This document shows positions 1-64,000 of a DNA stretch of 64,000 nt, in pieces. Source of the DNA: Gammaproteobacteria bacterium. Its GTDB lineage: Bacteria > Pseudomonadota > Gammaproteobacteria > Burkholderiales > Burkholderiaceae_B. Under the pieces are notes generated by a model that searched no databases, had not been told where the DNA came from, and saw nothing but the letters and a program-made list of their open reading frames with translations. Numbering within the stretch: position 1 is the first letter of the stretch; each line of letters starts with the position of its first letter. The position numbers were made by a program, and so were the translations under genes. The stretch spans positions 1 through 64,000 of the forward strand of contig JAURJT010000014.1 in assembly GCA_030832095.1 (NCBI GenBank). The letters are read 5' to 3'.

Positions 1-629
1 CCCTCGGCAATCTTTGTCTGTCGGGTCAGTTGTGGGGGCAGGCCGAACTCTACCTCACACGCAGTTTGGCGCGTCGCAGCGATGCGCGGGTGCACGCGTT
101 ACTCGGAAGTTTGTTCGATAAGCTCGAACGCCCTCAAGAGGCTGCTGCCCAGTGGCGCCTAGCGACTGCGCTTGGCACGACCTTACCGGTTCTGTTGGCA
201 GACTCGTACCTGCCGGCGGCCGAGGTTGAGTCTGACCCTGGCGTGTTTCATGCCGAGGGGCTAGCTTACTTAACCGATAGCGGGTTTCCGGTTGACTGGG
301 CACAAAACGCCTCTGCCGCAAAGTCTGGCACTGACGCGAGGAGCGATCGGACGACGACTGTCGTTGCTAGCGGGTATACGCCCAGGCCGCCTGACGAGTT
401 TGAAGAGTACTTTGACAGTGCTCCGATTGCGCACCTGGCCGAGCCAGCTGCCGTGTCACCTTACGCGGGCCCCAATGCTGGCCTAGGCACTTCAACCCTC
501 AGCGCAGCGTCCACTGCCGGCCCAGACACTTTGACCCCCGCCTTAGCGCCCACTGCTCGTGCGGACACTTCGACCTCCGCCGCAGCGCCGCTTGCGTCGG
601 ACAAAGGTGCTGAGCCGACAAAAAGTTAA
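1..629 (+). CDS. hemY: HemY-like TPR protein, C-terminal part (cut by window edge)
   Basis: The reading frame is open from the first bases of the window, so the gene begins upstream; about 208 residues are seen. The visible N-terminal part reads as a TPR pair (LGNLCLSGQLWGQAELYL, then VHALLGSLFDKLERPQEAAAQW), the pattern found near the end of HemY, an inner-membrane protein of proteobacteria linked to the late steps of heme synthesis. After the TPR part comes a variable tail that ends in three 13-residue Ala/Thr/Ser/Pro-rich repeats. A TTG at position 30 could pass for a start, but the TPR homology continues upstream of it. The identification rests on a short piece, so another TPR protein is possible. 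Confidence 0.55.
   Translation, partial: LGNLCLSGQLWGQAELYLTRSLARRSDARVHALLGSLFDKLERPQEAAAQWRLATALGTTLPVLLADSYLPAAEVESDPGVFHAEGLAYLTDSGFPVDWAQNASAAKSGTDARSDRTTTVVASGYTPRPPDEFEEYFDSAPIAHLAEPAAVSPYAGPNAGLGTSTLSAASTAGPDTLTPALAPTARADTSTSAAAPLASDKGAEPTKS
489..605 (+). repeat. Three tandem 39-bp repeats inside the hemY-like gene
   Basis: Units at 489-527, 528-566 and 567-605 encode TSTLSAASTAGPD, TLTPALAPTARAD and TSTSAAAPLASDK. The units are imperfect copies in frame, so the repeat number can change without breaking the protein. It lies in the low-complexity tail beyond the TPR region. Confidence 0.7.
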
Positions 630-658
630 CTAGTCGTTTTAGAGATCAGGATTTAAAC

Positions 659-1357
659 ATGAGCAACTATGCAGTAGAAGTCCCAAGTATTGTTGGATTG
701 CCAATTGTGGGTAGCGATCAACTGTTTCCGGTTCGTCGTGTCTACTGCGTTGGTCGTAACTATGCCGAGCATGCAAAAGAAATGGGGTTCACTGGTCGTG
801 AAGATCCTTTCTTTTTCTGCAAGCCGGCAGATGCATTAGTAGCTATTCCAGCGGGCAAGCCTGGTCAAATTCGCTATCCCTCTAAAACGGCTAACTTGCA
901 TTACGAAATGGAGTTGGTTGTCGCGTTGGGTAGTGGCGGTGTTGATATCCCGGTCGAGCAAGCGAACAATTGCGTGTTTGGTTATGCGCTTGGCCTGGAT
1001 ATGACACGGCGTGATTTGCAAAACGAGTGCAAAAAACAAGGCCGCCCTTGGGAAATTGGTAAGGGTTTCGATGAGTCTGGCCCGATCGGGCCGATTCACC
1101 CGCGCGCGCTCACTGGTATCTTGTCACAGGGCAGTATTACATTGTCGGTGAACGGTGTTCAAAAGCAAACAAGCGATCTTTCGCAAATGATCTGGAACAT
1201 TCCAGAAAGCATTGCTTATCTGTCAGGCTTGTTTGAATTAAAGGCCGGCGATTTGATTTTTAGCGGCACACCTGAAGGTGTGGGCGCAGTGGTGAAGGGC
1301 GACAAAATGATTGGTCATGTCGCCGGCTTGGGTGAGTTTGAAGTACATGTTGTTTGA
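659..1357 (+). CDS. Fumarylacetoacetate hydrolase (FAH) family protein
   Basis: A 232-residue, single-domain, cytosolic hydrolase of the FAH superfamily, whose members cleave C-C bonds of acylpyruvates or decarboxylate or hydrate small oxo-acids with a divalent metal. The family landmarks are in order: YCVGRNYAEHAKEMG near residue 30, the acidic metal ligands in LHYEMELVVALG (about residue 80) and LGLDMTRRD (about residue 118), and SGTPEGVGAV near the C-terminus. Length and motifs fit the fumarylpyruvate/maleylpyruvate hydrolase-like group; the substrate cannot be named from sequence. It starts 29 bases after the hemY-like gene and ends 6 bases from the convergent CoA-transferase stop, so the two transcripts must overlap or share a boundary. 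Confidence 0.85.
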   Translation: MSNYAVEVPSIVGLPIVGSDQLFPVRRVYCVGRNYAEHAKEMGFTGREDPFFFCKPADALVAIPAGKPGQIRYPSKTANLHYEMELVVALGSGGVDIPVEQANNCVFGYALGLDMTRRDLQNECKKQGRPWEIGKGFDESGPIGPIHPRALTGILSQGSITLSVNGVQKQTSDLSQMIWNIPESIAYLSGLFELKAGDLIFSGTPEGVGAVVKGDKMIGHVAGLGEFEVHVV

Positions 1358-1363
1358 AAAAAC

Positions 1364-2554
1364 TTAAATCACCCCTCGCGATTTCCAGTCGGCTTGTTGC
1401 GAGGCACTGATACCCAAAGACTCTAGGATTTCGGTTGTATGCTGCCCGAGCTCGGGCGCAGAGCGGGTAATCTGCCCTGGGGTCTTACTGAGTTTAGGTA
1501 CGATGCCAGGCACTTGCACCACTGAGCCATCGGCCAAGGTCGCATTCAAAATCATCTCGCGCGCCTGATAGTGTGGATCGTTGGCAATATCAGCGGCGTC
1601 GTAGCTTTTGCCCGCTGGCACGCCGGCCGCGTTCATAGCTGCTAATACGTCGTCTAATGAATGTTGGGCCGTGTAGGCTGAGATCGCAGCGTCAATTAAA
1701 TCTGCATGTTCAGCGCGCCCAGCATTGCGCGCAAGCTTTGGATCGTTTGCCAAATCTTCACGAGCAATCATTTGCATCAGGCGCTTATAGATGCTGTCGC
1801 CGTTGCCAGCAATGAGCGCATATTTGCCGTCTTTGCAAAGATACGCGTTGGTTGGTGCAATGCCAGGCATGCTCGCGCCCGAAGGTTGTCGAATGGCACC
1901 AAACTTTGAGTACTCGGGCAATACGCTTTCAAGCATATTGAAAACAGATTCGTACAGCGCGACATCAACTTCTTGCCCGACACCCCCTTGTTGCTCGCGG
2001 TGGCGTAAGGCAAGCAAAATACCGATGACGCCATGCAGGCCAGATAGGGTATCGCCAATCGAAACACCTGTGCGCACCGGAGGGCGTCCTGCTTCACCCG
2101 TCAGGTAGCGTAAGCCGCCCATCGCCTCGCCGATCACACCAAACCCTGGGCGATCTTTATACGGGCCCGTTTGGCCGTAGCCCGAGACGCGCAGCATAAT
2201 CAATTTAGGATTGATGGCATGCAAGTCTTTGAAGCCGATTCCCCATTTTTCTAGAGCCCCAGGGCGAAAATTTTCAATCACAATATCCGCGTCTTCGGCT
2301 AATTGCCGAATCACGTCTTGGCCCTCGGGTTCGCGTAGATTCAGCGTAATTGAGCGCTTGTTGCGTGCGTGCGCTGCCCACCAGACTGAGGTGCCCTCGT
2401 GCAACATGCGCCAGGCACGAAGCGGGTCACCGGTTTCAGGAGGTTCAATCTTAATCACATCGGCACCAAATTCGCCCAGCATTTTTGAGGCAAAAGGGCC
2501 TGCAATGAGTTGCCCAAGTTCGATGACCCGCAGGCCGCTTAAAGGAAGTGTCAT
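1364..2554 (-). CDS. Class III (CaiB/BaiF) CoA-transferase
   Basis: A 396-residue cytosolic enzyme that moves CoA between a CoA thioester and a free carboxylate. It has the family N-terminus (LGQLIAGPFASKMLGEFGAD, then VIKIEPP), the RNKRSITLNL segment and VSGYGQTGPY. Asp168 in SIGDTLSG stands where the catalytic aspartate of formyl-CoA transferase lies, so it should be active. The donor and acceptor are unknown. It is the first of five family III CoA-transferases in this window. It is not tightly linked to leuD, which ends 120 bases upstream of its start. Confidence 0.9.
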   Translation of the reverse strand: MTLPLSGLRVIELGQLIAGPFASKMLGEFGADVIKIEPPETGDPLRAWRMLHEGTSVWWAAHARNKRSITLNLREPEGQDVIRQLAEDADIVIENFRPGALEKWGIGFKDLHAINPKLIMLRVSGYGQTGPYKDRPGFGVIGEAMGGLRYLTGEAGRPPVRTGVSIGDTLSGLHGVIGILLALRHREQQGGVGQEVDVALYESVFNMLESVLPEYSKFGAIRQPSGASMPGIAPTNAYLCKDGKYALIAGNGDSIYKRLMQMIAREDLANDPKLARNAGRAEHADLIDAAISAYTAQHSLDDVLAAMNAAGVPAGKSYDAADIANDPHYQAREMILNATLADGSVVQVPGIVPKLSKTPGQITRSAPELGQHTTEILESLGISASQQADWKSRGVI

Positions 2555-2675
2555 AGTGTGAGGATTTAATATGTCTGCTAAGGATGTGCGTTGTACTGTT
2601 GTCGCTTAAACGTGGATGGCTATCGGTCAATTATTCAAGCTATTAGCCAAGAATAGAGGGCGCTAGTTCGATCAG

Positions 2676-3305
2676 TCAGCTGGCCAGCCAAGGATGCGCG
2701 TTGTGATGCTGTCGCTCAAAGTTTTCGATGTCGCTAGCATAGCTCAAGGTCAAGGCGAGTTCATCAACCCCTTTGAGCAAGCATTCATGCCAAAAGGGAT
2801 CCATGGTGAAGGTGTATTGCATGCCCAGACCAGGGGCCTGTACGGTGCAGGCACTCAGGTCAATCGAGATCTCGCGGATTGCTGCATTAGAGTCGCTCGA
2901 GTCGAGTAATGCCTGACGTACCACTGCCAATGATTTGGCCTCAAGGCGGATTGGTAGCAAGCCATTTTTCAGACAGTTATTAAAAAATATATCGCCAAAA
3001 CTTGGCGCCAGAATGGCTCGAATCCCAAAGTCTGATAAACAGTACACGGCTCCTTCGCGCGACGAGCCGCAGCCGAAGTTTTCGTCTGCAACCAAAATTT
3101 GTGCGCCTTGAAACGGCGGGCGGTTCAGGATGAAATCTGGTCTTGGTGCGCCGTGGTCATCAAAACGGAGGTCGTGAAATAAATAGGTTTTGTACAATTC
3201 ATCACGGTTCTTTTTCAGGAATCGCGCCGGAATAATCTGATCAGTGTCGACGTTTCGCCCCTCAAGAGGAGCAGCGAGCGCCCGTAAGTGCGTAAAGGCT
3301 TGCAT
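2676..3305 (-). CDS. leuD: 3-isopropylmalate dehydratase small subunit
   Basis: A 209-residue swivel-domain subunit of isopropylmalate isomerase, which converts 2-isopropylmalate to 3-isopropylmalate in leucine synthesis together with LeuC. The sequence carries GRNVDTDQIIPARFLK, the substrate-recognition stretch NFGCGSSREGA and the LeuD-typical ending SDIENFERQHHNAHPWL. It begins one base after the leuC stop, so the two subunits are made together. No leuB follows, unlike common leuCDB arrangements, so a leuB elsewhere or a paralogous isomerase role remain open. Identity as the small subunit is secure. Confidence 0.92.
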   Translation of the reverse strand: MQAFTHLRALAAPLEGRNVDTDQIIPARFLKKNRDELYKTYLFHDLRFDDHGAPRPDFILNRPPFQGAQILVADENFGCGSSREGAVYCLSDFGIRAILAPSFGDIFFNNCLKNGLLPIRLEAKSLAVVRQALLDSSDSNAAIREISIDLSACTVQAPGLGMQYTFTMDPFWHECLLKGVDELALTLSYASDIENFERQHHNAHPWLAS

Positions 3306-3306
3306 A

Positions 3307-4731
3307 TTATTGTTGACCCATTAAGGTGCGTACGTCGGTAAAGTGACCTGTGACTGCCGCGGCTGCAGCCATGGCTGGGCTGACAAGGTGTGTACGTACC
3401 CCGGGGCCCTGGCGCCCAACAAAGTTTCTGTTAGAGGTTGATGCGACCCGTTCATTTGGCAAAGCCAAGTCACCGTTTATGCCAACGCACATTGAGCAAC
3501 CCGGTTCGCGCCATTCAAGCCCCGCCGCTTGAAAAACTTTATCGAGTCCCTCGGCTTCAGCGGCCTGCTTAATGAGCATCGACCCTGCCACCACGATGCC
3601 CGGCACAACAGCACGGCGACCACGCAGGATGTCTGCCGCCATGCGCAAATCAGAGAGGCGACTATTGGTGCATGAGCCGATAAAGACGCGATCAATTTTG
3701 ATCGTGCTCAAGGCGGTGCCGGGAGTCAGATCCATATAAGCAAGTGCGGCCAGCGCAGCTTGTTTAGCATGTGGATCAGAGAGGGCTGAAGGATCAGGGA
3801 CCAGGCCGTCAATAGCAACGCCAGTGTCTGGGGTGGTGCCCCAAGTGAGCATCGGTGATAGTTGTGCAACGTCGATACTAAGCGTTTGATCAAAATGGCA
3901 GCCGTCATCGGAGGGCAATTGTTGCCATTCGCGTAAAGCCTGATCCCACGCCGAGCCTTTAGGTGCAAAGTTACGACCGTATAAATAATTAAACACCACG
4001 TCGTCAGCGGCGATGAGCCCCGAGCGTGCGCCGGCTTCGATCGTCATGTTACACATGGTCAGACGTTCGTCGAGCGATAGCCATTGCAGCGCGCTGCCAG
4101 TGTATTCAACGGCGAAACCCACTGCGCCCGCGACGCCTAATTTTGCGATGACAGCCAAGATGATATCTTTACCACCCACTCCCGCAGCCGGCTTACCGTT
4201 GAGCTCGACGCGCATTTGCAAAGGCTTGGCCTGCCAGAGGGTTTGAGTCGCCATGATGTGCATGCTTTCTGACTGCCCAACTCCGAACGCCATTGCGCCC
4301 ATCGCACCATGTGTCGAGGTATGACTATCGCTGCAGGTGATAACAGAACCGGGTAAAGACATACCCTGTTCAGGGCCCACGACGTGAACAATGCCCTGCT
4401 GCGGGTCTTTGATCGAAAAATAGTGTGCGCCCGACCATTTCATGTTGTCGTCAAACTTAAGAATCACCTCTTTGATTTCAGCGGTGATGGCGTCGTTTGG
4501 ATCTCGACTAGTGGTTGGCACGTAGTGATCGGCAACACCAAAAATTTGTTTGGGATTGCGAATCGTTAGGCCGCGCGCGCGCAGATCTTTGAACGCATGA
4601 AATGACCCTTCGTGAATAATGTGTCGGTCGATGTATAGCAAAGACGGGCCAGCAGTGCGAGGCATGACGACATGTTGGTCCCAGATTTTTTCAAAGAGCG
4701 TGCGCCGCGACTGAGGTTGAGAAGGTTTCAT
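3307..4731 (-). CDS. leuC: 3-isopropylmalate dehydratase large subunit
   Basis: A 474-residue aconitase-family subunit that carries the 4Fe-4S cluster. The cluster ligands are visible as Cys in VFIGSCTNSR and the pair in GCSMCVG; SDSHTSTHGA and TSNRNFVGRQG are further family marks. Length matches LeuC (about 470). The ATG at 4729-4731 overlaps the TGA of the upstream cation transporter gene (4728-4730), an ATGA junction that suggests translational coupling. An operon partner with metal-transport ability next to an Fe-S enzyme is suggestive but not proof of a link. Confidence 0.92.
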   Translation of the reverse strand: MKPSQPQSRRTLFEKIWDQHVVMPRTAGPSLLYIDRHIIHEGSFHAFKDLRARGLTIRNPKQIFGVADHYVPTTSRDPNDAITAEIKEVILKFDDNMKWSGAHYFSIKDPQQGIVHVVGPEQGMSLPGSVITCSDSHTSTHGAMGAMAFGVGQSESMHIMATQTLWQAKPLQMRVELNGKPAAGVGGKDIILAVIAKLGVAGAVGFAVEYTGSALQWLSLDERLTMCNMTIEAGARSGLIAADDVVFNYLYGRNFAPKGSAWDQALREWQQLPSDDGCHFDQTLSIDVAQLSPMLTWGTTPDTGVAIDGLVPDPSALSDPHAKQAALAALAYMDLTPGTALSTIKIDRVFIGSCTNSRLSDLRMAADILRGRRAVVPGIVVAGSMLIKQAAEAEGLDKVFQAAGLEWREPGCSMCVGINGDLALPNERVASTSNRNFVGRQGPGVRTHLVSPAMAAAAAVTGHFTDVRTLMGQQ

Positions 4732-5675
4732 TTTGTGGCGGTTGCTTTTGGGTCGGTTCGAGAGGGGACCGGATCAATATGCGTTAACAGGTTCAGTACA
4801 CGATGGCGTTGCATGACGGCATGCCGTGCCGCTAGGCCAATATCGTGTCCCGTTTCAACGGTCAAAAATGCATCAACCTCGATGTGCGCATCCACCAGAA
4901 TCATGTCGCCCATTTTGCGAGTACGCACGTCATGCACGCCTAACACCCCAGGGGTTTTCAACAGCGTGTCGGTGATTGCCTGAACTTCAATATCGTTGGC
5001 CGACCGATCCATCAAATCATGAAAGGCGTCAGAGCCAAAATCCCAACCCATTTTGCCCACCATCAAGCCAACAATCAGTGCAGCGATGGGATCTAAAATC
5101 GGATAGCCTAGCAGGTTGCCGATAATGCCGACTGCCACCACCAGTGAGGAGGCTGCGTCAGAGCGCGCATGCCAGGCGTTCGCAACCAGCATGCTTGATT
5201 TGACGTCTTTGGCAATACGAAGCATGTAACGAAACAATGTTTCTTTTGCGACTAACGACAGGGCTGCGATCCATAACGCCACACCGTGCACCGAGTCGAT
5301 GGTGTGCGGGTCTTTCAATTTTTCAAAGGCGGACCACAGCATGCCAAACCCGACGGCCAGTAGCAGGCCGCCTAACACCATCGAGGCCGCAGTTTCAAAG
5401 CGTTGATGACCATAGGGGTGATCTTGATCTGCGTCTTTTTGACTGTGATGGCTGGCAAAGAGCACCACAAAATCAGAAATCAGATCCGAAAGCGAATGCA
5501 CGCCGTCGGCAATCAAGGCTTGCGACTTTGCAAAAATACCCACGCTAATTTGGGTGACGGATAACAAAATATTGACGATCACGCTCACCCATGTGCTTTT
5601 TTTCGCAGCGCTGGCGCGTTCTGCCGTCGTAAATTCGACGTCTTCGCTGTCGTCGTGCAAGTTTGAAACGTTCAT
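4728..5675 (-). CDS. Cation diffusion facilitator (CDF) family metal transporter
   Basis: A 315-residue inner-membrane antiporter exporting divalent cations (Zn, Fe, Mn or Co in this family) against protons. The membrane core spans roughly residues 25-220. It has the metal-site signature ADGVHSLSDLISD near residue 75 and a second HxxxD-type site in AWHARSDAASS near residue 165. The cytosolic C-terminal domain follows, with LGVHDVRTRKMGDMILVDAHIEVD. It is translationally coupled to leuC downstream. Which metal is carried cannot be read from the sequence. Confidence 0.88.
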   Translation of the reverse strand: MNVSNLHDDSEDVEFTTAERASAAKKSTWVSVIVNILLSVTQISVGIFAKSQALIADGVHSLSDLISDFVVLFASHHSQKDADQDHPYGHQRFETAASMVLGGLLLAVGFGMLWSAFEKLKDPHTIDSVHGVALWIAALSLVAKETLFRYMLRIAKDVKSSMLVANAWHARSDAASSLVVAVGIIGNLLGYPILDPIAALIVGLMVGKMGWDFGSDAFHDLMDRSANDIEVQAITDTLLKTPGVLGVHDVRTRKMGDMILVDAHIEVDAFLTVETGHDIGLAARHAVMQRHRVLNLLTHIDPVPSRTDPKATATK

Positions 5676-5713
5676 GTTGCTCTCAGTGTTTGGAAGTTCG
5701 ATGCTTGCGCGGC

Positions 5714-6982
5714 TTAGCCAAAACGGGTTGGTCTAAACGGGTTCAAATCGATTTCGGGCTGAAGGCCCACAGCAAGTTGAGCCACTATACGCCCAGTTCT
5801 AGCTGATCCTACCAGTCCCACATGACCGTGGCCGTAGGCATGAATAATATCCTTGCTACCAGAGGCCAAGCCAAGGCAAGGCAGCCCATCAGGGGTGCTA
5901 GGGCGGCGCCCCATCCAGATTTGGATTTGTTCTGGAGCCAGATTACGCGGCAGAGTCGGATACAGCGTTAGCAAGTGATCGCGCAAAATTTCGGCGCGAC
6001 GCCAGTTGGGCGTGTCGTCAGCCTCTGCAATTTCAACTTGACCGGCCACGCGTAAGCCTTGGTTCATTTGCGTCACGATCACTTTACAGTCAGCAAACAT
6101 GGTGGGCAGGCGTGGCCCGGCTTCGACGCCCGATACGACCGCGTGGTAGCCACGCTCAGTCTCTAGCGAGACCTTGTCGCCAGCCAGGGCTGCAAAGGCC
6201 TTTGAGCGTGCGCCCACGGCAATCACAGCCTTGTCACAGGCGACCTCTCCACCTTCGATCAACACGGCTTTCAGCGAGCCGCGCTCGATTCGAAAACCGG
6301 TTGCGCGGGCGTGCAATAACGTCGCCCCGCGAGTTTGTGCATGGCGGATCAAGGCCGCAGTGTAAGCTCCAGGGTTGCGACAGCTGCCGGTCTCGGCGAC
6401 GAAGACGCCAAAGGTGTATTTGGGGTCAAGGTCTGGCTCAAGGTCGGCTAGCGCGGTTGCGTCGAGTTCTTGCCAACTGACCCCTTCTTTTCGGCGAATC
6501 TCCCAAGCCTTGGCATCGAGTAGAAAGTGTTCACGCGATAAAAAAGCGTGAAGCAAGCCGTTGCGTTCGATCAGTTCACCGACCCCCGCTTGTTGTGCCA
6601 TGTGTTGATGCAGGGCTGGCGCGCCGGCCAGCAGAGTGCGCAGCGCGTGGGCGGTGCGTTCGATTTTTGGATAGGTCCAGGCCGCGGTCAGGTAGCGTAG
6701 CAGCCAGGGTAGGGCGCGTGGAAAATACCGCCAGCGCACTGAGAGGGGACCAAGTGGGTCTGCCAGCCACCTCGGGACTTGCTTCCAAATGCCCGGTGAG
6801 GCAGGGGGTAAAACAGAGTGTGAAGATAACCATCCAGCGTTACCGTAGCTTGAGGCCTGCGAAGCACCGGGGGTTTCTGGTTCGATCAAGGTGACTTTCA
6901 GTCCGGCTTCTAGGCAATGGAAGGCGCTTGCTGCCCCAATAATACCGGCGCCGATGATGACAACGTGGTCTGGTTTGCTCAA
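5714..6982 (-). CDS. DadA-like FAD-dependent amino-acid oxidoreductase
   Basis: A 422-residue DAO-family flavoprotein resembling the small subunit of D-amino acid dehydrogenase, which oxidatively deaminates D-amino acids at the inner face of the membrane. It starts with the dinucleotide-binding motif VVIIGAGIIGAASA (residues 7-20), has SYGNAGWLSSHS near residue 45, ETERGYHAVV near residue 275, and closes with GRRPSTPDGLPCLG and AYGHGHVGLVGSARTG, both typical of DadA-like proteins. It lies 38 bases upstream of the CDF gene on the same strand and may head the run to leuD. A paralogue is present at 40033-41292. The true substrate may be another secondary or N-methyl amine. Confidence 0.82.
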   Translation of the reverse strand: MSKPDHVVIIGAGIIGAASAFHCLEAGLKVTLIEPETPGASQASSYGNAGWLSSHSVLPPASPGIWKQVPRWLADPLGPLSVRWRYFPRALPWLLRYLTAAWTYPKIERTAHALRTLLAGAPALHQHMAQQAGVGELIERNGLLHAFLSREHFLLDAKAWEIRRKEGVSWQELDATALADLEPDLDPKYTFGVFVAETGSCRNPGAYTAALIRHAQTRGATLLHARATGFRIERGSLKAVLIEGGEVACDKAVIAVGARSKAFAALAGDKVSLETERGYHAVVSGVEAGPRLPTMFADCKVIVTQMNQGLRVAGQVEIAEADDTPNWRRAEILRDHLLTLYPTLPRNLAPEQIQIWMGRRPSTPDGLPCLGLASGSKDIIHAYGHGHVGLVGSARTGRIVAQLAVGLQPEIDLNPFRPTRFG

Positions 6983-7124
6983 AAAAGATCCCTCTGGCGC
7001 TAGCGTAATCTGTAGTGGTGAATCTTAGCATTTGCGCCTTCGCGCGCAGCACGCAAAAACGTGGTGCTCTCGGGTCAAAGCCCCGTTATGATGTCGATAT
7101 TGTGTTTCCTTTGGATTTTGCTAC

Positions 7125-8048
7125 ATGAAAGCTGTATTTATTGACGCCAATGGCAGTTTGGCCGACGTGGCGCGCCGCTTGCACCAACCCGACGACATTG
7201 CCTTGTTGGTCAACGAACAACCCGACATCACCCCTGAGCAGATTCCAGGTGTCATGGGTGACGCTGAAATCCTGATCGTCGACCACACGGCGGTACCCGT
7301 TGAGATCGCGCAACAATGCAAAGGCCTCAAGCACGTGGTGTTTTTAGGTACAGGGGCGCGCTCTTACATGAACCCCGAAGCGCTTGCCAAGATTGGTATC
7401 GAAGTTCACATTATTAAGGGCTACGGCGATACCGCGGTTGCTGAGTGTGCCTTTGCCCTAATGTGGGCTAGCGCCAAGGGCTTTGCCCGGATGGATCGCG
7501 GCATGCGTGCCGGGCAGTGGTTGCGTACAGATGGAATTGAGTTAACCGGTAAAACCTTGGGCTTAATCGGCTTTGGCGGTATCGCCGCCGAAATGGCTCG
7601 CTTGGCGCTCGGTGCCGGCATGAACGTGATTGCGTATAACCGTAGCCCTAAAACTCACGCTGGCGTGCGCTTTGCGGACTTGGACACGGTATTGGCAAGT
7701 AGCCACGTGTTGTCAGTGCATTTGTTGCTCAATGACGATACTCGCGGCTTTATTTCGGCCGAGCGCATTGCAAAAATGCGCGATGGCGTTATTTTGATCA
7801 ACACGGCACGCGGCGCGGTCATTAATGAACAAGCACTGATCGCTGGGCTGACCTCTAAAAAAATTGGTCACGCCGGCCTTGATGTGTTTGATATCGAGCC
7901 TTTGCCTGCCGATCACGCCTTCACCAAAATCGAAAACGTCACTCTGTCGGCCCACTCAGCGTTTCGTACGCCTGAGGCAAGCGACAACTTGATTGAGGCC
8001 TCACTGAACCATTGCCGCCGTATTTCTGGGCAGGGTCAACAGCGCTGA
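7125..8048 (+). CDS. D-isomer-specific 2-hydroxyacid dehydrogenase family protein
   Basis: A 307-residue NAD(P)-dependent enzyme interconverting 2-hydroxy and 2-keto acids. The Rossmann glycine motif is GLIGFGGIAAEMA. The catalytic triad can be placed: Arg in INTARGAVIN, Glu in DVFDIEPLP and His in LSAHSAFRTPE. It is divergently arranged from the FAD oxidoreductase, with a 142-base gap holding promoters for both. The product cannot be narrowed to a substrate. Confidence 0.87.
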   Translation: MKAVFIDANGSLADVARRLHQPDDIALLVNEQPDITPEQIPGVMGDAEILIVDHTAVPVEIAQQCKGLKHVVFLGTGARSYMNPEALAKIGIEVHIIKGYGDTAVAECAFALMWASAKGFARMDRGMRAGQWLRTDGIELTGKTLGLIGFGGIAAEMARLALGAGMNVIAYNRSPKTHAGVRFADLDTVLASSHVLSVHLLLNDDTRGFISAERIAKMRDGVILINTARGAVINEQALIAGLTSKKIGHAGLDVFDIEPLPADHAFTKIENVTLSAHSAFRTPEASDNLIEASLNHCRRISGQGQQR

Positions 8049-8065
8049 TTTTTTTTGAGTCCGGG

Positions 8066-8099
8066 CAGGCTTCTGTTTTAAAACAGTAACGGTTGCCTG
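8066..8099. promoter_or_regulatory. Nested palindrome between dehydrogenase and Bug gene
   Basis: A perfect 14-base palindrome CTGTTTTAAAACAG lies at 8073-8086, flanked by outer arms CAGGC (8066-8070) and GCCTG (8095-8099). No T-run follows, so it is a poor intrinsic terminator. It lies about 105 bases before the Bug start codon and could be a dimeric regulator site. This is inference from symmetry alone. Confidence 0.3.
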
Positions 8100-8191
8100 A
8101 AGTCACGAAGATACCTTACAGCCTGCACGTGTAACTGAGGCGCTTGGCAGACACGAATGAGTTGTTCACCAACAGTACAAGGAGATTCACA

Positions 8192-9184
8192 ATGTTGCAA
8201 TGGTCTAAAAAAGTGGTGTGTTTGTTCGCTGGGTTGATGCTGAGCGCAGGAGCCCTTGCCCAGTCCGAGGCGTGGCCAAGTCGGGCGATCACGATCATCA
8301 ACGGATTTCCAAATGGTGCGGGCACTGATCTATATGCCCGTAAGCTTGGTGAGGCGCTAACCGCTGTTTTAGGCGTGCCGATTGTGGCAGACAGCAAGAC
8401 AGGGGCTGGGGGTAACCTGGCGTCTGATTTTGTGGCGCGCGCGCAGCCTGATGGCTACACATTTTTACTAGCCACGGCCGGGACGCACGCCATTAACGCA
8501 GCGCTGTACAAAAAGCTAAGTTTTGATGTCGAGCGAGACTTTACGCATATTGCGATTTTGGGTGACGTGCCAAACGTGCTTTTAATCAATACTAAAAAAC
8601 ACCCCACGATTAAAACCTGTGCCGAGTTGCTCACGTTGATTCGTGCCAACCCAGGCAAACTCAATTATGGCTCGACGGGCAATGGTGCCTCGACCCACCT
8701 GTCGGCTGCGCAGTTTGCCAGCGCAGCTAAAGTCGATATCGTGCACGTGCCTTATCGCGGACAGGGCCCCGCGATGACCGCCTTACTGGCGGGCGACGTC
8801 GACCTCTTCTTCAACCAAAGCGCGCCGGCAATCGCCTCGATCAAAGGTGGTTTAAATATCGGTTTAGCTGTCACCACTCCTGCCGCTTTAGCCGCTTTGC
8901 CCAGCGTGCCGCCGATGGCGCAGGCCTGTAATTTGCCCGGCTTTGAGAGTAGCACTTGGTATGGTTTGCTGGCACCCGCAAAGTTGCCCGCGGCGATTGC
9001 TGCCAAAATGAGCGCGGCGGTCGCCCAAGTCATTTCAACGCCAGAGTTCAAAAAATGGCTGACTGACACCCAAGGAATCACCCCTGCGCAAGATCCTAGC
9101 CCAACGGCGTTTGCAAAGATTCACAAGGCTGATATTGCCAAATGGGCTGAAATTGTGCGTATTTCGGGGGCGCAAGTTGATTAA
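8192..9184 (+). CDS. Bug/TctC-family tripartite tricarboxylate receptor (1)
   Basis: A periplasmic binding protein of 330 residues that captures a small carboxylate or similar polar solute. The start at 8192 is preferred over an in-frame ATG at 8144 because AAGGAG at 8179-8184 is properly spaced and a signal peptide (MLQWSKKVVCLFAGLMLSAG, cleavage near ALA-Q) then begins the protein. Family landmarks: WPSRAITIINGFPNGAGTD, DGYTFLLATAGTHAIN, HVPYRGQGPAMTALLAGDVD. The usual P-PGG of the first ligand loop is replaced by F-P-N-G-A-G, so ligand contacts may differ from its relatives here. No TctA/TctB genes are adjacent. Confidence 0.9.
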   Translation: MLQWSKKVVCLFAGLMLSAGALAQSEAWPSRAITIINGFPNGAGTDLYARKLGEALTAVLGVPIVADSKTGAGGNLASDFVARAQPDGYTFLLATAGTHAINAALYKKLSFDVERDFTHIAILGDVPNVLLINTKKHPTIKTCAELLTLIRANPGKLNYGSTGNGASTHLSAAQFASAAKVDIVHVPYRGQGPAMTALLAGDVDLFFNQSAPAIASIKGGLNIGLAVTTPAALAALPSVPPMAQACNLPGFESSTWYGLLAPAKLPAAIAAKMSAAVAQVISTPEFKKWLTDTQGITPAQDPSPTAFAKIHKADIAKWAEIVRISGAQVD

Positions 9185-9311
9185 CAGGCGTTTCAGTCTG
9201 GTCAGGTCAAAGATTTGCTTTTAAAACATTGTTAATTTACTTAATTCGGTAGCAGATCGTGACTTATATTTGTTTTATGATCAGCCATTGATATTTTTTA
9301 TCGTTTTGATT

Positions 9312-10880
9312 ATGAATCGATTTGCGTTGTCTTGTTGGCTGGCTAGCGCTAGCCTCGCGTTGTCAGGGTGTGTGGTCGGGCCCGATTATGTGCGGCCCGC
9401 CACCAAGGTCCAAAACCAATTTACGCAACCTAAACAAACTGAATTTACCGAGGCGCTCGAGGTAACCAACGCTCAACGCATCAATCCGGTTGCTTGGTGG
9501 GCTAGTTTTAAAGACCCAATCCTGAATCAATTGCTCGCTCGCGCCGCCAGCGACAACCTGAGTTTGCAGCGCGCTGCCGTGCGTGTGGCGCAAGCGCGTT
9601 CACAATTTGGGGTGTCTGAGGCCACGCTTTTGCCGACAGCAGCGCTCACTGGTTCTGCGTCGCGCAATGACAATCCAAACGCCTTCACTCGATATCTCAA
9701 CACCTCGCCGCTATCAAATACCCGTAATCTGATGATTCAGGCCAACTGGGAAATCGACTTCTGGGGTAAGTATCGTCGTGGCATCGAAAGCACGCTGTCC
9801 TCTTATATCTCGGTGGCGGCGGCTTATTATTCAGCCGACGTGTCACTGGCCTCTGATGTGGCCAACGCCTATATCAACATCCGCAACTACGAAGGTTTAA
9901 TTCAAGTTGCAAAAAATAACTTGGCCTTTCAGGCTGAAAGCTTGCGTATTGCCCGGTCGCGCTTCGATAATGGGTCAACCTCATTGCTCGACTTAAGTCA
10001 GTCTGAATCGCAATACCAGCAAACAAAATCACAAATCCCCACGCTGATTGCTTCGCTCAAAATGGCTCAGTACACGATGAGCATCTTGTTGGGTGAATCC
10101 CCCGACTATTACGAGCAAAACTTTCAAAGTAGCAAAGCGGCTCTTGTGGCGCCTGCGGCGTTACAAGTGGGTATTCCAAAAGATTTGCTCCGGCGTCGTC
10201 CTGATATTTTGCAAGCTGAATACGCGGCGGCGGCGCAGTCAGCCCTAATCGGTGTGAACGAAGCGGCGCTATATCCAAGTTTTACCTTGAGTGGCTTTTT
10301 TGGTTTCCAAAGCGTCACAACCGCCAACACAAACCAGTCGGGCTTGTTTTCTTGGGATAACCGTAACACCTCACTGGCTGGCGGCTTTTTGTTTCCGCTG
10401 TTTTACCGGGGCGCAATCACCGATCAAATTCGGGTTCAGGATGCTGCGTTTCAACAAAGCGTGCTGACCTACCAAAACCTGGTGCTGCAGGCACAAAAAG
10501 AGGTGCAAGACGCACTCATCACGATTTCAACCACGCGCAGTTCAGCCGCCGACCTTAAAAAATCAGTGATTGCCGCCGAGCAAGCGGCAAAACTAGCGGT
10601 TGAGCGCTATAGTGCGGGGCAGATTGATTACAACAACGTGATCCTTGCCCAACAGCAACTGTTGCTCGTGCAAAGTACCTTGGTACAAACCAACACCAAC
10701 CATTTACTTGGCTACGTCGCGGCGTTTAAATCGTTAGGTGGGGGATGGTCTGGCGATTTGTTGACGCCAGCGTTGCCTGACGCCATGGTGGCCGAAATGA
10801 AGCAACGTTCTAATTGGGGTAACGTTTTGAGTCACCAACCCGATCCACGTTTAGTTCAGTCTAGCGAGACCATTCAATGA
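9312..10880 (+). CDS. RND efflux system outer-membrane lipoprotein (OprM/NodT family)
   Basis: A 522-residue TolC-like outer-membrane channel. The start at 9312 gives a lipoprotein signal peptide with lipobox LALSGC, so the Cys is likely acylated; a longer in-frame start at 9270 would spoil the signal. The body has the two OEP repeats, with GPDYVRPA after the lipobox, WWASFKDP, DLLRRRPDILQAEY at the inter-repeat hinge and VERYSAGQIDYNNVILAQ near the end. It overlaps the adaptor gene by ATGA at 10877-10880, so the pump is one operon in the order channel, adaptor, pump. Confidence 0.92.
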   Translation: MNRFALSCWLASASLALSGCVVGPDYVRPATKVQNQFTQPKQTEFTEALEVTNAQRINPVAWWASFKDPILNQLLARAASDNLSLQRAAVRVAQARSQFGVSEATLLPTAALTGSASRNDNPNAFTRYLNTSPLSNTRNLMIQANWEIDFWGKYRRGIESTLSSYISVAAAYYSADVSLASDVANAYINIRNYEGLIQVAKNNLAFQAESLRIARSRFDNGSTSLLDLSQSESQYQQTKSQIPTLIASLKMAQYTMSILLGESPDYYEQNFQSSKAALVAPAALQVGIPKDLLRRRPDILQAEYAAAAQSALIGVNEAALYPSFTLSGFFGFQSVTTANTNQSGLFSWDNRNTSLAGGFLFPLFYRGAITDQIRVQDAAFQQSVLTYQNLVLQAQKEVQDALITISTTRSSAADLKKSVIAAEQAAKLAVERYSAGQIDYNNVILAQQQLLLVQSTLVQTNTNHLLGYVAAFKSLGGGWSGDLLTPALPDAMVAEMKQRSNWGNVLSHQPDPRLVQSSETIQ

Positions 10881-12001
10881 GCCCCTTCATGCATAAGCCG
10901 CTCATGCGCACCGCTTCCTTGACCATTGCTGTATTCATGGGCTTCACACTTGCAGGCTGCGAAAAAAAGCCAATCGTTGCAGCGCCGCCGATTAAGGTGA
11001 CGGTTGCCAAACCGGTGACTCAAGACGTGCGAAGCTACGAGATCTTTGACGGCGTAATTTCGCCGCTCTTGACTGTCAATCTTGAGGCGAGGGTGCCTGG
11101 CTACCTCAACAAAATCACCTTTCAAGACGGCGCGTTTGTGAAAAAAGATGAGTTGCTGTTTGTGATTGAGCAAGATCAGTATATTCAGCAGGTCAACCTG
11201 ACTGAGGCGATTTATAACGAAGCAAAAATCGAGTTGGCCCGCCAAAGGGCCCTGGTTAAAGACAAAGCCACTTCACAAGCCTCTGTGGACAAAGCCTTTT
11301 CGTCTTTTTTGCAGTCCGAAGCCAATTTAAAACTTGCACAGCTTAACTTGAGCTACACCGAGATACGCGCGCCCTTTGATGGTTTGATGGGGCGCCATTT
11401 AATCGACGTGGGCAATTATTTGGGTAGCAGTCCTCAAGGGATCAAGCTGGCAACGATTCAACAAATTAACCCAATCTATGTGTACTTTTATATCAACGAG
11501 CGTGATCTGCTGAAGTATCAACAACGCTACGTCAATGAAGAAAATCGTAAATCACTGGTCAACACGTTACCGGTTTACGTGCAATTGCAAGGTGAGACCG
11601 GCTTTCCTCACAAGGGTACGCTTGACTACTCTGCGAACTTGCTCAGCACCAGTACCGGGTCGCTGCAGTTGCGTGCTTCCTTGCCTAACGCTAAGTTTCA
11701 GCTTTTGCCTGGCTTATACGGAAAGGTGCTGGCCGAGTACGGTGAGTCGCGCAAGTCTGTCCTGATCCCGGCGCGCACCGCTCAGACCGATCAACAAGGC
11801 GATTATATTTTTGTGATGGACGACAACAAAAAAGTTGAACGTCGTGCGATTAAGACGGGGCAGCGTTTCGGCTCATTGATTGAAATCGTACAGGGTTTAA
11901 AAGAATCTGAAACGTTTGTGCTGAATGGCTTCATCAATATCAGCAATGGTCAGACTGTCAACCCCGAGATGGCAACGGTCGCACCTCTACCTGCACGTTA
12001 A
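10877..12001 (+). CDS. RND efflux periplasmic adaptor (membrane fusion protein)
   Basis: A 374-residue MexA/AcrA-like adaptor joining the inner-membrane pump to the outer-membrane channel. A lipoprotein signal ends in FTLAGC. The lipoyl-like half motifs (LEARVPGYLNKITFQDGAFVKK and APFDGLMGRHLIDVGNYLG) flank an alpha-hairpin, and the beta-barrel and membrane-proximal parts follow (VFALPARTAQTDQQGDYIFV-like region near residue 295). The start codon overlaps the preceding stop, implying coupled translation. Substrates of the pump cannot be inferred; I saw no TetR or MarR regulator beside it. Confidence 0.92.
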   Translation: MSPFMHKPLMRTASLTIAVFMGFTLAGCEKKPIVAAPPIKVTVAKPVTQDVRSYEIFDGVISPLLTVNLEARVPGYLNKITFQDGAFVKKDELLFVIEQDQYIQQVNLTEAIYNEAKIELARQRALVKDKATSQASVDKAFSSFLQSEANLKLAQLNLSYTEIRAPFDGLMGRHLIDVGNYLGSSPQGIKLATIQQINPIYVYFYINERDLLKYQQRYVNEENRKSLVNTLPVYVQLQGETGFPHKGTLDYSANLLSTSTGSLQLRASLPNAKFQLLPGLYGKVLAEYGESRKSVLIPARTAQTDQQGDYIFVMDDNKKVERRAIKTGQRFGSLIEIVQGLKESETFVLNGFINISNGQTVNPEMATVAPLPAR

Positions 12002-12029
12002 TTCAAACAGTCAGGCAACCGGACACCCC

Positions 12030-15000
12030 ATGCTTTCAAAATACTTTATCGAACGTCCCGTGCTGGGCAACGTGATTGCGCTCATCACGATGTTGATTGG
12101 CGCGGTGTCTATTTTTGGTCTGCCGATTGCGCAATACCCGCCGATGACGCCACCTACGGTGCAGGTGACCACCAACTGGCCTGGTGCCAGCGCAGCACTG
12201 GTGCAACAGTTAGTGGCAAGTAACGTCGAAAATCAGGTCAACGGCGTGGCAAACATGCTGTACATGCAATCCGATTCGACCAATGATGGGCGTTATACGC
12301 TGACCGTTACGTTTGAAGTGGGTACCGATCCAAATATTGCTCAGGTGAATGTGCAAAATAGGGTGGCTATCGCATTGCCATCCTTGCCTCAGGCCGTGCA
12401 GCGTCAGGGCGTGACTACCAAGGTGCAGTCCACTGCCATTTTGCAGTTTGTGACCCTGACCTCAAGCAACCCTGAACACGATGCGCTGTTTTTAAGTAAC
12501 TTCGCCAATTTGCAAATGCAGAACCGGCTGGCTCGCATTCCAGGCGTGGCCGCGGCAAACGTGTTTGGGGTCGGTAATTACAGTATGCGAGTTTGGCTCG
12601 ATCCAGCGCAGTTGAATATGCGCAGCCTGACTCCTGCTGATGTCAGCGCCGCGATTAGTCGACAAAACTTGATGTTGGCTGCAGGTCAGTTGGGCGCACC
12701 ACCGGTGCCCAGCGGTCAAGATTTTCAGTTGACCCTGAACGTGACCAGTGCGATGGACACGCCTGAGCAGTTTGGTCAGATCTTGATTAAAGTCGACGAG
12801 CAGGGCGAGATGACTCGGCTGCGAGATGTGGCTCGGCTTGAGATGGGTAGTCAGAACTACAGCCAATTCTTTCGCTTAGGAGATCGAGCTGCGGGTGGTA
12901 TCGCAATTTATCAGCTCCCCTCAGCAAACGCCATAGCGGTCGCAAAAGCCGTGCGTACCGAGATGGAAAAAATCTCAAAGAATTTTCCGAAAGAAATAAA
13001 ATGGGAAATCCCCTTTGACACCACGATGTTTGTGACGGCTTCAATCTCCGAGGTGTATCGCACCTTGTTTGAGGCCGGTATCTTGGTGTTGCTCGTCATC
13101 ATGCTGTTTTTGCAAGACTGGCGCGCAACGCTTGTGCCGGCAACGACCGTGCCGGTGACGCTGATTGGCGCTTTTGCCTGCATGGCAGCGATGGGCTTTT
13201 CGATTAACCTTCTGACCCTGTTTGCGATTGTGTTGTGTATTGGTATCGTGGTTGACGATGCCATCGTGGTGGTCGAAGGCGTTGCTAAAAAGGTCGAACA
13301 TGGGCAAACCCCACGTGAGGGGGCAATCAACGCCATGACCGAGCTGATGGGTCCGATTATCGGCATCACTCTGGTATTAATGGCCGTATTTTTGCCGGCC
13401 TCGTTTATCGCGGGTATCACGGGTCAGATGTATAAACAGTTCGCGTTGGTGATTGCAGCCACTGCGCTGATTAGCGGTATCAACGCCGTCACGCTTAAGC
13501 CAACACAGGCTGCGCAATTTATTCGTATCAAACCGGCAAACGAAAAAAAGAACTGGTTTTTTGCTGGTTTTGATCGCTATTTTGAAAAGTTATCAAACGG
13601 GTACGCGCACCTTTTGCAAGGTCTCATGAATAATCGTAAAACTGCCTCGGTGGTTGGGGGCTTACTGATTATTGGGGCGATCGTCGGGCTGATTAAGCTG
13701 CCCACCGGTTTTATCCCCAACGAAGATCAGGGCTATTTGATTGTGGCAACTTCGTTGCCTGACGCCGCGTCGCTTGAGCGCACTCAGCTCGGCATGCAGC
13801 GGGTCGTGAGCGCAATCGAAAAAGTGCCTGGTGTGGATCGGGTTGTATCGATTGGCGGTGTGAATCCGCTAAATAATAATGCGTCACAATCAAATGCTGG
13901 GGTTATGTATGTGATCTTGAAGCCCTGGGATGCACGCGGTAAAGGTCAGGATTTAAGGTCCATTTATCAAGGAATGAGCGCGGTGCTGCGTGAGATTCAA
14001 GAGGTCAAAGCGCAAGTGTTGCTGCCTCCGGCCATACCAGGTTTGGGCTTGTCTGGTGGTTTTCAAATGCAAATGATGCTGACTGATGGTAGCAACAACT
14101 TCAAGAAGCTCGAAGATGCGACCGAAAACTTTTTGGCTGCAGCGCGACAACTACCTGAGATTGCCGGGATTTTTACGCCCTTCAGAAACAACGTGCCGCA
14201 ACTGACACTTAGTTTTAATACGGCGCGCGCCGAGACTTTGGGTGTTTCGATTGGCGATGCGTATGATGTGTTGCAAAATTCGTTAGGTTCGTCGTACGTG
14301 AATCAATTTTTTAAATATGGTCAAACGTATCAAGTGTTCATGCAAGCCGACGGCAAAAGTCGAATGACTGCTGATCAGATCAGTCGTTTGTACGTCAAGA
14401 ACAAGTCTCGCGAAATGGTGCCACTTGGCTCGTTTATCGAGATCGTCGAAAGCACGGGCCCGGCCATCGCTTCGCAATACAACTTGTATCCAACTGCTGC
14501 TGTCTTGGGCGCTGGTAGCGCAGGCACGAGTTCTGGCCAGGTGATTGCGGCGCTCGAGAAACTTGCAAAAACGAATCTCCCTGATTCGGTGACCTTCGAA
14601 TGGACGGCGATGTCCTACCAAGAAAAACTCGTTGGTAGCACCGTTGTTCTAGTGTTTGCACTATCAATTTTGTTGGTTTACTTGGTGTTAGCGGCGCAGT
14701 ACGAGTCTTGGATCGCACCGATCCCGGTGATTCTCGCGGTACCGTTAGCCTTGGTGGGTACGGTTATTGCCTTGTTCTTCACTGGTCTTGCAAACAACAT
14801 TTATGTGCAGATTGGCTTAGTACTGATGATTGCGCTCGCCTCGAAAAACGCGATTTTGATCGTTGAAGTGGCGCTTGAGGCCAAGCATCAGGGTTTAAGT
14901 CTGGTAGATGCCGCGCTCAAGGCTTCGCACGAGAGGTTTCGTCCGATCGTGATGACTTCGATTGCGTTTATCTTGGGCGTGGTGCCCTTGTTGACTGCCT

Positions 15001-15146
15001 CGGGCGCGGGCGCTGCTGCGCGGGTATCGATTGGTATCACGGTGTTTAGTGGGATGATTGCCTCGACTTGCTTGGCGGTCGCTCTAGTGCCGATCTTTTT
15101 TGTGCAGATTGAAGGCTTGTTTGCTAAAAAAGAGGCCAAGGCTTAA
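12030..15146 (+). CDS. RND efflux inner-membrane pump (HAE-1 type)
   Basis: A 1038-residue proton-driven multidrug exporter of the AcrB/MexB type. The start at 12030 is chosen because the sequence MLSKYFIERPVLGNVIALI is the family N-terminus; the frame is open upstream to 11925 but that part overlaps the adaptor gene and lacks homology. The proton-relay pair in IVVDDAIVVVEGV falls at Asp409-Asp410. GQMYKQFALVIAATALISGINAVTL and the second-half IGLVLMIALASKNAILIVE are also typical. Twelve membrane segments and two large periplasmic loops are expected from length and pattern. It is followed 44 bases later by an unrelated dehydrogenase gene. Confidence 0.93.
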   Translation: MLSKYFIERPVLGNVIALITMLIGAVSIFGLPIAQYPPMTPPTVQVTTNWPGASAALVQQLVASNVENQVNGVANMLYMQSDSTNDGRYTLTVTFEVGTDPNIAQVNVQNRVAIALPSLPQAVQRQGVTTKVQSTAILQFVTLTSSNPEHDALFLSNFANLQMQNRLARIPGVAAANVFGVGNYSMRVWLDPAQLNMRSLTPADVSAAISRQNLMLAAGQLGAPPVPSGQDFQLTLNVTSAMDTPEQFGQILIKVDEQGEMTRLRDVARLEMGSQNYSQFFRLGDRAAGGIAIYQLPSANAIAVAKAVRTEMEKISKNFPKEIKWEIPFDTTMFVTASISEVYRTLFEAGILVLLVIMLFLQDWRATLVPATTVPVTLIGAFACMAAMGFSINLLTLFAIVLCIGIVVDDAIVVVEGVAKKVEHGQTPREGAINAMTELMGPIIGITLVLMAVFLPASFIAGITGQMYKQFALVIAATALISGINAVTLKPTQAAQFIRIKPANEKKNWFFAGFDRYFEKLSNGYAHLLQGLMNNRKTASVVGGLLIIGAIVGLIKLPTGFIPNEDQGYLIVATSLPDAASLERTQLGMQRVVSAIEKVPGVDRVVSIGGVNPLNNNASQSNAGVMYVILKPWDARGKGQDLRSIYQGMSAVLREIQEVKAQVLLPPAIPGLGLSGGFQMQMMLTDGSNNFKKLEDATENFLAAARQLPEIAGIFTPFRNNVPQLTLSFNTARAETLGVSIGDAYDVLQNSLGSSYVNQFFKYGQTYQVFMQADGKSRMTADQISRLYVKNKSREMVPLGSFIEIVESTGPAIASQYNLYPTAAVLGAGSAGTSSGQVIAALEKLAKTNLPDSVTFEWTAMSYQEKLVGSTVVLVFALSILLVYLVLAAQYESWIAPIPVILAVPLALVGTVIALFFTGLANNIYVQIGLVLMIALASKNAILIVEVALEAKHQGLSLVDAALKASHERFRPIVMTSIAFILGVVPLLTASGAGAAARVSIGITVFSGMIASTCLAVALVPIFFVQIEGLFAKKEAKA

Positions 15147-15190
15147 CACTGATTGCGGAGTGGCAAGCGGCAACGTTCACGGAGAATGAG

Positions 15191-16081
15191 ATGAATCAAG
15201 CGGTTCAGGCAGTGGAGTCAGTCGGTTTGGTTGGGCTCGGGGTCATGGGACGCGGTGTCGCCGCGAATTTACTCAAGAAAGGTTTCAGCGTGGTGGGGCG
15301 TGATGTCAACCCCGAGGCCTTGACGTGGCTTGAGTCAATCGGTGGGCATGCTGCAAGCCCCGAGTATTCGATCGCCGATCACTGTGATGTTGTGATCAGT
15401 TTCGTTGTCAATGATAAGCAAACCGAAGAGATGTTATTTGGTGCAGATGGCTTGGCGGCACAACTCAAGCCAGGCTCGGTGCTTATTACGTGTAGCACGA
15501 TGGCGCCGAAATATGTGCGGGATCTCGCCGAGCGACTTGCTGCCATGAAGATTCACCTGGTGGATGCACCGGTGACGGGGGGCAAGATCGGCGCGTCAAA
15601 CGGCACACTGACGATCATGGTGGCGGGCGAGCCTAGTATCTGCGATAGAGTTAAACCCATCCTTGCGACCTTTGGCAGCAAGATTTTTATCTTAGGTGAC
15701 GAGCAGGGCATGGGTAGCCAGATGAAGGTGGTGAATCAACTGTTATGCGGTGTGCATATTGCAGCCGCCGGCGAGGCGTTAGCCATGGCTAAGCGCGCAG
15801 GGTTGCCACTTGATACCACGCTTGAAATATTGAAGAGCGGCGCTGCATCGAGCTGGATGTTAGGTGACCGCGGTAATCGTATGATCACTGAATCCTTCGA
15901 CGATGTGACTTCGGCGGTTGATATTTTTGTGAAAGATTTAGGCTTGGTACTGGATGCTGCGCGCGAGCAGACGTTTGCAGCGTCTATGGCGCATGCGGCC
16001 TTTTTGCAATTTACGGCCTCAAGCAGTCACGGCTTAGGGCGTTTAGATGATGCGGCTGTGATCAAGAATTACACTGACTGA
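15191..16081 (+). CDS. 3-hydroxyisobutyrate dehydrogenase-family NAD(P) oxidoreductase
   Basis: A 296-residue beta-hydroxyacid dehydrogenase. Landmarks: the cofactor motif GLVGLGVMGRGVAANLL at residues 11-27, the substrate-binding signature DAPVTGGKIGASNGTL near residue 125, and the catalytic Lys in MKVVNQLLCGVH near residue 180. These residues are all intact, so it should be an active dehydrogenase for a hydroxyisobutyrate, tartronate semialdehyde or similar compound. A Shine-Dalgarno-like GGAGA precedes the ATG. It sits between the efflux operon and the small decarboxylase-like gene and may be co-transcribed with the latter. Confidence 0.87.
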   Translation: MNQAVQAVESVGLVGLGVMGRGVAANLLKKGFSVVGRDVNPEALTWLESIGGHAASPEYSIADHCDVVISFVVNDKQTEEMLFGADGLAAQLKPGSVLITCSTMAPKYVRDLAERLAAMKIHLVDAPVTGGKIGASNGTLTIMVAGEPSICDRVKPILATFGSKIFILGDEQGMGSQMKVVNQLLCGVHIAAAGEALAMAKRAGLPLDTTLEILKSGAASSWMLGDRGNRMITESFDDVTSAVDIFVKDLGLVLDAAREQTFAASMAHAAFLQFTASSSHGLGRLDDAAVIKNYTD

Positions 16082-16230
16082 GTGAAGCGAGCAACTCAGC
16101 GCTTGGCACGATGAGTATCGAGTCATGTTGTGCGTGGCCTCCAAGCAACGGCAGGTGACACCCCTGGGCTATGGTTCAGTCACTTTTTTATTATTTCCAA
16201 TCACAACCTACCACTAAAGAGACGTTAACT

Positions 16231-16755
16231 ATGGCACGCATTCCCTACGCAGACTTAACAAATCCCGAAGCCAAGCCACTGGTCGAGCGCATTGTCGCCG
16301 AGCGCGGTGGCGTCTTACACTTGTATCAAATGCTGTTGCATAGCCCACCGGTTGCAAGTGGTTGGTTGAACTACTTGACAGCGATTCGCCAACAAAGCAC
16401 CTTGCCAGGCGGTTTGCGCGAATTAGTGATTATGCGTATCGCCGTGCTCAATGGCGCGCCTTATGAAGCTGAACAGCATGCGCCGATTGCACTGCGTGAA
16501 GGGGTATCGCAAGTGCAACTTGATGATTTAGATAACTGGCAACAGTCCAAAAGCTACGACGCCACGCAGCGTGCTGTTTTGGCCTATACCGATGCGATGA
16601 CAAAAGATATCCATGTTTCGCCAGAGGTTTTTGCCGCTGTAAAGGCCGTCATGACAGACCGGTTACTCGTTGAGCTGACCGCAACCGTCGGAGCCTACAA
16701 CATGGTGTCGCGCTTTTTAGAGGCCTTGCAGATTCACTCGCATGACCAGCGATAA
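16231..16755 (+). CDS. Carboxymuconolactone decarboxylase (CMD/AhpD) family protein
   Basis: A 174-residue helical protein of the CMD superfamily. The ATG at 16231 is preferred over one at 16171, since MARIPYADLTNPEAKPLVERI is the usual beginning. The core LRELVIMRIAVLNGAPYEAEQHAPIALREGVS-type segment near residue 55 keeps the Glu and His of the family but has no Cys pair, so it is not a peroxidase-type AhpD with a redox C-x-x-C. The reaction is unknown; decarboxylation or dehalogenation of a lactone-like substrate would fit the family. Confidence 0.8.
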   Translation: MARIPYADLTNPEAKPLVERIVAERGGVLHLYQMLLHSPPVASGWLNYLTAIRQQSTLPGGLRELVIMRIAVLNGAPYEAEQHAPIALREGVSQVQLDDLDNWQQSKSYDATQRAVLAYTDAMTKDIHVSPEVFAAVKAVMTDRLLVELTATVGAYNMVSRFLEALQIHSHDQR

Positions 16756-17057
16756 CGGTTAAGTTTTGCTGAGTGATTGACGGTCAAATAAGTGTTTGAT
16801 GATCCTCTGAGTGCAAGCAACTAAGACATACTTTTTGGTTGCTTGCGAACTTAGTTCAGTGAATAGCGAAGTTAATTGACTGGATTAAAGAATTAGCCTA
16901 TTTGATTAAATTTTTGTGACTTTATGTTACTTGTGTCGTTTTGATGTTACTGTCGCTGTCTACTCCATTTAGCGAATAGTTTGTCTGATAAGCGCAAACC
17001 TCGCGTCGAGTGACAAGCGCTAGTACCGAGCGGTGCACTCAATCAACAGGATGATTT
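16756..17057. other. AT-rich intergenic region upstream of the DUF697-type gene
   Basis: No gene is supported here. The stretch is richer in A+T than its neighbours. A possible promoter is TTGACT at 16876-16881 followed after 17 bases by TATTTG at 16899-16904; the match to the -10 box is weak. No hairpin followed by a T-run was found. Confidence 0.4.
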
Positions 17058-17630
17058 ATGTCTACAAATGAACCGATTGACATTGAAGTCAGCGCGATTG
17101 AAGTGGCGCCTCAACCAATTGATGAATTGAAGCGCGCTAAGGTCGAGTCTGCCATCAACTACAGCATGTTGCTGTCGGGTGGCGTTGGTATCGTCCCGAT
17201 ACCGTTAGTGGATTTTGTTGGTGTCACGGCAATTCAGCTAGCCTTGGTGAAGCAACTAAGCTCGCTCTATGGTGTTGAATATACGTCTAGTGCCACCAAG
17301 CGTACGATCAGCGCTTTGATCGGTGGTGCGATTCCAGCCTTCGGTTCTAGCACTTTGGCAAGCTGGTTAAAATTCATCCCTGGGGTGGGTTCTGTCTTGG
17401 GTGGTTCAGCGATGATGCTGCTCTCTGGCGCTTCGACCTATGCCGTTGGGCACGTGTTTGCGCAGCACTTTGAGAAGGGTGGCACAATTCTTGACATCGA
17501 CGCGCGTGATGTTAAGACGCAGTTCAACCAATACTACGAAGCCGGTAAGAATAAATTTTCACATAAGAAAGCGACTGCAGAAACTGTAGAGGCTTCTGTC
17601 TCACCGATTGAAACTGCTCGTGCAGCCTAA
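17058..17630 (+). CDS. DUF697-type membrane-associated protein
   Basis: A 190-residue protein with two hydrophobic, glycine-rich stretches (about residues 36-60 and 95-130) and the pattern IVPIPLVDFVGVTAIQLALVK followed by LSSLYGVEY, typical of the DUF697/YcjF C-terminal domain that can follow small GTPases. Here it stands alone with no GTPase beside it. The C-terminal 50 residues are charged and probably soluble. A function such as stress-related membrane protein is only inference. It converges on the phosphopantetheinyl transferase gene 19 bases away. Confidence 0.7.
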   Translation: MSTNEPIDIEVSAIEVAPQPIDELKRAKVESAINYSMLLSGGVGIVPIPLVDFVGVTAIQLALVKQLSSLYGVEYTSSATKRTISALIGGAIPAFGSSTLASWLKFIPGVGSVLGGSAMMLLSGASTYAVGHVFAQHFEKGGTILDIDARDVKTQFNQYYEAGKNKFSHKKATAETVEASVSPIETARAA

Positions 17631-17648
17631 GTGAATTGAAATCGAAGG

Positions 17649-18380
17649 TTAGGCCTGAGCGAGCCATTGCGCGCGCTGAGCCCTAACCCGAGTGGGTCGA
17701 GTCGGATCAGACTTAAACGCTAACGCCATTAAATGATTCTCGGTAGGCTGGCCCTGCCAGAACCCCCACGCGTTGCGATCAGAGCCTGGTGCATCAAGTC
17801 TAAGTAAGTATGCTGGTTGGGTAGCGGTGGCGAGTTTAAACGCAAACGAGTCAAGCGCGATTGAAAGACCCTGACCAACAGCTTTGATGTAAGACTCTTT
17901 CAAAGTCCAGAACTCAAGCATTTTTATTGTGCGTTCGTGTTCGCTGCTTTGCGCCACCTCTTCACATTCTTCGGTTGCAAAAAAATGCTCTGCCAGCGTC
18001 TGCGTCATGTCTTGGCGATGTTTGTTCTCGACGTCGACGCCGAGTTCTGTGTGTCTTGAAATTGCAATGGCCGCCAAGCCTTCGGTATGTGATAAGTTGA
18101 AATGGACGGCTTGGTGTTGGGCAGGCTCTGCAACAAAAGGCTTGCCATACGCATTGGTTTGAAAAGCAAACTGTGCTGGTTCAACTTGGGTGGCTAGACT
18201 TAAGGCGCCACGCATTAACGCATGGCTAACGAGATAGGTATGCCTGTGTTTATCGAAGCGAAAGCGCGCATGTTGTGCGCGCTCTTCTGGTGAAAGCCAC
18301 TGCAAAAAACGACTTAAGCGGGCAGGATCTTGAATCGTTTCAGGCTCAATGAACCAGATCAGAATTTCGTGGCTGGTCAT
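17649..18380 (-). CDS. Sfp-type 4'-phosphopantetheinyl transferase
   Basis: A 243-residue enzyme that moves the phosphopantetheine arm of CoA onto carrier-protein serines. Key motifs: LGVDVENKHR (Mg-binding Asp) and FWTLKESYIKAVGQGL (the W-x-x-K-E-S/A-x-x-K motif), plus HFNLSHTEGLAAIA. The ATG at 18380 is chosen because it lies just after the Bug stop codon at 18394; an earlier in-frame start would overlap that gene. No polyketide, peptide or aryl carboxylic acid reductase target is in view. Being last in a catabolic run, it could serve an acyl carrier or a reductase elsewhere in the genome. Confidence 0.88.
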   Translation of the reverse strand: MTSHEILIWFIEPETIQDPARLSRFLQWLSPEERAQHARFRFDKHRHTYLVSHALMRGALSLATQVEPAQFAFQTNAYGKPFVAEPAQHQAVHFNLSHTEGLAAIAISRHTELGVDVENKHRQDMTQTLAEHFFATEECEEVAQSSEHERTIKMLEFWTLKESYIKAVGQGLSIALDSFAFKLATATQPAYLLRLDAPGSDRNAWGFWQGQPTENHLMALAFKSDPTRPTRVRAQRAQWLAQA

Positions 18381-18393
18381 ATTAGCCGTCAGT

Positions 18394-19392
18394 CTAGTCA
18401 GCTGTAATTTTTGCACTTCGAGCGAGCTCTTGATAGCGCGCAGTTTGCTGTGCCAAATACTGTTTGAACTGCTCGGGGGTGGGGCTTGCACCAAGCTCAA
18501 CACCCTTGGCCATAAATTGTTTGACGAGTTCGGGTGACTGCAATATTTTGGTCAGCTCAGTATGTAGCCGGTTGATGATTGGGGCAGGGGTGCCAGCCGG
18601 AGCAAAGAGCCCATTAAAGGTTGAGTCTTCAAAACCTGTGAGGCCCGACTCATCAAGCGTGGGTACATTTGGCAAAATCGCTGAGCGAGTTTTGCTGGTG
18701 ACGCCAATCGCAGCGATTTTTCCAGTCAAGATGTATTGCGCTGACGTACTGACCTGATCAAACATAAACGGAATTTGGCCGCCTAACAGATCGACCATTG
18801 ATTGGGCGTTACCCTTATAGGGCACGTGCAGGTAGGACACGCCGGCCGCACTGCTAAACAGCTCGGCCGCGATATGGCCGGTTGAACCATTGCCCGACGA
18901 GGCGTAGGCATAAAATTTTGGCTGTGCTTTAGCCAAGGCAATAAAGTCTTTGACATTACGTGCTGCGATTTTGTCAGGATTCACCACTAACACCATTGGG
19001 ATCTGGCAAGTGACCGTAATTGGGATAAAGTCGTTAAATGGGTCGTAGCCTGCATTTTTTAACAAGACTGGTGCTGTGACGAAAGTCGTTGAGTGCGCCA
19101 GAAGGGTGTAGCCGTCTGGCGCCGACTTAGCGACAAAATTTGTACCTAGCAAGCTGCTTGCGCCAGGTTTGTTTTCTACGATCACTTGCTGCCCTAACGC
19201 TTTGGTTAATGCTTCGGCAATCGAGCGGGCAACCATATCTACCGTACCACCCGGCGCGACCGGCACGATGATTTTGACTGGTCGACTTGGATAGTTTGTG
19301 GTGTCTTGCGCTTGCGTTGCCAGGGGCGCCAAGAAAACGAGGGTTGCTAAGAAAGCGCTTAGTTTTCTGCAATAAGACTGAAAGGTTTTCAT
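18394..19392 (-). CDS. Bug/TctC-family receptor (2)
   Basis: A 332-residue periplasmic solute-binding protein. Start at 19392 (MKTFQSYCRKLSAFLATLVF) gives a signal peptide ending near TQAQD; longer in-frame starts run into the preceding amidohydrolase gene. Ligand loops: VKIIVPVAPGGTVDMVARSI and PDGYTLLAHSTTF, then HVPYKGNAQSMVDLLGGQI. It lies 10 bases after the amidohydrolase stop, so the receptor probably imports the substrate, or a precursor, of that operon. Confidence 0.92.
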   Translation of the reverse strand: MKTFQSYCRKLSAFLATLVFLAPLATQAQDTTNYPSRPVKIIVPVAPGGTVDMVARSIAEALTKALGQQVIVENKPGASSLLGTNFVAKSAPDGYTLLAHSTTFVTAPVLLKNAGYDPFNDFIPITVTCQIPMVLVVNPDKIAARNVKDFIALAKAQPKFYAYASSGNGSTGHIAAELFSSAAGVSYLHVPYKGNAQSMVDLLGGQIPFMFDQVSTSAQYILTGKIAAIGVTSKTRSAILPNVPTLDESGLTGFEDSTFNGLFAPAGTPAPIINRLHTELTKILQSPELVKQFMAKGVELGASPTPEQFKQYLAQQTARYQELARSAKITAD

Positions 19393-19402
19393 CGTAAATG
19401 TC

Positions 19403-20305
19403 TCAGGTTTGATTTTCAAAATCGTAGAGTCGTGCTGGATTGTCGACAAGAATCTTTCTAGCGCGCTCAGCACTACCTGCCCAACGCACAACGCGCTTGA
19501 GCGCCGCTTGATTGTCTTCGTGATGAAAGCGCTCAATGACTTCGGGCTTTCGAACCTGACCTTTTGGCGGAAACGGGTGAGGCCAATCGGTACCCCAAAC
19601 CATGCGATCAGGATTCGCGTCGATCAGTGCCTGAGCAAACGGGTTTAAATCCGCGTAATCGGCCGCTTCAGACACACGGTAGGCTGCCGAAAGTTTGACA
19701 TACACTTTGCCCGAACGCACGAGCGAAAGTAAGGCGTCAAAGCCCGGCTGCTTAAGACCTGCCGCAGCATTCAGGCGACCAAAGTGATCAATGACCACGG
19801 TGGTGGCAGCCTGCATGATCGTGTCGTGCATGCCATCAATCACGCCCAAATTGGTGTACATCTGAATATGCCAGCCAAACGGTGCAACCTGCCTTGCAGT
19901 GCGTAGCAACTGTTGTTGGCCGACGCTTGGGTCATTTTGCCCAACGGTTTCAAGATTTAAGCGCGTGCCGCGTACGCCCGCCTGATGCATCTCTGTGAGC
20001 GCTGCGTGTGAAGTTTGGTCATCGATGACGGCTACGCCACGCGCGTTGTCACCGATGGTGCGCAAGGCCCAAAGCAAGCAACTGTTATCCGCTGCGTAGG
20101 GGCTTGGGTGCACAATCACAACACGTTCGACACCGATTGAGCGATGCAAAGCGTGTAGCTCTTCGATCGAGGCCTCATCGGGCGTGTAGTGACGCGTGGG
20201 TGAGAACGGAAATTGCGCTTGTGGCGGAAACACATGCGTGTGGCAATCGCAAATGCCAGACAGACCGAAGGGAGCAAGAGGGTTTGTTTGAAGCGTGGTG
20301 GTCAT
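19403..20305 (-). CDS. Amidohydrolase-related TIM-barrel hydrolase (amidohydrolase 2 family)
   Basis: About 300 residues. The N-terminal metal motif is ICDCHTHVFPP (H-x-H), with further ligands in VIDHFGRL (His) and VWGTDWPHPFP (Asp). The family covers 2-pyrone-4,6-dicarboxylate lactonase, gamma-resorcylate decarboxylase-like enzymes and lactonases; the overall shape, with a GTDWPHP motif, resembles the PDC-lactonase/LigI-like side. A slightly longer start at 20329 is possible. With the class II aldolase just upstream and a Bug receptor just downstream it looks like part of a catabolic operon for an aromatic-derived or sugar-acid substrate, which I cannot name. Confidence 0.82.
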   Translation of the reverse strand: MTTTLQTNPLAPFGLSGICDCHTHVFPPQAQFPFSPTRHYTPDEASIEELHALHRSIGVERVVIVHPSPYAADNSCLLWALRTIGDNARGVAVIDDQTSHAALTEMHQAGVRGTRLNLETVGQNDPSVGQQQLLRTARQVAPFGWHIQMYTNLGVIDGMHDTIMQAATTVVIDHFGRLNAAAGLKQPGFDALLSLVRSGKVYVKLSAAYRVSEAADYADLNPFAQALIDANPDRMVWGTDWPHPFPPKGQVRKPEVIERFHHEDNQAALKRVVRWAGSAERARKILVDNPARLYDFENQT

Positions 20306-20382
20306 CGATCCGTTACCTAGACAAGTCATCGTTCAGCCAGGCACGACTCTCGAGCCTGACTTATATGTCGTACATTAAAATA

Positions 20383-21171
20383 TCAAGACGCGTAATGCGG
20401 AAAGCCGCCTGGCTCGGCTTCAAGCAACCGCAACATGGCATGCCATTCAAGTTCGCCATAGGGTCGACGAACATTTGGCTGATACAGATGTGCAGATTTT
20501 TCAAGAACTTCTTTGCGAGGCAGGCTGAGTTCAGTGCCGGCTGCCATGGCGTCTACCTGCGCGCGACAAGACATTTCAAGTTGATACATGAGGTTAAACG
20601 CTTGCGGCACTGAGGCACCGCTAGTCAGTAAACCGTGGTTACGAAGAATCATGGCATTGTGATCGCCTAAGTCGCGCACGAGTAATTCGCGCTCGGCCAG
20701 ATCCACTGCGGGGCCTTCAAAGTCGTGATAAGCCAAATGATTGTTAAACCGGCTTGCCGTTTGGGTCATGGGTAAGAGGCCACAGCTCATCGATGAGACT
20801 GCCATGCCGGCACGCGTATGGGTGTGAATGACGGCCGAGACATCAGGCCGTGCTGTGTGGATACAGCCGTGAATCACATAGCCTGAGACGTTGATGCCAT
20901 AGTCGGTATCAGGCTTACGAACAATCTCACCTTCGACAGTGATGCGCACCAAACTTGAGGCGGTAATTTCTTTGTACAGTAAGCCATAGAGGTTGATCAG
21001 CAAATCTTCAGTGCCAGGGATACGCGCCGTGATGTGGTTGTAAATCATGTCAGTCATGCCGTACTTATCCATCAGACGGTAGCAAGCGGCGAGAGTGACA
21101 CGGGTCTCCCATTCTTCGGGGCTGACCTTGCCTTTTAAAGGCTCGAATTGAGTTGAAAACTTTTGGCTCAT
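20383..21171 (-). CDS. Class II aldolase/adducin family protein
   Basis: A 262-residue zinc-dependent aldolase or decarboxylase-like enzyme (fuculose-phosphate aldolase superfamily). Metal-binding histidines appear in VIHTHTRAG (H-x-H) and the downstream RNHGLLTSG. YNHITARIPG and GYVIHGCIHTARPD are further family segments. Many alpha-, beta- and gamma-proteobacterial relatives without phosphate-handling context act in aromatic or hydroxy-acid catabolism. It is 77 bases upstream of the amidohydrolase gene on the same strand. Confidence 0.85.
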   Translation of the reverse strand: MSQKFSTQFEPLKGKVSPEEWETRVTLAACYRLMDKYGMTDMIYNHITARIPGTEDLLINLYGLLYKEITASSLVRITVEGEIVRKPDTDYGINVSGYVIHGCIHTARPDVSAVIHTHTRAGMAVSSMSCGLLPMTQTASRFNNHLAYHDFEGPAVDLAERELLVRDLGDHNAMILRNHGLLTSGASVPQAFNLMYQLEMSCRAQVDAMAAGTELSLPRKEVLEKSAHLYQPNVRRPYGELEWHAMLRLLEAEPGGFPHYAS

Positions 21172-21394
21172 GTTTGTCTCCTAAGCGATTGTGTCGATAT
21201 TATCAGTGCGCGGCTCAAACGTCATGCTGTCACGCTATACAGCGGCCCTCTTACGATCGCTATAAGAAGTCGGTCTCAGGGCAGCACCGCAGCTAGCCCG
21301 CGTTCTGTGTCCACCCTACCTAGCTTTCGCCCGGATCTTCGCGCTTATCGTGAACGCGTGGCCGGGTGAATGTAGGCGAGAGACAGACCATTTT

Positions 21395-22390
21395 CTAGGG
21401 TTGCGACGCTACGACCAAGTCCGCCTCAGGGATCGGGAGCCCGCGTTGAAAGAGTTCGATGTTTCTAAACATGTGGCCAACAAGATTGGGTAGATTGTCA
21501 TAGACCCCGCCCGCTGAGTGCGGGGTGGATACGACTTGATCCATGTGAAATAACGGATTTTCTGCGCTAGGCGGTTCTGCCTCAAAGGTATCTAAGCCGG
21601 CCCCTGAGAGCTGCCCTTGCTGCAAGGCTTGAATTAAAGCAGGTTCGTCAATCAATTCACCGCGCGCGGTGTTGATCAGGATTGCACCGCGCTTCATTTT
21701 GGCAAAGGTATCGGCGTTAAAACGATGATGTGTTTGAGGCGAAAGCGGGGCATGCAAACTCAATATATCGCTATTTTCTACAAGCGTATCAAAGTCGACG
21801 TAACGCGCCTGCAGCTTGTTTTCGATTTCAGGTGCGACGCGATTGCGTGTGTGATAAATCACCTCAGCATCAAAGCCTTTTAAGCGCTTGGCCACTTGCT
21901 GGGCAATCCCCCCAAAACCAAACAATCCAACGGTTTTGCCGTCTAGTTTGCTGCACACGGTGCGCAGGTCAGCGGCGATCCATTGCCCTTGCCCCAAGCT
22001 GCGGTGCGCCAAGGGCAGACGTCGCGAAACGGCAAGCATCAGCAGCAATGTGTGCTCAGAAACAGGAATCGAGGTCGCGCCCGAGGTGATTGAAACAAGT
22101 ACATTGCGCTCTTGAGCGGCAACCAAGTCAATCTTGTCGACCCCGATTCCCCACTTCTGGATCATTTTTAGACGCGGTGCCTGACGAATCACGTCGCCTT
22201 CGATGAAGGTGCCGGCGATCATGACAACATCAGCGTCAGCTAAGAGCTTAACTTGCTCTGCTTTGGTTGAGGTTTGCGCAAAGGCGATTGTGCATCCCGC
22301 GGGCAGCAGGTTACGCACAGCCTCAAGCGTGACCTGCGCCATCGGCGTTAAAAATGCAATGTGTAAGGGCCTTAATTGATCTGATGCCAT
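21395..22390 (-). CDS. D-isomer-specific 2-hydroxyacid dehydrogenase (PGDH-like)
   Basis: A 331-residue NAD-dependent dehydrogenase. Cofactor motif GLFGFGGIAQQVAKRL; catalytic Arg in INTARGELID, Glu in DTFEAEPPS, His in STPHSAGGV. Start at 22390 (MASDQLRPLHIAFL) follows the acyl-CoA ligase stop by 7 bases and is preferred over 22462, which would lie inside that gene. Linked to thiolase and ligase genes, it probably reduces or oxidises a 2-oxo/2-hydroxy acid in the same pathway. Confidence 0.87.
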   Translation of the reverse strand: MASDQLRPLHIAFLTPMAQVTLEAVRNLLPAGCTIAFAQTSTKAEQVKLLADADVVMIAGTFIEGDVIRQAPRLKMIQKWGIGVDKIDLVAAQERNVLVSITSGATSIPVSEHTLLLMLAVSRRLPLAHRSLGQGQWIAADLRTVCSKLDGKTVGLFGFGGIAQQVAKRLKGFDAEVIYHTRNRVAPEIENKLQARYVDFDTLVENSDILSLHAPLSPQTHHRFNADTFAKMKRGAILINTARGELIDEPALIQALQQGQLSGAGLDTFEAEPPSAENPLFHMDQVVSTPHSAGGVYDNLPNLVGHMFRNIELFQRGLPIPEADLVVASQP

Positions 22391-22397
22391 GATAGGT

Positions 22398-23990
22398 TTA
22401 CTGAGCGACGCTCTGAACTTCGCCGCGCTCAACCAACAGGACTTTGATATCTTTTTTAACAATTTTTCCGTAACCTGACTTGGGCATCACATCCCAAAAA
22501 AAGATCTGGCGTGGCCAACGGTATTTCGCACAGCGGCCTTCAAGGTATCCCAGCAGTTCGGCGGCCTCAACAGCTTGGTGCTCTGGTCGTTTCACAATCA
22601 CGGCGATGCCGATTTCGCCCCACTTGGGGTCGGGCATGCCAACAATCGCAACTTCGGCGACCGCAGGGTGTGTAAGCAAGACTTCTTCAACTTCGCGCGG
22701 GTAGACGTTTGAACCGCCCGAGATGTACATGTCTGATTCGCGGCCCGTGATGTAAAGCAAGCCACGCGCATCCATTTTGCCAAGATCGCCGGTGTGAAAC
22801 CAGCCGCCCCGAAGTGCTTTCTCAGTGGCTTGAGGGTTGCCGTGGTAGCCGGCAAAGACGCCAGGGCCACGACAACAGATTTCACCGATTTCGCCCGTGG
22901 CAACATGCTCGAGTTTGTCATTCAAGATGGCGACTTCCATACCGACGCGCGGGCGACCGCAAGAACCAATATTTGCGTTTGGATCTTGATCGTCAGCGCT
23001 ATGCATGTCGGGTGGCAAGACGGTGATATTGCCCGTCACCTCACCTAAGCCAAAATACTGCACAAGTACCTTACCCAGTTTCTCGAGGGCTCGCTTTTGG
23101 TCGGCTCGATACATTGGGGCACCAGCGTAAAGCATGTAGCGTAGTGAGCTGTGATCGTACTGATCGACTGCAGGGTGCTCGACCAGCATTTTGACGATCG
23201 TCGGTACGGTAAAGAGATTGGTCACACGATAACGCTCAACCAATTGCCAAAACAATTCTGGATCAAACTTCTCGCTTGACATGAGAATGGCGGCGGCGCC
23301 TCGCGCCACGTTGAGCAGTGCATGAATCCCCGCGCCGTGCGACAACGGTGCAACGACAATTGAGCAGTCGCGTTCAGTCGTGCCTGGGATGATCTCGGCA
23401 AGGTGATTGGTGACCACGAAGGCCATTTGCCCGTGCGTCAGAATGCCGGCCTTGGGCTTGCCAGTGGTGCCTGAGGTGTAAAAAAACCAAAGTGGGTCGT
23501 CGTAGTGAACGGTTTCTTCTTCACTGACCACGCCTAAGTGTTTTGTGATCAAGGCTTCATATGACAACTCGCCCGCACGAGGCTCGCCAATCACAATGAT
23601 GTGTTTAAGGGTTTTAGATTCGGCCTTGACGGCGTCGGTGTGACCAGCAAAGATGTCTTCCACCATCATGACTACGGCACCACTCGAGGCCCCAAGGTAT
23701 GCGACTTCGGGAGGCGTCAGACGAAAATTAGTCGGTACCCAGATGCAGCCTAGCTTAAAGGCAGTCCAGCAGTTTTCAAAGGTCTGAAGATTATTGCGCG
23801 ACTGCAGCAGGATTGGATCGCCTTTTTTTAGGCCCAGTGCGCGTAAGGCCGCCACCATGGCATCGACGCGCGCGTTGATGGCAGACCATGTCCAGCTTTG
23901 TTCGCCTTGGATGAGCGCGGTGCGCTCAGGGTAGAGCATTGCGGTGTGCGTGAGCAACCGCCCTAAGTTCATGGCTTGCGCTGCGTTCAC
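22398..23990 (-). CDS. Acyl-CoA synthetase (AMP-dependent ligase)
   Basis: A 530-residue adenylate-forming enzyme that activates a carboxylate as its CoA ester through an acyl-AMP. The phosphate-binding loop is YTSGTTGKPKAG (about residue 170), the adenine-binding motif lies around QYFGLGEVTGN, then GWFHTGDLGKMD with the conserved Asp, and the C-terminal KSGYGKIVKKDIK with the catalytic Lys. The usual Gly-Tyr-Gly-x-Thr-Glu motif is varied to FGLGEVTG, so substrate pocket details differ. The GTG start at 23988-23990 overlaps the thiolase TGA (GTGA), suggesting coupling. Confidence 0.9.
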   Translation of the reverse strand: MNAAQAMNLGRLLTHTAMLYPERTALIQGEQSWTWSAINARVDAMVAALRALGLKKGDPILLQSRNNLQTFENCWTAFKLGCIWVPTNFRLTPPEVAYLGASSGAVVMMVEDIFAGHTDAVKAESKTLKHIIVIGEPRAGELSYEALITKHLGVVSEEETVHYDDPLWFFYTSGTTGKPKAGILTHGQMAFVVTNHLAEIIPGTTERDCSIVVAPLSHGAGIHALLNVARGAAAILMSSEKFDPELFWQLVERYRVTNLFTVPTIVKMLVEHPAVDQYDHSSLRYMLYAGAPMYRADQKRALEKLGKVLVQYFGLGEVTGNITVLPPDMHSADDQDPNANIGSCGRPRVGMEVAILNDKLEHVATGEIGEICCRGPGVFAGYHGNPQATEKALRGGWFHTGDLGKMDARGLLYITGRESDMYISGGSNVYPREVEEVLLTHPAVAEVAIVGMPDPKWGEIGIAVIVKRPEHQAVEAAELLGYLEGRCAKYRWPRQIFFWDVMPKSGYGKIVKKDIKVLLVERGEVQSVAQ

Positions 23991-25153
23991 GTTGCTTCCA
24001 GCACGCTGAGATAGTTGGCGACGGCTGCACCACCCATGTTGAACACCGCGCCAGTATGCGCGCCCTTGATTTGCATGTCACCGGCTTGCCCCGACAGCTG
24101 CATGGCAGCCATCACGTGTTGCGATACGCCGGTGGCACCAATCGGATGCCCTCGCGACTTCAAGCCGCCCGAGGGGTTGACGGGAAGCTTGCCGTCTTTG
24201 CACGTGACGCCATCGAGAATGACACGTGCGCCTTGGCCGTGGGCCGCCAAACCCATCGCTTCGTACTCAAGCATTTCAGCAATGGTGAAGCAATCATGTG
24301 TTTCGACAAATTGCAGGTCGTCTAGTGAACGTTGCGCGCTGGCCAAGCCTTTTTGCCAGGCCAGTGCAGCGCCTTCAAAACGCGTTGGATCACGGCGCGA
24401 AAGCGGTAAAAACTCATTGACGTGTGTACGTGAGCGCCAGCGCACAGCGGGTACCTTGGCGCCTGGCAGAGGCTCGCTTGAAAGCACCAAGGCTGCCGCA
24501 CCGTCTGAGACGAGCGAGCAGTCTGAGCGTTTTAAGGGGCCTGCAACAAAAGGATTTTTCTCAGAAGGGTTGCGACAGAAATCAAACCCTAAATCACGGC
24601 GCATGTGGGCATACGGGTTATGCACGCCGTTTGAATGATTTTTTGCCGAGATGGCGGCAAGCGCATCAGACTGATCGCCAAAGCGCTCGAAGTAACCGCT
24701 GGCAATTTGACCAAACACGCCAGCGAAGCCACCTTCTGTGTGGCCCTCTTCTTGCACGAAAGAGGCTTTCAGCAAAATCTCACCAATCTCTTTGTTGGGC
24801 AGGGTATTCATTTTTTCGACGCCCAGCACCAGCACACGTTTGAAGCGGCCGGCAGCTAGCGCATCGAGTGCGGACCAGATCGCAGCTGACCCAGTGGCGC
24901 AGGCGTTTTCCATCCGCACGGCTGGGGTATGGCGAAACTCGGGGATCGCCACGCCCATTAGGGAGGCGGTGAAGTCTTGTTGCACAAAACCTGCATTGAA
25001 ATGGCCAACAAAAATGCCGTCGATATCGCTAGGTGTCAGACCCGCGCTGGCGATGGCTGGCAAGGCAGCATCACGAATCAATTGCACAAAATCTAGGTTG
25101 TCGAGTTTGCCAAAGGGGGTGTGGCCCCAGCCGACGATATAAGGTTGATTCAT
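23987..25153 (-). CDS. Thiolase-family protein (SCP2-thiolase-like)
   Basis: A 388-residue thiolase-fold enzyme. The nucleophile Cys is in MENACATGSAA (about residue 85), the second-half motif is VETHDCFTIAEM, and the C-terminal NPSGGLKSRGHPIGATG bears the catalytic His; the distal Cys-Gly-Gly-Gly of classic degradative thiolases is replaced by GAVFNMGGAAVA. This pattern is usual for the SCP2-like group whose members act on branched or aromatic acyl-CoAs or as acyltransferases. It is coupled to the acyl-CoA ligase, which may supply its substrate. Confidence 0.87.
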   Translation of the reverse strand: MNQPYIVGWGHTPFGKLDNLDFVQLIRDAALPAIASAGLTPSDIDGIFVGHFNAGFVQQDFTASLMGVAIPEFRHTPAVRMENACATGSAAIWSALDALAAGRFKRVLVLGVEKMNTLPNKEIGEILLKASFVQEEGHTEGGFAGVFGQIASGYFERFGDQSDALAAISAKNHSNGVHNPYAHMRRDLGFDFCRNPSEKNPFVAGPLKRSDCSLVSDGAAALVLSSEPLPGAKVPAVRWRSRTHVNEFLPLSRRDPTRFEGAALAWQKGLASAQRSLDDLQFVETHDCFTIAEMLEYEAMGLAAHGQGARVILDGVTCKDGKLPVNPSGGLKSRGHPIGATGVSQHVMAAMQLSGQAGDMQIKGAHTGAVFNMGGAAVANYLSVLEAT

Positions 25154-25258
25154 GAGTGTGTCCTAGTTGTAAAGAAAAAATAGATCGCCTGACGCGTCGC
25201 ATTCGTGAAAACCATTCTGCGAGCTCGATCGCTTGACGCTGTGTAAATATTGAGCCTG

Positions 25259-26164
25259 TTAAATCGAACCGTCTTGATGTTTACGTAACGTTGGGATCCC
25301 GACGCCAGACGCATCAAAACCACCATCAACTGCCAGACATTGGCCGTTGATAAAGGCGGCCTCTGGGCTACATAAAAAGCCGACCGCGTTAGCGATTTCT
25401 TCTGGTGTGCCATAGCGATTCATGGGGATGGTGTCGTAATAGTCAGAGCGAATCGCGACGCTATGCACAAGCTTCGACATTTCGGTATCGACAGGGCCTG
25501 GTGCGACGACGTTTGCGCGAATACCGATCGTACCGAGCTCTACCGCTTGCTGCTTAGTCAGGTGAATGATGGCTGCTTTGCTGGTGCCATAGGCTACGCG
25601 TAGCGTGCTGGCACGTAGACCTGAAATCGAGGCGATGTTCACGATCGAGCCATGACGATTCTTCTTCATGACTTCGATGCAAGCTTGTGAGCACAAAAAT
25701 GCGCCATCAAGGTTGGTGCCCAGCACATAGCGAAACTCTTCAAAGGTGGTCTCTCCAATCGGCTTGAATACTGCGACGCCGGCGTTGTTTACCAGCGCGT
25801 CGATTCGACCAAACTTTTTTTCAACCTGATCAATCGCGGCCTGTACCTGCGCCGGAACCGAGACGTCGCACTGCAACGCCAACACTCTGGCGCTGTCATT
25901 CAGTGCCTGTTCGGTTTGTTTGAGGGTTGCGGTTTCGGTGTCAAGCATGGCAACCTGGTAGCCGTGGGCAAGAAACCACTTTACGCATGCCAACCCGATG
26001 CCTCTTGCCCCGCCGGTGACAACGGCCACTGGTGTAAATGAACGTGATTGGGCGGGCGCAGTGGTATTGGTAGAGGTCAAAGCAGACTCCAGAGTCAGGG
26101 GTTTTGCGGCGCCGGCGTATTGTTTTGCAGCGGCACGCCGAGTAAAAAATAGCTTAATCAGCAC
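25259..26164 (-). CDS. Short-chain dehydrogenase/reductase (SDR)
   Basis: An NAD(P)-dependent oxidoreductase, about 250 residues of core. Motifs: VVTGGARGIGLA (cofactor), NNAGVAVF, the catalytic Ser in NIASISGLRA and the Tyr-x-x-x-Lys in YGTSKAAI; the C-terminal FLCSPEAAFINGQCLAVDGG is typical of 3-oxoacyl reductase-like SDRs. The annotated start at 26164 adds some 45 residues before the core with no homology that I recognise, so the real start may be internal and non-ATG. It lies 105 bases upstream of the thiolase gene and probably begins this operon. Confidence 0.85.
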   Translation of the reverse strand: MLIKLFFTRRAAAKQYAGAAKPLTLESALTSTNTTAPAQSRSFTPVAVVTGGARGIGLACVKWFLAHGYQVAMLDTETATLKQTEQALNDSARVLALQCDVSVPAQVQAAIDQVEKKFGRIDALVNNAGVAVFKPIGETTFEEFRYVLGTNLDGAFLCSQACIEVMKKNRHGSIVNIASISGLRASTLRVAYGTSKAAIIHLTKQQAVELGTIGIRANVVAPGPVDTEMSKLVHSVAIRSDYYDTIPMNRYGTPEEIANAVGFLCSPEAAFINGQCLAVDGGFDASGVGIPTLRKHQDGSI

Positions 26165-26483
26165 TGTATCGAGTAATTCAACTCAAACTGTAACAAAATG
26201 TCGGTTCAGCGTGGATTAAGTTATTTTTACTAAGAATTTATTTGTGTATATATTTTCTTGCTTTTTTGCCGAATTCGCTCGCAAGGACTCCTCAGAATCT
26301 CCTGTGTTTGCCACATGTTCACCAGCCAACGTCTCAGCTCGGTGCTGAATTTGAATCTGGGTCCGACCCTCGAACTGCCGATGCGGCGCGCTTTATACGA
26401 ACCTCGCTTCGGGTTAAGGTTGAGCATAGGGTGAGCGTTACAGGCACCGTAGAACGATTTATACAAAAAAACCGGAGCAGACC
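26165..26483. other. Divergent intergenic region between SDR and GST genes
   Basis: About 320 bases without a supported gene. The first 110 bases are very AT-rich and probably hold the two divergent promoters. I found no convincing operator or terminator. Open frames on the minus strand across it have no recognisable protein character. Confidence 0.4.
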
Positions 26484-27170
26484 ATGGCACTTAAACTATT
26501 TGAACTCGTTGGCGCTGAAAGCAATCGACCTTTTAGCCCGTACTGCTGGCGGATTCGTATGGCGCTTGCCCATAAAGGACTCGAAGCCGAGCTGGTGCCT
26601 TGGCGCTTTGTCGAGAAGGCTGCCATCGAGCCCAGTGGGCAGACTAAGGTGCCAGTGTTGGTGCACGACGGTAAATGGGTCTTTGAGTCGTGGGAAATTG
26701 CCAAGTATCTTGAGGCGCAGTTTCCGGACCGTCCCTCTTTGTTCGGCGGCCCTCAGGGGCAAGCCTTGAGCCGAGTGTATTCAAATTTGGGCGATGTGCA
26801 CGCTGGGCAAATCGTACGCTTTGTTTTGATGGACATTTATAAGCACCTTGATGCGGCGAATCAAGCGTATTTTCGAGAAACGCGCGAGCCACGCTTTGGT
26901 ATGACGATTGAGCAAGTGGTGCTCGACCGAGACGCCAAGCTGCAAGGCTTTCGAGATAGCCTAGGGCCGTTAAGAAACGTACTCAAAGTACAACCATTTT
27001 TTGGTGGCGAAACGCCCTTGTATGCCGATTACGCCATTTTTGGTCAGTTTCAGTGGGCGCGTGCGATCAGTGATTTTGAACTGTTGGCCGCCGATGACCC
27101 GGTTGCCCACTGGCGCACGCGCTTGTTGAAGGCGTTTAATGGCATGGCCTTGGCTGCGCCGGCCTATTAA
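26484..27170 (+). CDS. Glutathione S-transferase, beta-etherase (LigE/LigF)-like
   Basis: A 228-residue cytosolic GST. The thioredoxin-like half holds the glutathione site FSPYCWRIRMALAHKGLE (residues 17-34) and TKVPVLVHDGKWVFESWEIAKYL (cis-Pro and Glu-Ser motif near residues 55-75); the all-helical half follows. The SPYCWR motif and overall layout resemble the lignin beta-etherase group, which cleaves aryl ethers with glutathione, but most such relatives have unknown substrates. It starts a plus-strand run leading to a Bug receptor, a CoA-transferase and CitE-like genes. Confidence 0.8.
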   Translation: MALKLFELVGAESNRPFSPYCWRIRMALAHKGLEAELVPWRFVEKAAIEPSGQTKVPVLVHDGKWVFESWEIAKYLEAQFPDRPSLFGGPQGQALSRVYSNLGDVHAGQIVRFVLMDIYKHLDAANQAYFRETREPRFGMTIEQVVLDRDAKLQGFRDSLGPLRNVLKVQPFFGGETPLYADYAIFGQFQWARAISDFELLAADDPVAHWRTRLLKAFNGMALAAPAY

Positions 27171-27279
27171 AGTTGCCCAGGGCGACGGCCCTGACCGCGT
27201 ACGTCTGTTTAAGGTGCTGAGAGTAACGGCTTTGGCTCTGCGTGTTGACGCTTGCTCGAATTGTTAGGAGACAACTGCA

Positions 27280-28260
27280 ATGATAAAAAATATTCGGTTA
27301 TGGTTGCGAGGTTTTGGGTTGATGGCTGGTGTGACTATCGGGATCACAGGGTTCGCGCAGACATATCCCGACAAACCGATTAAGTGGGTTGTACCTTATC
27401 CCCCCGGTGGCACAACTGATGTGGTTGCCCGCAGTATTGCGCAAGCAATCGGTGAGCGCTTGGGCGCCACAATTGTGATCGAGAACAAAGCCGGGGCTGC
27501 AGGCGTTATTGGTATGCAAGCCGTCGCCAAGGCCGCGCCTGATGGCTATACCTTTCTTGTCAGCGATGCGAGTTTGGCCACTGCGCCGAGTTTGAACAAG
27601 CAGCTTAGTTTTGATCCGCTCAAAGACTTGCAAGCAGTATTTTTATTTGTGACAGTACCTCATGTCGTATTGGTGTCGCCAACCTCAGGGATGCAGACAC
27701 TGGGTGACTTGCTCGCGCGTGCCAAACAGCAGCCACAGGCACTCAACTTTGCCTCGGGCGGTATTGGTTCGCCGTTGCACCTTGCGGGTGAAGCGTTGAG
27801 AACGAGCACCGGGAGTCAGTGGGTGCATGTGCCCTACAAGGGTGGAGGGCCCGCAATTCTTGCAGTCATGAGTGGTGACGCCCAACTGGTTACGCCGTCA
27901 TTGCCCTCGGTGATGGGGCACATCCAAAGTGGCAAACTCAAGGCGCTGGCAGTCACATCCGCAGCTCGACTTAACAGTTTGCCCTCGATTCCGAGTGTGG
28001 CAGAGCTTGGTTATCCCGGTGCCGCATCGATGGGCTGGATCGGTCTGCATGCACCCGCTGGTTTACCCAACGCGATTCTAGAAAAAACTGAAGCCGCCGC
28101 AAGAGGCGCGATGGCTGACCCGTCGTTGACTAAACGTCTCGTTGAACAAGGTGCCGATCTTGCCGTTGACCCTTCAGCTAAGTCTTACTCAAGCTTCGTT
28201 GCGGGCGAGGCAAAACGCTGGGAAAAAATCGTGAAAGCTGCTGGTATTCAGCCTGAATAA
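27280..28260 (+). CDS. Bug/TctC-family receptor (3)
   Basis: A 326-residue exported binding protein, preceded by the strong site TTAGGAG at 27263-27269. Signal peptide of about 24 residues ending in GFAQ. First ligand loop IKWVVPYPPGGTTDVVARSI, second PDGYTFLVSDASLATAP; HVPYKGGGPAILAVMSGDAQ follows. It stands 15 bases before a CoA-transferase gene and is likely to bring in that enzyme's carboxylate substrate. Confidence 0.92.
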   Translation: MIKNIRLWLRGFGLMAGVTIGITGFAQTYPDKPIKWVVPYPPGGTTDVVARSIAQAIGERLGATIVIENKAGAAGVIGMQAVAKAAPDGYTFLVSDASLATAPSLNKQLSFDPLKDLQAVFLFVTVPHVVLVSPTSGMQTLGDLLARAKQQPQALNFASGGIGSPLHLAGEALRTSTGSQWVHVPYKGGGPAILAVMSGDAQLVTPSLPSVMGHIQSGKLKALAVTSAARLNSLPSIPSVAELGYPGAASMGWIGLHAPAGLPNAILEKTEAAARGAMADPSLTKRLVEQGADLAVDPSAKSYSSFVAGEAKRWEKIVKAAGIQPE

Positions 28261-28275
28261 TTAAAGGAATTCAAT

Positions 28276-29481
28276 GTGATGACTGCTTTTCAATCCGATG
28301 CCTCGTGTCCCTTGGACGGTTTGGTTGTCTTGGACCTCACCCGCTTAGTCGCCGGCAATATGCTGAGTCTGCAGCTTGCGGATTTCGGCGCAGAGGTCAT
28401 CAAGATTGAGCAACCGGGTAAGGGCGACCCGTTGCGAGATTGGCGTATCGAGGGTTTTAGTGTGCACTGGAAGGTGTACGCGCGTAACAAAAAAAGCGTC
28501 ACTCTTGATTTGCGTGCTGAAGAGGGCAAGGAGTTGTTGCTCAAGCTCGTAGAGAAAGCCGACGTCTTGATTGAAAACTTCAGGCCTGGCACGCTAGAGG
28601 CGATGGGTTTTGCGCCTGAGGTGTTATTGAAAAGAAACGCTGGTATTGTGGTTGTTCGTATTTCAGGCTGGGGGCAGGATGGCCCTTATCGTTTGCGACC
28701 CGGGTTTGGTACGTTGGTTGAAGGCGTCTCCGGTTTTGCTGCAAAAAATGGCTTTGAAGATCGCGAACCGGTGTTGCCACCCTTGGCCATGGCCGACATG
28801 ATCACGGGCTTATATGGCTCTTTCGCGGTGATGACGGCGCTCAGGCATCGCGATCAAACGGGTCGTGGTCAGGTCATTGACCTGCCTTTGCTTGATCCAA
28901 TGTATTCAGTGTTGGGGCCTTCTGCAGCGGTGTACAAGTTGACGCAAAAGATTGACCCCCGGATTGGTAGTCGTTCAAACACAGCAGGCCCGCGTAATGT
29001 GTTTCCTACCAAAGATGGTCGCTGGATTTCGATGTCGGCCTCAATGCAAGTGATGGTCAATCGCTTGTATACCGCGCTTGGCGTACCCGAAATGTTGACA
29101 GATCCGCGCTTTCGTACCAACGCGGATCGCGTCGCCAATGCCGATGCTGTAGAGGCGCCGATTCGTGCGTTTATTTCGACGCACACTCTCGAAGAGGGGA
29201 TGGCCTTCTTTGAAAAAAATGAAATTACTGCTGCCCCTGTCTATGCGATCGATCAGTTCATTGAAGACCCCCATGTCATTGCCAGAAAGATTGTGGTGGA
29301 TATGCCTGATAAAGAAATGGGCTCTATTCCTATGCATGCAGTTGTGCCACGCTTGTCTGAATCGCCCGGGGCGATACGTCGACCTGCGCCCGAGCTGGGT
29401 GAGCATACTGCCGAGTTATTGGGGCGGATTGGAATTGATGCCGCAATGCAGCTTGGTTTAAAAGAAAGAAAAGTTATCTGA
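28276..29481 (+). CDS. Class III CoA-transferase
   Basis: A 401-residue CoA-transferase with an intact catalytic Asp (Asp174 in AMADMITGLYG). Family marks LDLTRLVAGNMLSLQLADFGAE, KIEQPGKGDPLRDW, IENFRPGTLE and ISGWGQDGPY are complete. ATG codons at 28276 and 28279 are both possible. The CitE-like genes follow within 11 bases, so this is probably the activating step for the lyase-type enzymes: acid to acyl-CoA, then C-C cleavage. Confidence 0.9.
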   Translation: MMTAFQSDASCPLDGLVVLDLTRLVAGNMLSLQLADFGAEVIKIEQPGKGDPLRDWRIEGFSVHWKVYARNKKSVTLDLRAEEGKELLLKLVEKADVLIENFRPGTLEAMGFAPEVLLKRNAGIVVVRISGWGQDGPYRLRPGFGTLVEGVSGFAAKNGFEDREPVLPPLAMADMITGLYGSFAVMTALRHRDQTGRGQVIDLPLLDPMYSVLGPSAAVYKLTQKIDPRIGSRSNTAGPRNVFPTKDGRWISMSASMQVMVNRLYTALGVPEMLTDPRFRTNADRVANADAVEAPIRAFISTHTLEEGMAFFEKNEITAAPVYAIDQFIEDPHVIARKIVVDMPDKEMGSIPMHAVVPRLSESPGAIRRPAPELGEHTAELLGRIGIDAAMQLGLKERKVI

Positions 29482-29492
29482 GGGTAGCAACA

Positions 29493-30224
29493 ATGAGTCA
29501 AAGCAAAAATTCAAGACGGTCGTGGCTGATTGTTCCGGCTGATCATGACGATGTTGTTGCTTATGCTGGGTCACATGGTGCAGACATCGTGGTGCTTGAT
29601 CTTGAGTACACCGTGGCCCCCAAAAATAAAGATCGCGCCCGCGTTGGGGTGACTGGGCAGATCGCTAAGCTGACTGCGACTGGCGCTGAAGTCTTTGTGC
29701 GTGTGGATCGCGTCACGCGCTGGGCCGATGTGCGTGCCGCCATCAGTCGTGATTTAACTGGGATTGTGCTGCCATCACCCGATGACGCGGCTGACATCGT
29801 TGAACTTGATGCGTTAATCACTACGCTTGAAAAAGAACGCGGTGTCGAACTTGGCACAACAGAAATTGTGTTGATGTTTGAGTCTGCAAAAAGTTTTTGG
29901 AGCGCTGATGCCTTAGGCAGAGCCAGTGCCCGAGTGAGTGGGCTGGGCGTAGGGCGCATCGATTTATCGATGACGCTTGGTACGGTGCCTCAAAACGAAT
30001 TTCGGCTCTATCGCTTTTTAATGACCCGTACGCTTGTGGCGGCTCGGATGCTAGGCAAACAACCGCTCGGGGCGTTTTGGCGCCCGGGCTCGCGCGGTGG
30101 TGTGGCCTCTGTCGCAGACACGATGCGCGCAGCCCGCGAGGCACGCTTGTTGGGGTTTAGTGGCTGTGTCTGTGCCGTACCCGAGCAGGTCGCGCCGGTA
30201 CATGCGGGTTTTGTGCAGTCATAA
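29493..30224 (+). CDS. HpcH/HpaI (CitE-like) family protein, divergent active site
   Basis: A 243-residue TIM-barrel of the citrate lyase beta/malyl-CoA lyase group, shorter than usual (about 290). Compared with the family pattern, L-D-L-E-D is L-D-L-E-Y here, L-P-K is L-P-S, and the region around SGLGVGRIDLSMTLG keeps one Asp. The Glu in MFESAK is retained. Some metal or CoA contacts may therefore be lost, making it a weak or altered enzyme or a structural partner. It is the first of three CitE-like genes in a row. Confidence 0.72.
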   Translation: MSQSKNSRRSWLIVPADHDDVVAYAGSHGADIVVLDLEYTVAPKNKDRARVGVTGQIAKLTATGAEVFVRVDRVTRWADVRAAISRDLTGIVLPSPDDAADIVELDALITTLEKERGVELGTTEIVLMFESAKSFWSADALGRASARVSGLGVGRIDLSMTLGTVPQNEFRLYRFLMTRTLVAARMLGKQPLGAFWRPGSRGGVASVADTMRAAREARLLGFSGCVCAVPEQVAPVHAGFVQS

Positions 30225-30239
30225 TCTGGATACTCAGCG

Positions 30240-31160
30240 ATGCCACCCTATATCCGCCGTTCTTTGATTTGCTTGTCAGTCGATGACCCAAAGCTTGCAG
30301 AAAAAGCCTTCGAGTCATGGGCCGACGCCATCATTTTAGATATTGTTAAAAGCCCCATTCAAGATTGGCAGCAAGTGCTTAAAGCTAAGATGCCGACGGC
30401 TATTGCTGCCGCAGCACATGGTGGTGCTGAAGTCTTTGTACGTTTGAACGCGGGTACTGCACAAGCCGAGCTCGAGGCGACTGTGTTTACCGGATTGACT
30501 GGAGTGGTGCTGGTTGGGGTAGGGGATCGCACCGAACTCGTGCGGGCCAATGAACGACTTGAGGTTCTTGAACGCGAGCGAGGCCTAGCCATCGGTTCAG
30601 TTGAAATCGATCTTGAAATCACCACCGCCCAAGGTGTTTGGAATTCGCTAGAAATCGCTCGCGCAAGCCCCAGGGTGGGCACCATGACGATCAATGAACG
30701 AGCCTTGTATCAGCATTTAGAGATCCCCTTTGAAACAACGCTTGAGGTCGAACCAATTGAATTTATCAAAGGTCAAATCATCACTGTTGCCACATCGGTC
30801 GAGAGTCAGGCGCAAGGGATGTGCTATCCGTTATGCGTCTCGCAGAATGAGGTCGACGAAGCCACATTGACCAAGGCGGTGCGTCGCGCACGTGATACAG
30901 GGTTTAAAGGTGTTGTGTGCGCGCATGCTTCATGGGTCAAGGCGTGTAACGAAGGTTTTCGCCCGAGCCCCGCTGAAGTCGAATATTACAGAGAGGTGCG
31001 CGAGGTGTTTGCTGAAGGGTTGAAGCGAGGCCTGGCTTCGGTGCCGCTTAACGGAAAAATGATCGATGTACCTGTCGATTTACGCGCCGAGGTGTACCTT
31101 GAGTGGGCAGATCGCGTGGCCTTGCGCGATCAACAAAAAATTCAAGCTCACCAACTTTGA
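30240..31160 (+). CDS. HpcH/HpaI (CitE-like) family protein, probably non-catalytic
   Basis: A 306-residue relative of the preceding and following genes. The beta-strand that normally reads L-D-L-E-D is LDIVKSP, the L-P-K-x-E strand is VVLVGVGD, and the late F-G-x-x-D segment is TMTINERALY, so the acidic metal ligands are gone or moved. Size and order of secondary-structure patterns still fit the barrel. A role as a regulatory or structural subunit of the third protein is plausible but unproven. It starts 15 bases after the first CitE-like gene. Confidence 0.65.
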   Translation: MPPYIRRSLICLSVDDPKLAEKAFESWADAIILDIVKSPIQDWQQVLKAKMPTAIAAAAHGGAEVFVRLNAGTAQAELEATVFTGLTGVVLVGVGDRTELVRANERLEVLERERGLAIGSVEIDLEITTAQGVWNSLEIARASPRVGTMTINERALYQHLEIPFETTLEVEPIEFIKGQIITVATSVESQAQGMCYPLCVSQNEVDEATLTKAVRRARDTGFKGVVCAHASWVKACNEGFRPSPAEVEYYREVREVFAEGLKRGLASVPLNGKMIDVPVDLRAEVYLEWADRVALRDQQKIQAHQL

Positions 31161-31173
31161 TGAGAAAAACACC

Positions 31174-32121
31174 ATGACGCACAGAGTGGCACGCTGCACA
31201 ATGTTTGTAACGCCAACTAATCCGCGCTTTATCGATAAGGCTTGGACCCGAGGCGGCGATGTTTATATTTTAGACATCGAAGACTCAATCCCCTTGGCCG
31301 AAAAAGCGCGCTGTCGCAGCTTGATTCGTGAATCGATTCAAAAAGCCAACAAGGGTGGTGCAAGTATTTATGTTCGTATCAACAAGCCATTTGTGGATGC
31401 GGATTTACCTTGTTCGGTATGGCCCGGTGTTGATCGCATCATGTTGCCAAAAACCGAGACTGCAGTTGAAATGCAATACGCTCACGCGCTGATGAGTCAA
31501 CTCGAAAAGGATCATGGGGTGCCGGTGGGATACATCGAACTGTCGCCCATGATTGAAACTGCGTTGGGAGTGGTGAACATTCAGGAGATTTTGTCGGCCA
31601 CGCCCAGAAAGATCTGGTCAATGGGTGGGGGCACGGGCTACGACATGGCAGTCAATCTGGGCATTGAAATGTTTGTTGACTTTGACCAGTATGCCTACAC
31701 CTCGTCTTATGTGGCATTGGCTGCAATGAGTTTGGGGATTGAAGCGTCTGGAGGGGTCTTTATCCATAATCCTACGGGTCGCGTGGATCAACGTGATCAT
31801 GCTATTGAAGAAGCTGAGATCTTGCACGCTGCGGGAGTACGTCAGATTACAGCGCTACATCCAAACTTTATTGAGCCCTTATGTACCGGGCTTGCCCCCA
31901 CTGCCGATGAAATGTCGTGGGCGCAGATCGTGTTGGAGACTTACCAAGAGCTCACGCTCGCGGGCGAGTCGGTGACAACCGTCAACGGCAAGGTGGTGGA
32001 CTGTTATGAGTATGAATTAGCTCTCAAAACGCTTGAATGGGGCAGAGCCTGTGCAGAAAAGGACCGGTTTAAAGACAAAGCACTGGCTCGGTCTACTGCG
32101 TTGTCAGCGGCTGCCTCTTAG
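31174..32121 (+). CDS. CitE-like malyl/citramalyl-CoA lyase family protein
   Basis: A 315-residue HpcH/HpaI aldolase-type enzyme with conserved active-site patterns: YILDIEDSIP, IMLPKTET, SPMIETALGV and SMGGGTGYDMAVNLG, plus IHNPTGRVDQ in place of the usual I-D-x-x-x-x-x-x-D stretch. Such enzymes cleave beta-hydroxyacyl-CoAs to acetyl-CoA or pyruvate plus a short acyl product. The ATG at 31174 is preferred because longer in-frame starts lie within the preceding gene. It is the only one of the three paralogues with a complete-looking acidic set, so it is the likely catalyst. Confidence 0.8.
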   Translation: MTHRVARCTMFVTPTNPRFIDKAWTRGGDVYILDIEDSIPLAEKARCRSLIRESIQKANKGGASIYVRINKPFVDADLPCSVWPGVDRIMLPKTETAVEMQYAHALMSQLEKDHGVPVGYIELSPMIETALGVVNIQEILSATPRKIWSMGGGTGYDMAVNLGIEMFVDFDQYAYTSSYVALAAMSLGIEASGGVFIHNPTGRVDQRDHAIEEAEILHAAGVRQITALHPNFIEPLCTGLAPTADEMSWAQIVLETYQELTLAGESVTTVNGKVVDCYEYELALKTLEWGRACAEKDRFKDKALARSTALSAAAS

Positions 32122-32301
32122 ACAGGGTTACCCCTTAGTGACCGCCCGAATTTTGATCCGGGCTTTCAGAGTGGCCTAGCGCTCGGTTTTTATCTTAGAG
32201 TAAGCACAGTTGTATTAAACTTTGACGTTGACAACTCGGTTGCGTAGTCGCCTTGCAACTGAGTCAAGGGCCTATTTGGCACAAAATACCTGGAGACTTC
32301 A

Positions 32302-33273
32302 ATGATTCAAAAGACCATCATTTCAGCCTGTGCGCTGATGCTCAGTATGTTCGCGTTGCCTGCATCACACGCCGCAGACCCGTTTCCGGTCAAACCGATA
32401 CAAGTGGTCATTCCGTTTGCACCTGGCGATACCGACAACATGCTGAGACCCTTTCTTGACAAGATGGGCGAGTTTTTAGGCCAATCCGTCATCATGACTT
32501 ACAAGCCAGGTGCAGGTGGTGGCATTGGGGCAGGGTCAGTGGCATCGAGCCCGCCCGATGGTTACACGCTTGTCGGTACCTCGCAAGGGTCGATCGTGGT
32601 CGTGCCAACTTTTAATAATGCGATTAAGTATTCAACCGAGTCGTTTGCGCCCATCGCATCGATCTCTGAGGGTGGTTTTATCTTGGTCGTGAAGGCAGAT
32701 TCGCAATGGAAAACCATGCAAGAGCTGATCGAATACTCCAAAAAGAATCCTAAAAAAATCAACTACACCACCTCTGGTGCGATGGGTGTTACGCACTTAA
32801 TTGCTGAAATTTTTGCGGATGAGGCGGGTATTCAATGGACGCACATACCTGAGAAAGGCAGTGGCCCAGCAGTCACCGCTTTGCTGGGTGGACACGTTCA
32901 ATTATCTTCTGCCGCAATTGGCCCTGCGATGGCTCATGTACGTGCGGGTACTTTGCGGGCGCTCGCGGTATTTAGCGATAAACGTTTGAAAGCATTTCCC
33001 GATGTTCCAACTCTAAAAGAGCTTGGCTACAAAGTGGAAGCCCGCGCGCTGTACGGCATTTTGGCGCCCAAAGATACGCCTAAACCAGTGGTCGATGCGA
33101 TTTTTTTAGCAGCTAAAAAAGCGGGTGAAAAATATCAGATGCAGATTAGCGACAGCTTGAGTGCGCTGGGTGCACAGCCCGCTTTGCTGGATCCCAAAGA
33201 GTATGCCGCCTATGTGGCCGATCAAAAGGCGATGTTTACTAAGGCAAAACAAACGCTTAAGTTGAGTGAGTAA
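32302..33273 (+). CDS. Bug/TctC-family receptor (4)
   Basis: A 323-residue periplasmic receptor with signal peptide ending around SHAAD. The first ligand loop is atypical: VIPFAPGDTDNMLRPFLDK replaces the usual P-P-G-G-x-x-D, and the second loop reads DGYTLVGTSQGSIV. The altered loop suggests a ligand different from those of the neighbouring receptors. A 180-base gap precedes it, so it may have its own promoter. No membrane partner genes follow. Confidence 0.88.
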   Translation: MIQKTIISACALMLSMFALPASHAADPFPVKPIQVVIPFAPGDTDNMLRPFLDKMGEFLGQSVIMTYKPGAGGGIGAGSVASSPPDGYTLVGTSQGSIVVVPTFNNAIKYSTESFAPIASISEGGFILVVKADSQWKTMQELIEYSKKNPKKINYTTSGAMGVTHLIAEIFADEAGIQWTHIPEKGSGPAVTALLGGHVQLSSAAIGPAMAHVRAGTLRALAVFSDKRLKAFPDVPTLKELGYKVEARALYGILAPKDTPKPVVDAIFLAAKKAGEKYQMQISDSLSALGAQPALLDPKEYAAYVADQKAMFTKAKQTLKLSE

Positions 33274-33362
33274 GAAAGCGACTCGCAGGGCAAAGGCCAA
33301 CGATTGACTGTATTCGGTTGGTCGTGTCATGATGGATGTGATTGTTCGTCGCCGAGGCAAAG

Positions 33363-33629
33363 ATGGCTGACTCCGTACGCAGAAGCAGTAAACTGGATCT
33401 CTCGTTTCCTTACGATTGGTCAAATCCCGCTATCAGCGACGAGGCTCTCATCATCAATGTACTGAGCCGCGGGATTTTTTCGGATATTTGCCGCGTTTCA
33501 GCGTATTTTGGGTTGGAGGTCGTTCGAACTGTGGCCTCTGGTTTGCAAAAATCAGCTTGCGCCAATAAATCACTTGCACGCATGTTGTGCAATATCAACA
33601 AGGGTTTTAGCCGTGCTCAGACTCGATAG
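33363..33629 (+). CDS. Putative antitoxin paired with AbiEii-type nucleotidyltransferase
   Basis: An 88-residue protein starting at 33363 (MADSVRRSSKLDLSFPYDW) with GAGGC upstream. It reads as a small helical domain with DWSNPAISDEALIINVLSRG and ICRVSAYFGLEVV, similar in pattern to the DUF6922-like proteins that I recall beside nucleotidyltransferase toxins; this family name is from memory. Its end overlaps the next gene by 17 bases, typical of a coupled two-gene module. It is not the winged-helix AbiEi antitoxin of classic AbiE systems. Confidence 0.6.
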   Translation: MADSVRRSSKLDLSFPYDWSNPAISDEALIINVLSRGIFSDICRVSAYFGLEVVRTVASGLQKSACANKSLARMLCNINKGFSRAQTR

Positions 33630-34410
33630 CCTGCCCGAAAAAACTCTTAAGGTTTTTGAATGCTTGGCCGTAAATGAACGGTTGCGCGGGTTTACATTGA
33701 TCGGTGGCACGGCGCTGGCTTTACAGATTAGTCATCGTAAAAGCGAAGATCTAGATTTTTGGCTACCCGCCGAAAAAATGGATAAAGAGACGATTTCGAC
33801 TGCCGTCAGAACGGCCCAGCAAGCGGGCTTTGTCGCTCAACTTGTCACGCCACATGACAAAATCGTGGCTGCCAAAATCAATGGTCGTGATTTGCTGGCT
33901 CATGCTCAAGACTATGTCATTGGCGGGGTTAAAGTCACTTTTTTTGCGCGAGTCGATACAGCATTCCAGCACTTCAATGCATACCCTCGCATCACCAATT
34001 CTGCCTCCTCATTCGGGATTATGGATCTAGAGGGCATATTTTCGATGAAGTCTTACGTCATCCACCAACGCGTTCGTTCGCGCGACTTGTTTGACTTAAA
34101 GGCTTTTGTGCAGAGAGGCAAAACCATCGAAGATATTTTGCAAGCAGGCTCGGCTGCCGACCCCGCTTGCTCAATCGAATACGCCAAGTCGGTACTACTT
34201 GGTGATGTTCCGTTAGATAAAGAAGATGAAGGTTTCGATTCAATTGACGTAGCCGAAAAGCTCGAAGATATTTACTCATTTTTTAAGTGTGCTATCGATG
34301 AATACGAGCAAGTGCTAGCCGAACAAACTTTTAACGTTATGTTGTGCACTCGCTGTCGCGAGGCCAAGTGTGTCTGTGACGCGAGGGTACCGAACAGGCA
34401 GGATATCTAG
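33613..34410 (+). CDS. AbiEii/AbiGii-type nucleotidyltransferase (putative toxin)
   Basis: A 265-residue protein starting at the GTG 33613 (VLRLDSLPEKTLKVFECL). The nucleotidyltransferase core shows GGTALALQISHRKSEDLDFW, with the G-G-T and D-x-D pattern, and later IMDLEGIFSMKSYVIHQRVRSRDLFDL. Relatives modify RNA or protein by adding nucleotides and act as toxins in phage-defence or plasmid-stability modules. A C-terminal CTRCREAKCVCDAR segment has four Cys and may bind zinc. It sits amid catabolic genes with no mobile element seen nearby. Confidence 0.78.
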   Translation: MLRLDSLPEKTLKVFECLAVNERLRGFTLIGGTALALQISHRKSEDLDFWLPAEKMDKETISTAVRTAQQAGFVAQLVTPHDKIVAAKINGRDLLAHAQDYVIGGVKVTFFARVDTAFQHFNAYPRITNSASSFGIMDLEGIFSMKSYVIHQRVRSRDLFDLKAFVQRGKTIEDILQAGSAADPACSIEYAKSVLLGDVPLDKEDEGFDSIDVAEKLEDIYSFFKCAIDEYEQVLAEQTFNVMLCTRCREAKCVCDARVPNRQDI

Positions 34411-34512
34411 GCTCGATGATCGTGAGTTTTCGGCCGTCGCGCTCTCGTCGCATCAGGCCACCCCATGCTGCCGTTTTGGGTGTCTCTGTCAAATATTTTA
34501 TAAGTTGCTTTA

Positions 34513-35157
34513 ATGAGCCCAATCGCTGACAAAAATGTGTGTGTTGTGAATCACCCGATGGTGCAACACAAACTAACGTTAATGCGAGACAAACATACGT
34601 CATCAAGTTCGTTCAGGGTGCTCTTGAATGAAATTTCAACCTTAATGGCTTACGAGGTCACTCGTGATTTGGCGATGCAAGATATTGAAATTGAAACGCC
34701 GTTAGAAAAAATGACGAGTAAGGTAATTGATGGAAAAAAACTTGTTTTTGTTAGCATCTTGCGTGCAGGCAACGGCATCTTAGATGGCATGCTCGCTGTG
34801 GTTCCGAATGCACGGGTTGGTCATATCGGTTTGTATCGAGATCCAAAAACGCTAGCGGCGGTTGAATATTATTTCAAGCTTCCTGAAAACCTTAACCAGC
34901 GCGACGTGATTCTGGTTGATCCGATGCTTGCCACTGGCCACTCTGCGATTGCTGCCATTGCCAGAATCAAAGAGCTTGGGCCTCGCTCAATAAAATTTGT
35001 GTGTCTAGTGAGCTGCCAGCAGGGCATCCAGGCGGTGCATGAACGGTTTCCTGACATTATGATTTACACCGCCGCGATTGATCGTCAATTAGACGCTAAG
35101 GCTTATATCTTGCCTGGTCTTGGCGACGCGGGTGATCGGATCTTTGGAACAAAATAA
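34513..35157 (+). CDS. upp: Uracil phosphoribosyltransferase
   Basis: A 214-residue enzyme making UMP from uracil and PRPP in pyrimidine salvage. The PRPP loop is [14 protein letters not shown] (about residues 135-148) and the uracil-binding C-terminus is [17 protein letters not shown]. Length and the [13 protein letters not shown] segment match Upp well. No clear Shine-Dalgarno is seen before the ATG; the TTATAAG just upstream could even be a -10 box for a very short leader. It precedes an amidohydrolase by 33 bases, so the two may form a salvage pair. Confidence 0.93.
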
Positions 35158-35190
35158 GCAGTCAGTGCTTTCTTTTTCAAGGTAGACGCC

Positions 35191-36579
35191 ATGAACCCAG
35201 TCGACTTATTAGTCAAAGCAGAGTTTCTTTACCCCGTCTCTGAGGGAATGCCAATTATTTCTAATGGCGAAGTGGCTGTGATTGGAACGCGTATTGTGTA
35301 CGCTGGCCCAGCCATGCCTTCGGGTCACTGGCAACCCAAAAACACCCTGGGTGGGCCAGGCAAAATTGTGTTGCCTGGCTTTGTCAATTGCCACTCGCAC
35401 GCAGCCTCTTTGATTTTTCGCAGCCAGACCGATGATCATGCCGCTAAGGCAGCTTTGCTAGACGTTGCTTTTCGTATGGAGAAAGACGTCACTGAGGCCG
35501 ACTGGTCTTTGTTGGGCGCTTTAGGGTGCGCAGACATGCTGTTATCGGGGATCACAACGATTAACGATATTTGGTATAGCCCCGAGACCTTGGTTGAGAG
35601 TGTCTTGCAATCAGGCCTTCGCGCTCAGATCGCGAATAAGGTTTTTGATGTCAAACTCGAAGAGCTTCGCAACGGAGACTACACGCATCATCAGGCAATT
35701 GGTGAGAAGCGTTTGCGCCACGGGATAGAGTTTGTTGAAACATGGCATGGCGCTGCAGACGGTCGTATTACGGGGCGGATTGGTACGCATGCCACTGACA
35801 CCTGCAGCTCGGCTCTGCTCAAAGAGGCCAGACTTGAGGCGACTCGGTTGGGCGTTGGTATGCATATTCATGCAGCGCAAAGTGCTTCTGAAGCCGAGCA
35901 CATTAAGGCCGCCCACGGTTGTGGGCCTGTTGAGTACTTAAGAGATGTTGGGATGCTTGCGCCCGATGTCGTGCTTGCGCACCTTGTGTTTGCCGAAGAG
36001 GCCGACTTTGACGCGATCGTGTCTTGCAACGCTAACTACGCGCATTGTCCAACGATTTACCCCCGCCGCGGTCGTTATCCGCAGTTTGAAAAAATCATTG
36101 CAAAAGGCATTAAAACTGGCTTTGCCACAGACTGGATGCTGAACGACCCCTTTGAAGGGATGCGTTATGCCATCAATGCTATGCGTTTGTGCTTAGGTGG
36201 GCCACATGCGATGACCTGTGACCAGGCGTTGCGGTTTCACACGCTTGGTGCGGCACAAGTGCTGGGCCTCGATCATGAGATTGGCTCGCTCGAAGTGGGT
36301 AAAAAAGCTGATCTGATCGTTGTTGATATTAATCAGCCGCACCTTCAGCCGTATTACGGCAGTTATGCGGCCTTTGTCTACTATGCCAAATCGAGCGACG
36401 TTGTCGACACGGTGATTGATGGCAAAGTCGTGATGCATGAGCGGCACATCACAGGCCTCAATCACCATTCAACTCTTGAGCAACTTCAAAAACGCGTACC
36501 TGGATGGCGTTCACAGTTATCGTCTTTGGGTAGCCCGGCAGTGTTTGGGCCGGGGTGCGATTGTTGTGGCTTGGTTTAA
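35191..36579 (+). CDS. Deaminase-type amidohydrolase (TRZ/ATZ family)
   Basis: A 462-residue metal-dependent hydrolase of the group that contains cytosine, guanine, triazine and S-adenosylhomocysteine deaminases. Metal ligands: VNCHSHAASL (first H-x-H), HIHAAQSASE, LAHLVF, and the Asp in FATDWMLNDP. The C-terminal beta-sandwich returns with LEVGKKADLIVVDI. The last residues hold a Cys cluster (GPGCDCCGLV), unusual for the family. Linkage to upp suggests a nucleobase-like substrate, but the Bug receptor downstream would also fit import of a cyclic amide or amine. The exact reaction is unknown. Confidence 0.82.
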   Translation: MNPVDLLVKAEFLYPVSEGMPIISNGEVAVIGTRIVYAGPAMPSGHWQPKNTLGGPGKIVLPGFVNCHSHAASLIFRSQTDDHAAKAALLDVAFRMEKDVTEADWSLLGALGCADMLLSGITTINDIWYSPETLVESVLQSGLRAQIANKVFDVKLEELRNGDYTHHQAIGEKRLRHGIEFVETWHGAADGRITGRIGTHATDTCSSALLKEARLEATRLGVGMHIHAAQSASEAEHIKAAHGCGPVEYLRDVGMLAPDVVLAHLVFAEEADFDAIVSCNANYAHCPTIYPRRGRYPQFEKIIAKGIKTGFATDWMLNDPFEGMRYAINAMRLCLGGPHAMTCDQALRFHTLGAAQVLGLDHEIGSLEVGKKADLIVVDINQPHLQPYYGSYAAFVYYAKSSDVVDTVIDGKVVMHERHITGLNHHSTLEQLQKRVPGWRSQLSSLGSPAVFGPGCDCCGLV

Positions 36580-36734
36580 ACCGAGGGTCACACTCTAATT
36601 GCTGTGGGTACGCTGTTCCAGCGGTACGTATCGTCCGAGTGGCTAGCTTAATGTGGCAATCGCGTAGTATTCTCTGAGAGTGGTTTGAATAGCCACAACG
36701 GTGTGTACATGCAGTCCTTGCGAATCTTAGGCCT

Positions 36735-37715
36735 ATGAAAAAAATTACAAGCAGCTTAGCGATCTTTGGATGTTTCAGTCTTTTGTTTTGCGCTGCAGCA
36801 ATTGCGCAAAGCGAAACCTGGCCGAGTCGAAATATTCGTTTGATCGTCGGTTACTCGCCAGGCGGCACCACAGATATCGCGGCGCGTTTAGTCGCTGAGC
36901 GGCTAAGCGGTCGGTTGGGCAAACAAGTCATCGTCGAAAATCGTGCAGGTGCTGGCGGTACTGTCGCGACACTTTCGGTCGTGCGCGCAGAGCCCGACGG
37001 CTACACACTGCTGATGGCTGCGGCTCCTGAGGTATCAATTGCCCCGTTCACTATCAAGGGGCTCGCCTACGACCCTCTGGTTGACTTGCGACCCGTGGCG
37101 ATGGTGGGCAGCGTACCGTTTCTATTAGTGGCCCACCCTCAGTTACCGGTGAATACTGTCGCCGAGTTAATTGCCTACGCTCGGGCGAATCCGGGCAAGC
37201 TGAATTATTCTTCGTTTGGTGAAAACACCACCAATCACTTTGCGGGTGAGCTCTTTAAATCGCTCACTCAAATCAATACGTTGCACGTACCCTACAAAGG
37301 GAGTGGCCCTTCGATCATCGATCTGATCAGTGGGCAGATTCAATATTCGTTTGACGCACCCGCTGCGGTCATGGAGCAAGTGCGTGGCGGCCGGCTAAAG
37401 GCGCTTGCCATTGCCGGAACTCAGCGACTTGCCAATGCTCCTAATATCCCGACTTTTGCAGAGCAAGGCTTAACAACGTTTACCGCTGGAACATGGTTTG
37501 GGGTTTTGGCACCTAACAAAACGCCACAGACAGTCGTTGATCGCCTCAATATTGAAGTCAATGCGGTACTCGCTTTACCAGAGCTGTTGAAAGTCTTTGC
37601 CGACCGAGACATTGTGCCAGTGGGTGGTTCGGCGCAAGACTTTCGCAGCTTTATCGTTTCTGAAACCGGAAAATGGAAAAAGCTCGCCCTTGAAGTTGGC
37701 ATCCAGGCTCAGTAA
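36735..37715 (+). CDS. Bug/TctC-family receptor (5)
   Basis: A 326-residue receptor; signal peptide with core IFGCFSLLFCAAAIAQ. The ligand loops are IRLIVGYSPGGTTDIAARLV and PDGYTLLMAAAPEVS; YSSFGENTTNHFAGELFKSL and HVPYKGSGPSIIDLISGQI follow. It is flanked by two amidohydrolases, which points to a substrate with a hydrolysable C-N bond, by context only. Confidence 0.92.
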   Translation: MKKITSSLAIFGCFSLLFCAAAIAQSETWPSRNIRLIVGYSPGGTTDIAARLVAERLSGRLGKQVIVENRAGAGGTVATLSVVRAEPDGYTLLMAAAPEVSIAPFTIKGLAYDPLVDLRPVAMVGSVPFLLVAHPQLPVNTVAELIAYARANPGKLNYSSFGENTTNHFAGELFKSLTQINTLHVPYKGSGPSIIDLISGQIQYSFDAPAAVMEQVRGGRLKALAIAGTQRLANAPNIPTFAEQGLTTFTAGTWFGVLAPNKTPQTVVDRLNIEVNAVLALPELLKVFADRDIVPVGGSAQDFRSFIVSETGKWKKLALEVGIQAQ

Positions 37716-37764
37716 AGGGCCGCTGTCTTCTCTGAATTTTTAACTATCTTCAAAAAATAACTTT

Positions 37765-38988
37765 ATGCGAACTCTTTTACAAAATGTCACAGTTATTGAT
37801 GCTGTCACTCCTGAACCACGCTTAAACGCATCGGTGTTGGTTGAAGACGGACGCATCAAACAAATCTTGTCTGCGGCAGATTCGAATGCTTTACTCGACT
37901 GCGAGACCATCGACTTGACTGGACAGTTTTTACTTCCTGGTTTGTGGGATGTGCATATTCATCCAGACTATTTGTCGCCGACCGATATGCCGCTGACCGA
38001 ACAAGTCACCTTATTTGGTAACCGGCTACAGGCCGCGATGACCGAGTCTGGAGTGACTGGTTTACGCTGCGCCGGTGCACACGACTATATGGATGTTGCT
38101 TGGAAACGCGCCTTTGACTCAGGGCAGCACGTCGGCCCGCGTTTATTTGCTGCCGGGCATTTTCTAACGACGACCGCTGGGCATTTTTTAACGTCAGGAC
38201 ATGCGCTTGAGTGTGATGGCCCCTATGGTTTTGTGAAGGCCATCAGAGAGCAGATCAAAAATGGGGTAGACCATATCAAACTGAATCTTTCAGGCGGCAT
38301 CATGGGCCCCGCCTGGGATTTGCACCGCCATTCGTTTTTATTAGACGAAGAACTCAAGGCGGCCTTTGATGTGTGTCGCTTGCGTGAATTTAAAGTCATG
38401 GCGCACGCCACTAACCCAGTTGCCGTAAAAAATGCGATACGGTTGGGTGCACATAGTATTGAACATGGTTATATTTTAGATGACGAGTGCATCGAACTGT
38501 TTCTGAAACATGATGCTTGGTATGTGCCAACGCTGGCGATTAGTCATCTCACTCCGCAGCAAGCGACCAATTTTTGGGAGAGAGGCTGGCTCAAGCAGCG
38601 TAACCTCTCTCATTCGTTATGCTGCCGAGCAGACGCTGCAGCCGATGTGCACCAAGCGGGATTTCTCAAAGCGCTTAAAGCAGGCGTCAAAATGGCGCTC
38701 GGTTCAGATATCAGGCCGCTCAAAGATGCCGCACTACTTGAACTTGGTTTATGGGTGCGTGCAGGTGCCACGCCTTGGCAAGCTTTGCAGGCTGCCACAC
38801 GTGCTGGGGCCGCAATTTGTGGCGTCGGCGACGAGCTCGGTACGGTTGAGGTCGGAAAAATCGCAGATCTGATTGTGGTGGGCGCCAACCCGCTTGACGA
38901 TATTAATAACCTAAGAGATCTCAAACTTGTATTTAAAGATGGGCGCATCGTTTCTGATAAACGCAAGGCGTCAAAGGAAGCGACTTAA
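37765..38988 (+). CDS. Amidohydrolase (imidazolonepropionase/prolidase-like)
   Basis: A 407-residue metal-dependent hydrolase. N-terminal motif LPGLWDVHIHPDY, bridging Lys probably in DHIKLNLSGG, then VMAHATNPVAVKNAIRLGAHSIEHGY with two His ligands, and the catalytic Asp in LGSDIRP. VEVGKIADLIVVGANPL ends the beta-sandwich. The segment near residue 135 has a doubled GHFLT (GHFLTTTAGHFLTSGH), from a 24-base near-repeat at about 38157-38194. Its stop overlaps the start of the next Bug gene by one base (TAATG), so the two are tightly coupled. Confidence 0.82.
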   Translation: MRTLLQNVTVIDAVTPEPRLNASVLVEDGRIKQILSAADSNALLDCETIDLTGQFLLPGLWDVHIHPDYLSPTDMPLTEQVTLFGNRLQAAMTESGVTGLRCAGAHDYMDVAWKRAFDSGQHVGPRLFAAGHFLTTTAGHFLTSGHALECDGPYGFVKAIREQIKNGVDHIKLNLSGGIMGPAWDLHRHSFLLDEELKAAFDVCRLREFKVMAHATNPVAVKNAIRLGAHSIEHGYILDDECIELFLKHDAWYVPTLAISHLTPQQATNFWERGWLKQRNLSHSLCCRADAAADVHQAGFLKALKAGVKMALGSDIRPLKDAALLELGLWVRAGATPWQALQAATRAGAAICGVGDELGTVEVGKIADLIVVGANPLDDINNLRDLKLVFKDGRIVSDKRKASKEAT

Positions 38989-39986
38989 TGGCTCGAGCAC
39001 TTGACTATCTTTCTATGACGACGAGGCTTGCTTGTCGTGCGCTCTGTGTATTTGCACTCGTTGGTAGTACCGTCTGTGCTGCACAAACCTGGCCAACTAA
39101 AGCGATCAAACTTGTGATTCCTTTTCCGGCGGGTGGCTCAACCGATATTGTCGGTCGACTGCTTGCCGAAAAACTCACGACAAGTCTGGGTCAAACGGTG
39201 ATCGTTGAAAATCGGGCTGGCGCGGGCGGTACGACTGGTTCAGATGTTGTTGCAAAGGCTACCCCTGACGGTTACACCTTATTAATCGGCACGAGCAGCA
39301 CGCATGCGATTGCCCCAGCTTTATACGAAAGACTCTCTTACAACTCAATCAAAGATTTTTCGCCGGTTGCTCTAGTCGGAACTGCCACCATACTGTTGGT
39401 CACGCATCCGTCGCTGCCTGTTTCGTCGGTAACCGAATTGATTGCGTTAGCCAAAAGTAAACCAGGTGCATTGTCTTTTGGCTCGACGGGTAACGGTAGT
39501 GTGTCTCACCTGACTGCTGAGTATTTCAAAGCAACAGCCGGCATCGCGATTGAGCATATTCCTTATAAGGGCGATGCCCCGATGACGATTGATTTGGTAA
39601 GCGGTCGCATTTCATTGGCGTTTGGTACTGCAGTGGCTTTCTTACCTTACGTACAGAGCGGAAAACTTAAGGCTTTGGCAGTGACAAGCGCCCAAGCCTC
39701 ACCGATTGCACCTACGCTGCCAACAGTCAGCGCTTCTGGGTTAAACGGTTTTGAGGCGCTGCAATGGTTTGGTGTCTTTGCGCCTAACGGCATTTCAAGC
39801 GCTGTCGTTAAGCAGTTAAATACAGAGGTCAATCGCGCATTGCAATTACCCGAGGTGCGTCAAAAATTTGAAAGTCTTGGCATTGAAATTTCGAACACAA
39901 ACCAAGAGCAGTTTGCACAGTTCATTCAAGATGAGAACGCAAAGTGGGCAAAGATTATAAAAGCGTCGGGTGCGAAAGTTGATTGA
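38988..39986 (+). CDS. Bug/TctC-family receptor (6)
   Basis: A 332-residue receptor whose ATG shares a base with the amidohydrolase stop; an internal ATG at 39015 (MTTRLACRALCVFAL) would give a tidier signal peptide. Cleavage near CAAQ. Loops: IKLVIPFPAGGSTDIVGRLLAE, DGYTLLIGTSSTHAIAP, HIPYKGDAPMTIDLVSGRI. Being the second Bug in this cluster, it may bind a related ligand to receptor 5. Confidence 0.92.
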   Translation: MARALDYLSMTTRLACRALCVFALVGSTVCAAQTWPTKAIKLVIPFPAGGSTDIVGRLLAEKLTTSLGQTVIVENRAGAGGTTGSDVVAKATPDGYTLLIGTSSTHAIAPALYERLSYNSIKDFSPVALVGTATILLVTHPSLPVSSVTELIALAKSKPGALSFGSTGNGSVSHLTAEYFKATAGIAIEHIPYKGDAPMTIDLVSGRISLAFGTAVAFLPYVQSGKLKALAVTSAQASPIAPTLPTVSASGLNGFEALQWFGVFAPNGISSAVVKQLNTEVNRALQLPEVRQKFESLGIEISNTNQEQFAQFIQDENAKWAKIIKASGAKVD

Positions 39987-40032
39987 GCACTAGCTTTGTG
40001 TTTTAAGTGAATGGCTAAACATAAGGGTTCTG

Positions 40033-41292
40033 ATGCCTAGCTCAAGTTCAACGACGATTGTGATTGGTGCGGGTGTCGTCGGTTTATCAACCGCCTTGTA
40101 TTTGCAACGTGCGGGACAGCGCGTGGTGGTGATCGATGCGTTGCCGCCAGCCAGCGCAGCCTCCTACGGAAACTCTGGCCTCATCAGTAGCGATACGGCC
40201 GCCCCAATTGCCTTGCCAGGAATGCTGGGTAAGGTTCCAGGTTGGCTCTTTGATCGGTTGGGGCCCTTGGTCATTCGCCCGTCTTATTTGCCTAAAGTGT
40301 TGCCGTGGATGCTTCGTTGGGTCGAGGCCAGCCGTTTCTCACGCGTGTTTGAGGTCTCAGATGCGATGAGAGCTTTGCACCGAGAGGCGATGAATTGTTG
40401 GCGAGAACTACTCGGACCAGAACACTTTAGTGATCTGATTCGCACGGTCGGACAGGTCAGAATCTGGGACGATGGGATAGGTAGTGAATCCCAAATCGAA
40501 TTAGCAATTTGTGAGCGTCATGGCATCAAGGCTGAAAGTTTGAGTGAAGATGATATTCGGCAGCTATATCCAGAGATATCTGCCAATATTAAAAGCGGAG
40601 TGTTGATTCCGAATAATGGCTATACGATTAACCCCCAGCGTTTGGTGCAAACGCTGGGCCGTTTGTTGGCTGCTGAGGGTGGGCTTATTCTGACAGAACG
40701 GGTCTTAAAAATTATTCCACATTCGGGTCGACAAGGGTTCATGTTGATGACAAATGTCAATAACCATGACGCAGATCGAGTGGTGGTGGCGAGTGGAGCC
40801 TGGAGCCTAGCGCTGCTTGAGCCTCTAGGGATCAAAGTGCCACTCGAAACGGAACGAGGCTATCACGCGATGATGCCTTCGCCAAACATTGACTTGAAGA
40901 TTCCGCTGACAATTAAAAACCGCGGGTTTGGCTTGACCTCAATGGAGAACGGGTTGCGTGCAGCAGGCACAGTCGAGTTTGCCGGGTTGACCGCGAGCCC
41001 AGATGAGCAAAGAGCAAAAAATCTTGTGACGCAAGCCAAACGCGTTTTCCCGACATTACAGACAGATGAACCGAAGTATTGGCTGGGCTTTAGACCCTCA
41101 ACGCCCGATAGTCTTCCTGTCCTTGGTCCAGTGGACCACATACCAGGTTTGTTTCTGGCGTTTGGGCATGCGCACTGGGGCATGACGGGTGGGCCACCGA
41201 CCGGAAAGTTAATCTCTCAAATGGTGACGGGCGCGCCGCTTTCGGTCGACCCCTTGCCTTATTCTTATAAGCGGTTTAATCAGTTTATTTAA
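40033..41292 (+). CDS. DadA-like FAD-dependent oxidoreductase
   Basis: A 419-residue DAO-family protein with TIVIGAGVVGLSTALYLQRAG at the N-terminus, SYGNSGLISSDT near residue 45, LETERGYHAMMP near residue 275 and GFRPSTPDSLPVLG near residue 355. The pattern matches the oxidoreductase at 5714-6982, with different surroundings. It ends the cluster of amidohydrolases and Bug receptors and may oxidise an amino acid or cyclic imine released by those hydrolases. It converges on a Bug gene 105 bases away. Confidence 0.82.
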   Translation: MPSSSSTTIVIGAGVVGLSTALYLQRAGQRVVVIDALPPASAASYGNSGLISSDTAAPIALPGMLGKVPGWLFDRLGPLVIRPSYLPKVLPWMLRWVEASRFSRVFEVSDAMRALHREAMNCWRELLGPEHFSDLIRTVGQVRIWDDGIGSESQIELAICERHGIKAESLSEDDIRQLYPEISANIKSGVLIPNNGYTINPQRLVQTLGRLLAAEGGLILTERVLKIIPHSGRQGFMLMTNVNNHDADRVVVASGAWSLALLEPLGIKVPLETERGYHAMMPSPNIDLKIPLTIKNRGFGLTSMENGLRAAGTVEFAGLTASPDEQRAKNLVTQAKRVFPTLQTDEPKYWLGFRPSTPDSLPVLGPVDHIPGLFLAFGHAHWGMTGGPPTGKLISQMVTGAPLSVDPLPYSYKRFNQFI

Positions 41293-41397
41293 ACCATTAG
41301 GCATTTAGGGGTGATTTAGAGCAGTCAGATGGTGGAGCATCTGCCCCAACCATTCTCAGACTAGTGTTTTCTTGGTCTTTGCTCAATGACAATGAGG

Positions 41398-42393
41398 CTA
41401 ATCGACTTTAATGTTACCTGCCTTGATGACAGTTCCCCACTTGTCGAATTCTCCTTTAACGTAACCGACAAACTCAGCCACACTCATACCACCAGCTTCA
41501 GCGCCTTGCGCTTTTAAGGCGTTGGCCAATTCAGGGGTCTTTACCGCCTGGTTAAGCGCAACGCTCAGTTTCTTCACAATTTCGCCAGGCGTTTTGGACG
41601 GAGCAAAAATACCGTACCAATTATCGACGCTGTAACTTGAGCCTCCTGACTCAAGAACCGTTGGCGTATCCGGAAACTCTGGCATGCGAGTTTTGCCAGA
41701 GACTGCGATTAAATTTACTTTGTTTGATTTGATTAAACCGAGTACAGGTGGCGCGGTCACAAACATCAGTTGGACTTGCCCGCCCATTAAGTCAGACAGC
41801 GCTGGGCCGGTGCCTTTATATGGTACATGCGTCCATTTCAAATTATTGATATTTTTAAATAATTCGCCAGATAGGTGTGTGATAGTGCCATTGCCTGCAG
41901 AGGCGACATTGAGTTCCCCAGGTTTCTGACGTGCGAGCGCCTCAATGTCTTTGATGGTTTTTGCTGAAAACCCAGGCGCTGAAATAATCATCATCGGTGA
42001 CGTCGCCACTACCCCGATAGGGGTCAAATCACTAACAGTGTTGTAGTTCAAGCGATATAAGTTCGGATTGACAGCAATTTCAGAGGTTGAACCTAACAGC
42101 AGCGTATAGCCGTCTGGGTTCGACTTGACGACAAATTCAGTTCCTATTGAGCCGCCGGCACCGCTGCGATTGTCTACGACAACTTGTTGCTGCAACACAT
42201 CAGAAAGTTGTTTGGCAATGATTCGACCAACGACATCAGACCCACCACCGGGCGGAAACGGAATCACCAGTCTCACAGGTTTTGTTGGCCAATCTTGAGC
42301 CTGAGCGACCAGATGAAAGTTGAAGGATAGCGCAACTAAGGAGAGCGCTAATTTTATAAAAATACGGATAGTCAGTGGCGCACATGCTTTCAT
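41398..42393 (-). CDS. Bug/TctC-family receptor (7)
   Basis: A 331-residue receptor that is last in the minus-strand run from the MaoC hydratase. Signal sequence followed by DWPTKPVRLVIPFPPGGGSDVVGRII; DGYTLLLGSTSEIAVNPNLYR; HVPYKGTGPALSDLMGGQV. It lies 38 bases after the ABC transporter ATPase gene. An operon carrying both an ABC importer and a Bug receptor is uncommon in my experience and may reflect two uptake routes for the same or related compounds. Confidence 0.92.
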   Translation of the reverse strand: MKACAPLTIRIFIKLALSLVALSFNFHLVAQAQDWPTKPVRLVIPFPPGGGSDVVGRIIAKQLSDVLQQQVVVDNRSGAGGSIGTEFVVKSNPDGYTLLLGSTSEIAVNPNLYRLNYNTVSDLTPIGVVATSPMMIISAPGFSAKTIKDIEALARQKPGELNVASAGNGTITHLSGELFKNINNLKWTHVPYKGTGPALSDLMGGQVQLMFVTAPPVLGLIKSNKVNLIAVSGKTRMPEFPDTPTVLESGGSSYSVDNWYGIFAPSKTPGEIVKKLSVALNQAVKTPELANALKAQGAEAGGMSVAEFVGYVKGEFDKWGTVIKAGNIKVD

Positions 42394-42431
42394 TTTTCAA
42401 TTTCCTCTGTCTCTAGGGTCAGCGCAAACGA

Positions 42432-43187
42432 TTAGCGCAGGCGTCGCAGGAACTCTTTTAGTGTTGGGTCTTGCGATCTGTCGAGTACGTCTTCCGGAGA
42501 TCCGATCTCTGCAATACGACCGTCAGATACATAAGCGATTTTGTTTGAAATTTCGCGAGCGAAGCCGATTGCATGGGTGACCAGCACCATCATGATGCCT
42601 TCAGAAAGCAGTGAGCGGATGACGTCCTCGACTTCTGCAACCAATTCGGGATCAAGTGCTGAGGTGATTTCATCCAATAGTAATACTCTGGGACGCATCG
42701 CGAGGGCACGAGCTATCGCCACCCTTTGTTGTTGCCCACCCGAAAGTTGGAAGGGATAGGCCGACACCTTGTCAGCTAGTCCGACGCGCGCCAGTAGCTC
42801 TCGCCCTAATTCATTGCTCTCGCGGGTCGAAATGTTTTGAGAGAACTCGGGCCCCAAACAAACGTTTTCTAGCGCAGTCATATGCGGGAAAAGATTGTAT
42901 TGCTGAAAGACAATGCCCATGCGCTGACGCATTTGCCGAATGACTGGCTCTGGCATCCGCTGCCGACTTCCATCGGTCGCATTGGTGTACCAGAGTAATT
43001 TTCCATCAAGTTTGATCTCACCTTCGTCGTACTCTTCGAGTAAGTCGATACAGCGAAGTAAGGTTGTCTTTCCACAGCCGCTGCGTCCGATCAGGGTGAC
43101 AACTTCGCCGTCGGCTACATCGAGATTGGCGCCCTTAAGCACTTCAACTGCACCGTAAGATTTGCGCAATCCGCGGATTTCAATCAC
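42432..43187 (-). CDS. Polar amino acid ABC transporter ATP-binding protein
   Basis: A 251-residue ATPase of the GlnQ/HisP type. Walker A GRSGCGKTTLL, Q-loop region FQQYNLFPHMTALENV, signature LSGGQQQRVAIARAL, Walker B VLLLDEITSALDPE and the H-loop VTHAIGFAREI are complete. The GTG start at 43185-43187 overlaps the permease TGA (GTGA), implying coupled translation. Together with the two permeases and the binding protein upstream it forms a full importer. Confidence 0.93.
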   Translation of the reverse strand: MIEIRGLRKSYGAVEVLKGANLDVADGEVVTLIGRSGCGKTTLLRCIDLLEEYDEGEIKLDGKLLWYTNATDGSRQRMPEPVIRQMRQRMGIVFQQYNLFPHMTALENVCLGPEFSQNISTRESNELGRELLARVGLADKVSAYPFQLSGGQQQRVAIARALAMRPRVLLLDEITSALDPELVAEVEDVIRSLLSEGIMMVLVTHAIGFAREISNKIAYVSDGRIAEIGSPEDVLDRSQDPTLKEFLRRLR

Positions 43188-43837
43188 GGTCGTTCTCCTG
43201 AGAAACCTTTGAGTGCAAGTCGGTGCTCTACGTGACGACCAAGTCGGTCAATCGAAAAACACATGACGAAGTAAAAACACGATGCCGCAATCATGATGGG
43301 AAACACATCAAGGGTTCTTTCCACGATCTCGCGAGCGGCCAGGGTGAGCTCCCAGACGCTGATGACCGAAAGCACTGATGAGGCCTTAATCGTTAGGACG
43401 CAGACATTGATATAAGAAGGCAAGGTGTAGCGCAGCACGAGTGGAATGACAACCTTACGTATGACCGGTACAGGCGGAAGCCCCAGGCTGCGGGTCGAAT
43501 CCCATAGCGTGCGGGGAATCGCAAGTACGCCCCCGCGAAACACCTCAGCAAACATCGCGCCGATATACAAAGTGAGAACCAGTCCACCAGCGGTGAGTGG
43601 TCCGATCAGAATTCCGAAAGCGGGCAGGGTGTAGAAGATCAGAAGCGCTTGAACCAGTAGTGGAATGCCACGCGCGAAGTAGATATAGGTGTGATAAGAG
43701 ATGCGCATCAAGCCGATTTTAGAAAAGGCTGCCACGTTGAGGAGAAGAGCGAACGCTGTTCCGCCGATGACGCCAACGAAAGCCAGAAACAGCGTTACAG
43801 CCGCTCCTTGAGCCAGTATCCAAAGGGTACTTGTCAT
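43184..43837 (-). CDS. Polar amino acid ABC transporter permease (1)
   Basis: A 217-residue inner-membrane permease with about five hydrophobic segments and the cytoplasmic coupling loop EVFRGGVLAIPRTLWDSTRSLGLP, which contacts the ATPase. The YFARGIPLLVQALLIFY segment is typical of the HisMQ family. It follows the other permease by 22 bases and is coupled to the ATPase gene. Confidence 0.9.
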   Translation of the reverse strand: MTSTLWILAQGAAVTLFLAFVGVIGGTAFALLLNVAAFSKIGLMRISYHTYIYFARGIPLLVQALLIFYTLPAFGILIGPLTAGGLVLTLYIGAMFAEVFRGGVLAIPRTLWDSTRSLGLPPVPVIRKVVIPLVLRYTLPSYINVCVLTIKASSVLSVISVWELTLAAREIVERTLDVFPIMIAASCFYFVMCFSIDRLGRHVEHRLALKGFSGERP

Positions 43838-43859
43838 CGTTTAGGCTCTCATAATGTGG

Positions 43860-44510
43860 TCAACGCCAACGTACTCTGCGCTCGGCGATTCGAAACGCCA
43901 GTTCGCTTAAGGCAACGATGGCGAGGTATAGAACCGCGGCTACCAGAAACGCGTGATAGGCCGACGCCGTCCGCTCGGTCAGCACCTTGGCCTGCATCGT
44001 CACTTCGGCCACCGTAATGACCGAGAGAAGTGAGGTGTCTTTCAGTAGCAGAACTGCTTGATTACGCAGCGCGGGCAATGAGTAAACCAGCAATTGCGGT
44101 AAGGTGACCCGTCGAAAGGTCGTCCAGGGCGAAAGACCGAGGCTTCGAGTCGCATCGAACTGCACCCGGTCAATCGCCTTAATACTGCCGCGAAATATTT
44201 CAGAAATGAATGCGGCATTTTGCATAATCAGGGCCATACCGCCACACACGACGGCTGGCCAAAAAAGACCGAGCGTAGGCAAACCAAAGTAGATCAAGTA
44301 GATCGGGAGAAGAACAGGAATATTTCTAAGGACTTGCACATACCCGCCGACAAAAGCAGCGGCCCAACGCCCTCCCATCAATCTGAGGAGTGTCAGCGTG
44401 ATCCCCAAAAGGAGGGCGCCGAGTGAGGCCCAGAGCGCAACGAAAGCGGTCTGAGCCAAACCGTCGAGATAACTCGGCCCATGCATTGCGAACCAATTCA
44501 GAAACGTCAA
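43860..44510 (-). CDS. Polar amino acid ABC transporter permease (2)
   Basis: A HisMQ-family permease with the coupling loop SEIFRGSIKAIDRVQFDATRSLGLS and YVQVLRNIPVLLPIYLIYFG. The start is uncertain: a TTG at 44510 has GGGAG seven bases upstream and gives the expected 216-residue length; GTG at 44537 and ATG at 44486 are alternatives. It pairs with permease 1 to form the membrane channel. Confidence 0.87.
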   Translation of the reverse strand: MTFLNWFAMHGPSYLDGLAQTAFVALWASLGALLLGITLTLLRLMGGRWAAAFVGGYVQVLRNIPVLLPIYLIYFGLPTLGLFWPAVVCGGMALIMQNAAFISEIFRGSIKAIDRVQFDATRSLGLSPWTTFRRVTLPQLLVYSLPALRNQAVLLLKDTSLLSVITVAEVTMQAKVLTERTASAYHAFLVAAVLYLAIVALSELAFRIAERRVRWR

Positions 44511-44578
44511 GCCTCTTCTCCCAAGCCGTCCCTGCACCCCCTAAGGGGCACAAGATCCACGCAGTCCGATCAATCAGA

Positions 44579-45421
44579 TTATTTCAAGTAGAACTTTTGG
44601 GGTGGAGCATCCATGCCAAACCATTTTTGGTAGATATCGTTATATTGTGGATACCATGATCCCGAACGAAGTTCGCTGACTGTCGTGTCAAGCCAGTGCC
44701 ACCAAGTAAAATCGCCGTGCTTCAGAAAAATCGCATTATTCTGCGAGGCGGTGAGTAGTTCAGGCAGAACTTCAAACTCGTTCTTGTGTTGTGCCGCAAA
44801 GTAGTTGGTGGTTGGTGTATCTATCTGAAGCGCTTGTGCCCGCCCCGTGCGAACGGCTAAAAATTGAGCGGCCGCGCCTTCAAAAACGATCAGCTTTGCA
44901 TTTGGAAAGTACTTTTTGGCTCGCTCAGCCATTTGCGGGTTTGCAAAGTTAGCGACCGTGAATTTTTCATTATTGAGATCGGCGAGAGATTTTATCTTAG
45001 CGTCTTTACGCACCAAGATAGAAATACCAGAATCGACGTACCCGCGAGTGAAAGCCACCTGCACGGCACGGTCAGGGTATACCGTTGTGCCACCGATGCC
45101 AAAGTCAGCCCGACCGCTGTTGACTGCAGGCCAACGCCCAGAGGCATCGACGACGATGAACTCAATCTTATTGGGATCATTGAACAGCGCTTTTGCAAAT
45201 AGTCTAGCTAAGTCGATGTCAAAGCCAACGAGTTCGCCCTTTTCATCGCGCATGGCGAAAGGCGGGACCGTAGACATGGTGGCAACAACAAGCTTGCCGC
45301 GTTCGAGTACCACTGCAAGGCGAGATTTTTCTTGCGCGGTAGCGATGCCGGCTGCTGTCAGGCTAAGCAGGGCAGAGAATAAAATAGCAGCCCAACGAAA
45401 ACGTAATAGATATGAAGTCAT
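44579..45421 (-). CDS. Polar amino acid ABC transporter substrate-binding protein
   Basis: A 280-residue periplasmic protein with a signal peptide ending near IATAQ. It is of the family-3 binding-protein type, with GKLVVATMSTVPPFAMRDEKGELVGFDIDLARLFAKAL, then IGGTTVYPDRAVQVAFTRGYVDSGI. The Arg that commonly contacts amino-acid carboxylates (T-x-x-R) is present in TTVYPDRAV. With CoA-transferases in the same run, the ligand may be a dicarboxylate or acidic amino acid, but this is inference. Confidence 0.9.
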   Translation of the reverse strand: MTSYLLRFRWAAILFSALLSLTAAGIATAQEKSRLAVVLERGKLVVATMSTVPPFAMRDEKGELVGFDIDLARLFAKALFNDPNKIEFIVVDASGRWPAVNSGRADFGIGGTTVYPDRAVQVAFTRGYVDSGISILVRKDAKIKSLADLNNEKFTVANFANPQMAERAKKYFPNAKLIVFEGAAAQFLAVRTGRAQALQIDTPTTNYFAAQHKNEFEVLPELLTASQNNAIFLKHGDFTWWHWLDTTVSELRSGSWYPQYNDIYQKWFGMDAPPQKFYLK

Positions 45422-45511
45422 GTGCGTACCTTTCGAGTCTGGTTGTTGATCGTGATAAAAACCTTCTCCGCTATCGCCATCAGCGACGCTGAGTCCTACC
45501 TTCCATAAGCC

Positions 45512-46888
45512 CTACGACTTGCGCGGTTGTGAATCGAGTTTTAAACGTTGCCGATATAGCGGATCAAGTTCAACCAAGCGACCTAGTCGCAATTGTTCGG
45601 CCACAGGTACCGGAATTGGTACGGGTGCGTCAGCGGGGGTGGTGCCTATCACCCTTTGCTCGGTCATCGTTGTGATCTCTGCTTCGCCTAAGCCCAACAG
45701 TTCTCTCAGTACATAGTTGTTCGCTTCACCAAGTCTCGGACCTGCCGGTGGCGTCGGAACCTCGAAGGCAGAGAAGCTCCAGGGACGTCCAAGCTGGGGC
45801 CGGCATCCAACCTCAGTCTCGGGCGAGTGCTCGATGTGATCAAAGAACTTTCGGGCCGCCAAGTGCGGGTCGGTAAACAAGTCGCGGGCGTCTAGTACCG
45901 GTCCTGCTGGCACACCAACGGCCTGAAGCCTGTGCGCGACCTCGTAGTGATCCAACGGCGTGGTCCACATAGAGATCAGTGCGTCGAGTTCGTCTTGATG
46001 CTTCAGGCGTGAGGAGGCATCAATGAAGCGAGCATCTTTCGCGAGTTCGGGGTTATCGATCACTGCGCACAGCGCTCGCCATTCTGAGTCGTCAGTCACG
46101 GCAATCGTCACCCAGCGGTCGTGGCCCTTGCAAGGATAGGTGTTGTGTGGTGCGTGAACGTCATGGTGATTACCCATCCACCGATTCGCGCGACCATTAA
46201 AGGCGTAATCCAGCAGACCCTCGCCCATGAAAGCGGTGCCGACTTGGTACATCGCCAGATCGATCCAAAGCCCCTTGCCAGTGCGAGTACGGTACAGCAG
46301 CGCCGCCATCACAGAGTACAGGGCTGTCCATGAAGCAAGAAAATCAGTGTAAGAGTTACTGATCTTGTTTGGCGGTCCGCCCTCGTAACCAATGAAAGCT
46401 CCACTACCGTGCGTGGGCTCTAGAGAGGCGGCCATGGCTCCGTAATTGCTAAAGGGCCCAGAATGCCCATACCCCGTGTTGGACACCATGATGACATCGG
46501 GGCGAAGTGCTCGCAGGTTGGGATAGTCGAGTCCGAACTTTCGCATTACCCGTGGGGTGAAGTTTTCAATCACGATATCGGCGGTTGCAATGAGCTTTTT
46601 GAGCGTCTCAAGGCCCGCAGCTTGGTTCAGGTCAAGGGTCAGGCTGCGCTTGCCTCGATTCAGTACATGAAAGACGCCGTTACGTTCATAGTGAAGTTCT
46701 CCTGGTGCGTCATCGGCCCACGGACCTCCGAAAGGCCCTCCAAGGCGAGTATCTGCGCTTAGAAAAGCACAACCTTCGACTTTGATCACCTCGGCACCTA
46801 AGTCGGCTAAAAATGCCGCCGCGTATGGCATCGCAAACACTCGGCTCAAGTCGATGACGCGCAATCCCTTGAGAGGCAAATTGACCAC
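45512..46888 (-). CDS. Class III CoA-transferase, catalytic-type subunit
   Basis: A 458-residue CoA-transferase, longer than its four relatives here because of insertions near residue 45 and a 50-residue C-terminal extension. The catalytic Asp is present (Asp182 in SYTDFLASW). It lies 13 bases after the partner gene, which lacks this Asp, so the two may form a heteromeric enzyme with one active subunit. The N-terminal FAMPYAAAFLADLGAEVIKVE and RGKRSLTLDL are standard. Confidence 0.87.
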   Translation of the reverse strand: MVNLPLKGLRVIDLSRVFAMPYAAAFLADLGAEVIKVEGCAFLSADTRLGGPFGGPWADDAPGELHYERNGVFHVLNRGKRSLTLDLNQAAGLETLKKLIATADIVIENFTPRVMRKFGLDYPNLRALRPDVIMVSNTGYGHSGPFSNYGAMAASLEPTHGSGAFIGYEGGPPNKISNSYTDFLASWTALYSVMAALLYRTRTGKGLWIDLAMYQVGTAFMGEGLLDYAFNGRANRWMGNHHDVHAPHNTYPCKGHDRWVTIAVTDDSEWRALCAVIDNPELAKDARFIDASSRLKHQDELDALISMWTTPLDHYEVAHRLQAVGVPAGPVLDARDLFTDPHLAARKFFDHIEHSPETEVGCRPQLGRPWSFSAFEVPTPPAGPRLGEANNYVLRELLGLGEAEITTMTEQRVIGTTPADAPVPIPVPVAEQLRLGRLVELDPLYRQRLKLDSQPRKS

Positions 46889-46901
46889 TGACAGACTCCT
46901 T

Positions 46902-48137
46902 TTAGATAACCGCTAGATTGCGGAGTTGCTCAATATCTGTCTCACTGAGTTGCAAAATTTCACGCAATACTTCTGCTGTTTGTGCACCCAAGAGCGGCGC
47001 CGGCTTCCGCGTGTCGAAGGACTCCTCGCTCAGTTGTATCAAATGACTTGGGTACTGCGCAGCCCCGGCGATCGGATGATTGACAGAGGCAAAGAAGTTG
47101 CGCTCGTTCAAGTGCGGACATCGGTAAAGCTCGCCAGGTTCTTGCGCCTGACCGAATACAAGGCGTTGCTTGTTTGCTGCATGAAATAGCTCATTCTTCT
47201 TCCAGTGTGCGAGTCCATCTAAGATGAGCTGTTCAAGAGCCTCACCATTGACAATACGACCTTCAGCAGAGGCAAACATCGGCCCTTTTAGCTCTTCGAG
47301 CCCAATCAGGTCGGCAACGGTATTGAACGGTTGTGAGCCCTGCGCAGAGACTACGACGTGCCCATCCTGGCAGGGCATGAGCTCTTCAAGCGGGGCGCCG
47401 TGCGCGGGGCGCCGTCCTCTCAGGCCACCGGTGTACGCATAGGACGCAGACGCCTGTACCAAATGAGCTGTCATGCACTCTGCAACCGACACCTCTACGC
47501 GCCCACCCTTGCCGGTGCTAAGTCGATGGTAGATCGCCACTAACGTGGCCGCCGCCGCATTGATGCCGGCGACGTAGAGAGATTGGGAAAGCGCACTACG
47601 CAGAGGCTCTCTGTCAGCGTTGCCGGAGTGGTACATCAGACCACTGATCGCGCTCGTGATCAGATCGGTGGCTTTCCAGTCACTGTAGGGCCCCGTGCTA
47701 CCAAAATTAGAGATTGAAGTCGTCACCAGGCGGGGGTTGGCCGCAGCGAGTGACTCGTCGTCTAAACCAAGCGAGGCGCGACGTTTAGGCTCAAAATTTT
47801 CTACGAGTACATCAGCCCAACGTACCAGTGCATGCAGCAAAATACGCCCTCTGGCACTAGACAGATCGAGGGTGATGCTGCGCTTGTTGGTGTTGAGATA
47901 CAGAAACGGGATACTCTTTTCACTGTGTGCTTCGTTGCCGGCGAAGGGCCCCATGCGGCGCGCTAGATCGCCCTCAAGGGGTTCAATCTTGATCACCTCG
48001 GCGCCTTGATCGGCCAACAGGCGGGCACAAAATGGCCCTGAAACGCCTTGACCAAGGTCTAGCACGCGTACGTTGCTCAACAAACCTCTTGAAGAGGCTC
48101 TGGGCTGTGCAAGCTTCTCTTGATTTGTATCATTCAC
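46902..48137 (-). CDS. Class III CoA-transferase homologue lacking the catalytic Asp
   Basis: A 411-residue CaiB/BaiF protein with normal family marks (LGQGVSGPFCARLLADQGAEVIKIEP, LNTNKRSITLDL, ISNFGSTGPY). At the position where active members have Asp, this protein reads LRSALSQSLYVAG, with no acidic residue nearby. It is thus likely a non-catalytic subunit of the neighbouring transferase. Its start lies 6 bases after the hydratase stop, so hydratase and both transferases are one transcription unit. Confidence 0.83.
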   Translation of the reverse strand: MNDTNQEKLAQPRASSRGLLSNVRVLDLGQGVSGPFCARLLADQGAEVIKIEPLEGDLARRMGPFAGNEAHSEKSIPFLYLNTNKRSITLDLSSARGRILLHALVRWADVLVENFEPKRRASLGLDDESLAAANPRLVTTSISNFGSTGPYSDWKATDLITSAISGLMYHSGNADREPLRSALSQSLYVAGINAAAATLVAIYHRLSTGKGGRVEVSVAECMTAHLVQASASYAYTGGLRGRRPAHGAPLEELMPCQDGHVVVSAQGSQPFNTVADLIGLEELKGPMFASAEGRIVNGEALEQLILDGLAHWKKNELFHAANKQRLVFGQAQEPGELYRCPHLNERNFFASVNHPIAGAAQYPSHLIQLSEESFDTRKPAPLLGAQTAEVLREILQLSETDIEQLRNLAVI

Positions 48138-48143
48138 GGTTGT

Positions 48144-49196
48144 TTACAGCCAAACGAGAGGCAGTGGCTCTTGGCCTCTGGGCAACACGATCTCAGCCCA
48201 ACCTCGTGCCGTCTCGCTGCGATTGTTGCGCAAACCAATTTCACACTTCAAGTACCCAAGGCCATCACGCACCGTTTTCTCGGTCACTTTGCCGGTGATG
48301 GTCAGCGTATCGCCGGGATGGTCCATCCCGCGATGTTCTAGGTACATCTCGCGCACCCAGCCCGCCTCTCCGGCAAAGCGCTGCAGCAAGATGTAAAGGT
48401 ATTCATTTTTGAGCGAGCCGTTCACGACTAGGTTTGACAGGCCTTGACGCAACATCGCGTAGGGCAGATCCCAGTGGATGCGGGCATAGTTGCCGTTGGC
48501 TGAGGCCCAGCGAACGAGATGACCAGTTGTCATTGGCCCTCTGACTACTGGCGGTAGTTCGTCTCCCACATTGATTTGGTCGAAGGTTCGCTGCGGTTGC
48601 GGGTTCCAAGTTTTCTTGTCCACGACCTGACCACGTTCAGGAGGAGAAATGTTGGGTAAATGTACCGAATTCGAAATCTCTGGCTGGTCTACCACTTCGG
48701 TCTCGGCACGCTTGCGAAAAATACTAGTGTGACGGATGGTCAAAAGTAGTTCGCCCTTTTGATTGACTTGAGTGACCTCACGGACAATGAAAACGAGTTG
48801 TCCGGTGCGCCCCGGTCTTTCTGAGATATCAACAATTTTTTCGGATTTGGTAATGTGATCACCGACGCGAACGGGCCGATGAAACGTCCACTGACTCCCG
48901 CCATTGAAGCCATAGCTCTTGAAAGGAAGTGGAACCTCGAAATGGGTGTCCTGACCCGCTCCGAAATAGTCGATGCGGGGAGCCCAGTCCTTCCATCCGG
49001 CCAATTGCGGGCAGAGCATCCCACCAAACCGACTGTTTTTGGCGTAGTCCGCATCCAGATAGAGGGGGTTGGGTTCTTCGATCGCGTCGGCCAATTCGAA
49101 GATCATCTCTTCGCTGACTGGGAAACGATTTTTGATTGAGCGACTCTGGTGCCCCACGTACGCCGTGACATCGGGAGTTAACAGTGTTTCAGCCAT
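48144..49196 (-). CDS. MaoC/FAS1-dehydratase-type double-hotdog hydratase
   Basis: A 350-residue protein made of two hotdog domains. Residues 10-160 match the FAS1-dehydratase type N-terminal fold (DADYAKNSRFGGMLCP, TFHRPVRVGDHI), and residues 215-345 the MaoC fold with hydratase-2 motif YARIHWDLPYA (His241, Asp243). The Gly-x-x-x-x-H-G loop usual after it reads LVVNGSL, so one His is replaced by Asn. The double-hotdog design with a CoA-transferase beside it resembles mesaconyl- or itaconyl-CoA hydratases. It begins the eight-gene minus-strand run down to 41398. Confidence 0.82.
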   Translation of the reverse strand: MAETLLTPDVTAYVGHQSRSIKNRFPVSEEMIFELADAIEEPNPLYLDADYAKNSRFGGMLCPQLAGWKDWAPRIDYFGAGQDTHFEVPLPFKSYGFNGGSQWTFHRPVRVGDHITKSEKIVDISERPGRTGQLVFIVREVTQVNQKGELLLTIRHTSIFRKRAETEVVDQPEISNSVHLPNISPPERGQVVDKKTWNPQPQRTFDQINVGDELPPVVRGPMTTGHLVRWASANGNYARIHWDLPYAMLRQGLSNLVVNGSLKNEYLYILLQRFAGEAGWVREMYLEHRGMDHPGDTLTITGKVTEKTVRDGLGYLKCEIGLRNNRSETARGWAEIVLPRGQEPLPLVWL

Positions 49197-49578
49197 GGAC
49201 GTGCTCCGTTCTTGTTATGGATAAGGGTTCAGGTGTGAGATGGGCCTAACAACCTCGAACATACAAATTTTTACCGCTTCATGTTTTGTCTTGCACAGTG
49301 ATGCGACTAGCGGCTCAGGATTAATATACATCAGCTTTTTTTAAAAATTGCACATTCATTAAAAAAATCATTGCTAGTTTTAAAAACGTTGAGCGAACAA
49401 AAAAAATAGACAGGCGGCTACAAAAAAAATGAAGAGTGCATACGAAATGAAATTCGCTGAAGCGCCCGATGTTTTTTTGTGAGGGCCAATCAGCTCTGCG
49501 CACTCGGTAGATTTTTTCGCTTAAGATGGGCAATGAAGCCTTGCAGCACGATCCCGTATGACCTTGTCTAAGGAGAAT
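49197..49578. other. AT-rich divergent intergenic region
   Basis: About 380 bases with no supported gene, between the divergently transcribed hydratase and Bug genes. The stretch 49320-49420 is full of A and T runs and likely includes promoters for both sides. AAGGAG (49570-49575) serves the Bug gene. No regulator gene or clear operator is visible. Confidence 0.4.
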
Positions 49579-50556
49579 ATGATGAAGCGTTTTACTCAGT
49601 GCGCTAGTGCGCTTTTGTGTCTATGCCTGTCGCTCTTTTCTGTCGCTCCGGGTGCGGCAGCAGAGTTTCCGGATAAACCAGTTCGGTTGATTATTCCTTA
49701 TCCGCCAGGGGGAGGTACTGACATCCTGGCGCGACTGATTGCCAGTAAAGTCAGCGAGGCGATGAAATGGAATATCGTCACAGAAAATAGGCCAGGTGCG
49801 GGTGGCAGTATTGGAATAGAGGCCGCAGCGAGAGCCACGCCTGATGGCTACACGCTTGCCCTGGCTGAAACGAGTAACTTAGCCATCAACCCCTCACTGT
49901 ATTCAAATGTCGGTTATGACCCAGAGGCCGACTTTTCCCCGATTATGTTCATTGGCTCGCTGCCGCTGGTCTTAGTCGTCAGCGTAGACAGTCAGTATCA
50001 AACCCTCGCTTCGCTTGTTGCGGGCGCAAAAAAAAATCAATTGTCTATGGCGTCTGCGGGTAACGGCACAGTTGGGCACCTAGCCGGTGAAATGTTCAAA
50101 ATTCAGGCAGGTATTCCTATTTTGCATGTGCCTTATAAAGGTGCGGCGCCGGCAATCAACGATATCATTGGTGGGCGCGTTGCCCTATTTTTTGGATCTC
50201 TTCCTTCTTTGCGTACTCAAATCGCCGCTGGCAAGCTACGGGCACTGGCCGTGACATCAAGTGCGCGTGCGAGCGTATTGCCAGATGTTCCGACTTTCAA
50301 AGAGTCTGGCTATCCCGAGTTTGAGGCAACCGTATGGTACGGCTTGCTTGCACCGAAAGGGGTTTCACAAGACCTCATTGCGCAATTACATAAGACTTTT
50401 TTAAACGTACTCGGCACCAATGACATGCGTGATCGCCTTGCTCAAGATGGGGTGCAATTTAATGCGATCTCTCCTGAAGAGTTTGGGGCTTGGATCAAGA
50501 CTGAAAGAGGCAAGTGGGGCGGAGTTGTCCGGCAGGTCGGTGCAAAAATTGATTAA
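49579..50556 (+). CDS. Bug/TctC-family receptor (8)
   Basis: A 325-residue receptor. ATG codons at 49579 and 49582 follow AGGAG at 49571-49575; the latter spacing is better, so the start may be three bases later. The signal peptide ends in GAAAE. Loops: FPDKPVRLIIPYPPGGGTD, PDGYTLALAETSNLAIN, HVPYKGAAPAINDIIGGRV. It is followed 74 bases later by the broken hydantoinase gene, whose former substrate may have been imported by this protein. Confidence 0.92.
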   Translation: MMKRFTQCASALLCLCLSLFSVAPGAAAEFPDKPVRLIIPYPPGGGTDILARLIASKVSEAMKWNIVTENRPGAGGSIGIEAAARATPDGYTLALAETSNLAINPSLYSNVGYDPEADFSPIMFIGSLPLVLVVSVDSQYQTLASLVAGAKKNQLSMASAGNGTVGHLAGEMFKIQAGIPILHVPYKGAAPAINDIIGGRVALFFGSLPSLRTQIAAGKLRALAVTSSARASVLPDVPTFKESGYPEFEATVWYGLLAPKGVSQDLIAQLHKTFLNVLGTNDMRDRLAQDGVQFNAISPEEFGAWIKTERGKWGGVVRQVGAKID

Positions 50557-50629
50557 TACTATTTCATATTGGGTTGCTGACTCTCAGTGTGTTGTGTGAG
50601 CGTTCAGTCTAAAGGGAAGTCAGCGAAAA

Positions 50630-52099
50630 ATGCTTAGAGCACGCCAGACGATTCGAATTGGTATTGACGTTGGTGGGACATTCACTGACCTATTTTTGTT
50701 TGATGAAGCTTCGAGAAAAACCCTGCGCCATAAGCTTGCATCGACGCCAGATTTTCCGCACAAAGCGCCTATCCAAGGGATTCGAGAGATCCTGATTGCT
50801 GCCCAGGCGACGCCCGAGCAAGTGAAATTTGTAGGGTTAGGCACGACAGTGGCAACTAATGCCCTGCACGAGCGCAAGGGTGCGCTCACCGGACTAATCA
50901 CCACTCAGGGTTTTCGAGATCTTCTTGAGATTGGCAGGCAAAAACGGCCAAGTCCTTATGACCTGTTTGCACGCCGGACAAAACCCTTGATCAGGCGATC
51001 CTTGCGACTCGAGGTTGCCGAGCGGATTTCAGTCGATGGGCAGGTTCTCATCCCCATTGATAAGACTGAAATTTTGGCTACTGCGAACGAACTGGTTTCG
51101 CAAGGCGTACAAAGCATAGCGATTTGTTTTTTGAATTCATATATCAATCCAGTGCACGAGGAACGTACCGCACAGTTGCTTCGGCACCATTGGCCAAAGA
51201 TTTCAGTGACGTCATCGCAAGAACTCGTGCCTGAGTTTCGAGAATACGAAAGGCTTAGCTCGACAGTCATTAATGCCTATCTAATGCCCGTGATGCGTCA
51301 TTATCTAGAACAATTTACTGCTGAAGTCGAGGCGATGGGGATCACAGAGGCTCCGTTTGTGATGGCGTCTGGCGGCGGGATCGTGACGCCAGAGTTGGCA
51401 AGTCAACGGCCCATTGATACGCTACTTTCGGGGCCGAGCGGTGGTGTAAGTGCCACAATCCATCTTGCTGGTACCGGCGGCTATGCCGATTTAATTACGT
51501 TGGATATGGGCGGAACAAGCACCGAAGCCTGTGTCATTCAAGGCGGGCGAGCCAATATTGCTCATAGTCGCGAGATTAATGGCTTGCCGTTGAAGATTAC
51601 CGCTGCCGATATTCATACGGTGGGCTCGGGTGGCAGCAGTATCGCTTGGCTGGATGTGGGGGGAATGCTGCGTGTTGGGCCGCGCAGCGCAGGATCAAAA
51701 CCCGGGCCTGCTTGCTACGGTAGCCCCGGTGCCCATCCAACGATGACAGATGCGAATGTTGTACTGGGTCGGCTCAATCAGCATTATTTACTGGATGGTG
51801 CCTTGTCGATCGATGCCGCGCTTTCCTATCAGGCAATCGAAACGCATATCGCTCAACCTAAACAGATTACTGTTGAGCAGGCTGCCGCAGCAATAGATAC
51901 AGCATTAGTCGATCGTGCCGTTTTATGGCGACGAGTCGGCCTACGCGATCCCTTAAACATAACCCTCGGGTACCAACAGCAGCAGAACGCCACTTGCCAC
52001 AACTTTCTCAAGCAACAGAGGTCAAAGGGTACCCTCTATGCGTCAGTTCTAGCGAGAAAGTTAATCGAGTGTTGTGATAGAACATGCTTAACGGCTTAA
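50630..52099 (+). pseudogene. Truncated hydantoinase/oxoprolinase A subunit (hyuA-like)
   Basis: Residues 1 to about 425 match HyuA, an ATP-dependent ring-opening enzyme, with the ASKHA-type IDVGGTFTDLFLF, GLGTTVATNALHERKG, PEFREYERLSSTVINAYLMP, SGPSGGV, LDMGGTSTE and GSKPGPACYG motifs. The normal C-terminal part of roughly 200-250 residues, beginning with the sequence around the second domain and ending with a F-G-G-A-G motif, is missing: after about 51905 the protein runs into 63 residues with no resemblance to the family. The hyuB partner is also absent. The open frame is intact, so a short protein could still be made, but ATP-dependent catalysis is unlikely. Confidence 0.75.
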
Positions 52100-52999
52100 G
52101 AATAATAGGCATTGCTGAGCTGCGACTTTTGCTTCTTGGATGGCGTGTTCGAGCATGCCACCATACCCCTGTCTGACAGCGCCAGCGGCAAAGACATTTT
52201 GCATACTCGTCATAAGTTTGGTCGAAGTGATGATGTGACCGTCTTTGTCTCGTTCAATGTCGTCAGGTAAAAAATCGCTGGATGGTTTGAGTCCGATATA
52301 CGCGAACAACCCCGTGCAAGGGATGTGACAGGTGGTTTGATCAGCCAGATGTTTGACTTGCACGCCCTCAACCCCCGTTGTGCCAAAAATTTCTACGACT
52401 TCACACGAAGAGTGCACCAGTATTTTTTCATGCTGTGTCACGGCCTCAGTGAGATGGCTTTGCGCAGTGGGAGACTCGTGATGATGAATAAGATGCACTT
52501 GATGACAAAATTCAGTGAGTACAAGAGCTTCTTGAAACGCAGAGTCACCACCTCCGACGACAACGACTTCTGCATCCTGATAAAGCGGGCCGTCGCAATC
52601 AGCGCAATGTGAAATTCCTTTGTATTCAAAGGCAGTCTCTCCGGGCACGTTGAGTGCCTTTAACGTTGCGCCGGTCGCGATAATCACAGCCTTGGTTTGA
52701 TATGAATGTTGATCGGTCGTGAGCAAGAGCTGTTTGTTCGGCTGCGCGACAAGCCCAGTTACCATTTCAGAAAGTATGGTGGCTCCAGTGCGACTTGCTT
52801 GCATCATCAAGTCAGAGGCAAAGTCAATGCCTGAACCTTGGATAGCGCCATCGAGTTCGTTGATATTGATAATTAAGCCGCCAAACAGCTGGCTCTCAAT
52901 ATTGGCAACTCGCAGGCCGTGTCCCAGTAATTCGATAGTGGCCGATAAGCCAGTGACACCTGCACCAATGACAATCACGTCATAGTTGTCTGTCGTCAT
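52088..52999 (-). CDS. Thioredoxin reductase-like flavoprotein
   Basis: A 303-residue FAD/NAD(P) disulfide oxidoreductase of the low-molecular-weight TrxR type. FAD motif VIVIGAGVTGLSA, redox pair Cys132-x-x-Cys135 in GISHCADCDGPLY, NAD(P) motif VVVVGGGDSAFQEA, and C-terminal NVFAAGAVRQGYGGMLEHAIQEAKVAA; the usual A-G-D is A-G-A here, removing the conserved Asp that contacts FAD. It overlaps the hyuA-like end by 12 bases on the opposite strand. Proximity to a selenoprotein gene (3 kb) makes it an attractive but unproven electron donor. Confidence 0.84.
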   Translation of the reverse strand: MTTDNYDVIVIGAGVTGLSATIELLGHGLRVANIESQLFGGLIININELDGAIQGSGIDFASDLMMQASRTGATILSEMVTGLVAQPNKQLLLTTDQHSYQTKAVIIATGATLKALNVPGETAFEYKGISHCADCDGPLYQDAEVVVVGGGDSAFQEALVLTEFCHQVHLIHHHESPTAQSHLTEAVTQHEKILVHSSCEVVEIFGTTGVEGVQVKHLADQTTCHIPCTGLFAYIGLKPSSDFLPDDIERDKDGHIITSTKLMTSMQNVFAAGAVRQGYGGMLEHAIQEAKVAAQQCLLFLSR

Positions 53000-53100
53000 A
53001 AAAAATACCTTGTTCGAGCGTTTGAGCTGGAGGGTTTCTATTGCTAGTTGAAGGTTCTTGCGAGCTGTCTATTGCGGAATGATAGGCGCGCAGTCTTTTG

Positions 53101-54336
53101 CTAAATGATTCCGGCCTCTTTAAGCTCTTGAATTTGTTGTAGCGATAAGTGTGCGAACCTCTCAAGAATTTCGTGTGTATGCGCACCAGGAATTGGGGCA
53201 GGCGTGTCATACGAGCTCGGTAATTGCCCAAATTTTATTGGAAACCCAGGCCCCGAGGCACCGATGGCTTGCCCAGACAAGGGGTTGACTAACGGCACAA
53301 TCATTTCTCGCTCGTGCAGTTGTTGCCATTGCAGGACTTCTTCGATGGAGCGAACTAAGCTACACGGCACGCCTACCTGATTTAGAATTGTGATGACTTC
53401 AGTTCGGTTGTATTGGGCAACCCAAGCTCCAACAATTTTGTCTATTTCGTGATTGTTTGAAATTCGCCAACTGGTCTGCAAAAGCTCGGGGCGCGTCCCT
53501 GCGAGAGCTGTTTGGCCCATGACGTCTAACAGGGCAAGCCATTCGCTGTGAGTTGCAGTGCCGATTACCAGCCATCCGTCTTTCGCCTCGTAAGTATTAA
53601 AAGGAGAGAAACGCATAATTCGATTACCCTGCCTTGCTTGAACGCCCAGCGCTTCGTAGCAGTCTATCGGTTCGTCAAACACCAGCGAAAACAGGCAATC
53701 AGCCATGGCCACGTCAATAGACTGACCTTCTCCTGTTTTTTCTCGATTAAATAACGCAGCGGTGATGCCGTTTGAGGCAAAGATACCAGTGATGGCGTCA
53801 GACATTGGAGTGGCTGCCTTCGCGGGTGGCCCCTCTGGGTCGCCCGACAGGCTCATCAAGCCCACCGCTGCCTGAACCATCAAGTCATAGGCTTTTGCGC
53901 TCTGATCGGGCCCAGTGGAACCGTAGCCTGTTAGGGCGCAGTAAATAATCCTGGGATTTACTTTTTTGAGCGTCTGATAATCAATCCCCAATCTTTTTGC
54001 TACGCCGACACTGAAGTTTTCGACAACGACATCTGCGTGAGTTACGAGTTGAAGAAAAATTTCTCGACCACGTTCCGACTTCAGGTCGATCGTAATTGAT
54101 TTTTTTCCTCGCGCCCGTTTTAAATATGCGAGCCCCATGTCGTGCTCGGTCTGACTAGTAAAAGAGACGCCCGCAGCGCCCGCATAGGGAGGGGCAAAAG
54201 CGATAGGGTCGCCAGTTTTTGGATCATCTATTTTTATAACTTCGGCACCCATTCCAGCTAAGATGAGAGTGCATTGCGGACCCGAAAAAAAGCGAGTTAA
54301 ATCCAATACGACAACGCCAGTCAGTATTTTTTTCAT
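53101..54336 (-). CDS. Class III CoA-transferase
   Basis: A 411-residue CoA-transferase with intact catalytic Asp180 (TPMSDAITGIFA). Family marks: LDLTRFFSGPQCTLILAGMGAEVIKID, RARGKKSITIDL, ENFSVGVAKRLG and LTGYGSTGP. It is divergent from the unknown-protein/UGSC operon with a 245-base gap holding the promoters, and ends 101 bases from the thioredoxin reductase-like gene on the same strand. Divergent pairing suggests shared regulation with the selenoprotein operon. Confidence 0.9.
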   Translation of the reverse strand: MKKILTGVVVLDLTRFFSGPQCTLILAGMGAEVIKIDDPKTGDPIAFAPPYAGAAGVSFTSQTEHDMGLAYLKRARGKKSITIDLKSERGREIFLQLVTHADVVVENFSVGVAKRLGIDYQTLKKVNPRIIYCALTGYGSTGPDQSAKAYDLMVQAAVGLMSLSGDPEGPPAKAATPMSDAITGIFASNGITAALFNREKTGEGQSIDVAMADCLFSLVFDEPIDCYEALGVQARQGNRIMRFSPFNTYEAKDGWLVIGTATHSEWLALLDVMGQTALAGTRPELLQTSWRISNNHEIDKIVGAWVAQYNRTEVITILNQVGVPCSLVRSIEEVLQWQQLHEREMIVPLVNPLSGQAIGASGPGFPIKFGQLPSSYDTPAPIPGAHTHEILERFAHLSLQQIQELKEAGII

Positions 54337-54469
54337 ATTTTTCTATAAGAATTCTAACCATTTGTCTGTGATTGCCGTCTTTGGCAATTCGCCTTTGAAG
54401 AACGACTCAAACATTTTGTAGCCCTTGCGCATGGCTTGCGTCAAGTTTATCTTTTAGTGAAGCCCATTT

Positions 54470-54513
54470 AATGCTTAATCAGGGTATAAATTAGCTTAAA
54501 CTAAATAAGCATT
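54470..54513. promoter_or_regulatory. Inverted repeat in the promoter region of the selenoprotein operon
   Basis: Arms AATGCTTA (54470-54477) and TAAGCATT (54506-54513) are perfect 8-base complements separated by 28 bases, with a second inner pair TTAG (54491) and CTAA (54501) and a TATAAA-like box at 54485-54490. It lies 70-110 bases before the first plus-strand gene and within the divergent gap. It could be an operator; the regulator is unknown. Confidence 0.35.
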
Positions 54514-54581
54514 TGGTCAGTCAAAAAACCTAGAAGCTGAATGATTTGGCCGCCTTATTCATACAATACTAAAGAGACGAT

Positions 54582-55622
54582 ATGGGCCCTTCTGGATTCA
54601 TCAGTGCAACGTACGAGGTGCAGGATGCGCTTGAGGCAAATGAGCTGTTTCAGCGTAACGGCTGGACTGACGGTTTGCCGATTATCGCACCGACCGAACG
54701 GGCTGTTTCACAATTTTTGGATGTCGTTCGGTTAAAGCCTGCCGATCTAATCGGCGTTGAGCCTGTTCGTCGTCGCGCGATTACGGCAGAGAAGGTGGCG
54801 ATTGCTGCAGTGATGGCTGGCTGTCTTCCAGAATATATGCCAGTGATTGTTGCGGTTATTCAAGCGATGTGTAAACCTGAATTTGGCATGCATGGCTGCA
54901 CCGCCAGCACCGGTGGAAGCGCGCCTATGCTGATTGTAAATGGGCCGATTCGGACGCAATTAGGTATGAACAGCTCGCATAATGCGTTGGCAAATGCGAG
55001 TCGAGCTAACGCCACGATCGGTCGTACAGTCAGATTATTTTTGCTCAATGTCTTGGGTGGTTATCCTGGTCAGTTAGATCGCTCTACCTTGGGACATCCG
55101 GGTAAGTTCACATTTTGCGTTGCGGAAGATGAAGAAGACAATACGTGGCTGCCGCTTTCGATAGAGAGGGGACTCGCCCCGGGCGAGTCCTGCGTGACGG
55201 TCTTGGCCGTTGAGTCGCCTCATCAAATCATGAATGAGTGGACACAAGATCCCAAAGAAATATTAGACACTTATGCAGCGGCCATTCGCTCAAATATGTT
55301 GACCTATTCGATCTGGGAAGGCAATTATGCGATGGTTATTGCCAAACAACATCGGCAACTTTTTATTGCGGCGGGTTGGGACAAGCGTATGATTCGAGAG
55401 TACATGTACGAGGTAGCGCAGGTTGCTCGTAAGGAATGGCGCACTGTTGGTAAGGCCGCCGTGGCCGGCAGAAAAGACGAAAACCGTATGTATCATGCGT
55501 TGCGCTCGCCGGATGATTTGTTGGTGGTTGCTGCGGGTGGACCTGCGGGGGGATTTGGTGTGATTGCTCCCCCTTGGTATGGCAAGAAATCGCTTGCTGT
55601 GACTCAGAAAATAGAAGTTTAA
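54582..55622 (+). CDS. Uncharacterised protein upstream of the UGSC selenoprotein
   Basis: A 346-residue cytosolic-looking protein with no signal peptide or membrane segment. I do not recognise an enzyme family. Visible features: an N-terminal WTDGLPIIAPTE segment, Cys81, Cys97 and Cys106, the latter in MHGCTASTGGSAPMLIVNGP, then MNSSHNALANASRANATIGR, GHPGKFTFCVAEDEE and a C-terminal LLVVAAGGPAGGFGVIAPPW. The Cys-containing, glycine-rich segment looks like a conserved core. It ends 23 bases before the selenoprotein gene on the same strand, so the two are probably co-expressed and may act in one complex. Function unknown. Confidence 0.75.
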   Translation: MGPSGFISATYEVQDALEANELFQRNGWTDGLPIIAPTERAVSQFLDVVRLKPADLIGVEPVRRRAITAEKVAIAAVMAGCLPEYMPVIVAVIQAMCKPEFGMHGCTASTGGSAPMLIVNGPIRTQLGMNSSHNALANASRANATIGRTVRLFLLNVLGGYPGQLDRSTLGHPGKFTFCVAEDEEDNTWLPLSIERGLAPGESCVTVLAVESPHQIMNEWTQDPKEILDTYAAAIRSNMLTYSIWEGNYAMVIAKQHRQLFIAAGWDKRMIREYMYEVAQVARKEWRTVGKAAVAGRKDENRMYHALRSPDDLLVVAAGGPAGGFGVIAPPWYGKKSLAVTQKIEV

Positions 55623-55645
55623 TTGGGTTTTAACGGAGAACTGGG

Positions 55646-56176
55646 ATGACAATAATCGTATTAGATCCGCGCTTGAGTGCAGAGGGCGAAGCACTTCGAC
55701 TGGCGCCTGCCGCCAGATCCCTGGAGGGGGCAGTGATTGGCATGATCGATAATGCAAAAATCGGGACTGAAAGGTACTTTGATTTTCTCGCAGAAATTTT
55801 GACTAAAGAGTACGGCGTGCGTGAATTTATTCGAGGCCGCAAACCTGATGCGACCCGCCCAGTCACTCCAGAGATGTTGGCCTCGATGAGTGGGGCTGAT
55901 GCGATTCTTTCTGCCATTGGCGACTGAGGGAGCTGCTCCTCGTGCAGTTTGCACGATGCGATTGCGGCCGAGCGCTTGGGCATTCCTGCTGTTGGGATTA
56001 TGACCGATCGTTTTGAAAGAAGTGCGAAGATTGTGGCCGATATGAATGGTTTGCCAGACTACCCATTTATCATGTTGACACACCCTGTCGCAAATAATAG
56101 TGATGAAGTTCTTAAGCAAAAGGCAGTCGATTCTGCCAAGCAGATCGTTGAATTATTAACGCAACGACCCGCTTGA
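55646..56176 (+). CDS. UGSC-family selenoprotein (in-frame TGA read as Sec94)
   Basis: A 176-residue protein if TGA at 55925-55927 is decoded as selenocysteine. The frame is open before and after it, and the sequence across the codon is GD-U-GSCSSCSLHDAIAAERLG, which is the defining U-G-S-C motif of a family I recall as UGSC-containing proteins in metagenomic selenoproteome surveys. The N-terminal part holds LSAEGEALRLAPAARSLEGAVIGMIDNAKIG; the C-terminal part (VGIMTDRFERSAKIVADMNG, then IMLTHPVANNSDEV) lies beyond the TGA. GGAG at 55635-55638 is well placed for the ATG. A bacterial SECIS-like hairpin follows the TGA. Function is unknown; U-G-S-C-S-S-C suggests a redox centre. Confidence 0.9.
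55925..55956 (+). promoter_or_regulatory. Bacterial SECIS element next to the Sec codon
   Basis: The mRNA just after UGA can form a perfect 7-bp stem: TCGTGCA (55940-55946) with TGCACGA (55950-55956), loop GTT (55947-55949). Counting the U of UGA as 1, the loop G and U are positions 23 and 24, exactly where SelB contacts the E. coli fdhF element as I know it. The bulged U17 of fdhF is not obvious here. Confidence 0.75.
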
Positions 56177-56192
56177 GGTGAATTCTTCCGTG

Positions 56193-56221
56193 AAAATGGG
56201 GCGCTGTTGTCGCCCCATTTT
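56193..56221. terminator. Strong bidirectional intrinsic terminator
   Basis: A perfect 11-base inverted repeat, AAAATGGGGCG (56193-56203) and CGCCCCATTTT (56211-56221), with loop CTGTTGT. A T-run follows on the plus strand and A-run symmetry gives a T-run on the minus strand. It separates the convergent selenoprotein and Bug genes and would stop both transcripts. Confidence 0.9.
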
Positions 56222-56241
56222 CTATTTTGTGCAGCGACTTA

Positions 56242-57228
56242 TTATTCGAGCTGTTGTACGCCAGAATCTTTAACCACCTTTGTCCATTTTTTTGTTTCTG
56301 ATTGAATGTACGAGGCAAACCATTCAGGTGAACTGCTTTTTAATTCAGCGCCAATCAGCTTGTCTTTAAAGCCAGGCTCGGCGATGATTTTTACGACGGC
56401 TTTGTTCAGCTCGGTGATGATGCCTTTCGGTGTGCCTGCCGGGGCGAGTAGCCCAGCCCAACCGACTGCTTCAAAACCCGAAAATCCAGCCTGTTCGACG
56501 GTGGGTAAATCAGGTAGCGCGCTCGCTCGCGTTAAGCTGCCCACGGCCATGGCTTTCAGTCTGTCGGCTTTTAAATACGGAATAATTAACGGACCTGTTT
56601 CAAACATCACTGAAGTCCGCCCTCCTAAAAGATCAGTGACGGCTGCCGGCGAACTTTTATACGGGATATGAGACATGTTGACTCCCGCGGTGGCCATAAA
56701 GAGTTCCATCGATAGGTGGTTGCTCGCCCCACTGCCTGCCGTGCCAAAGTTCACCTTGCCCGGGTGAGCTTTTAAATAGGTGATTAATTCTTGAATATTT
56801 TTCGCAGGTAACTCAGGATTCACGACTAAGAAAAATGGCACGATCAATGTTAACGAGATTGGCTCAAAATTCTTGACTGGGTCATAAGGCAGTTTTTTAT
56901 AAAGCGATGGATTGACAGCCAGACTTCCCGAGGAACCCATGAACAACGTGTAGCCATCCGCTGGCGCTTTGGCTGCGAGTTCGGTGCCGATAATACTCGC
57001 AGCCCCTGGTCGATTTTCGACATAAAAGCTTTGGCCATACATTTCGGTTAAGCCCGCTGCGATCAAGCGAGTGGCCTGATCGGTTGCTTGTCCTGCCTGA
57101 AACGCAACAATGATTTTTACCGGTCGATTTGGATATTTGTCCTGAGCGAACGCTTGATTTGAAAATTGCACTAGGCAGAGACCTAGCCCATTCAAAAATA
57201 GTAATATTTTTACGACGCTTCTAAACAT
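56242..57228 (-). CDS. Bug/TctC-family receptor (9)
   Basis: A 328-residue receptor with signal sequence ending near AFAQD. The first loop, VKIIVAFQAGQATDQATRLI, departs from P-P-G-G (F-Q-A-G-Q), and the second is DGYTLFMGSSGSLAVNPSLY; HIPYKSSPAAVTDLLGGRT has Ser-Ser-Pro where Gly-Lys-Gly is common. Ligand choice may thus be unusual. It stands alone between a terminator and a 369-base upstream gap. Confidence 0.9.
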   Translation of the reverse strand: MFRSVVKILLFLNGLGLCLVQFSNQAFAQDKYPNRPVKIIVAFQAGQATDQATRLIAAGLTEMYGQSFYVENRPGAASIIGTELAAKAPADGYTLFMGSSGSLAVNPSLYKKLPYDPVKNFEPISLTLIVPFFLVVNPELPAKNIQELITYLKAHPGKVNFGTAGSGASNHLSMELFMATAGVNMSHIPYKSSPAAVTDLLGGRTSVMFETGPLIIPYLKADRLKAMAVGSLTRASALPDLPTVEQAGFSGFEAVGWAGLLAPAGTPKGIITELNKAVVKIIAEPGFKDKLIGAELKSSSPEWFASYIQSETKKWTKVVKDSGVQQLE

Positions 57229-57597
57229 GAGTTGTCTCCGAATGTCTTGCGACTATGTTGTGTCGCTTAGATTTGATGTTAGCCCAGTTAGGGTCCCAGA
57301 GCTGCAAAGACTAGGACCCGCACCGACTGTTTGGCAGGGTCTCGTTTAAAAATTTTCGACGCTACGTCAACTTCGGCAGAGCCTCCATCGCCTCAGAGCT
57401 GTCAACGATACGGCCAGTTTGTTTTTATTTGTATGAAGCTATTTGTTACACGATACTCTTATTTAAGGACTAATATCGTTTCGTTAAGGTGGCGCGTACG
57501 ACATGTTGCTGTCGCTTTACTAGAACTTTTTCATCGAATTTTTTGAAGTCTTATATTTTTGTACCATAGGTTAAGTCGATAAAAGAAATAAGGCAAT
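57229..57597. other. Intergenic region between Bug and MFS genes
   Basis: About 370 bases with no supported gene. It holds divergent promoters. One imperfect inverted repeat, GGGTCCCAG (57291-57299) with CTAGGACCC (57311-57319), has one mismatch in nine and could be an operator. Nothing else stands out. Confidence 0.35.
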
Positions 57598-58794
57598 ATG
57601 CGAACTGACTTGCCTGCGAGTTTTCCGGTGTGGCCGCTTGCTGCAACACTCGCCACACAAAGCCTGGCTACCATGGCGGCCTATTCATTTCCGGTTGTGG
57701 CCCCTGTGATTGCAAAAGATCTTCAGGTGCCAGGCACGTTAGTCGGTTTCTTTATTTCTACCGTCTACGGTGTTGGCATTATTTCGTCATTGCTGTCGCC
57801 GCGCTTTATTCGTCGTTATGGTGCAGTGCGAGTGAGTCAGCTCGTACTGCTCGCGACACTTGCGATGCTGTTGGCTTGCTCCCTAGGTAGTGTCCTGTCG
57901 GTGGTCATTGGCGCCGCGCTACTTGGCTTGGCATACGGCGCGACGGCACCGTCGAGTACCCATTTACTGGTACCGCGTACCCCCCCTGGGGTCATTAATC
58001 TGGTGCTGTCGATTCGGCAGATCGGTGTACCTCTGGGTGGTGTGTTGGCAGGTCTCGTGATGGCGCCGCTGACCGTACATCTAGGGTGGCAGGTCGCACT
58101 GTTGTGTCAGACCGTGCCTGTGATACTCGCTTTGTTGTTGCTGCAAATTCCGCGCGAGAGTTGGGATAGCGATCGTGATCCTGCAACCGAGGTGTTTTCT
58201 AAAGGCATACTGTCTCCGGTAAAGATATTGGATGAAAGCAGTGCAATCAGGTCTCTTGCGTTTGCAAGCTTTGTCTATAGTGGTGTGCAGCTCTGTTTCA
58301 TTTCATTTCTGACAGTTCATCTGACCACTAAAACCAGTTTCGATTTGGTGCAAGCGGGGCAGGCACTTGCCGTCTATCAACTCTCTGCTGTGCTCAGTCG
58401 ACCGCTCTGGGGGTGGTTGGCCGATGCTTTCGTGACGGCGCGACAGCTTCTTATTGTGCAGGGTTTGATTATGTGTGTGGCTGCAGTGCTCGCGGGTCAG
58501 TTTGCCGCGAGTTGGTCGCAGCTTTTCGTTCTGTGCGTCTGCGCGGTGGCCGGTGCGACTGCCAGCGGGTTTACCGGCTTGGCGTATGCAGAATGGGCGC
58601 GCTTGGGCGGTGCGAAACGAACTGAAGCGACAGGTTTAGGTTCGGGCATTATGTTTGCCGGCGTCATGATTATGCCTTCAATCTTCTCTGTCACGGTCAC
58701 ATTTTTTGATGACTATGGCATTGCGTATGGTTGCGTCGGTGGTTTGGCGTTGCTATCAGGATTGCTGCTGTTTGCCGCTAGGCGTTCGCGTTAA
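57598..58794 (+). CDS. MFS transporter
   Basis: A 398-residue inner-membrane carrier with 12 predicted hydrophobic segments. The loop after segment 2 reads SPRFIRRYGAVRVSQ in place of the usual G-x-x-x-D-R-x-G-R-R, and the cytosolic middle loop lies near residues 195-215 (SWDSDRDPATEVFSKG). RQIGVPLGGVLAG is typical of the CynX/NimT-like or organic-acid MFS types. Substrate unknown. It precedes an aldo-keto reductase by 91 bases. Confidence 0.85.
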   Translation: MRTDLPASFPVWPLAATLATQSLATMAAYSFPVVAPVIAKDLQVPGTLVGFFISTVYGVGIISSLLSPRFIRRYGAVRVSQLVLLATLAMLLACSLGSVLSVVIGAALLGLAYGATAPSSTHLLVPRTPPGVINLVLSIRQIGVPLGGVLAGLVMAPLTVHLGWQVALLCQTVPVILALLLLQIPRESWDSDRDPATEVFSKGILSPVKILDESSAIRSLAFASFVYSGVQLCFISFLTVHLTTKTSFDLVQAGQALAVYQLSAVLSRPLWGWLADAFVTARQLLIVQGLIMCVAAVLAGQFAASWSQLFVLCVCAVAGATASGFTGLAYAEWARLGGAKRTEATGLGSGIMFAGVMIMPSIFSVTVTFFDDYGIAYGCVGGLALLSGLLLFAARRSR

Positions 58795-58885
58795 TTCATC
58801 ACTGGTATTGGCTATTACACCTTGAGCGTTCAAGTGCTAAATTAATGCTAGCTAGAGTCATCCCAATTACAAATCAGAGACTATC

Positions 58886-59833
58886 GTGCAAAAAATACAA
58901 CTAGGCCGTTCGGGCATTACTGTGCCCCCAGTGATTTTTGGTTGCAATATTTTTGGCTGGACAGTCGATAAAGCGCAGTCGTTTCGTTTGCTAGACACGT
59001 TGGTCGACTCAGGTTTGAATGCCTTGGATACGGCTGATGTTTACTCGTACTGGGTCCCTGGTAACAAGGGCGGTGAGTCTGAAATCATTATCGGCGAATG
59101 GTTAAAGGCCAGAGGCCGGCGCCATGACGTGCTGATTTTTTCTAAAGCTGGGATGGAAATGCCAGGCATAGGCAAAGGCCTATCTGCTCAATATCTGACG
59201 AGTGCGATAGAAGCTTCACTGAAGCGACTACAGACCGATGTGATCGATTTGTTTCAGTCACATCGCGATGATGAAGTCACGCCACACGAAGAGACTCTCG
59301 CGGTCTATGACAAACTGATTAAGGCCGGTAAAATTCGCGCAATTGGTGCATCTAATTATTCGGTCGCACGTTTCAAGCAAGCGTTAGAAGTTAGTGTACG
59401 CACCGGCTTACCACGCTATGAAACGATGCAACCGCATTACAACTTGCTCGAGCGTGCAATTGAAGCTGATCTTTTGCCACTGTGTGCGAGCGAAGGTGTG
59501 GGCGTTATTCCTTACTATGCGTTGGCCTCGGGCTTTTTATCAGGCAAATACCGCTCTGAGGCTGATCTCGGCAAAAGCCCACGCGGTGCGCGCGGGGCGG
59601 GCAAATATCTTGACGCCAGGGGCTTGAAAGTCTTGGCCGCACTTGATGCTGTGGCCGACCGCTACCGTACGACGGCTGCGCAAGTCGCAATTGCCTGGTT
59701 CAAAGGGCGCCCAGGGCTTGCGGCACCGATTGCCAGTGCAACAACGATTGAGCAATTGGCTGAATTGGCGCAGGCTGCGGTGTTGGTATTAGACACAGAG
59801 GCCATTGCGCAGTTAGATGCTGCAAGCGCTTAA
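58886..59833 (+). CDS. Aldo/keto reductase
   Basis: A 315-residue NADPH-dependent reductase with a GTG start at 58886. Catalytic tetrad: Asp in LDTADVYSYW, Tyr in VYSYW, Lys in LIFSKAGMEMPG, and His in DLFQSHRDDEVT. AIGASNYSVARFKQAL and VIPYYALASGFLSGKYR are family segments. It resembles the YajO/Tas-like (AKR11/12-type) group, which reduces small aldehydes. It converges on a Bug gene. Confidence 0.9.
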   Translation: MQKIQLGRSGITVPPVIFGCNIFGWTVDKAQSFRLLDTLVDSGLNALDTADVYSYWVPGNKGGESEIIIGEWLKARGRRHDVLIFSKAGMEMPGIGKGLSAQYLTSAIEASLKRLQTDVIDLFQSHRDDEVTPHEETLAVYDKLIKAGKIRAIGASNYSVARFKQALEVSVRTGLPRYETMQPHYNLLERAIEADLLPLCASEGVGVIPYYALASGFLSGKYRSEADLGKSPRGARGAGKYLDARGLKVLAALDAVADRYRTTAAQVAIAWFKGRPGLAAPIASATTIEQLAELAQAAVLVLDTEAIAQLDAASA

Positions 59834-59866
59834 GTGAGCTGGCCTGTTGGATACAGCTCAGATCTG

Positions 59867-59951
59867 AAGTCTCGCAAAGAGACTTGCCGGTATTGAACAG
59901 CTCTGAGGCATAGCGGTTGAGTGCTTCTGCCGCAGAATGAGCGACAGAAGC
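59867..59951. other. Two hairpins between convergent AKR and Bug genes
   Basis: AAGTCTC (59867-59873) pairs with GAGACTT (59879-59885) over a 5-base loop, and GCTTCTG (59923-59929) pairs with CAGAAGC (59945-59951) over a 15-base loop. Neither is followed by a T-run, so classic intrinsic termination is doubtful, though they may act in 3' end formation. Confidence 0.4.
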
Positions 59952-59971
59952 GTTGTCAACTGAATTGTGGC

Positions 59972-60958
59972 TTACTCGTCGCGAACGTTTGCCTCTTTAA
60001 TGACCCGACCCCACTTGGCAAGATCTTTGATCACAAGAGCGTCCATCTGAGCCGGTGTCATTGGCATCATGTCATAGCCATCCACGTTAATGCCTTTAAT
60101 CACTGCTGGGTCTTTCATCACCTCGTTAAATGCAGGTACGAGTTTTGCCATCACCTCGGCCGGCAGGCCTTTGGGGCCAACGATGCTAAACCAGATTGCA
60201 GCATCAAAGCCTTTGTAACCTGACTCGTCAAGGGTTGGCACATTGGGCAACATGACACTACGATTGAGAGACGTGACCGCTAGCGCCTTGAGGGTACCGG
60301 CTTCGATCTGGGTGGCCGCTGCACCTAACGACGAGAACAAAAAGGGTACGTGCCCGCCTAAGACTTCAACCACGGCTGGGTTGCCGCCTTTGTAGGGTAC
60401 GTGAGTGATGCCGAGGTTTTCAAGCTTGTTCAATTGCTCGCCCGCTAAATGACCGACACCGCCAATCCCCGAGGTGCCATAGCTCCATTTTGAGGGATCT
60501 TTTTTGGCCAACGCGATCAAGCCTTTAATATCTTTAGCTGCCGAATCCGGGCGCACCACAATGGCGGTGCCGCCGCCCGCAATCATGGCGATATTGGTAA
60601 AGTCTTTGAGTGGATCGTAGGCAAGCTTGCGCATGTTTGGCAAAATCACCATGGGACCTGAATCGGTGATATGCAAGGTATACCCGTCTGGGTCAGCCTT
60701 GGACGTGATGTCTAATGCGATCGAGGCGCCCGCACCGGGGCGGTATTCCATAATAAACGGCTGGCCGATGATTTTGGATGTGCGTTCGGCGATGGGGCGA
60801 ATCAGCTTGTCGGCCGCGCCGCCTGCTGTATAACCGATGATCATTTTGATTGGTTTGTTCGGGTATTGCGCTTGGGCGCCAGACGACAACGCCAACAGGC
60901 CGAGTACCGCAATTGCGGGTGCAATGATTTTTTTCAAACCGTTCGATATCTTCTTCAT
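59972..60958 (-). CDS. Bug/TctC-family receptor (10)
   Basis: A 328-residue receptor; signal peptide with core IAVLGLLALSSGAQAQ. Loops: IKMIIGYTAGGAADKLIRPI and PDGYTLHITDSGPMVI, then HVPYKGGNPAVVEVLGGHV. The first loop has G-Y-T-A-G-G, again a change from P-P-G-G. It is 85 bases from a VOC gene upstream on the same strand and may be co-transcribed with it. Confidence 0.92.
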   Translation of the reverse strand: MKKISNGLKKIIAPAIAVLGLLALSSGAQAQYPNKPIKMIIGYTAGGAADKLIRPIAERTSKIIGQPFIMEYRPGAGASIALDITSKADPDGYTLHITDSGPMVILPNMRKLAYDPLKDFTNIAMIAGGGTAIVVRPDSAAKDIKGLIALAKKDPSKWSYGTSGIGGVGHLAGEQLNKLENLGITHVPYKGGNPAVVEVLGGHVPFLFSSLGAAATQIEAGTLKALAVTSLNRSVMLPNVPTLDESGYKGFDAAIWFSIVGPKGLPAEVMAKLVPAFNEVMKDPAVIKGINVDGYDMMPMTPAQMDALVIKDLAKWGRVIKEANVRDE

Positions 60959-61042
60959 GAGTGTCCTCTGGAAAGTTCGTTTTTTTCACGCAGGGTACTA
61001 CCCTGCAGATTAATTAATATTGCGAAATGGTGTAGCGAAAAA

Positions 61043-61462
61043 TTAAGCTTCAGAAAACACTTGCTCAGGTTTGACCATGCCTTTGACTTCAACGGCGTTG
61101 CCTGACGGGTCTAAGACCAAAAACACATGTTGCTCGCGTGGGGTACCGATAAAGATATGATCAGGCTCCATGGCGAAAGGCGTGTTGGCTGCACGCAAGG
61201 CCGCTAGCATTTTCTGGTAAGCCGCACTTTCAACGATCACTCCAAAATGCCTTAAAGGATACGGATTTTTGCCGATATTGACCGACTTGTGCGAAGCCTC
61301 GAGCGGTGACAGTTGAGCCACAAGATGATGACCATAAAAATCGATATCTGCGCGATCGGCGATGACTCGGGTGACACGACAACCTAACAGGTCTTGATAA
61401 AACGTCACAGACGCAGCGATGTCGCTTACTGGAATAGAGAGGTGAAGTGTGGCTTTGGTCAT
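61043..61462 (-). CDS. VOC (glyoxalase/dioxygenase-fold) family protein
   Basis: About 139 residues. Two beta-alpha-beta-beta-beta repeats are seen: LHLSIPVSDIAASVTFYQDLLGCRVTR and FGVIVESAAYQKMLAAL followed by EQHVFLVLDPSGNAVEVKG. Metal ligands likely include His in LHLSIPV and Glu in NAVEVKG. Start at 61462 (MTKATLHLS) is preferred over 61474. The reaction is unknown; glyoxalase, fosfomycin resistance-type or dioxygenase activity are all in this fold. Confidence 0.8.
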   Translation of the reverse strand: MTKATLHLSIPVSDIAASVTFYQDLLGCRVTRVIADRADIDFYGHHLVAQLSPLEASHKSVNIGKNPYPLRHFGVIVESAAYQKMLAALRAANTPFAMEPDHIFIGTPREQHVFLVLDPSGNAVEVKGMVKPEQVFSEA

Positions 61463-61578
61463 GAAAGTATCCAAGATCGGAACTGCTCAAGCATAATGCA
61501 ATATTGAGTTTTCGAGGTATTTAGGCAGCTCGTGCAGCCTAAGGCGCTACCAACATGAGAGGGGCAGACACCGAACGC

Positions 61579-61649
61579 CGCCCCAAAATCTAGCAAAATG
61601 AGTGACATAGACAAAGAATGCAGCCCCAAGATCTAGAAAAATTGGTGAC
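61579..61649. repeat. Imperfect direct repeat over the DUF3820 start
   Basis: Copies at 61579-61606 and 61622-61649 match at 23 of 28 positions (shared core GCCCCAA.ATCTAG). The second copy covers codons 2-11 of the DUF3820 gene. The first copy includes an ATG that ends after 12 codons and is not a start for the gene. Confidence 0.5.
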
Positions 61650-61854
61650 CTGGAAAATGCCGTTTGGTAAGCACCAAGGTAAGCTTTTAGCCGATTTGCC
61701 TGGCAACTACTTGAACTGGTTTGCGCGCGAGGGGTTTCCTGAGGGCGAGATCGGGCGCCTGCTGCAGTTGATGCAAGAGATCGACCATAATGGCCTCAAA
61801 GGTATCTTGGCACCGCTGCGTGCGGGCGGTCGTTTGTCCGTGACGCAGCGCTAG
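61618..61854 (+). CDS. DUF3820 family protein
   Basis: A 78-residue protein with the family pattern MPFGKHQGKLLADLPGNYLNWFAREGFP, a small cytosolic fold long listed as a putative quorum-sensing-regulated virulence factor type. Size and sequence fit well; the function is not established. Its stop overlaps the end of the convergent YcaO gene by 4 bases. No strong Shine-Dalgarno is visible. Confidence 0.85.
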   Translation: MQPQDLEKLVTWKMPFGKHQGKLLADLPGNYLNWFAREGFPEGEIGRLLQLMQEIDHNGLKGILAPLRAGGRLSVTQR

Positions 61855-63566
61855 GCCACAAATAATTTGTCGTACGCAGCCAGCAAGTTGCTATGCATGG
61901 GGCTACCTTGCATATCAACACCCAACGTGTCTAAGCCAAAAAAGCGTTCGTCACCTGCAATGAGTGCCTGCGCCTGACGTAAGGTGTCTGCGCCAAACAT
62001 CAAGCTTAATGAATGCAGATAAGGCTCAGCGTCGTCAAGGTTCAGCACCGTTTCAATGCAGCGATACACCAAACGCCGAGCCGGATTCATTTGCTTGTAA
62101 TGATGAATCCAGTCGCACCCTTCAAGCGCAGCGTCGATATCGTTGACCGCAAGTGCCAGTAAGGTTTTCAATTCACCAATGCGTAGCTCTTTCCAGGTGG
62201 ATCCGTTGGGCGTGGCTAAACCCAAGATCTCCCACAAGGGGCGCTCGTCGTTCAAATTTAAGGTTTGTAACTCTGCGAGTAGCTCTGAGCACTCATCATC
62301 GGTCAGGTCATGCAGCCTGACTAACTGCGGGCGAATTTGATTGCCGATGCTGTTGTTTTCCCAGTCAAGATCGCCCACGGGGTAGATCTCTGACATGCCA
62401 GGTACCAAGATGCGGCAAGCGTAGGCGCCTTGTTCAGAAAAATCTGAAATGTAAAGTTCAAAGCCCTCTGCGTGCACGGCATCGCACAGCCATTGATAGT
62501 CTTGCTCGGTGGTGGTGCTGAAGTTCCAGTCGACAAAATCGTAGTCAGGCTCGTCACCCATAAAATCCCACGAAATCACGCCACTTGAATCCACAAAATG
62601 AATTTCAAGGTTGGCCACGGCATTGATCTCATCCATATCAAAGCCAGGTTCAGGAAAATTTTCTAACGCCTCTAGCGCACGGCCTTGTAGCAGTTCAGTC
62701 AGCGCGCGTTCAAGCGCGATCTCAAAACGCGGGTGTGCGCCGAAGCTTGCAAACACGCCTTGGTCTTTTGGATGGATCAAGGTGACGTTCATGACAGGAT
62801 ATTTGCCACCTAACGAAGCGTCTTTGACTAAGATGCCAAAGCCGGCGTCACGCAGCCCCTTGATGCCAGCCTGGATGCCGGGGTAACGGGCAATCACATC
62901 TTCAGGCACCTCGGGTAGGCATAGCCCTTCGCTGATGATGCGGTACTTGATGTGGCGCTCAAAGATCTCGGATAAGGCCTGAGCACGGGCTTCGTTTGGC
63001 GTGTTGCCGGCGGCCATGCCGTTGCTGACGTACAGGTTACCGATGATATTGACCGGAAACCAAGTTAAGGCGCCATCACTGAGGCGCGTGTAGGGCAGGG
63101 CGCAAATGCCGCGATCGACATTGCCCGAGTTCAAATCGACCAGCACTTCGCTATCGATGTCGCTGTCGGGGTTATAAAACGCTTGCAAAGTTGGGTTGAG
63201 CAGCTCGGCAGGCCAGGCGCCGTCTTCGGTCAGGGCAAACCAGCGCTCTTGTGGGTAGTGCACAAAACTTTTGTTGGCGCGGGTTTCGCCTAAATGAAAG
63301 TGAGTCCAGAAATAATGGGTACCCAAGCGTTCAAAAAACTCACCTAGCGCACTGGCCCGGGCGGCCAGCATGGTGGCGCCTTTGCCGTTGGCAAACAACA
63401 TGGGGCAGTCTTGGTCTTTGACATGCACCGACCAGATCGCCTCAACCGGATTGAGCCATGACGATTCATCGAGCCGAAAGCCGCGCGCTGCAAGTTTTGC
63501 CTGCATGGTGGCGATGGTGGATTCGAGTGAGACGTCTTTGCCGGGGATAAAGCTTTCGGTTTGCAT
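61851..63566 (-). CDS. ycaO: YcaO-domain protein (E. coli YcaO-like)
   Basis: A 571-residue protein collinear with E. coli YcaO (about 586). It begins ESFIPGKDVSLESTIATMQ, then GKGATMLAARASALGEFFERL and NIIGNLYVSNGMAAGNTPNEA-type ATP-binding segments, LSEIFERHIK, and a C-terminal TPR-like helical part from about residue 430 (RIGELKTLLALAVNDIDAAL). YcaO proteins use ATP to activate amide backbones; E. coli YcaO has been linked to beta-methylthiolation of ribosomal protein S12, with the detail still debated. No peptide precursor or second maturation enzyme is beside it, so it is unlikely to be a natural-product cyclodehydratase. Confidence 0.9.
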   Translation of the reverse strand: MQTESFIPGKDVSLESTIATMQAKLAARGFRLDESSWLNPVEAIWSVHVKDQDCPMLFANGKGATMLAARASALGEFFERLGTHYFWTHFHLGETRANKSFVHYPQERWFALTEDGAWPAELLNPTLQAFYNPDSDIDSEVLVDLNSGNVDRGICALPYTRLSDGALTWFPVNIIGNLYVSNGMAAGNTPNEARAQALSEIFERHIKYRIISEGLCLPEVPEDVIARYPGIQAGIKGLRDAGFGILVKDASLGGKYPVMNVTLIHPKDQGVFASFGAHPRFEIALERALTELLQGRALEALENFPEPGFDMDEINAVANLEIHFVDSSGVISWDFMGDEPDYDFVDWNFSTTTEQDYQWLCDAVHAEGFELYISDFSEQGAYACRILVPGMSEIYPVGDLDWENNSIGNQIRPQLVRLHDLTDDECSELLAELQTLNLNDERPLWEILGLATPNGSTWKELRIGELKTLLALAVNDIDAALEGCDWIHHYKQMNPARRLVYRCIETVLNLDDAEPYLHSLSLMFGADTLRQAQALIAGDERFFGLDTLGVDMQGSPMHSNLLAAYDKLFVA

Positions 63567-63851
63567 GGAATCTTGCCAAAAAGAGGTGAGGGTGGAGAAT
63601 AACCGACTACTGTGGCGCCCGAGCTGTCATAAGGGGTTGAACTTCAGCAATACCACTCGCAGACGCCCAGGCTGAAGGTGAGGTCGTGAAGCGAGCCGTA
63701 ACAAGGTAGTCAAGCGCCAGGGTGACTTTGTGCGTCAGAGGCAGATGATTTAGTTGCGGTTTTAAGGGTCGGTTTTGATGGTGTTTGCCAAAGGCATACA
63801 ATTACGGCATTGCACCATAAGAAAAAGACAAACTATTTTTCAGGGATCCCT

Positions 63852-64000
63852 ATGAGTGAGTTGAGCTACTGGCTAATTCGTTGCGACAACCAGATGTTGA
63901 CCGCGAAAGACATGAGCGATGGACATGTGTTCCCCAGGGGCTATGCCGCCGATTTTGGCAACCCTGAAAACGCGTTGTTGGTTGGGCATTGGCAAGGCAT
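63852..64000 (+). CDS. nudC: Probable NAD(+) diphosphatase (NudC-like), N-terminal part cut by window edge
   Basis: Only 49 complete codons are seen, from ATG 63852, with CAGGGA at 63841-63846. The text SYWLIRCDNQML, FPRGYAADFGNPENALLVGHWQG follows the pattern of the NudC N-terminal domain (E. coli: LPKGELPYGEA...ALQIGEWQGEPVW). The Nudix box is outside the window, so this call is tentative. NudC hydrolyses NADH and removes NAD caps from RNA. Confidence 0.6.
   Translation, partial: MSELSYWLIRCDNQMLTAKDMSDGHVFPRGYAADFGNPENALLVGHWQG

Follow-up and report, generated by a model that had tools for sequence, protein, structure and literature searches.

The window, that is, the whole stretch of 64,000 nucleotides analyzed here, carries on its forward strand a gene for a 176-residue protein of the UGSC selenoprotein family (55646..56176), in which an in-frame TGA (55925-55927), when read as selenocysteine (Sec94), takes the first position of a U-G-S-C motif. 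The reading frame runs from ATG 55646 through 93 codons to this TGA and on to an in-frame stop codon, TGA 56174-56176, and with the first TGA read as Sec the two halves join as AIGD-U-GSCSSCSLHDAIAAERLG. A frame open on both sides of TGA 55925-55927 and membership of the family named for the U-G-S-C signature had both been claimed in a sequence-only reading of this DNA; the coordinates and the motif proved correct, and the family of UGSC-containing selenoproteins (PF24696, NF041046; Zhang and Gladyshev 2008, PMC2398784) was matched over its full length by the Pfam profile (E = 7e-49; residues 5-173/177, model positions 2-172/172), with 166.7 bits against a curated cut-off of 25. With U represented by C, the NCBIfam equivalog NF041046 (UGSC_fam) scored 121.8 bits, below its curated cut-off of 125, and because this cut-off was missed, the protein was filed under the Pfam family rather than the equivalog. 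A custom UGSC profile, built from sequences that included the window protein and its kin, matched the N-terminal half at 1.3e-25, the C-terminal half at 7e-31, and the whole protein at 1.3e-58. Sharing the full-length match, the UGSC motif, and a Sec or Cys codon with the family as presented in PF24696 and in the UGSC passages of PMC2398784, the window gene adds an ordinary member to a selenoprotein family that was already known.

The UGSC gene is preceded by GGAG (55635-55638), and its ATG lies 23 nt past the stop codon of an upstream gene on the same strand (54582..55622, 346 amino acids), which belongs to an unnamed, UGSC-linked family that we call DGLP after a conserved stretch of the protein. 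Divergent from this pair is a minus-strand gene for a family III CoA-transferase (CaiB/BaiF; 53101..54336, PF02515, 1e-110), and another minus-strand gene (52088..52999) encodes a thioredoxin-reductase-like flavoprotein that contains a CxxC motif. On the other side, a minus-strand gene for a TctC/Bug substrate-binding receptor (56242..57228, PF03401, 5e-70) converges on the UGSC gene; a second TctC receptor gene lies at 59972-60958 (minus strand; PF03401, 7e-68). The hydantoinase A gene at 50630-52099, the end of which overlaps the flavoprotein gene, has an early stop and a profile match covering 1-222/291, and is perhaps truncated.

We addressed the recoding of the TGA by searching the whole genome (G000; 94 contigs, 94.3% complete) for the selenocysteine machinery. 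Every one of selA, selB, selC, and selD, which the sequence-only reading had named as a check, was found: profile searches gave selA at 585 bits, selD at 423 bits, and two selB genes above the curated cut-off, and one tRNA-Sec with anticodon TCA was present. A second tRNA-Sec candidate on contig C8, also above the cut-off, was rejected as a tRNA-Ser by ARAGORN. Among 399 genomes from the order to which G000 belongs, 41 had UGSC above the cut-off; selA was above its cut-off in 39 of these compared with 69 of the 358 others (p = 1e-22), and selB in 37/41 compared with 68/358 (p = 6e-20). Among the UGSC genomes, selA above the cut-off was not found in G103 and G144 (the latter 84% complete), nor selB above the cut-off in G052, G059, G144, and G357.

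The UGSC homologues of the same order, among the matches listed, each contain one in-frame TGA. A scan of named genomes, the pattern of which demanded Cys and could detect Cys spellings alone, detected a Cys-coded motif at 58 loci, whose hosts include haloarchaea, actinobacteria, sphingomonads, Bordetella, and Advenella. In addition, a Myxococcales contig (L102) carries TGA in the matched UGSC domain and Cys in a second one; these two domains lie at 8426-8926 and 3044-3505, with a DGLP domain adjoining each. The Sec94 column was invariant in both alignments, A1 (10 rows) and A2 (61 rows), in which U was typed or read as C. With either TGA or Cys at the Sec94 codon of the homologues, as had been anticipated, we concluded that Sec and Cys interchange at precisely this codon.

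Behind the TGA, a bacterial-type SECIS hairpin is predicted on the forward strand (55940..55956), with a 7-bp stem free of bulges (55940-55946 / 55950-55956) and a GTT loop (55947-55949); a scan of the window against Rfam returned no match at the gathering score. We compared 73 Sec and 59 Cys forms, all of which had passed a filter for the motif and for conserved residues upstream and downstream of it. Relative to codon-preserving shuffles, the 45 nt that follow the codon had a mean folding z of -1.56 in the Sec forms compared with -0.26 in the Cys forms (rank test, p = 5e-12). In a stem of 8 pairs, formed by positions 12-19 / 23-30 downstream of the TGA, which were derived from the same sequences as were scored, 95.7% of cells were paired in the Sec forms and 68.2% in the Cys forms; column shuffles reached the observed pairing in 0/500 and 176/500 cases, respectively, and the loop starts with GU in 71 of the 73 Sec forms. 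The Sec set stems from a single order and partly from a single MAG, and its counts are not independent; hence, the comparison was repeated after thinning to below 60% protein identity (26 Sec and 22 Cys forms), where shuffles reached the stem in 0/1000 and 221/1000 cases and the mean z was -1.67 compared with -0.13. The hairpin of the window itself has a modest z of -1.31 and 7 of the 8 stem pairs. Neighbouring residues covary as the RNA stem needs (W with VH or IH; C with LH, VH, or MH; G with VL), so that the RNA seems to shape the protein. Conservation of the hairpin is seen among Sec forms and is lacking among Cys forms.

The in-frame TGA could instead be a real stop or an assembly error, leaving a pseudogene or two small genes. 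Ordinary gene calling does yield the 93-aa ORF only, and the list of open reading frames of at least 80 amino acids contained this first half and lacked the second; however, a TGA at the same codon in homologues of many genomes, the Sec machinery of this genome, and the retention of the hairpin in Sec but not in Cys forms leave this explanation scarcely credible. From the machinery, the relatives with TGA or Cys, and the Sec-specific hairpin together, we therefore concluded that the window gene encodes a UGSC selenoprotein, as the sequence-only reading had maintained. As far as sequence goes, the gene is shown to be a genuine member of the family, and we regard its identity and the recoding of its TGA as Sec as very highly probable.

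The second selB gene of G000 lies on contig C73, directly downstream of three genes, one a UGSC-DGLP fusion, one for UGSC, and one for DGLP; the window pair is on contig C77 and does not adjoin it. We constructed a tree of 79 SelB proteins, 37 from 33 UGSC genomes (33 of the 37 with selB, leaving out G212, G242, G301, and G330) and 42 from UGSC-negative genomes (42 of 68). One clade (SH-aLRT 93) comprised 34 sequences that covered all 33 UGSC genomes, and the other side of the tree (97), here type I, comprised 41 of the 42 UGSC-negative sequences and an additional SelB from each of G000, G267, and G181. The UGSC-type clade was therefore represented in 33/33 sampled UGSC genomes and clearly in 0/42 UGSC-negative ones; the SelB of UGSC-negative G036 stood at the base, and once one more sequence was added, the branch that divides the tree (98) placed it with the UGSC side. 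The UGSC label changed 4 times on the tree compared with 26.4 times in shuffles, and families f1 and f9 contain both kinds, so the pattern is not one of simple descent. At alignment position 606, in the last winged helix, K is present in 44/44 type I proteins, and mostly T, G, or N otherwise. In G267, with an estimated contamination of 0%, about 2.6 kb separate the UGSC-type selB from the UGSC gene. The clade also extends to a plasmid: the selB of Paracoccus pFER4, which stands there with selA, DGLP, and a UGSC gene containing a TGA, is placed within it. This selB is shortened (591 aa, no winged-helix match) with an IS5 element right behind, and so serves as evidence on history and not on function. 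A second selB per genome is likewise a feature of the selB* of Syntrophobacterales and Desulfobacterales; according to the account of selB* within PMC7609411, it goes with an unusual tRNA-Cys, whereas G000 has one tRNA-Sec and its second SelB goes with a selenoprotein operon.

We also surveyed FdhA, as a second client, in 30 chosen genomes. Sec FdhA was observed in 7/8 UGSC-negative genomes, 3/3 genomes with both SelB types, and 3/19 UGSC genomes where the UGSC-type SelB alone was seen, a class in which a second SelB may be missed, given that the SelB search was limited to three candidates in each genome. An unpaired U at position 14 is present in 10/10 FdhA hairpins of type-I-SelB genomes (several of them identical sequences), and the UGSC stem is without it. 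E. coli SelB requires such a bulged U. These results suggest that two SelB/SECIS pairings may coexist within one cell, and a separate SelB pairing for UGSC appears to us about evenly balanced. Judged by phylogeny, operon position, and hairpin type, the UGSC-type SelB on C73 probably decodes the window hairpin.

Alternatively, the two SelB types may record gene history only, a sel region having been transferred together with its selenoprotein, and either SelB would then read both hairpins. The three UGSC genomes with Sec FdhA and the UGSC-type SelB alone (G005, G090, and G263) fit this account, as do the loop position and GU letters, which are alike in both hairpin kinds, and the placement of UGSC-negative G036 on the UGSC-type side. 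The FdhA hairpin of G263, which is ambiguous, also counts in its favour. Against it, the FdhA hairpin of G005 folds without the unpaired U, and in G090 the letters permit the same bulge-less stem, although the best fold differs. Set against a purely historical account are also the consistency of the unpaired U in type-I-SelB genomes and the retention of the UGSC-type SelB in all three genomes that have both clients and a type-I SelB. We consider the historical account a real possibility, albeit a rather doubtful one.

The DGLP gene accompanies UGSC well beyond the window. In a context set of 100 loci (the window, one own locus, 58 loci from the Cys scan, and 40 Sec loci), 111 of the 113 UGSC domains have a DGLP domain within 600 nt on the same strand, before, after, or fused, with distances measured between profile matches; the two without are in L161, at a contig end, and in L168, where the distance is 3.5 kb. 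G000 itself has three UGSC and three DGLP. Counted along the 346-residue protein, D30-G31 and R148 occur in every sequence (117/117), E182 in 116/117, and C81 in 110/116. DGLP matched nothing in Pfam up to E 10 or in NCBIfam up to E 1, and searches of PDB sequences found no natural protein and one designed-protein match each; a fold search with a model of a UGSC-DGLP fusion gave matches mostly on the UGSC half. In records of named plasmids, DGLP is a "hypothetical protein" or unannotated among the matches listed (15 of 24 records), except in records where the match also overlaps a UGSC gene. DGLP is very probably an obligate-looking partner of UGSC, and the linkage and natural fusions strongly support the view that the two are halves of one enzyme. 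A fusion of UGSC with a domain named "Unknown_1" was noted in 2008, in the part of PMC2398784 devoted to UGSC, and this domain may be DGLP.

The family can also be strongly amplified. In MAG G293 (98% complete, 2% contamination) we counted 58 UGSC matches, some partial, of which 54 have an in-frame TGA that is the only stop in 51. Thirty loci were fetched; 15 passed the motif filter, with TGA at the UGSC codon in 15/15. Strain mixing as the source of these copies was rejected for the 34 domains compared (30 loci), which show a best mutual identity of at most 72%. The largest bacterial selenoproteomes, with all families counted, are given as 57 and 63 in the section of a review on this point (PMC13188914), so the UGSC family alone in G293 comes close to them.

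We then turned to the possible function of the pair. The predicted structure of the UGSC protein is a doubly wound alpha/beta fold (pLDDT 92.6) with Sec94 at a helix start, and its structural neighbours are receiver, lumazine-synthase, and B12-binding-type domains. A thioredoxin-like fold was suggested for UGSC in 2008 (PMC2398784, in its UGSC passages); thioredoxin was absent from the best 50 structural neighbours, which is no exclusion of that fold. Aligned by hhalign with five GrdB-like proteins (67.6%, E = 5e-5, about 70 columns), UGSC places Sec94 on their U/C column and C97 on a C column, and some UGSC members match GrdB, GrdF, and PrdB models weakly. The cut-offs of the GrdB/PrdB families (PF07355, TIGR01917, and TIGR04483) were missed, with gly_red_sel_B at 12 bits against 602, and the window protein had no PF07355 match at E 0.001. 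On these weak scores over some 70 columns, UGSC may be distantly related to the Sec domain of GrdB/PrdB, the selenoprotein B of glycine, sarcosine, betaine, and D-proline reductase. The two have in common a UxxC at the same place in a similar domain and E..GIP-V downstream, and the two-component build of GrdB/PrdB is also that proposed for UGSC/DGLP, but UGSC is much smaller. Grd, as characterized in parts of PMC10838667, has thioredoxin genes nearby in some loci and several substrate-specific paralogues, in which we liken it to UGSC. U94-x-x-C97 is a plausible Sec/Cys redox centre, as the sequence-only reading had proposed. A further observation in G000 concerns a GrdB/PrdB-like gene on contig C43 (L300; about 41520-41882, minus strand; PF07355, 2e-9) in which a UPLC motif contains an in-frame TGA, likely another selenoprotein of this genome, with a predicted hairpin weaker than the UGSC hairpins and different from them.

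The gene neighbourhoods provided additional clues. TctC genes were present in 38 of 40 UGSC regions compared with 7 of 19 control regions of the same genomes (p = 3e-6), a comparison in which the TctC queries, drawn from UGSC neighbourhoods, may favour the UGSC regions; the 40 Sec regions (21 genomes) were chosen by us among the matches listed, and the 19 controls (11 of the 21 genomes) were picked by coordinates alone. The difference for the CoA-transferase was marginal (11/40 compared with 1/19, p = 0.044), and enrichment of SDR, AMP-ligase, enoyl-CoA-hydratase, and acyl-CoA dehydrogenase genes was not significant (40 compared with 19 regions). Nor was that of thioredoxin reductase, found within 5 kb at 8/58 Cys and 3/40 Sec loci compared with 1/19 controls (17 kb). 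In three of five named plasmids, trxB lies about 2 kb or less from the UGSC/DGLP pair, the Acidovorax and Paracoccus plasmids being those without, and in the Arthrobacter plasmid trxB is accompanied by trxA. In L127 and L097, single frames immediately beyond the UGSC-DGLP gene, within 400 nt of its UGSC domain, match both thioredoxin reductase and thioredoxin, and are perhaps fused TrxB-TrxA genes. The flavoprotein encoded at 52088..52999 in the window is a possible electron donor.

From the fold, the GrdB alignment, the TctC enrichment, and the trxB and CaiB neighbours, we therefore proposed a GrdB-like, thioredoxin-linked enzyme. That UGSC/DGLP is a two-component selenoenzyme of this kind, acting on imported organic acids and having its own SelB/SECIS pair, seems to us fairly probable; the chemistry, drawn by analogy, is put forward tentatively. 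In this scheme, tRNA-Sec and a SelB reading the bulge-less GUN-loop hairpin would decode the UGA, TctC, TRAP, or ABC transporters near the pairs would import the substrate, the selenolate of Sec94 would attack an activated carbon of the organic acid bound with DGLP, by analogy with GrdB, C97 would resolve the intermediate, and a thioredoxin reductase/thioredoxin system would re-reduce UGSC; the paralogues may differ in substrate. Alternatively, UGSC could have a thioredoxin-like fold and serve as a general thiol/selenol oxidoreductase, for example in reducing peroxides or disulfides, with DGLP as a client or adaptor, for which the UxxC motif and the thioredoxin-system neighbours at some loci would be natural. 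The predicted doubly wound beta-alpha fold argues against this explanation, and dozens of paralogues in one genome together with the TctC enrichment favour substrate-specific catabolism; thus, we regard a general oxidoreductase as unlikely.

Taken together, the GrdB-like reading and the SelB results raise the possibility, which we advance with caution, that one cell may use two Sec codes, one SelB serving the bulged SECIS of FdhA and a second SelB clade serving bulge-less hairpins and travelling with UGSC/DGLP operons, also on plasmids, with one tRNA-Sec in common; UGSC/DGLP would then be a new class of thioredoxin-linked selenoenzymes for imported organic acids, with some fifty copies in one genome. 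UGSC was among the major selenoprotein families in the Global Ocean Sampling set, with 255 Sec sequences reported in the UGSC part of PMC2398784, and those passages make no mention of DGLP as a partner, of an associated SelB clade, of genomes with tens of copies, of a link to TctC, or of a fold other than thioredoxin. The novelty lies in the surroundings, where a selenoenzyme pair appears to have a decoder dedicated to it. The family gains testable handles: a partner that looks obligate, a system for import, a possible donor of electrons, and distant kin with known chemistry. With one family tied to a SelB clade and also to a type of hairpin, it becomes testable whether SelB/SECIS pairs can exclude each other in one cell.

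The plasmid records indicated that gene calling still loses selenoproteins. In the record of the IncP conjugative plasmid p2-T1 of Acidovorax sp. T1 (L310), where the UGSC gene has a TGA and a clean hairpin, the annotation covers no more than its first half, as a hypothetical protein ending at the TGA, and the DGLP frame is present but unannotated; the record of Paracoccus ferrooxidans pFER4 (L311) splits the UGSC gene into two hypothetical ORFs. In the Arthrobacter plasmid (L309), a gene annotated as phosphosulfolactate synthase (6692-7480) stands ahead of trxB-trxA-DGLP-UGSC and is a possible hint at the class of substrate.
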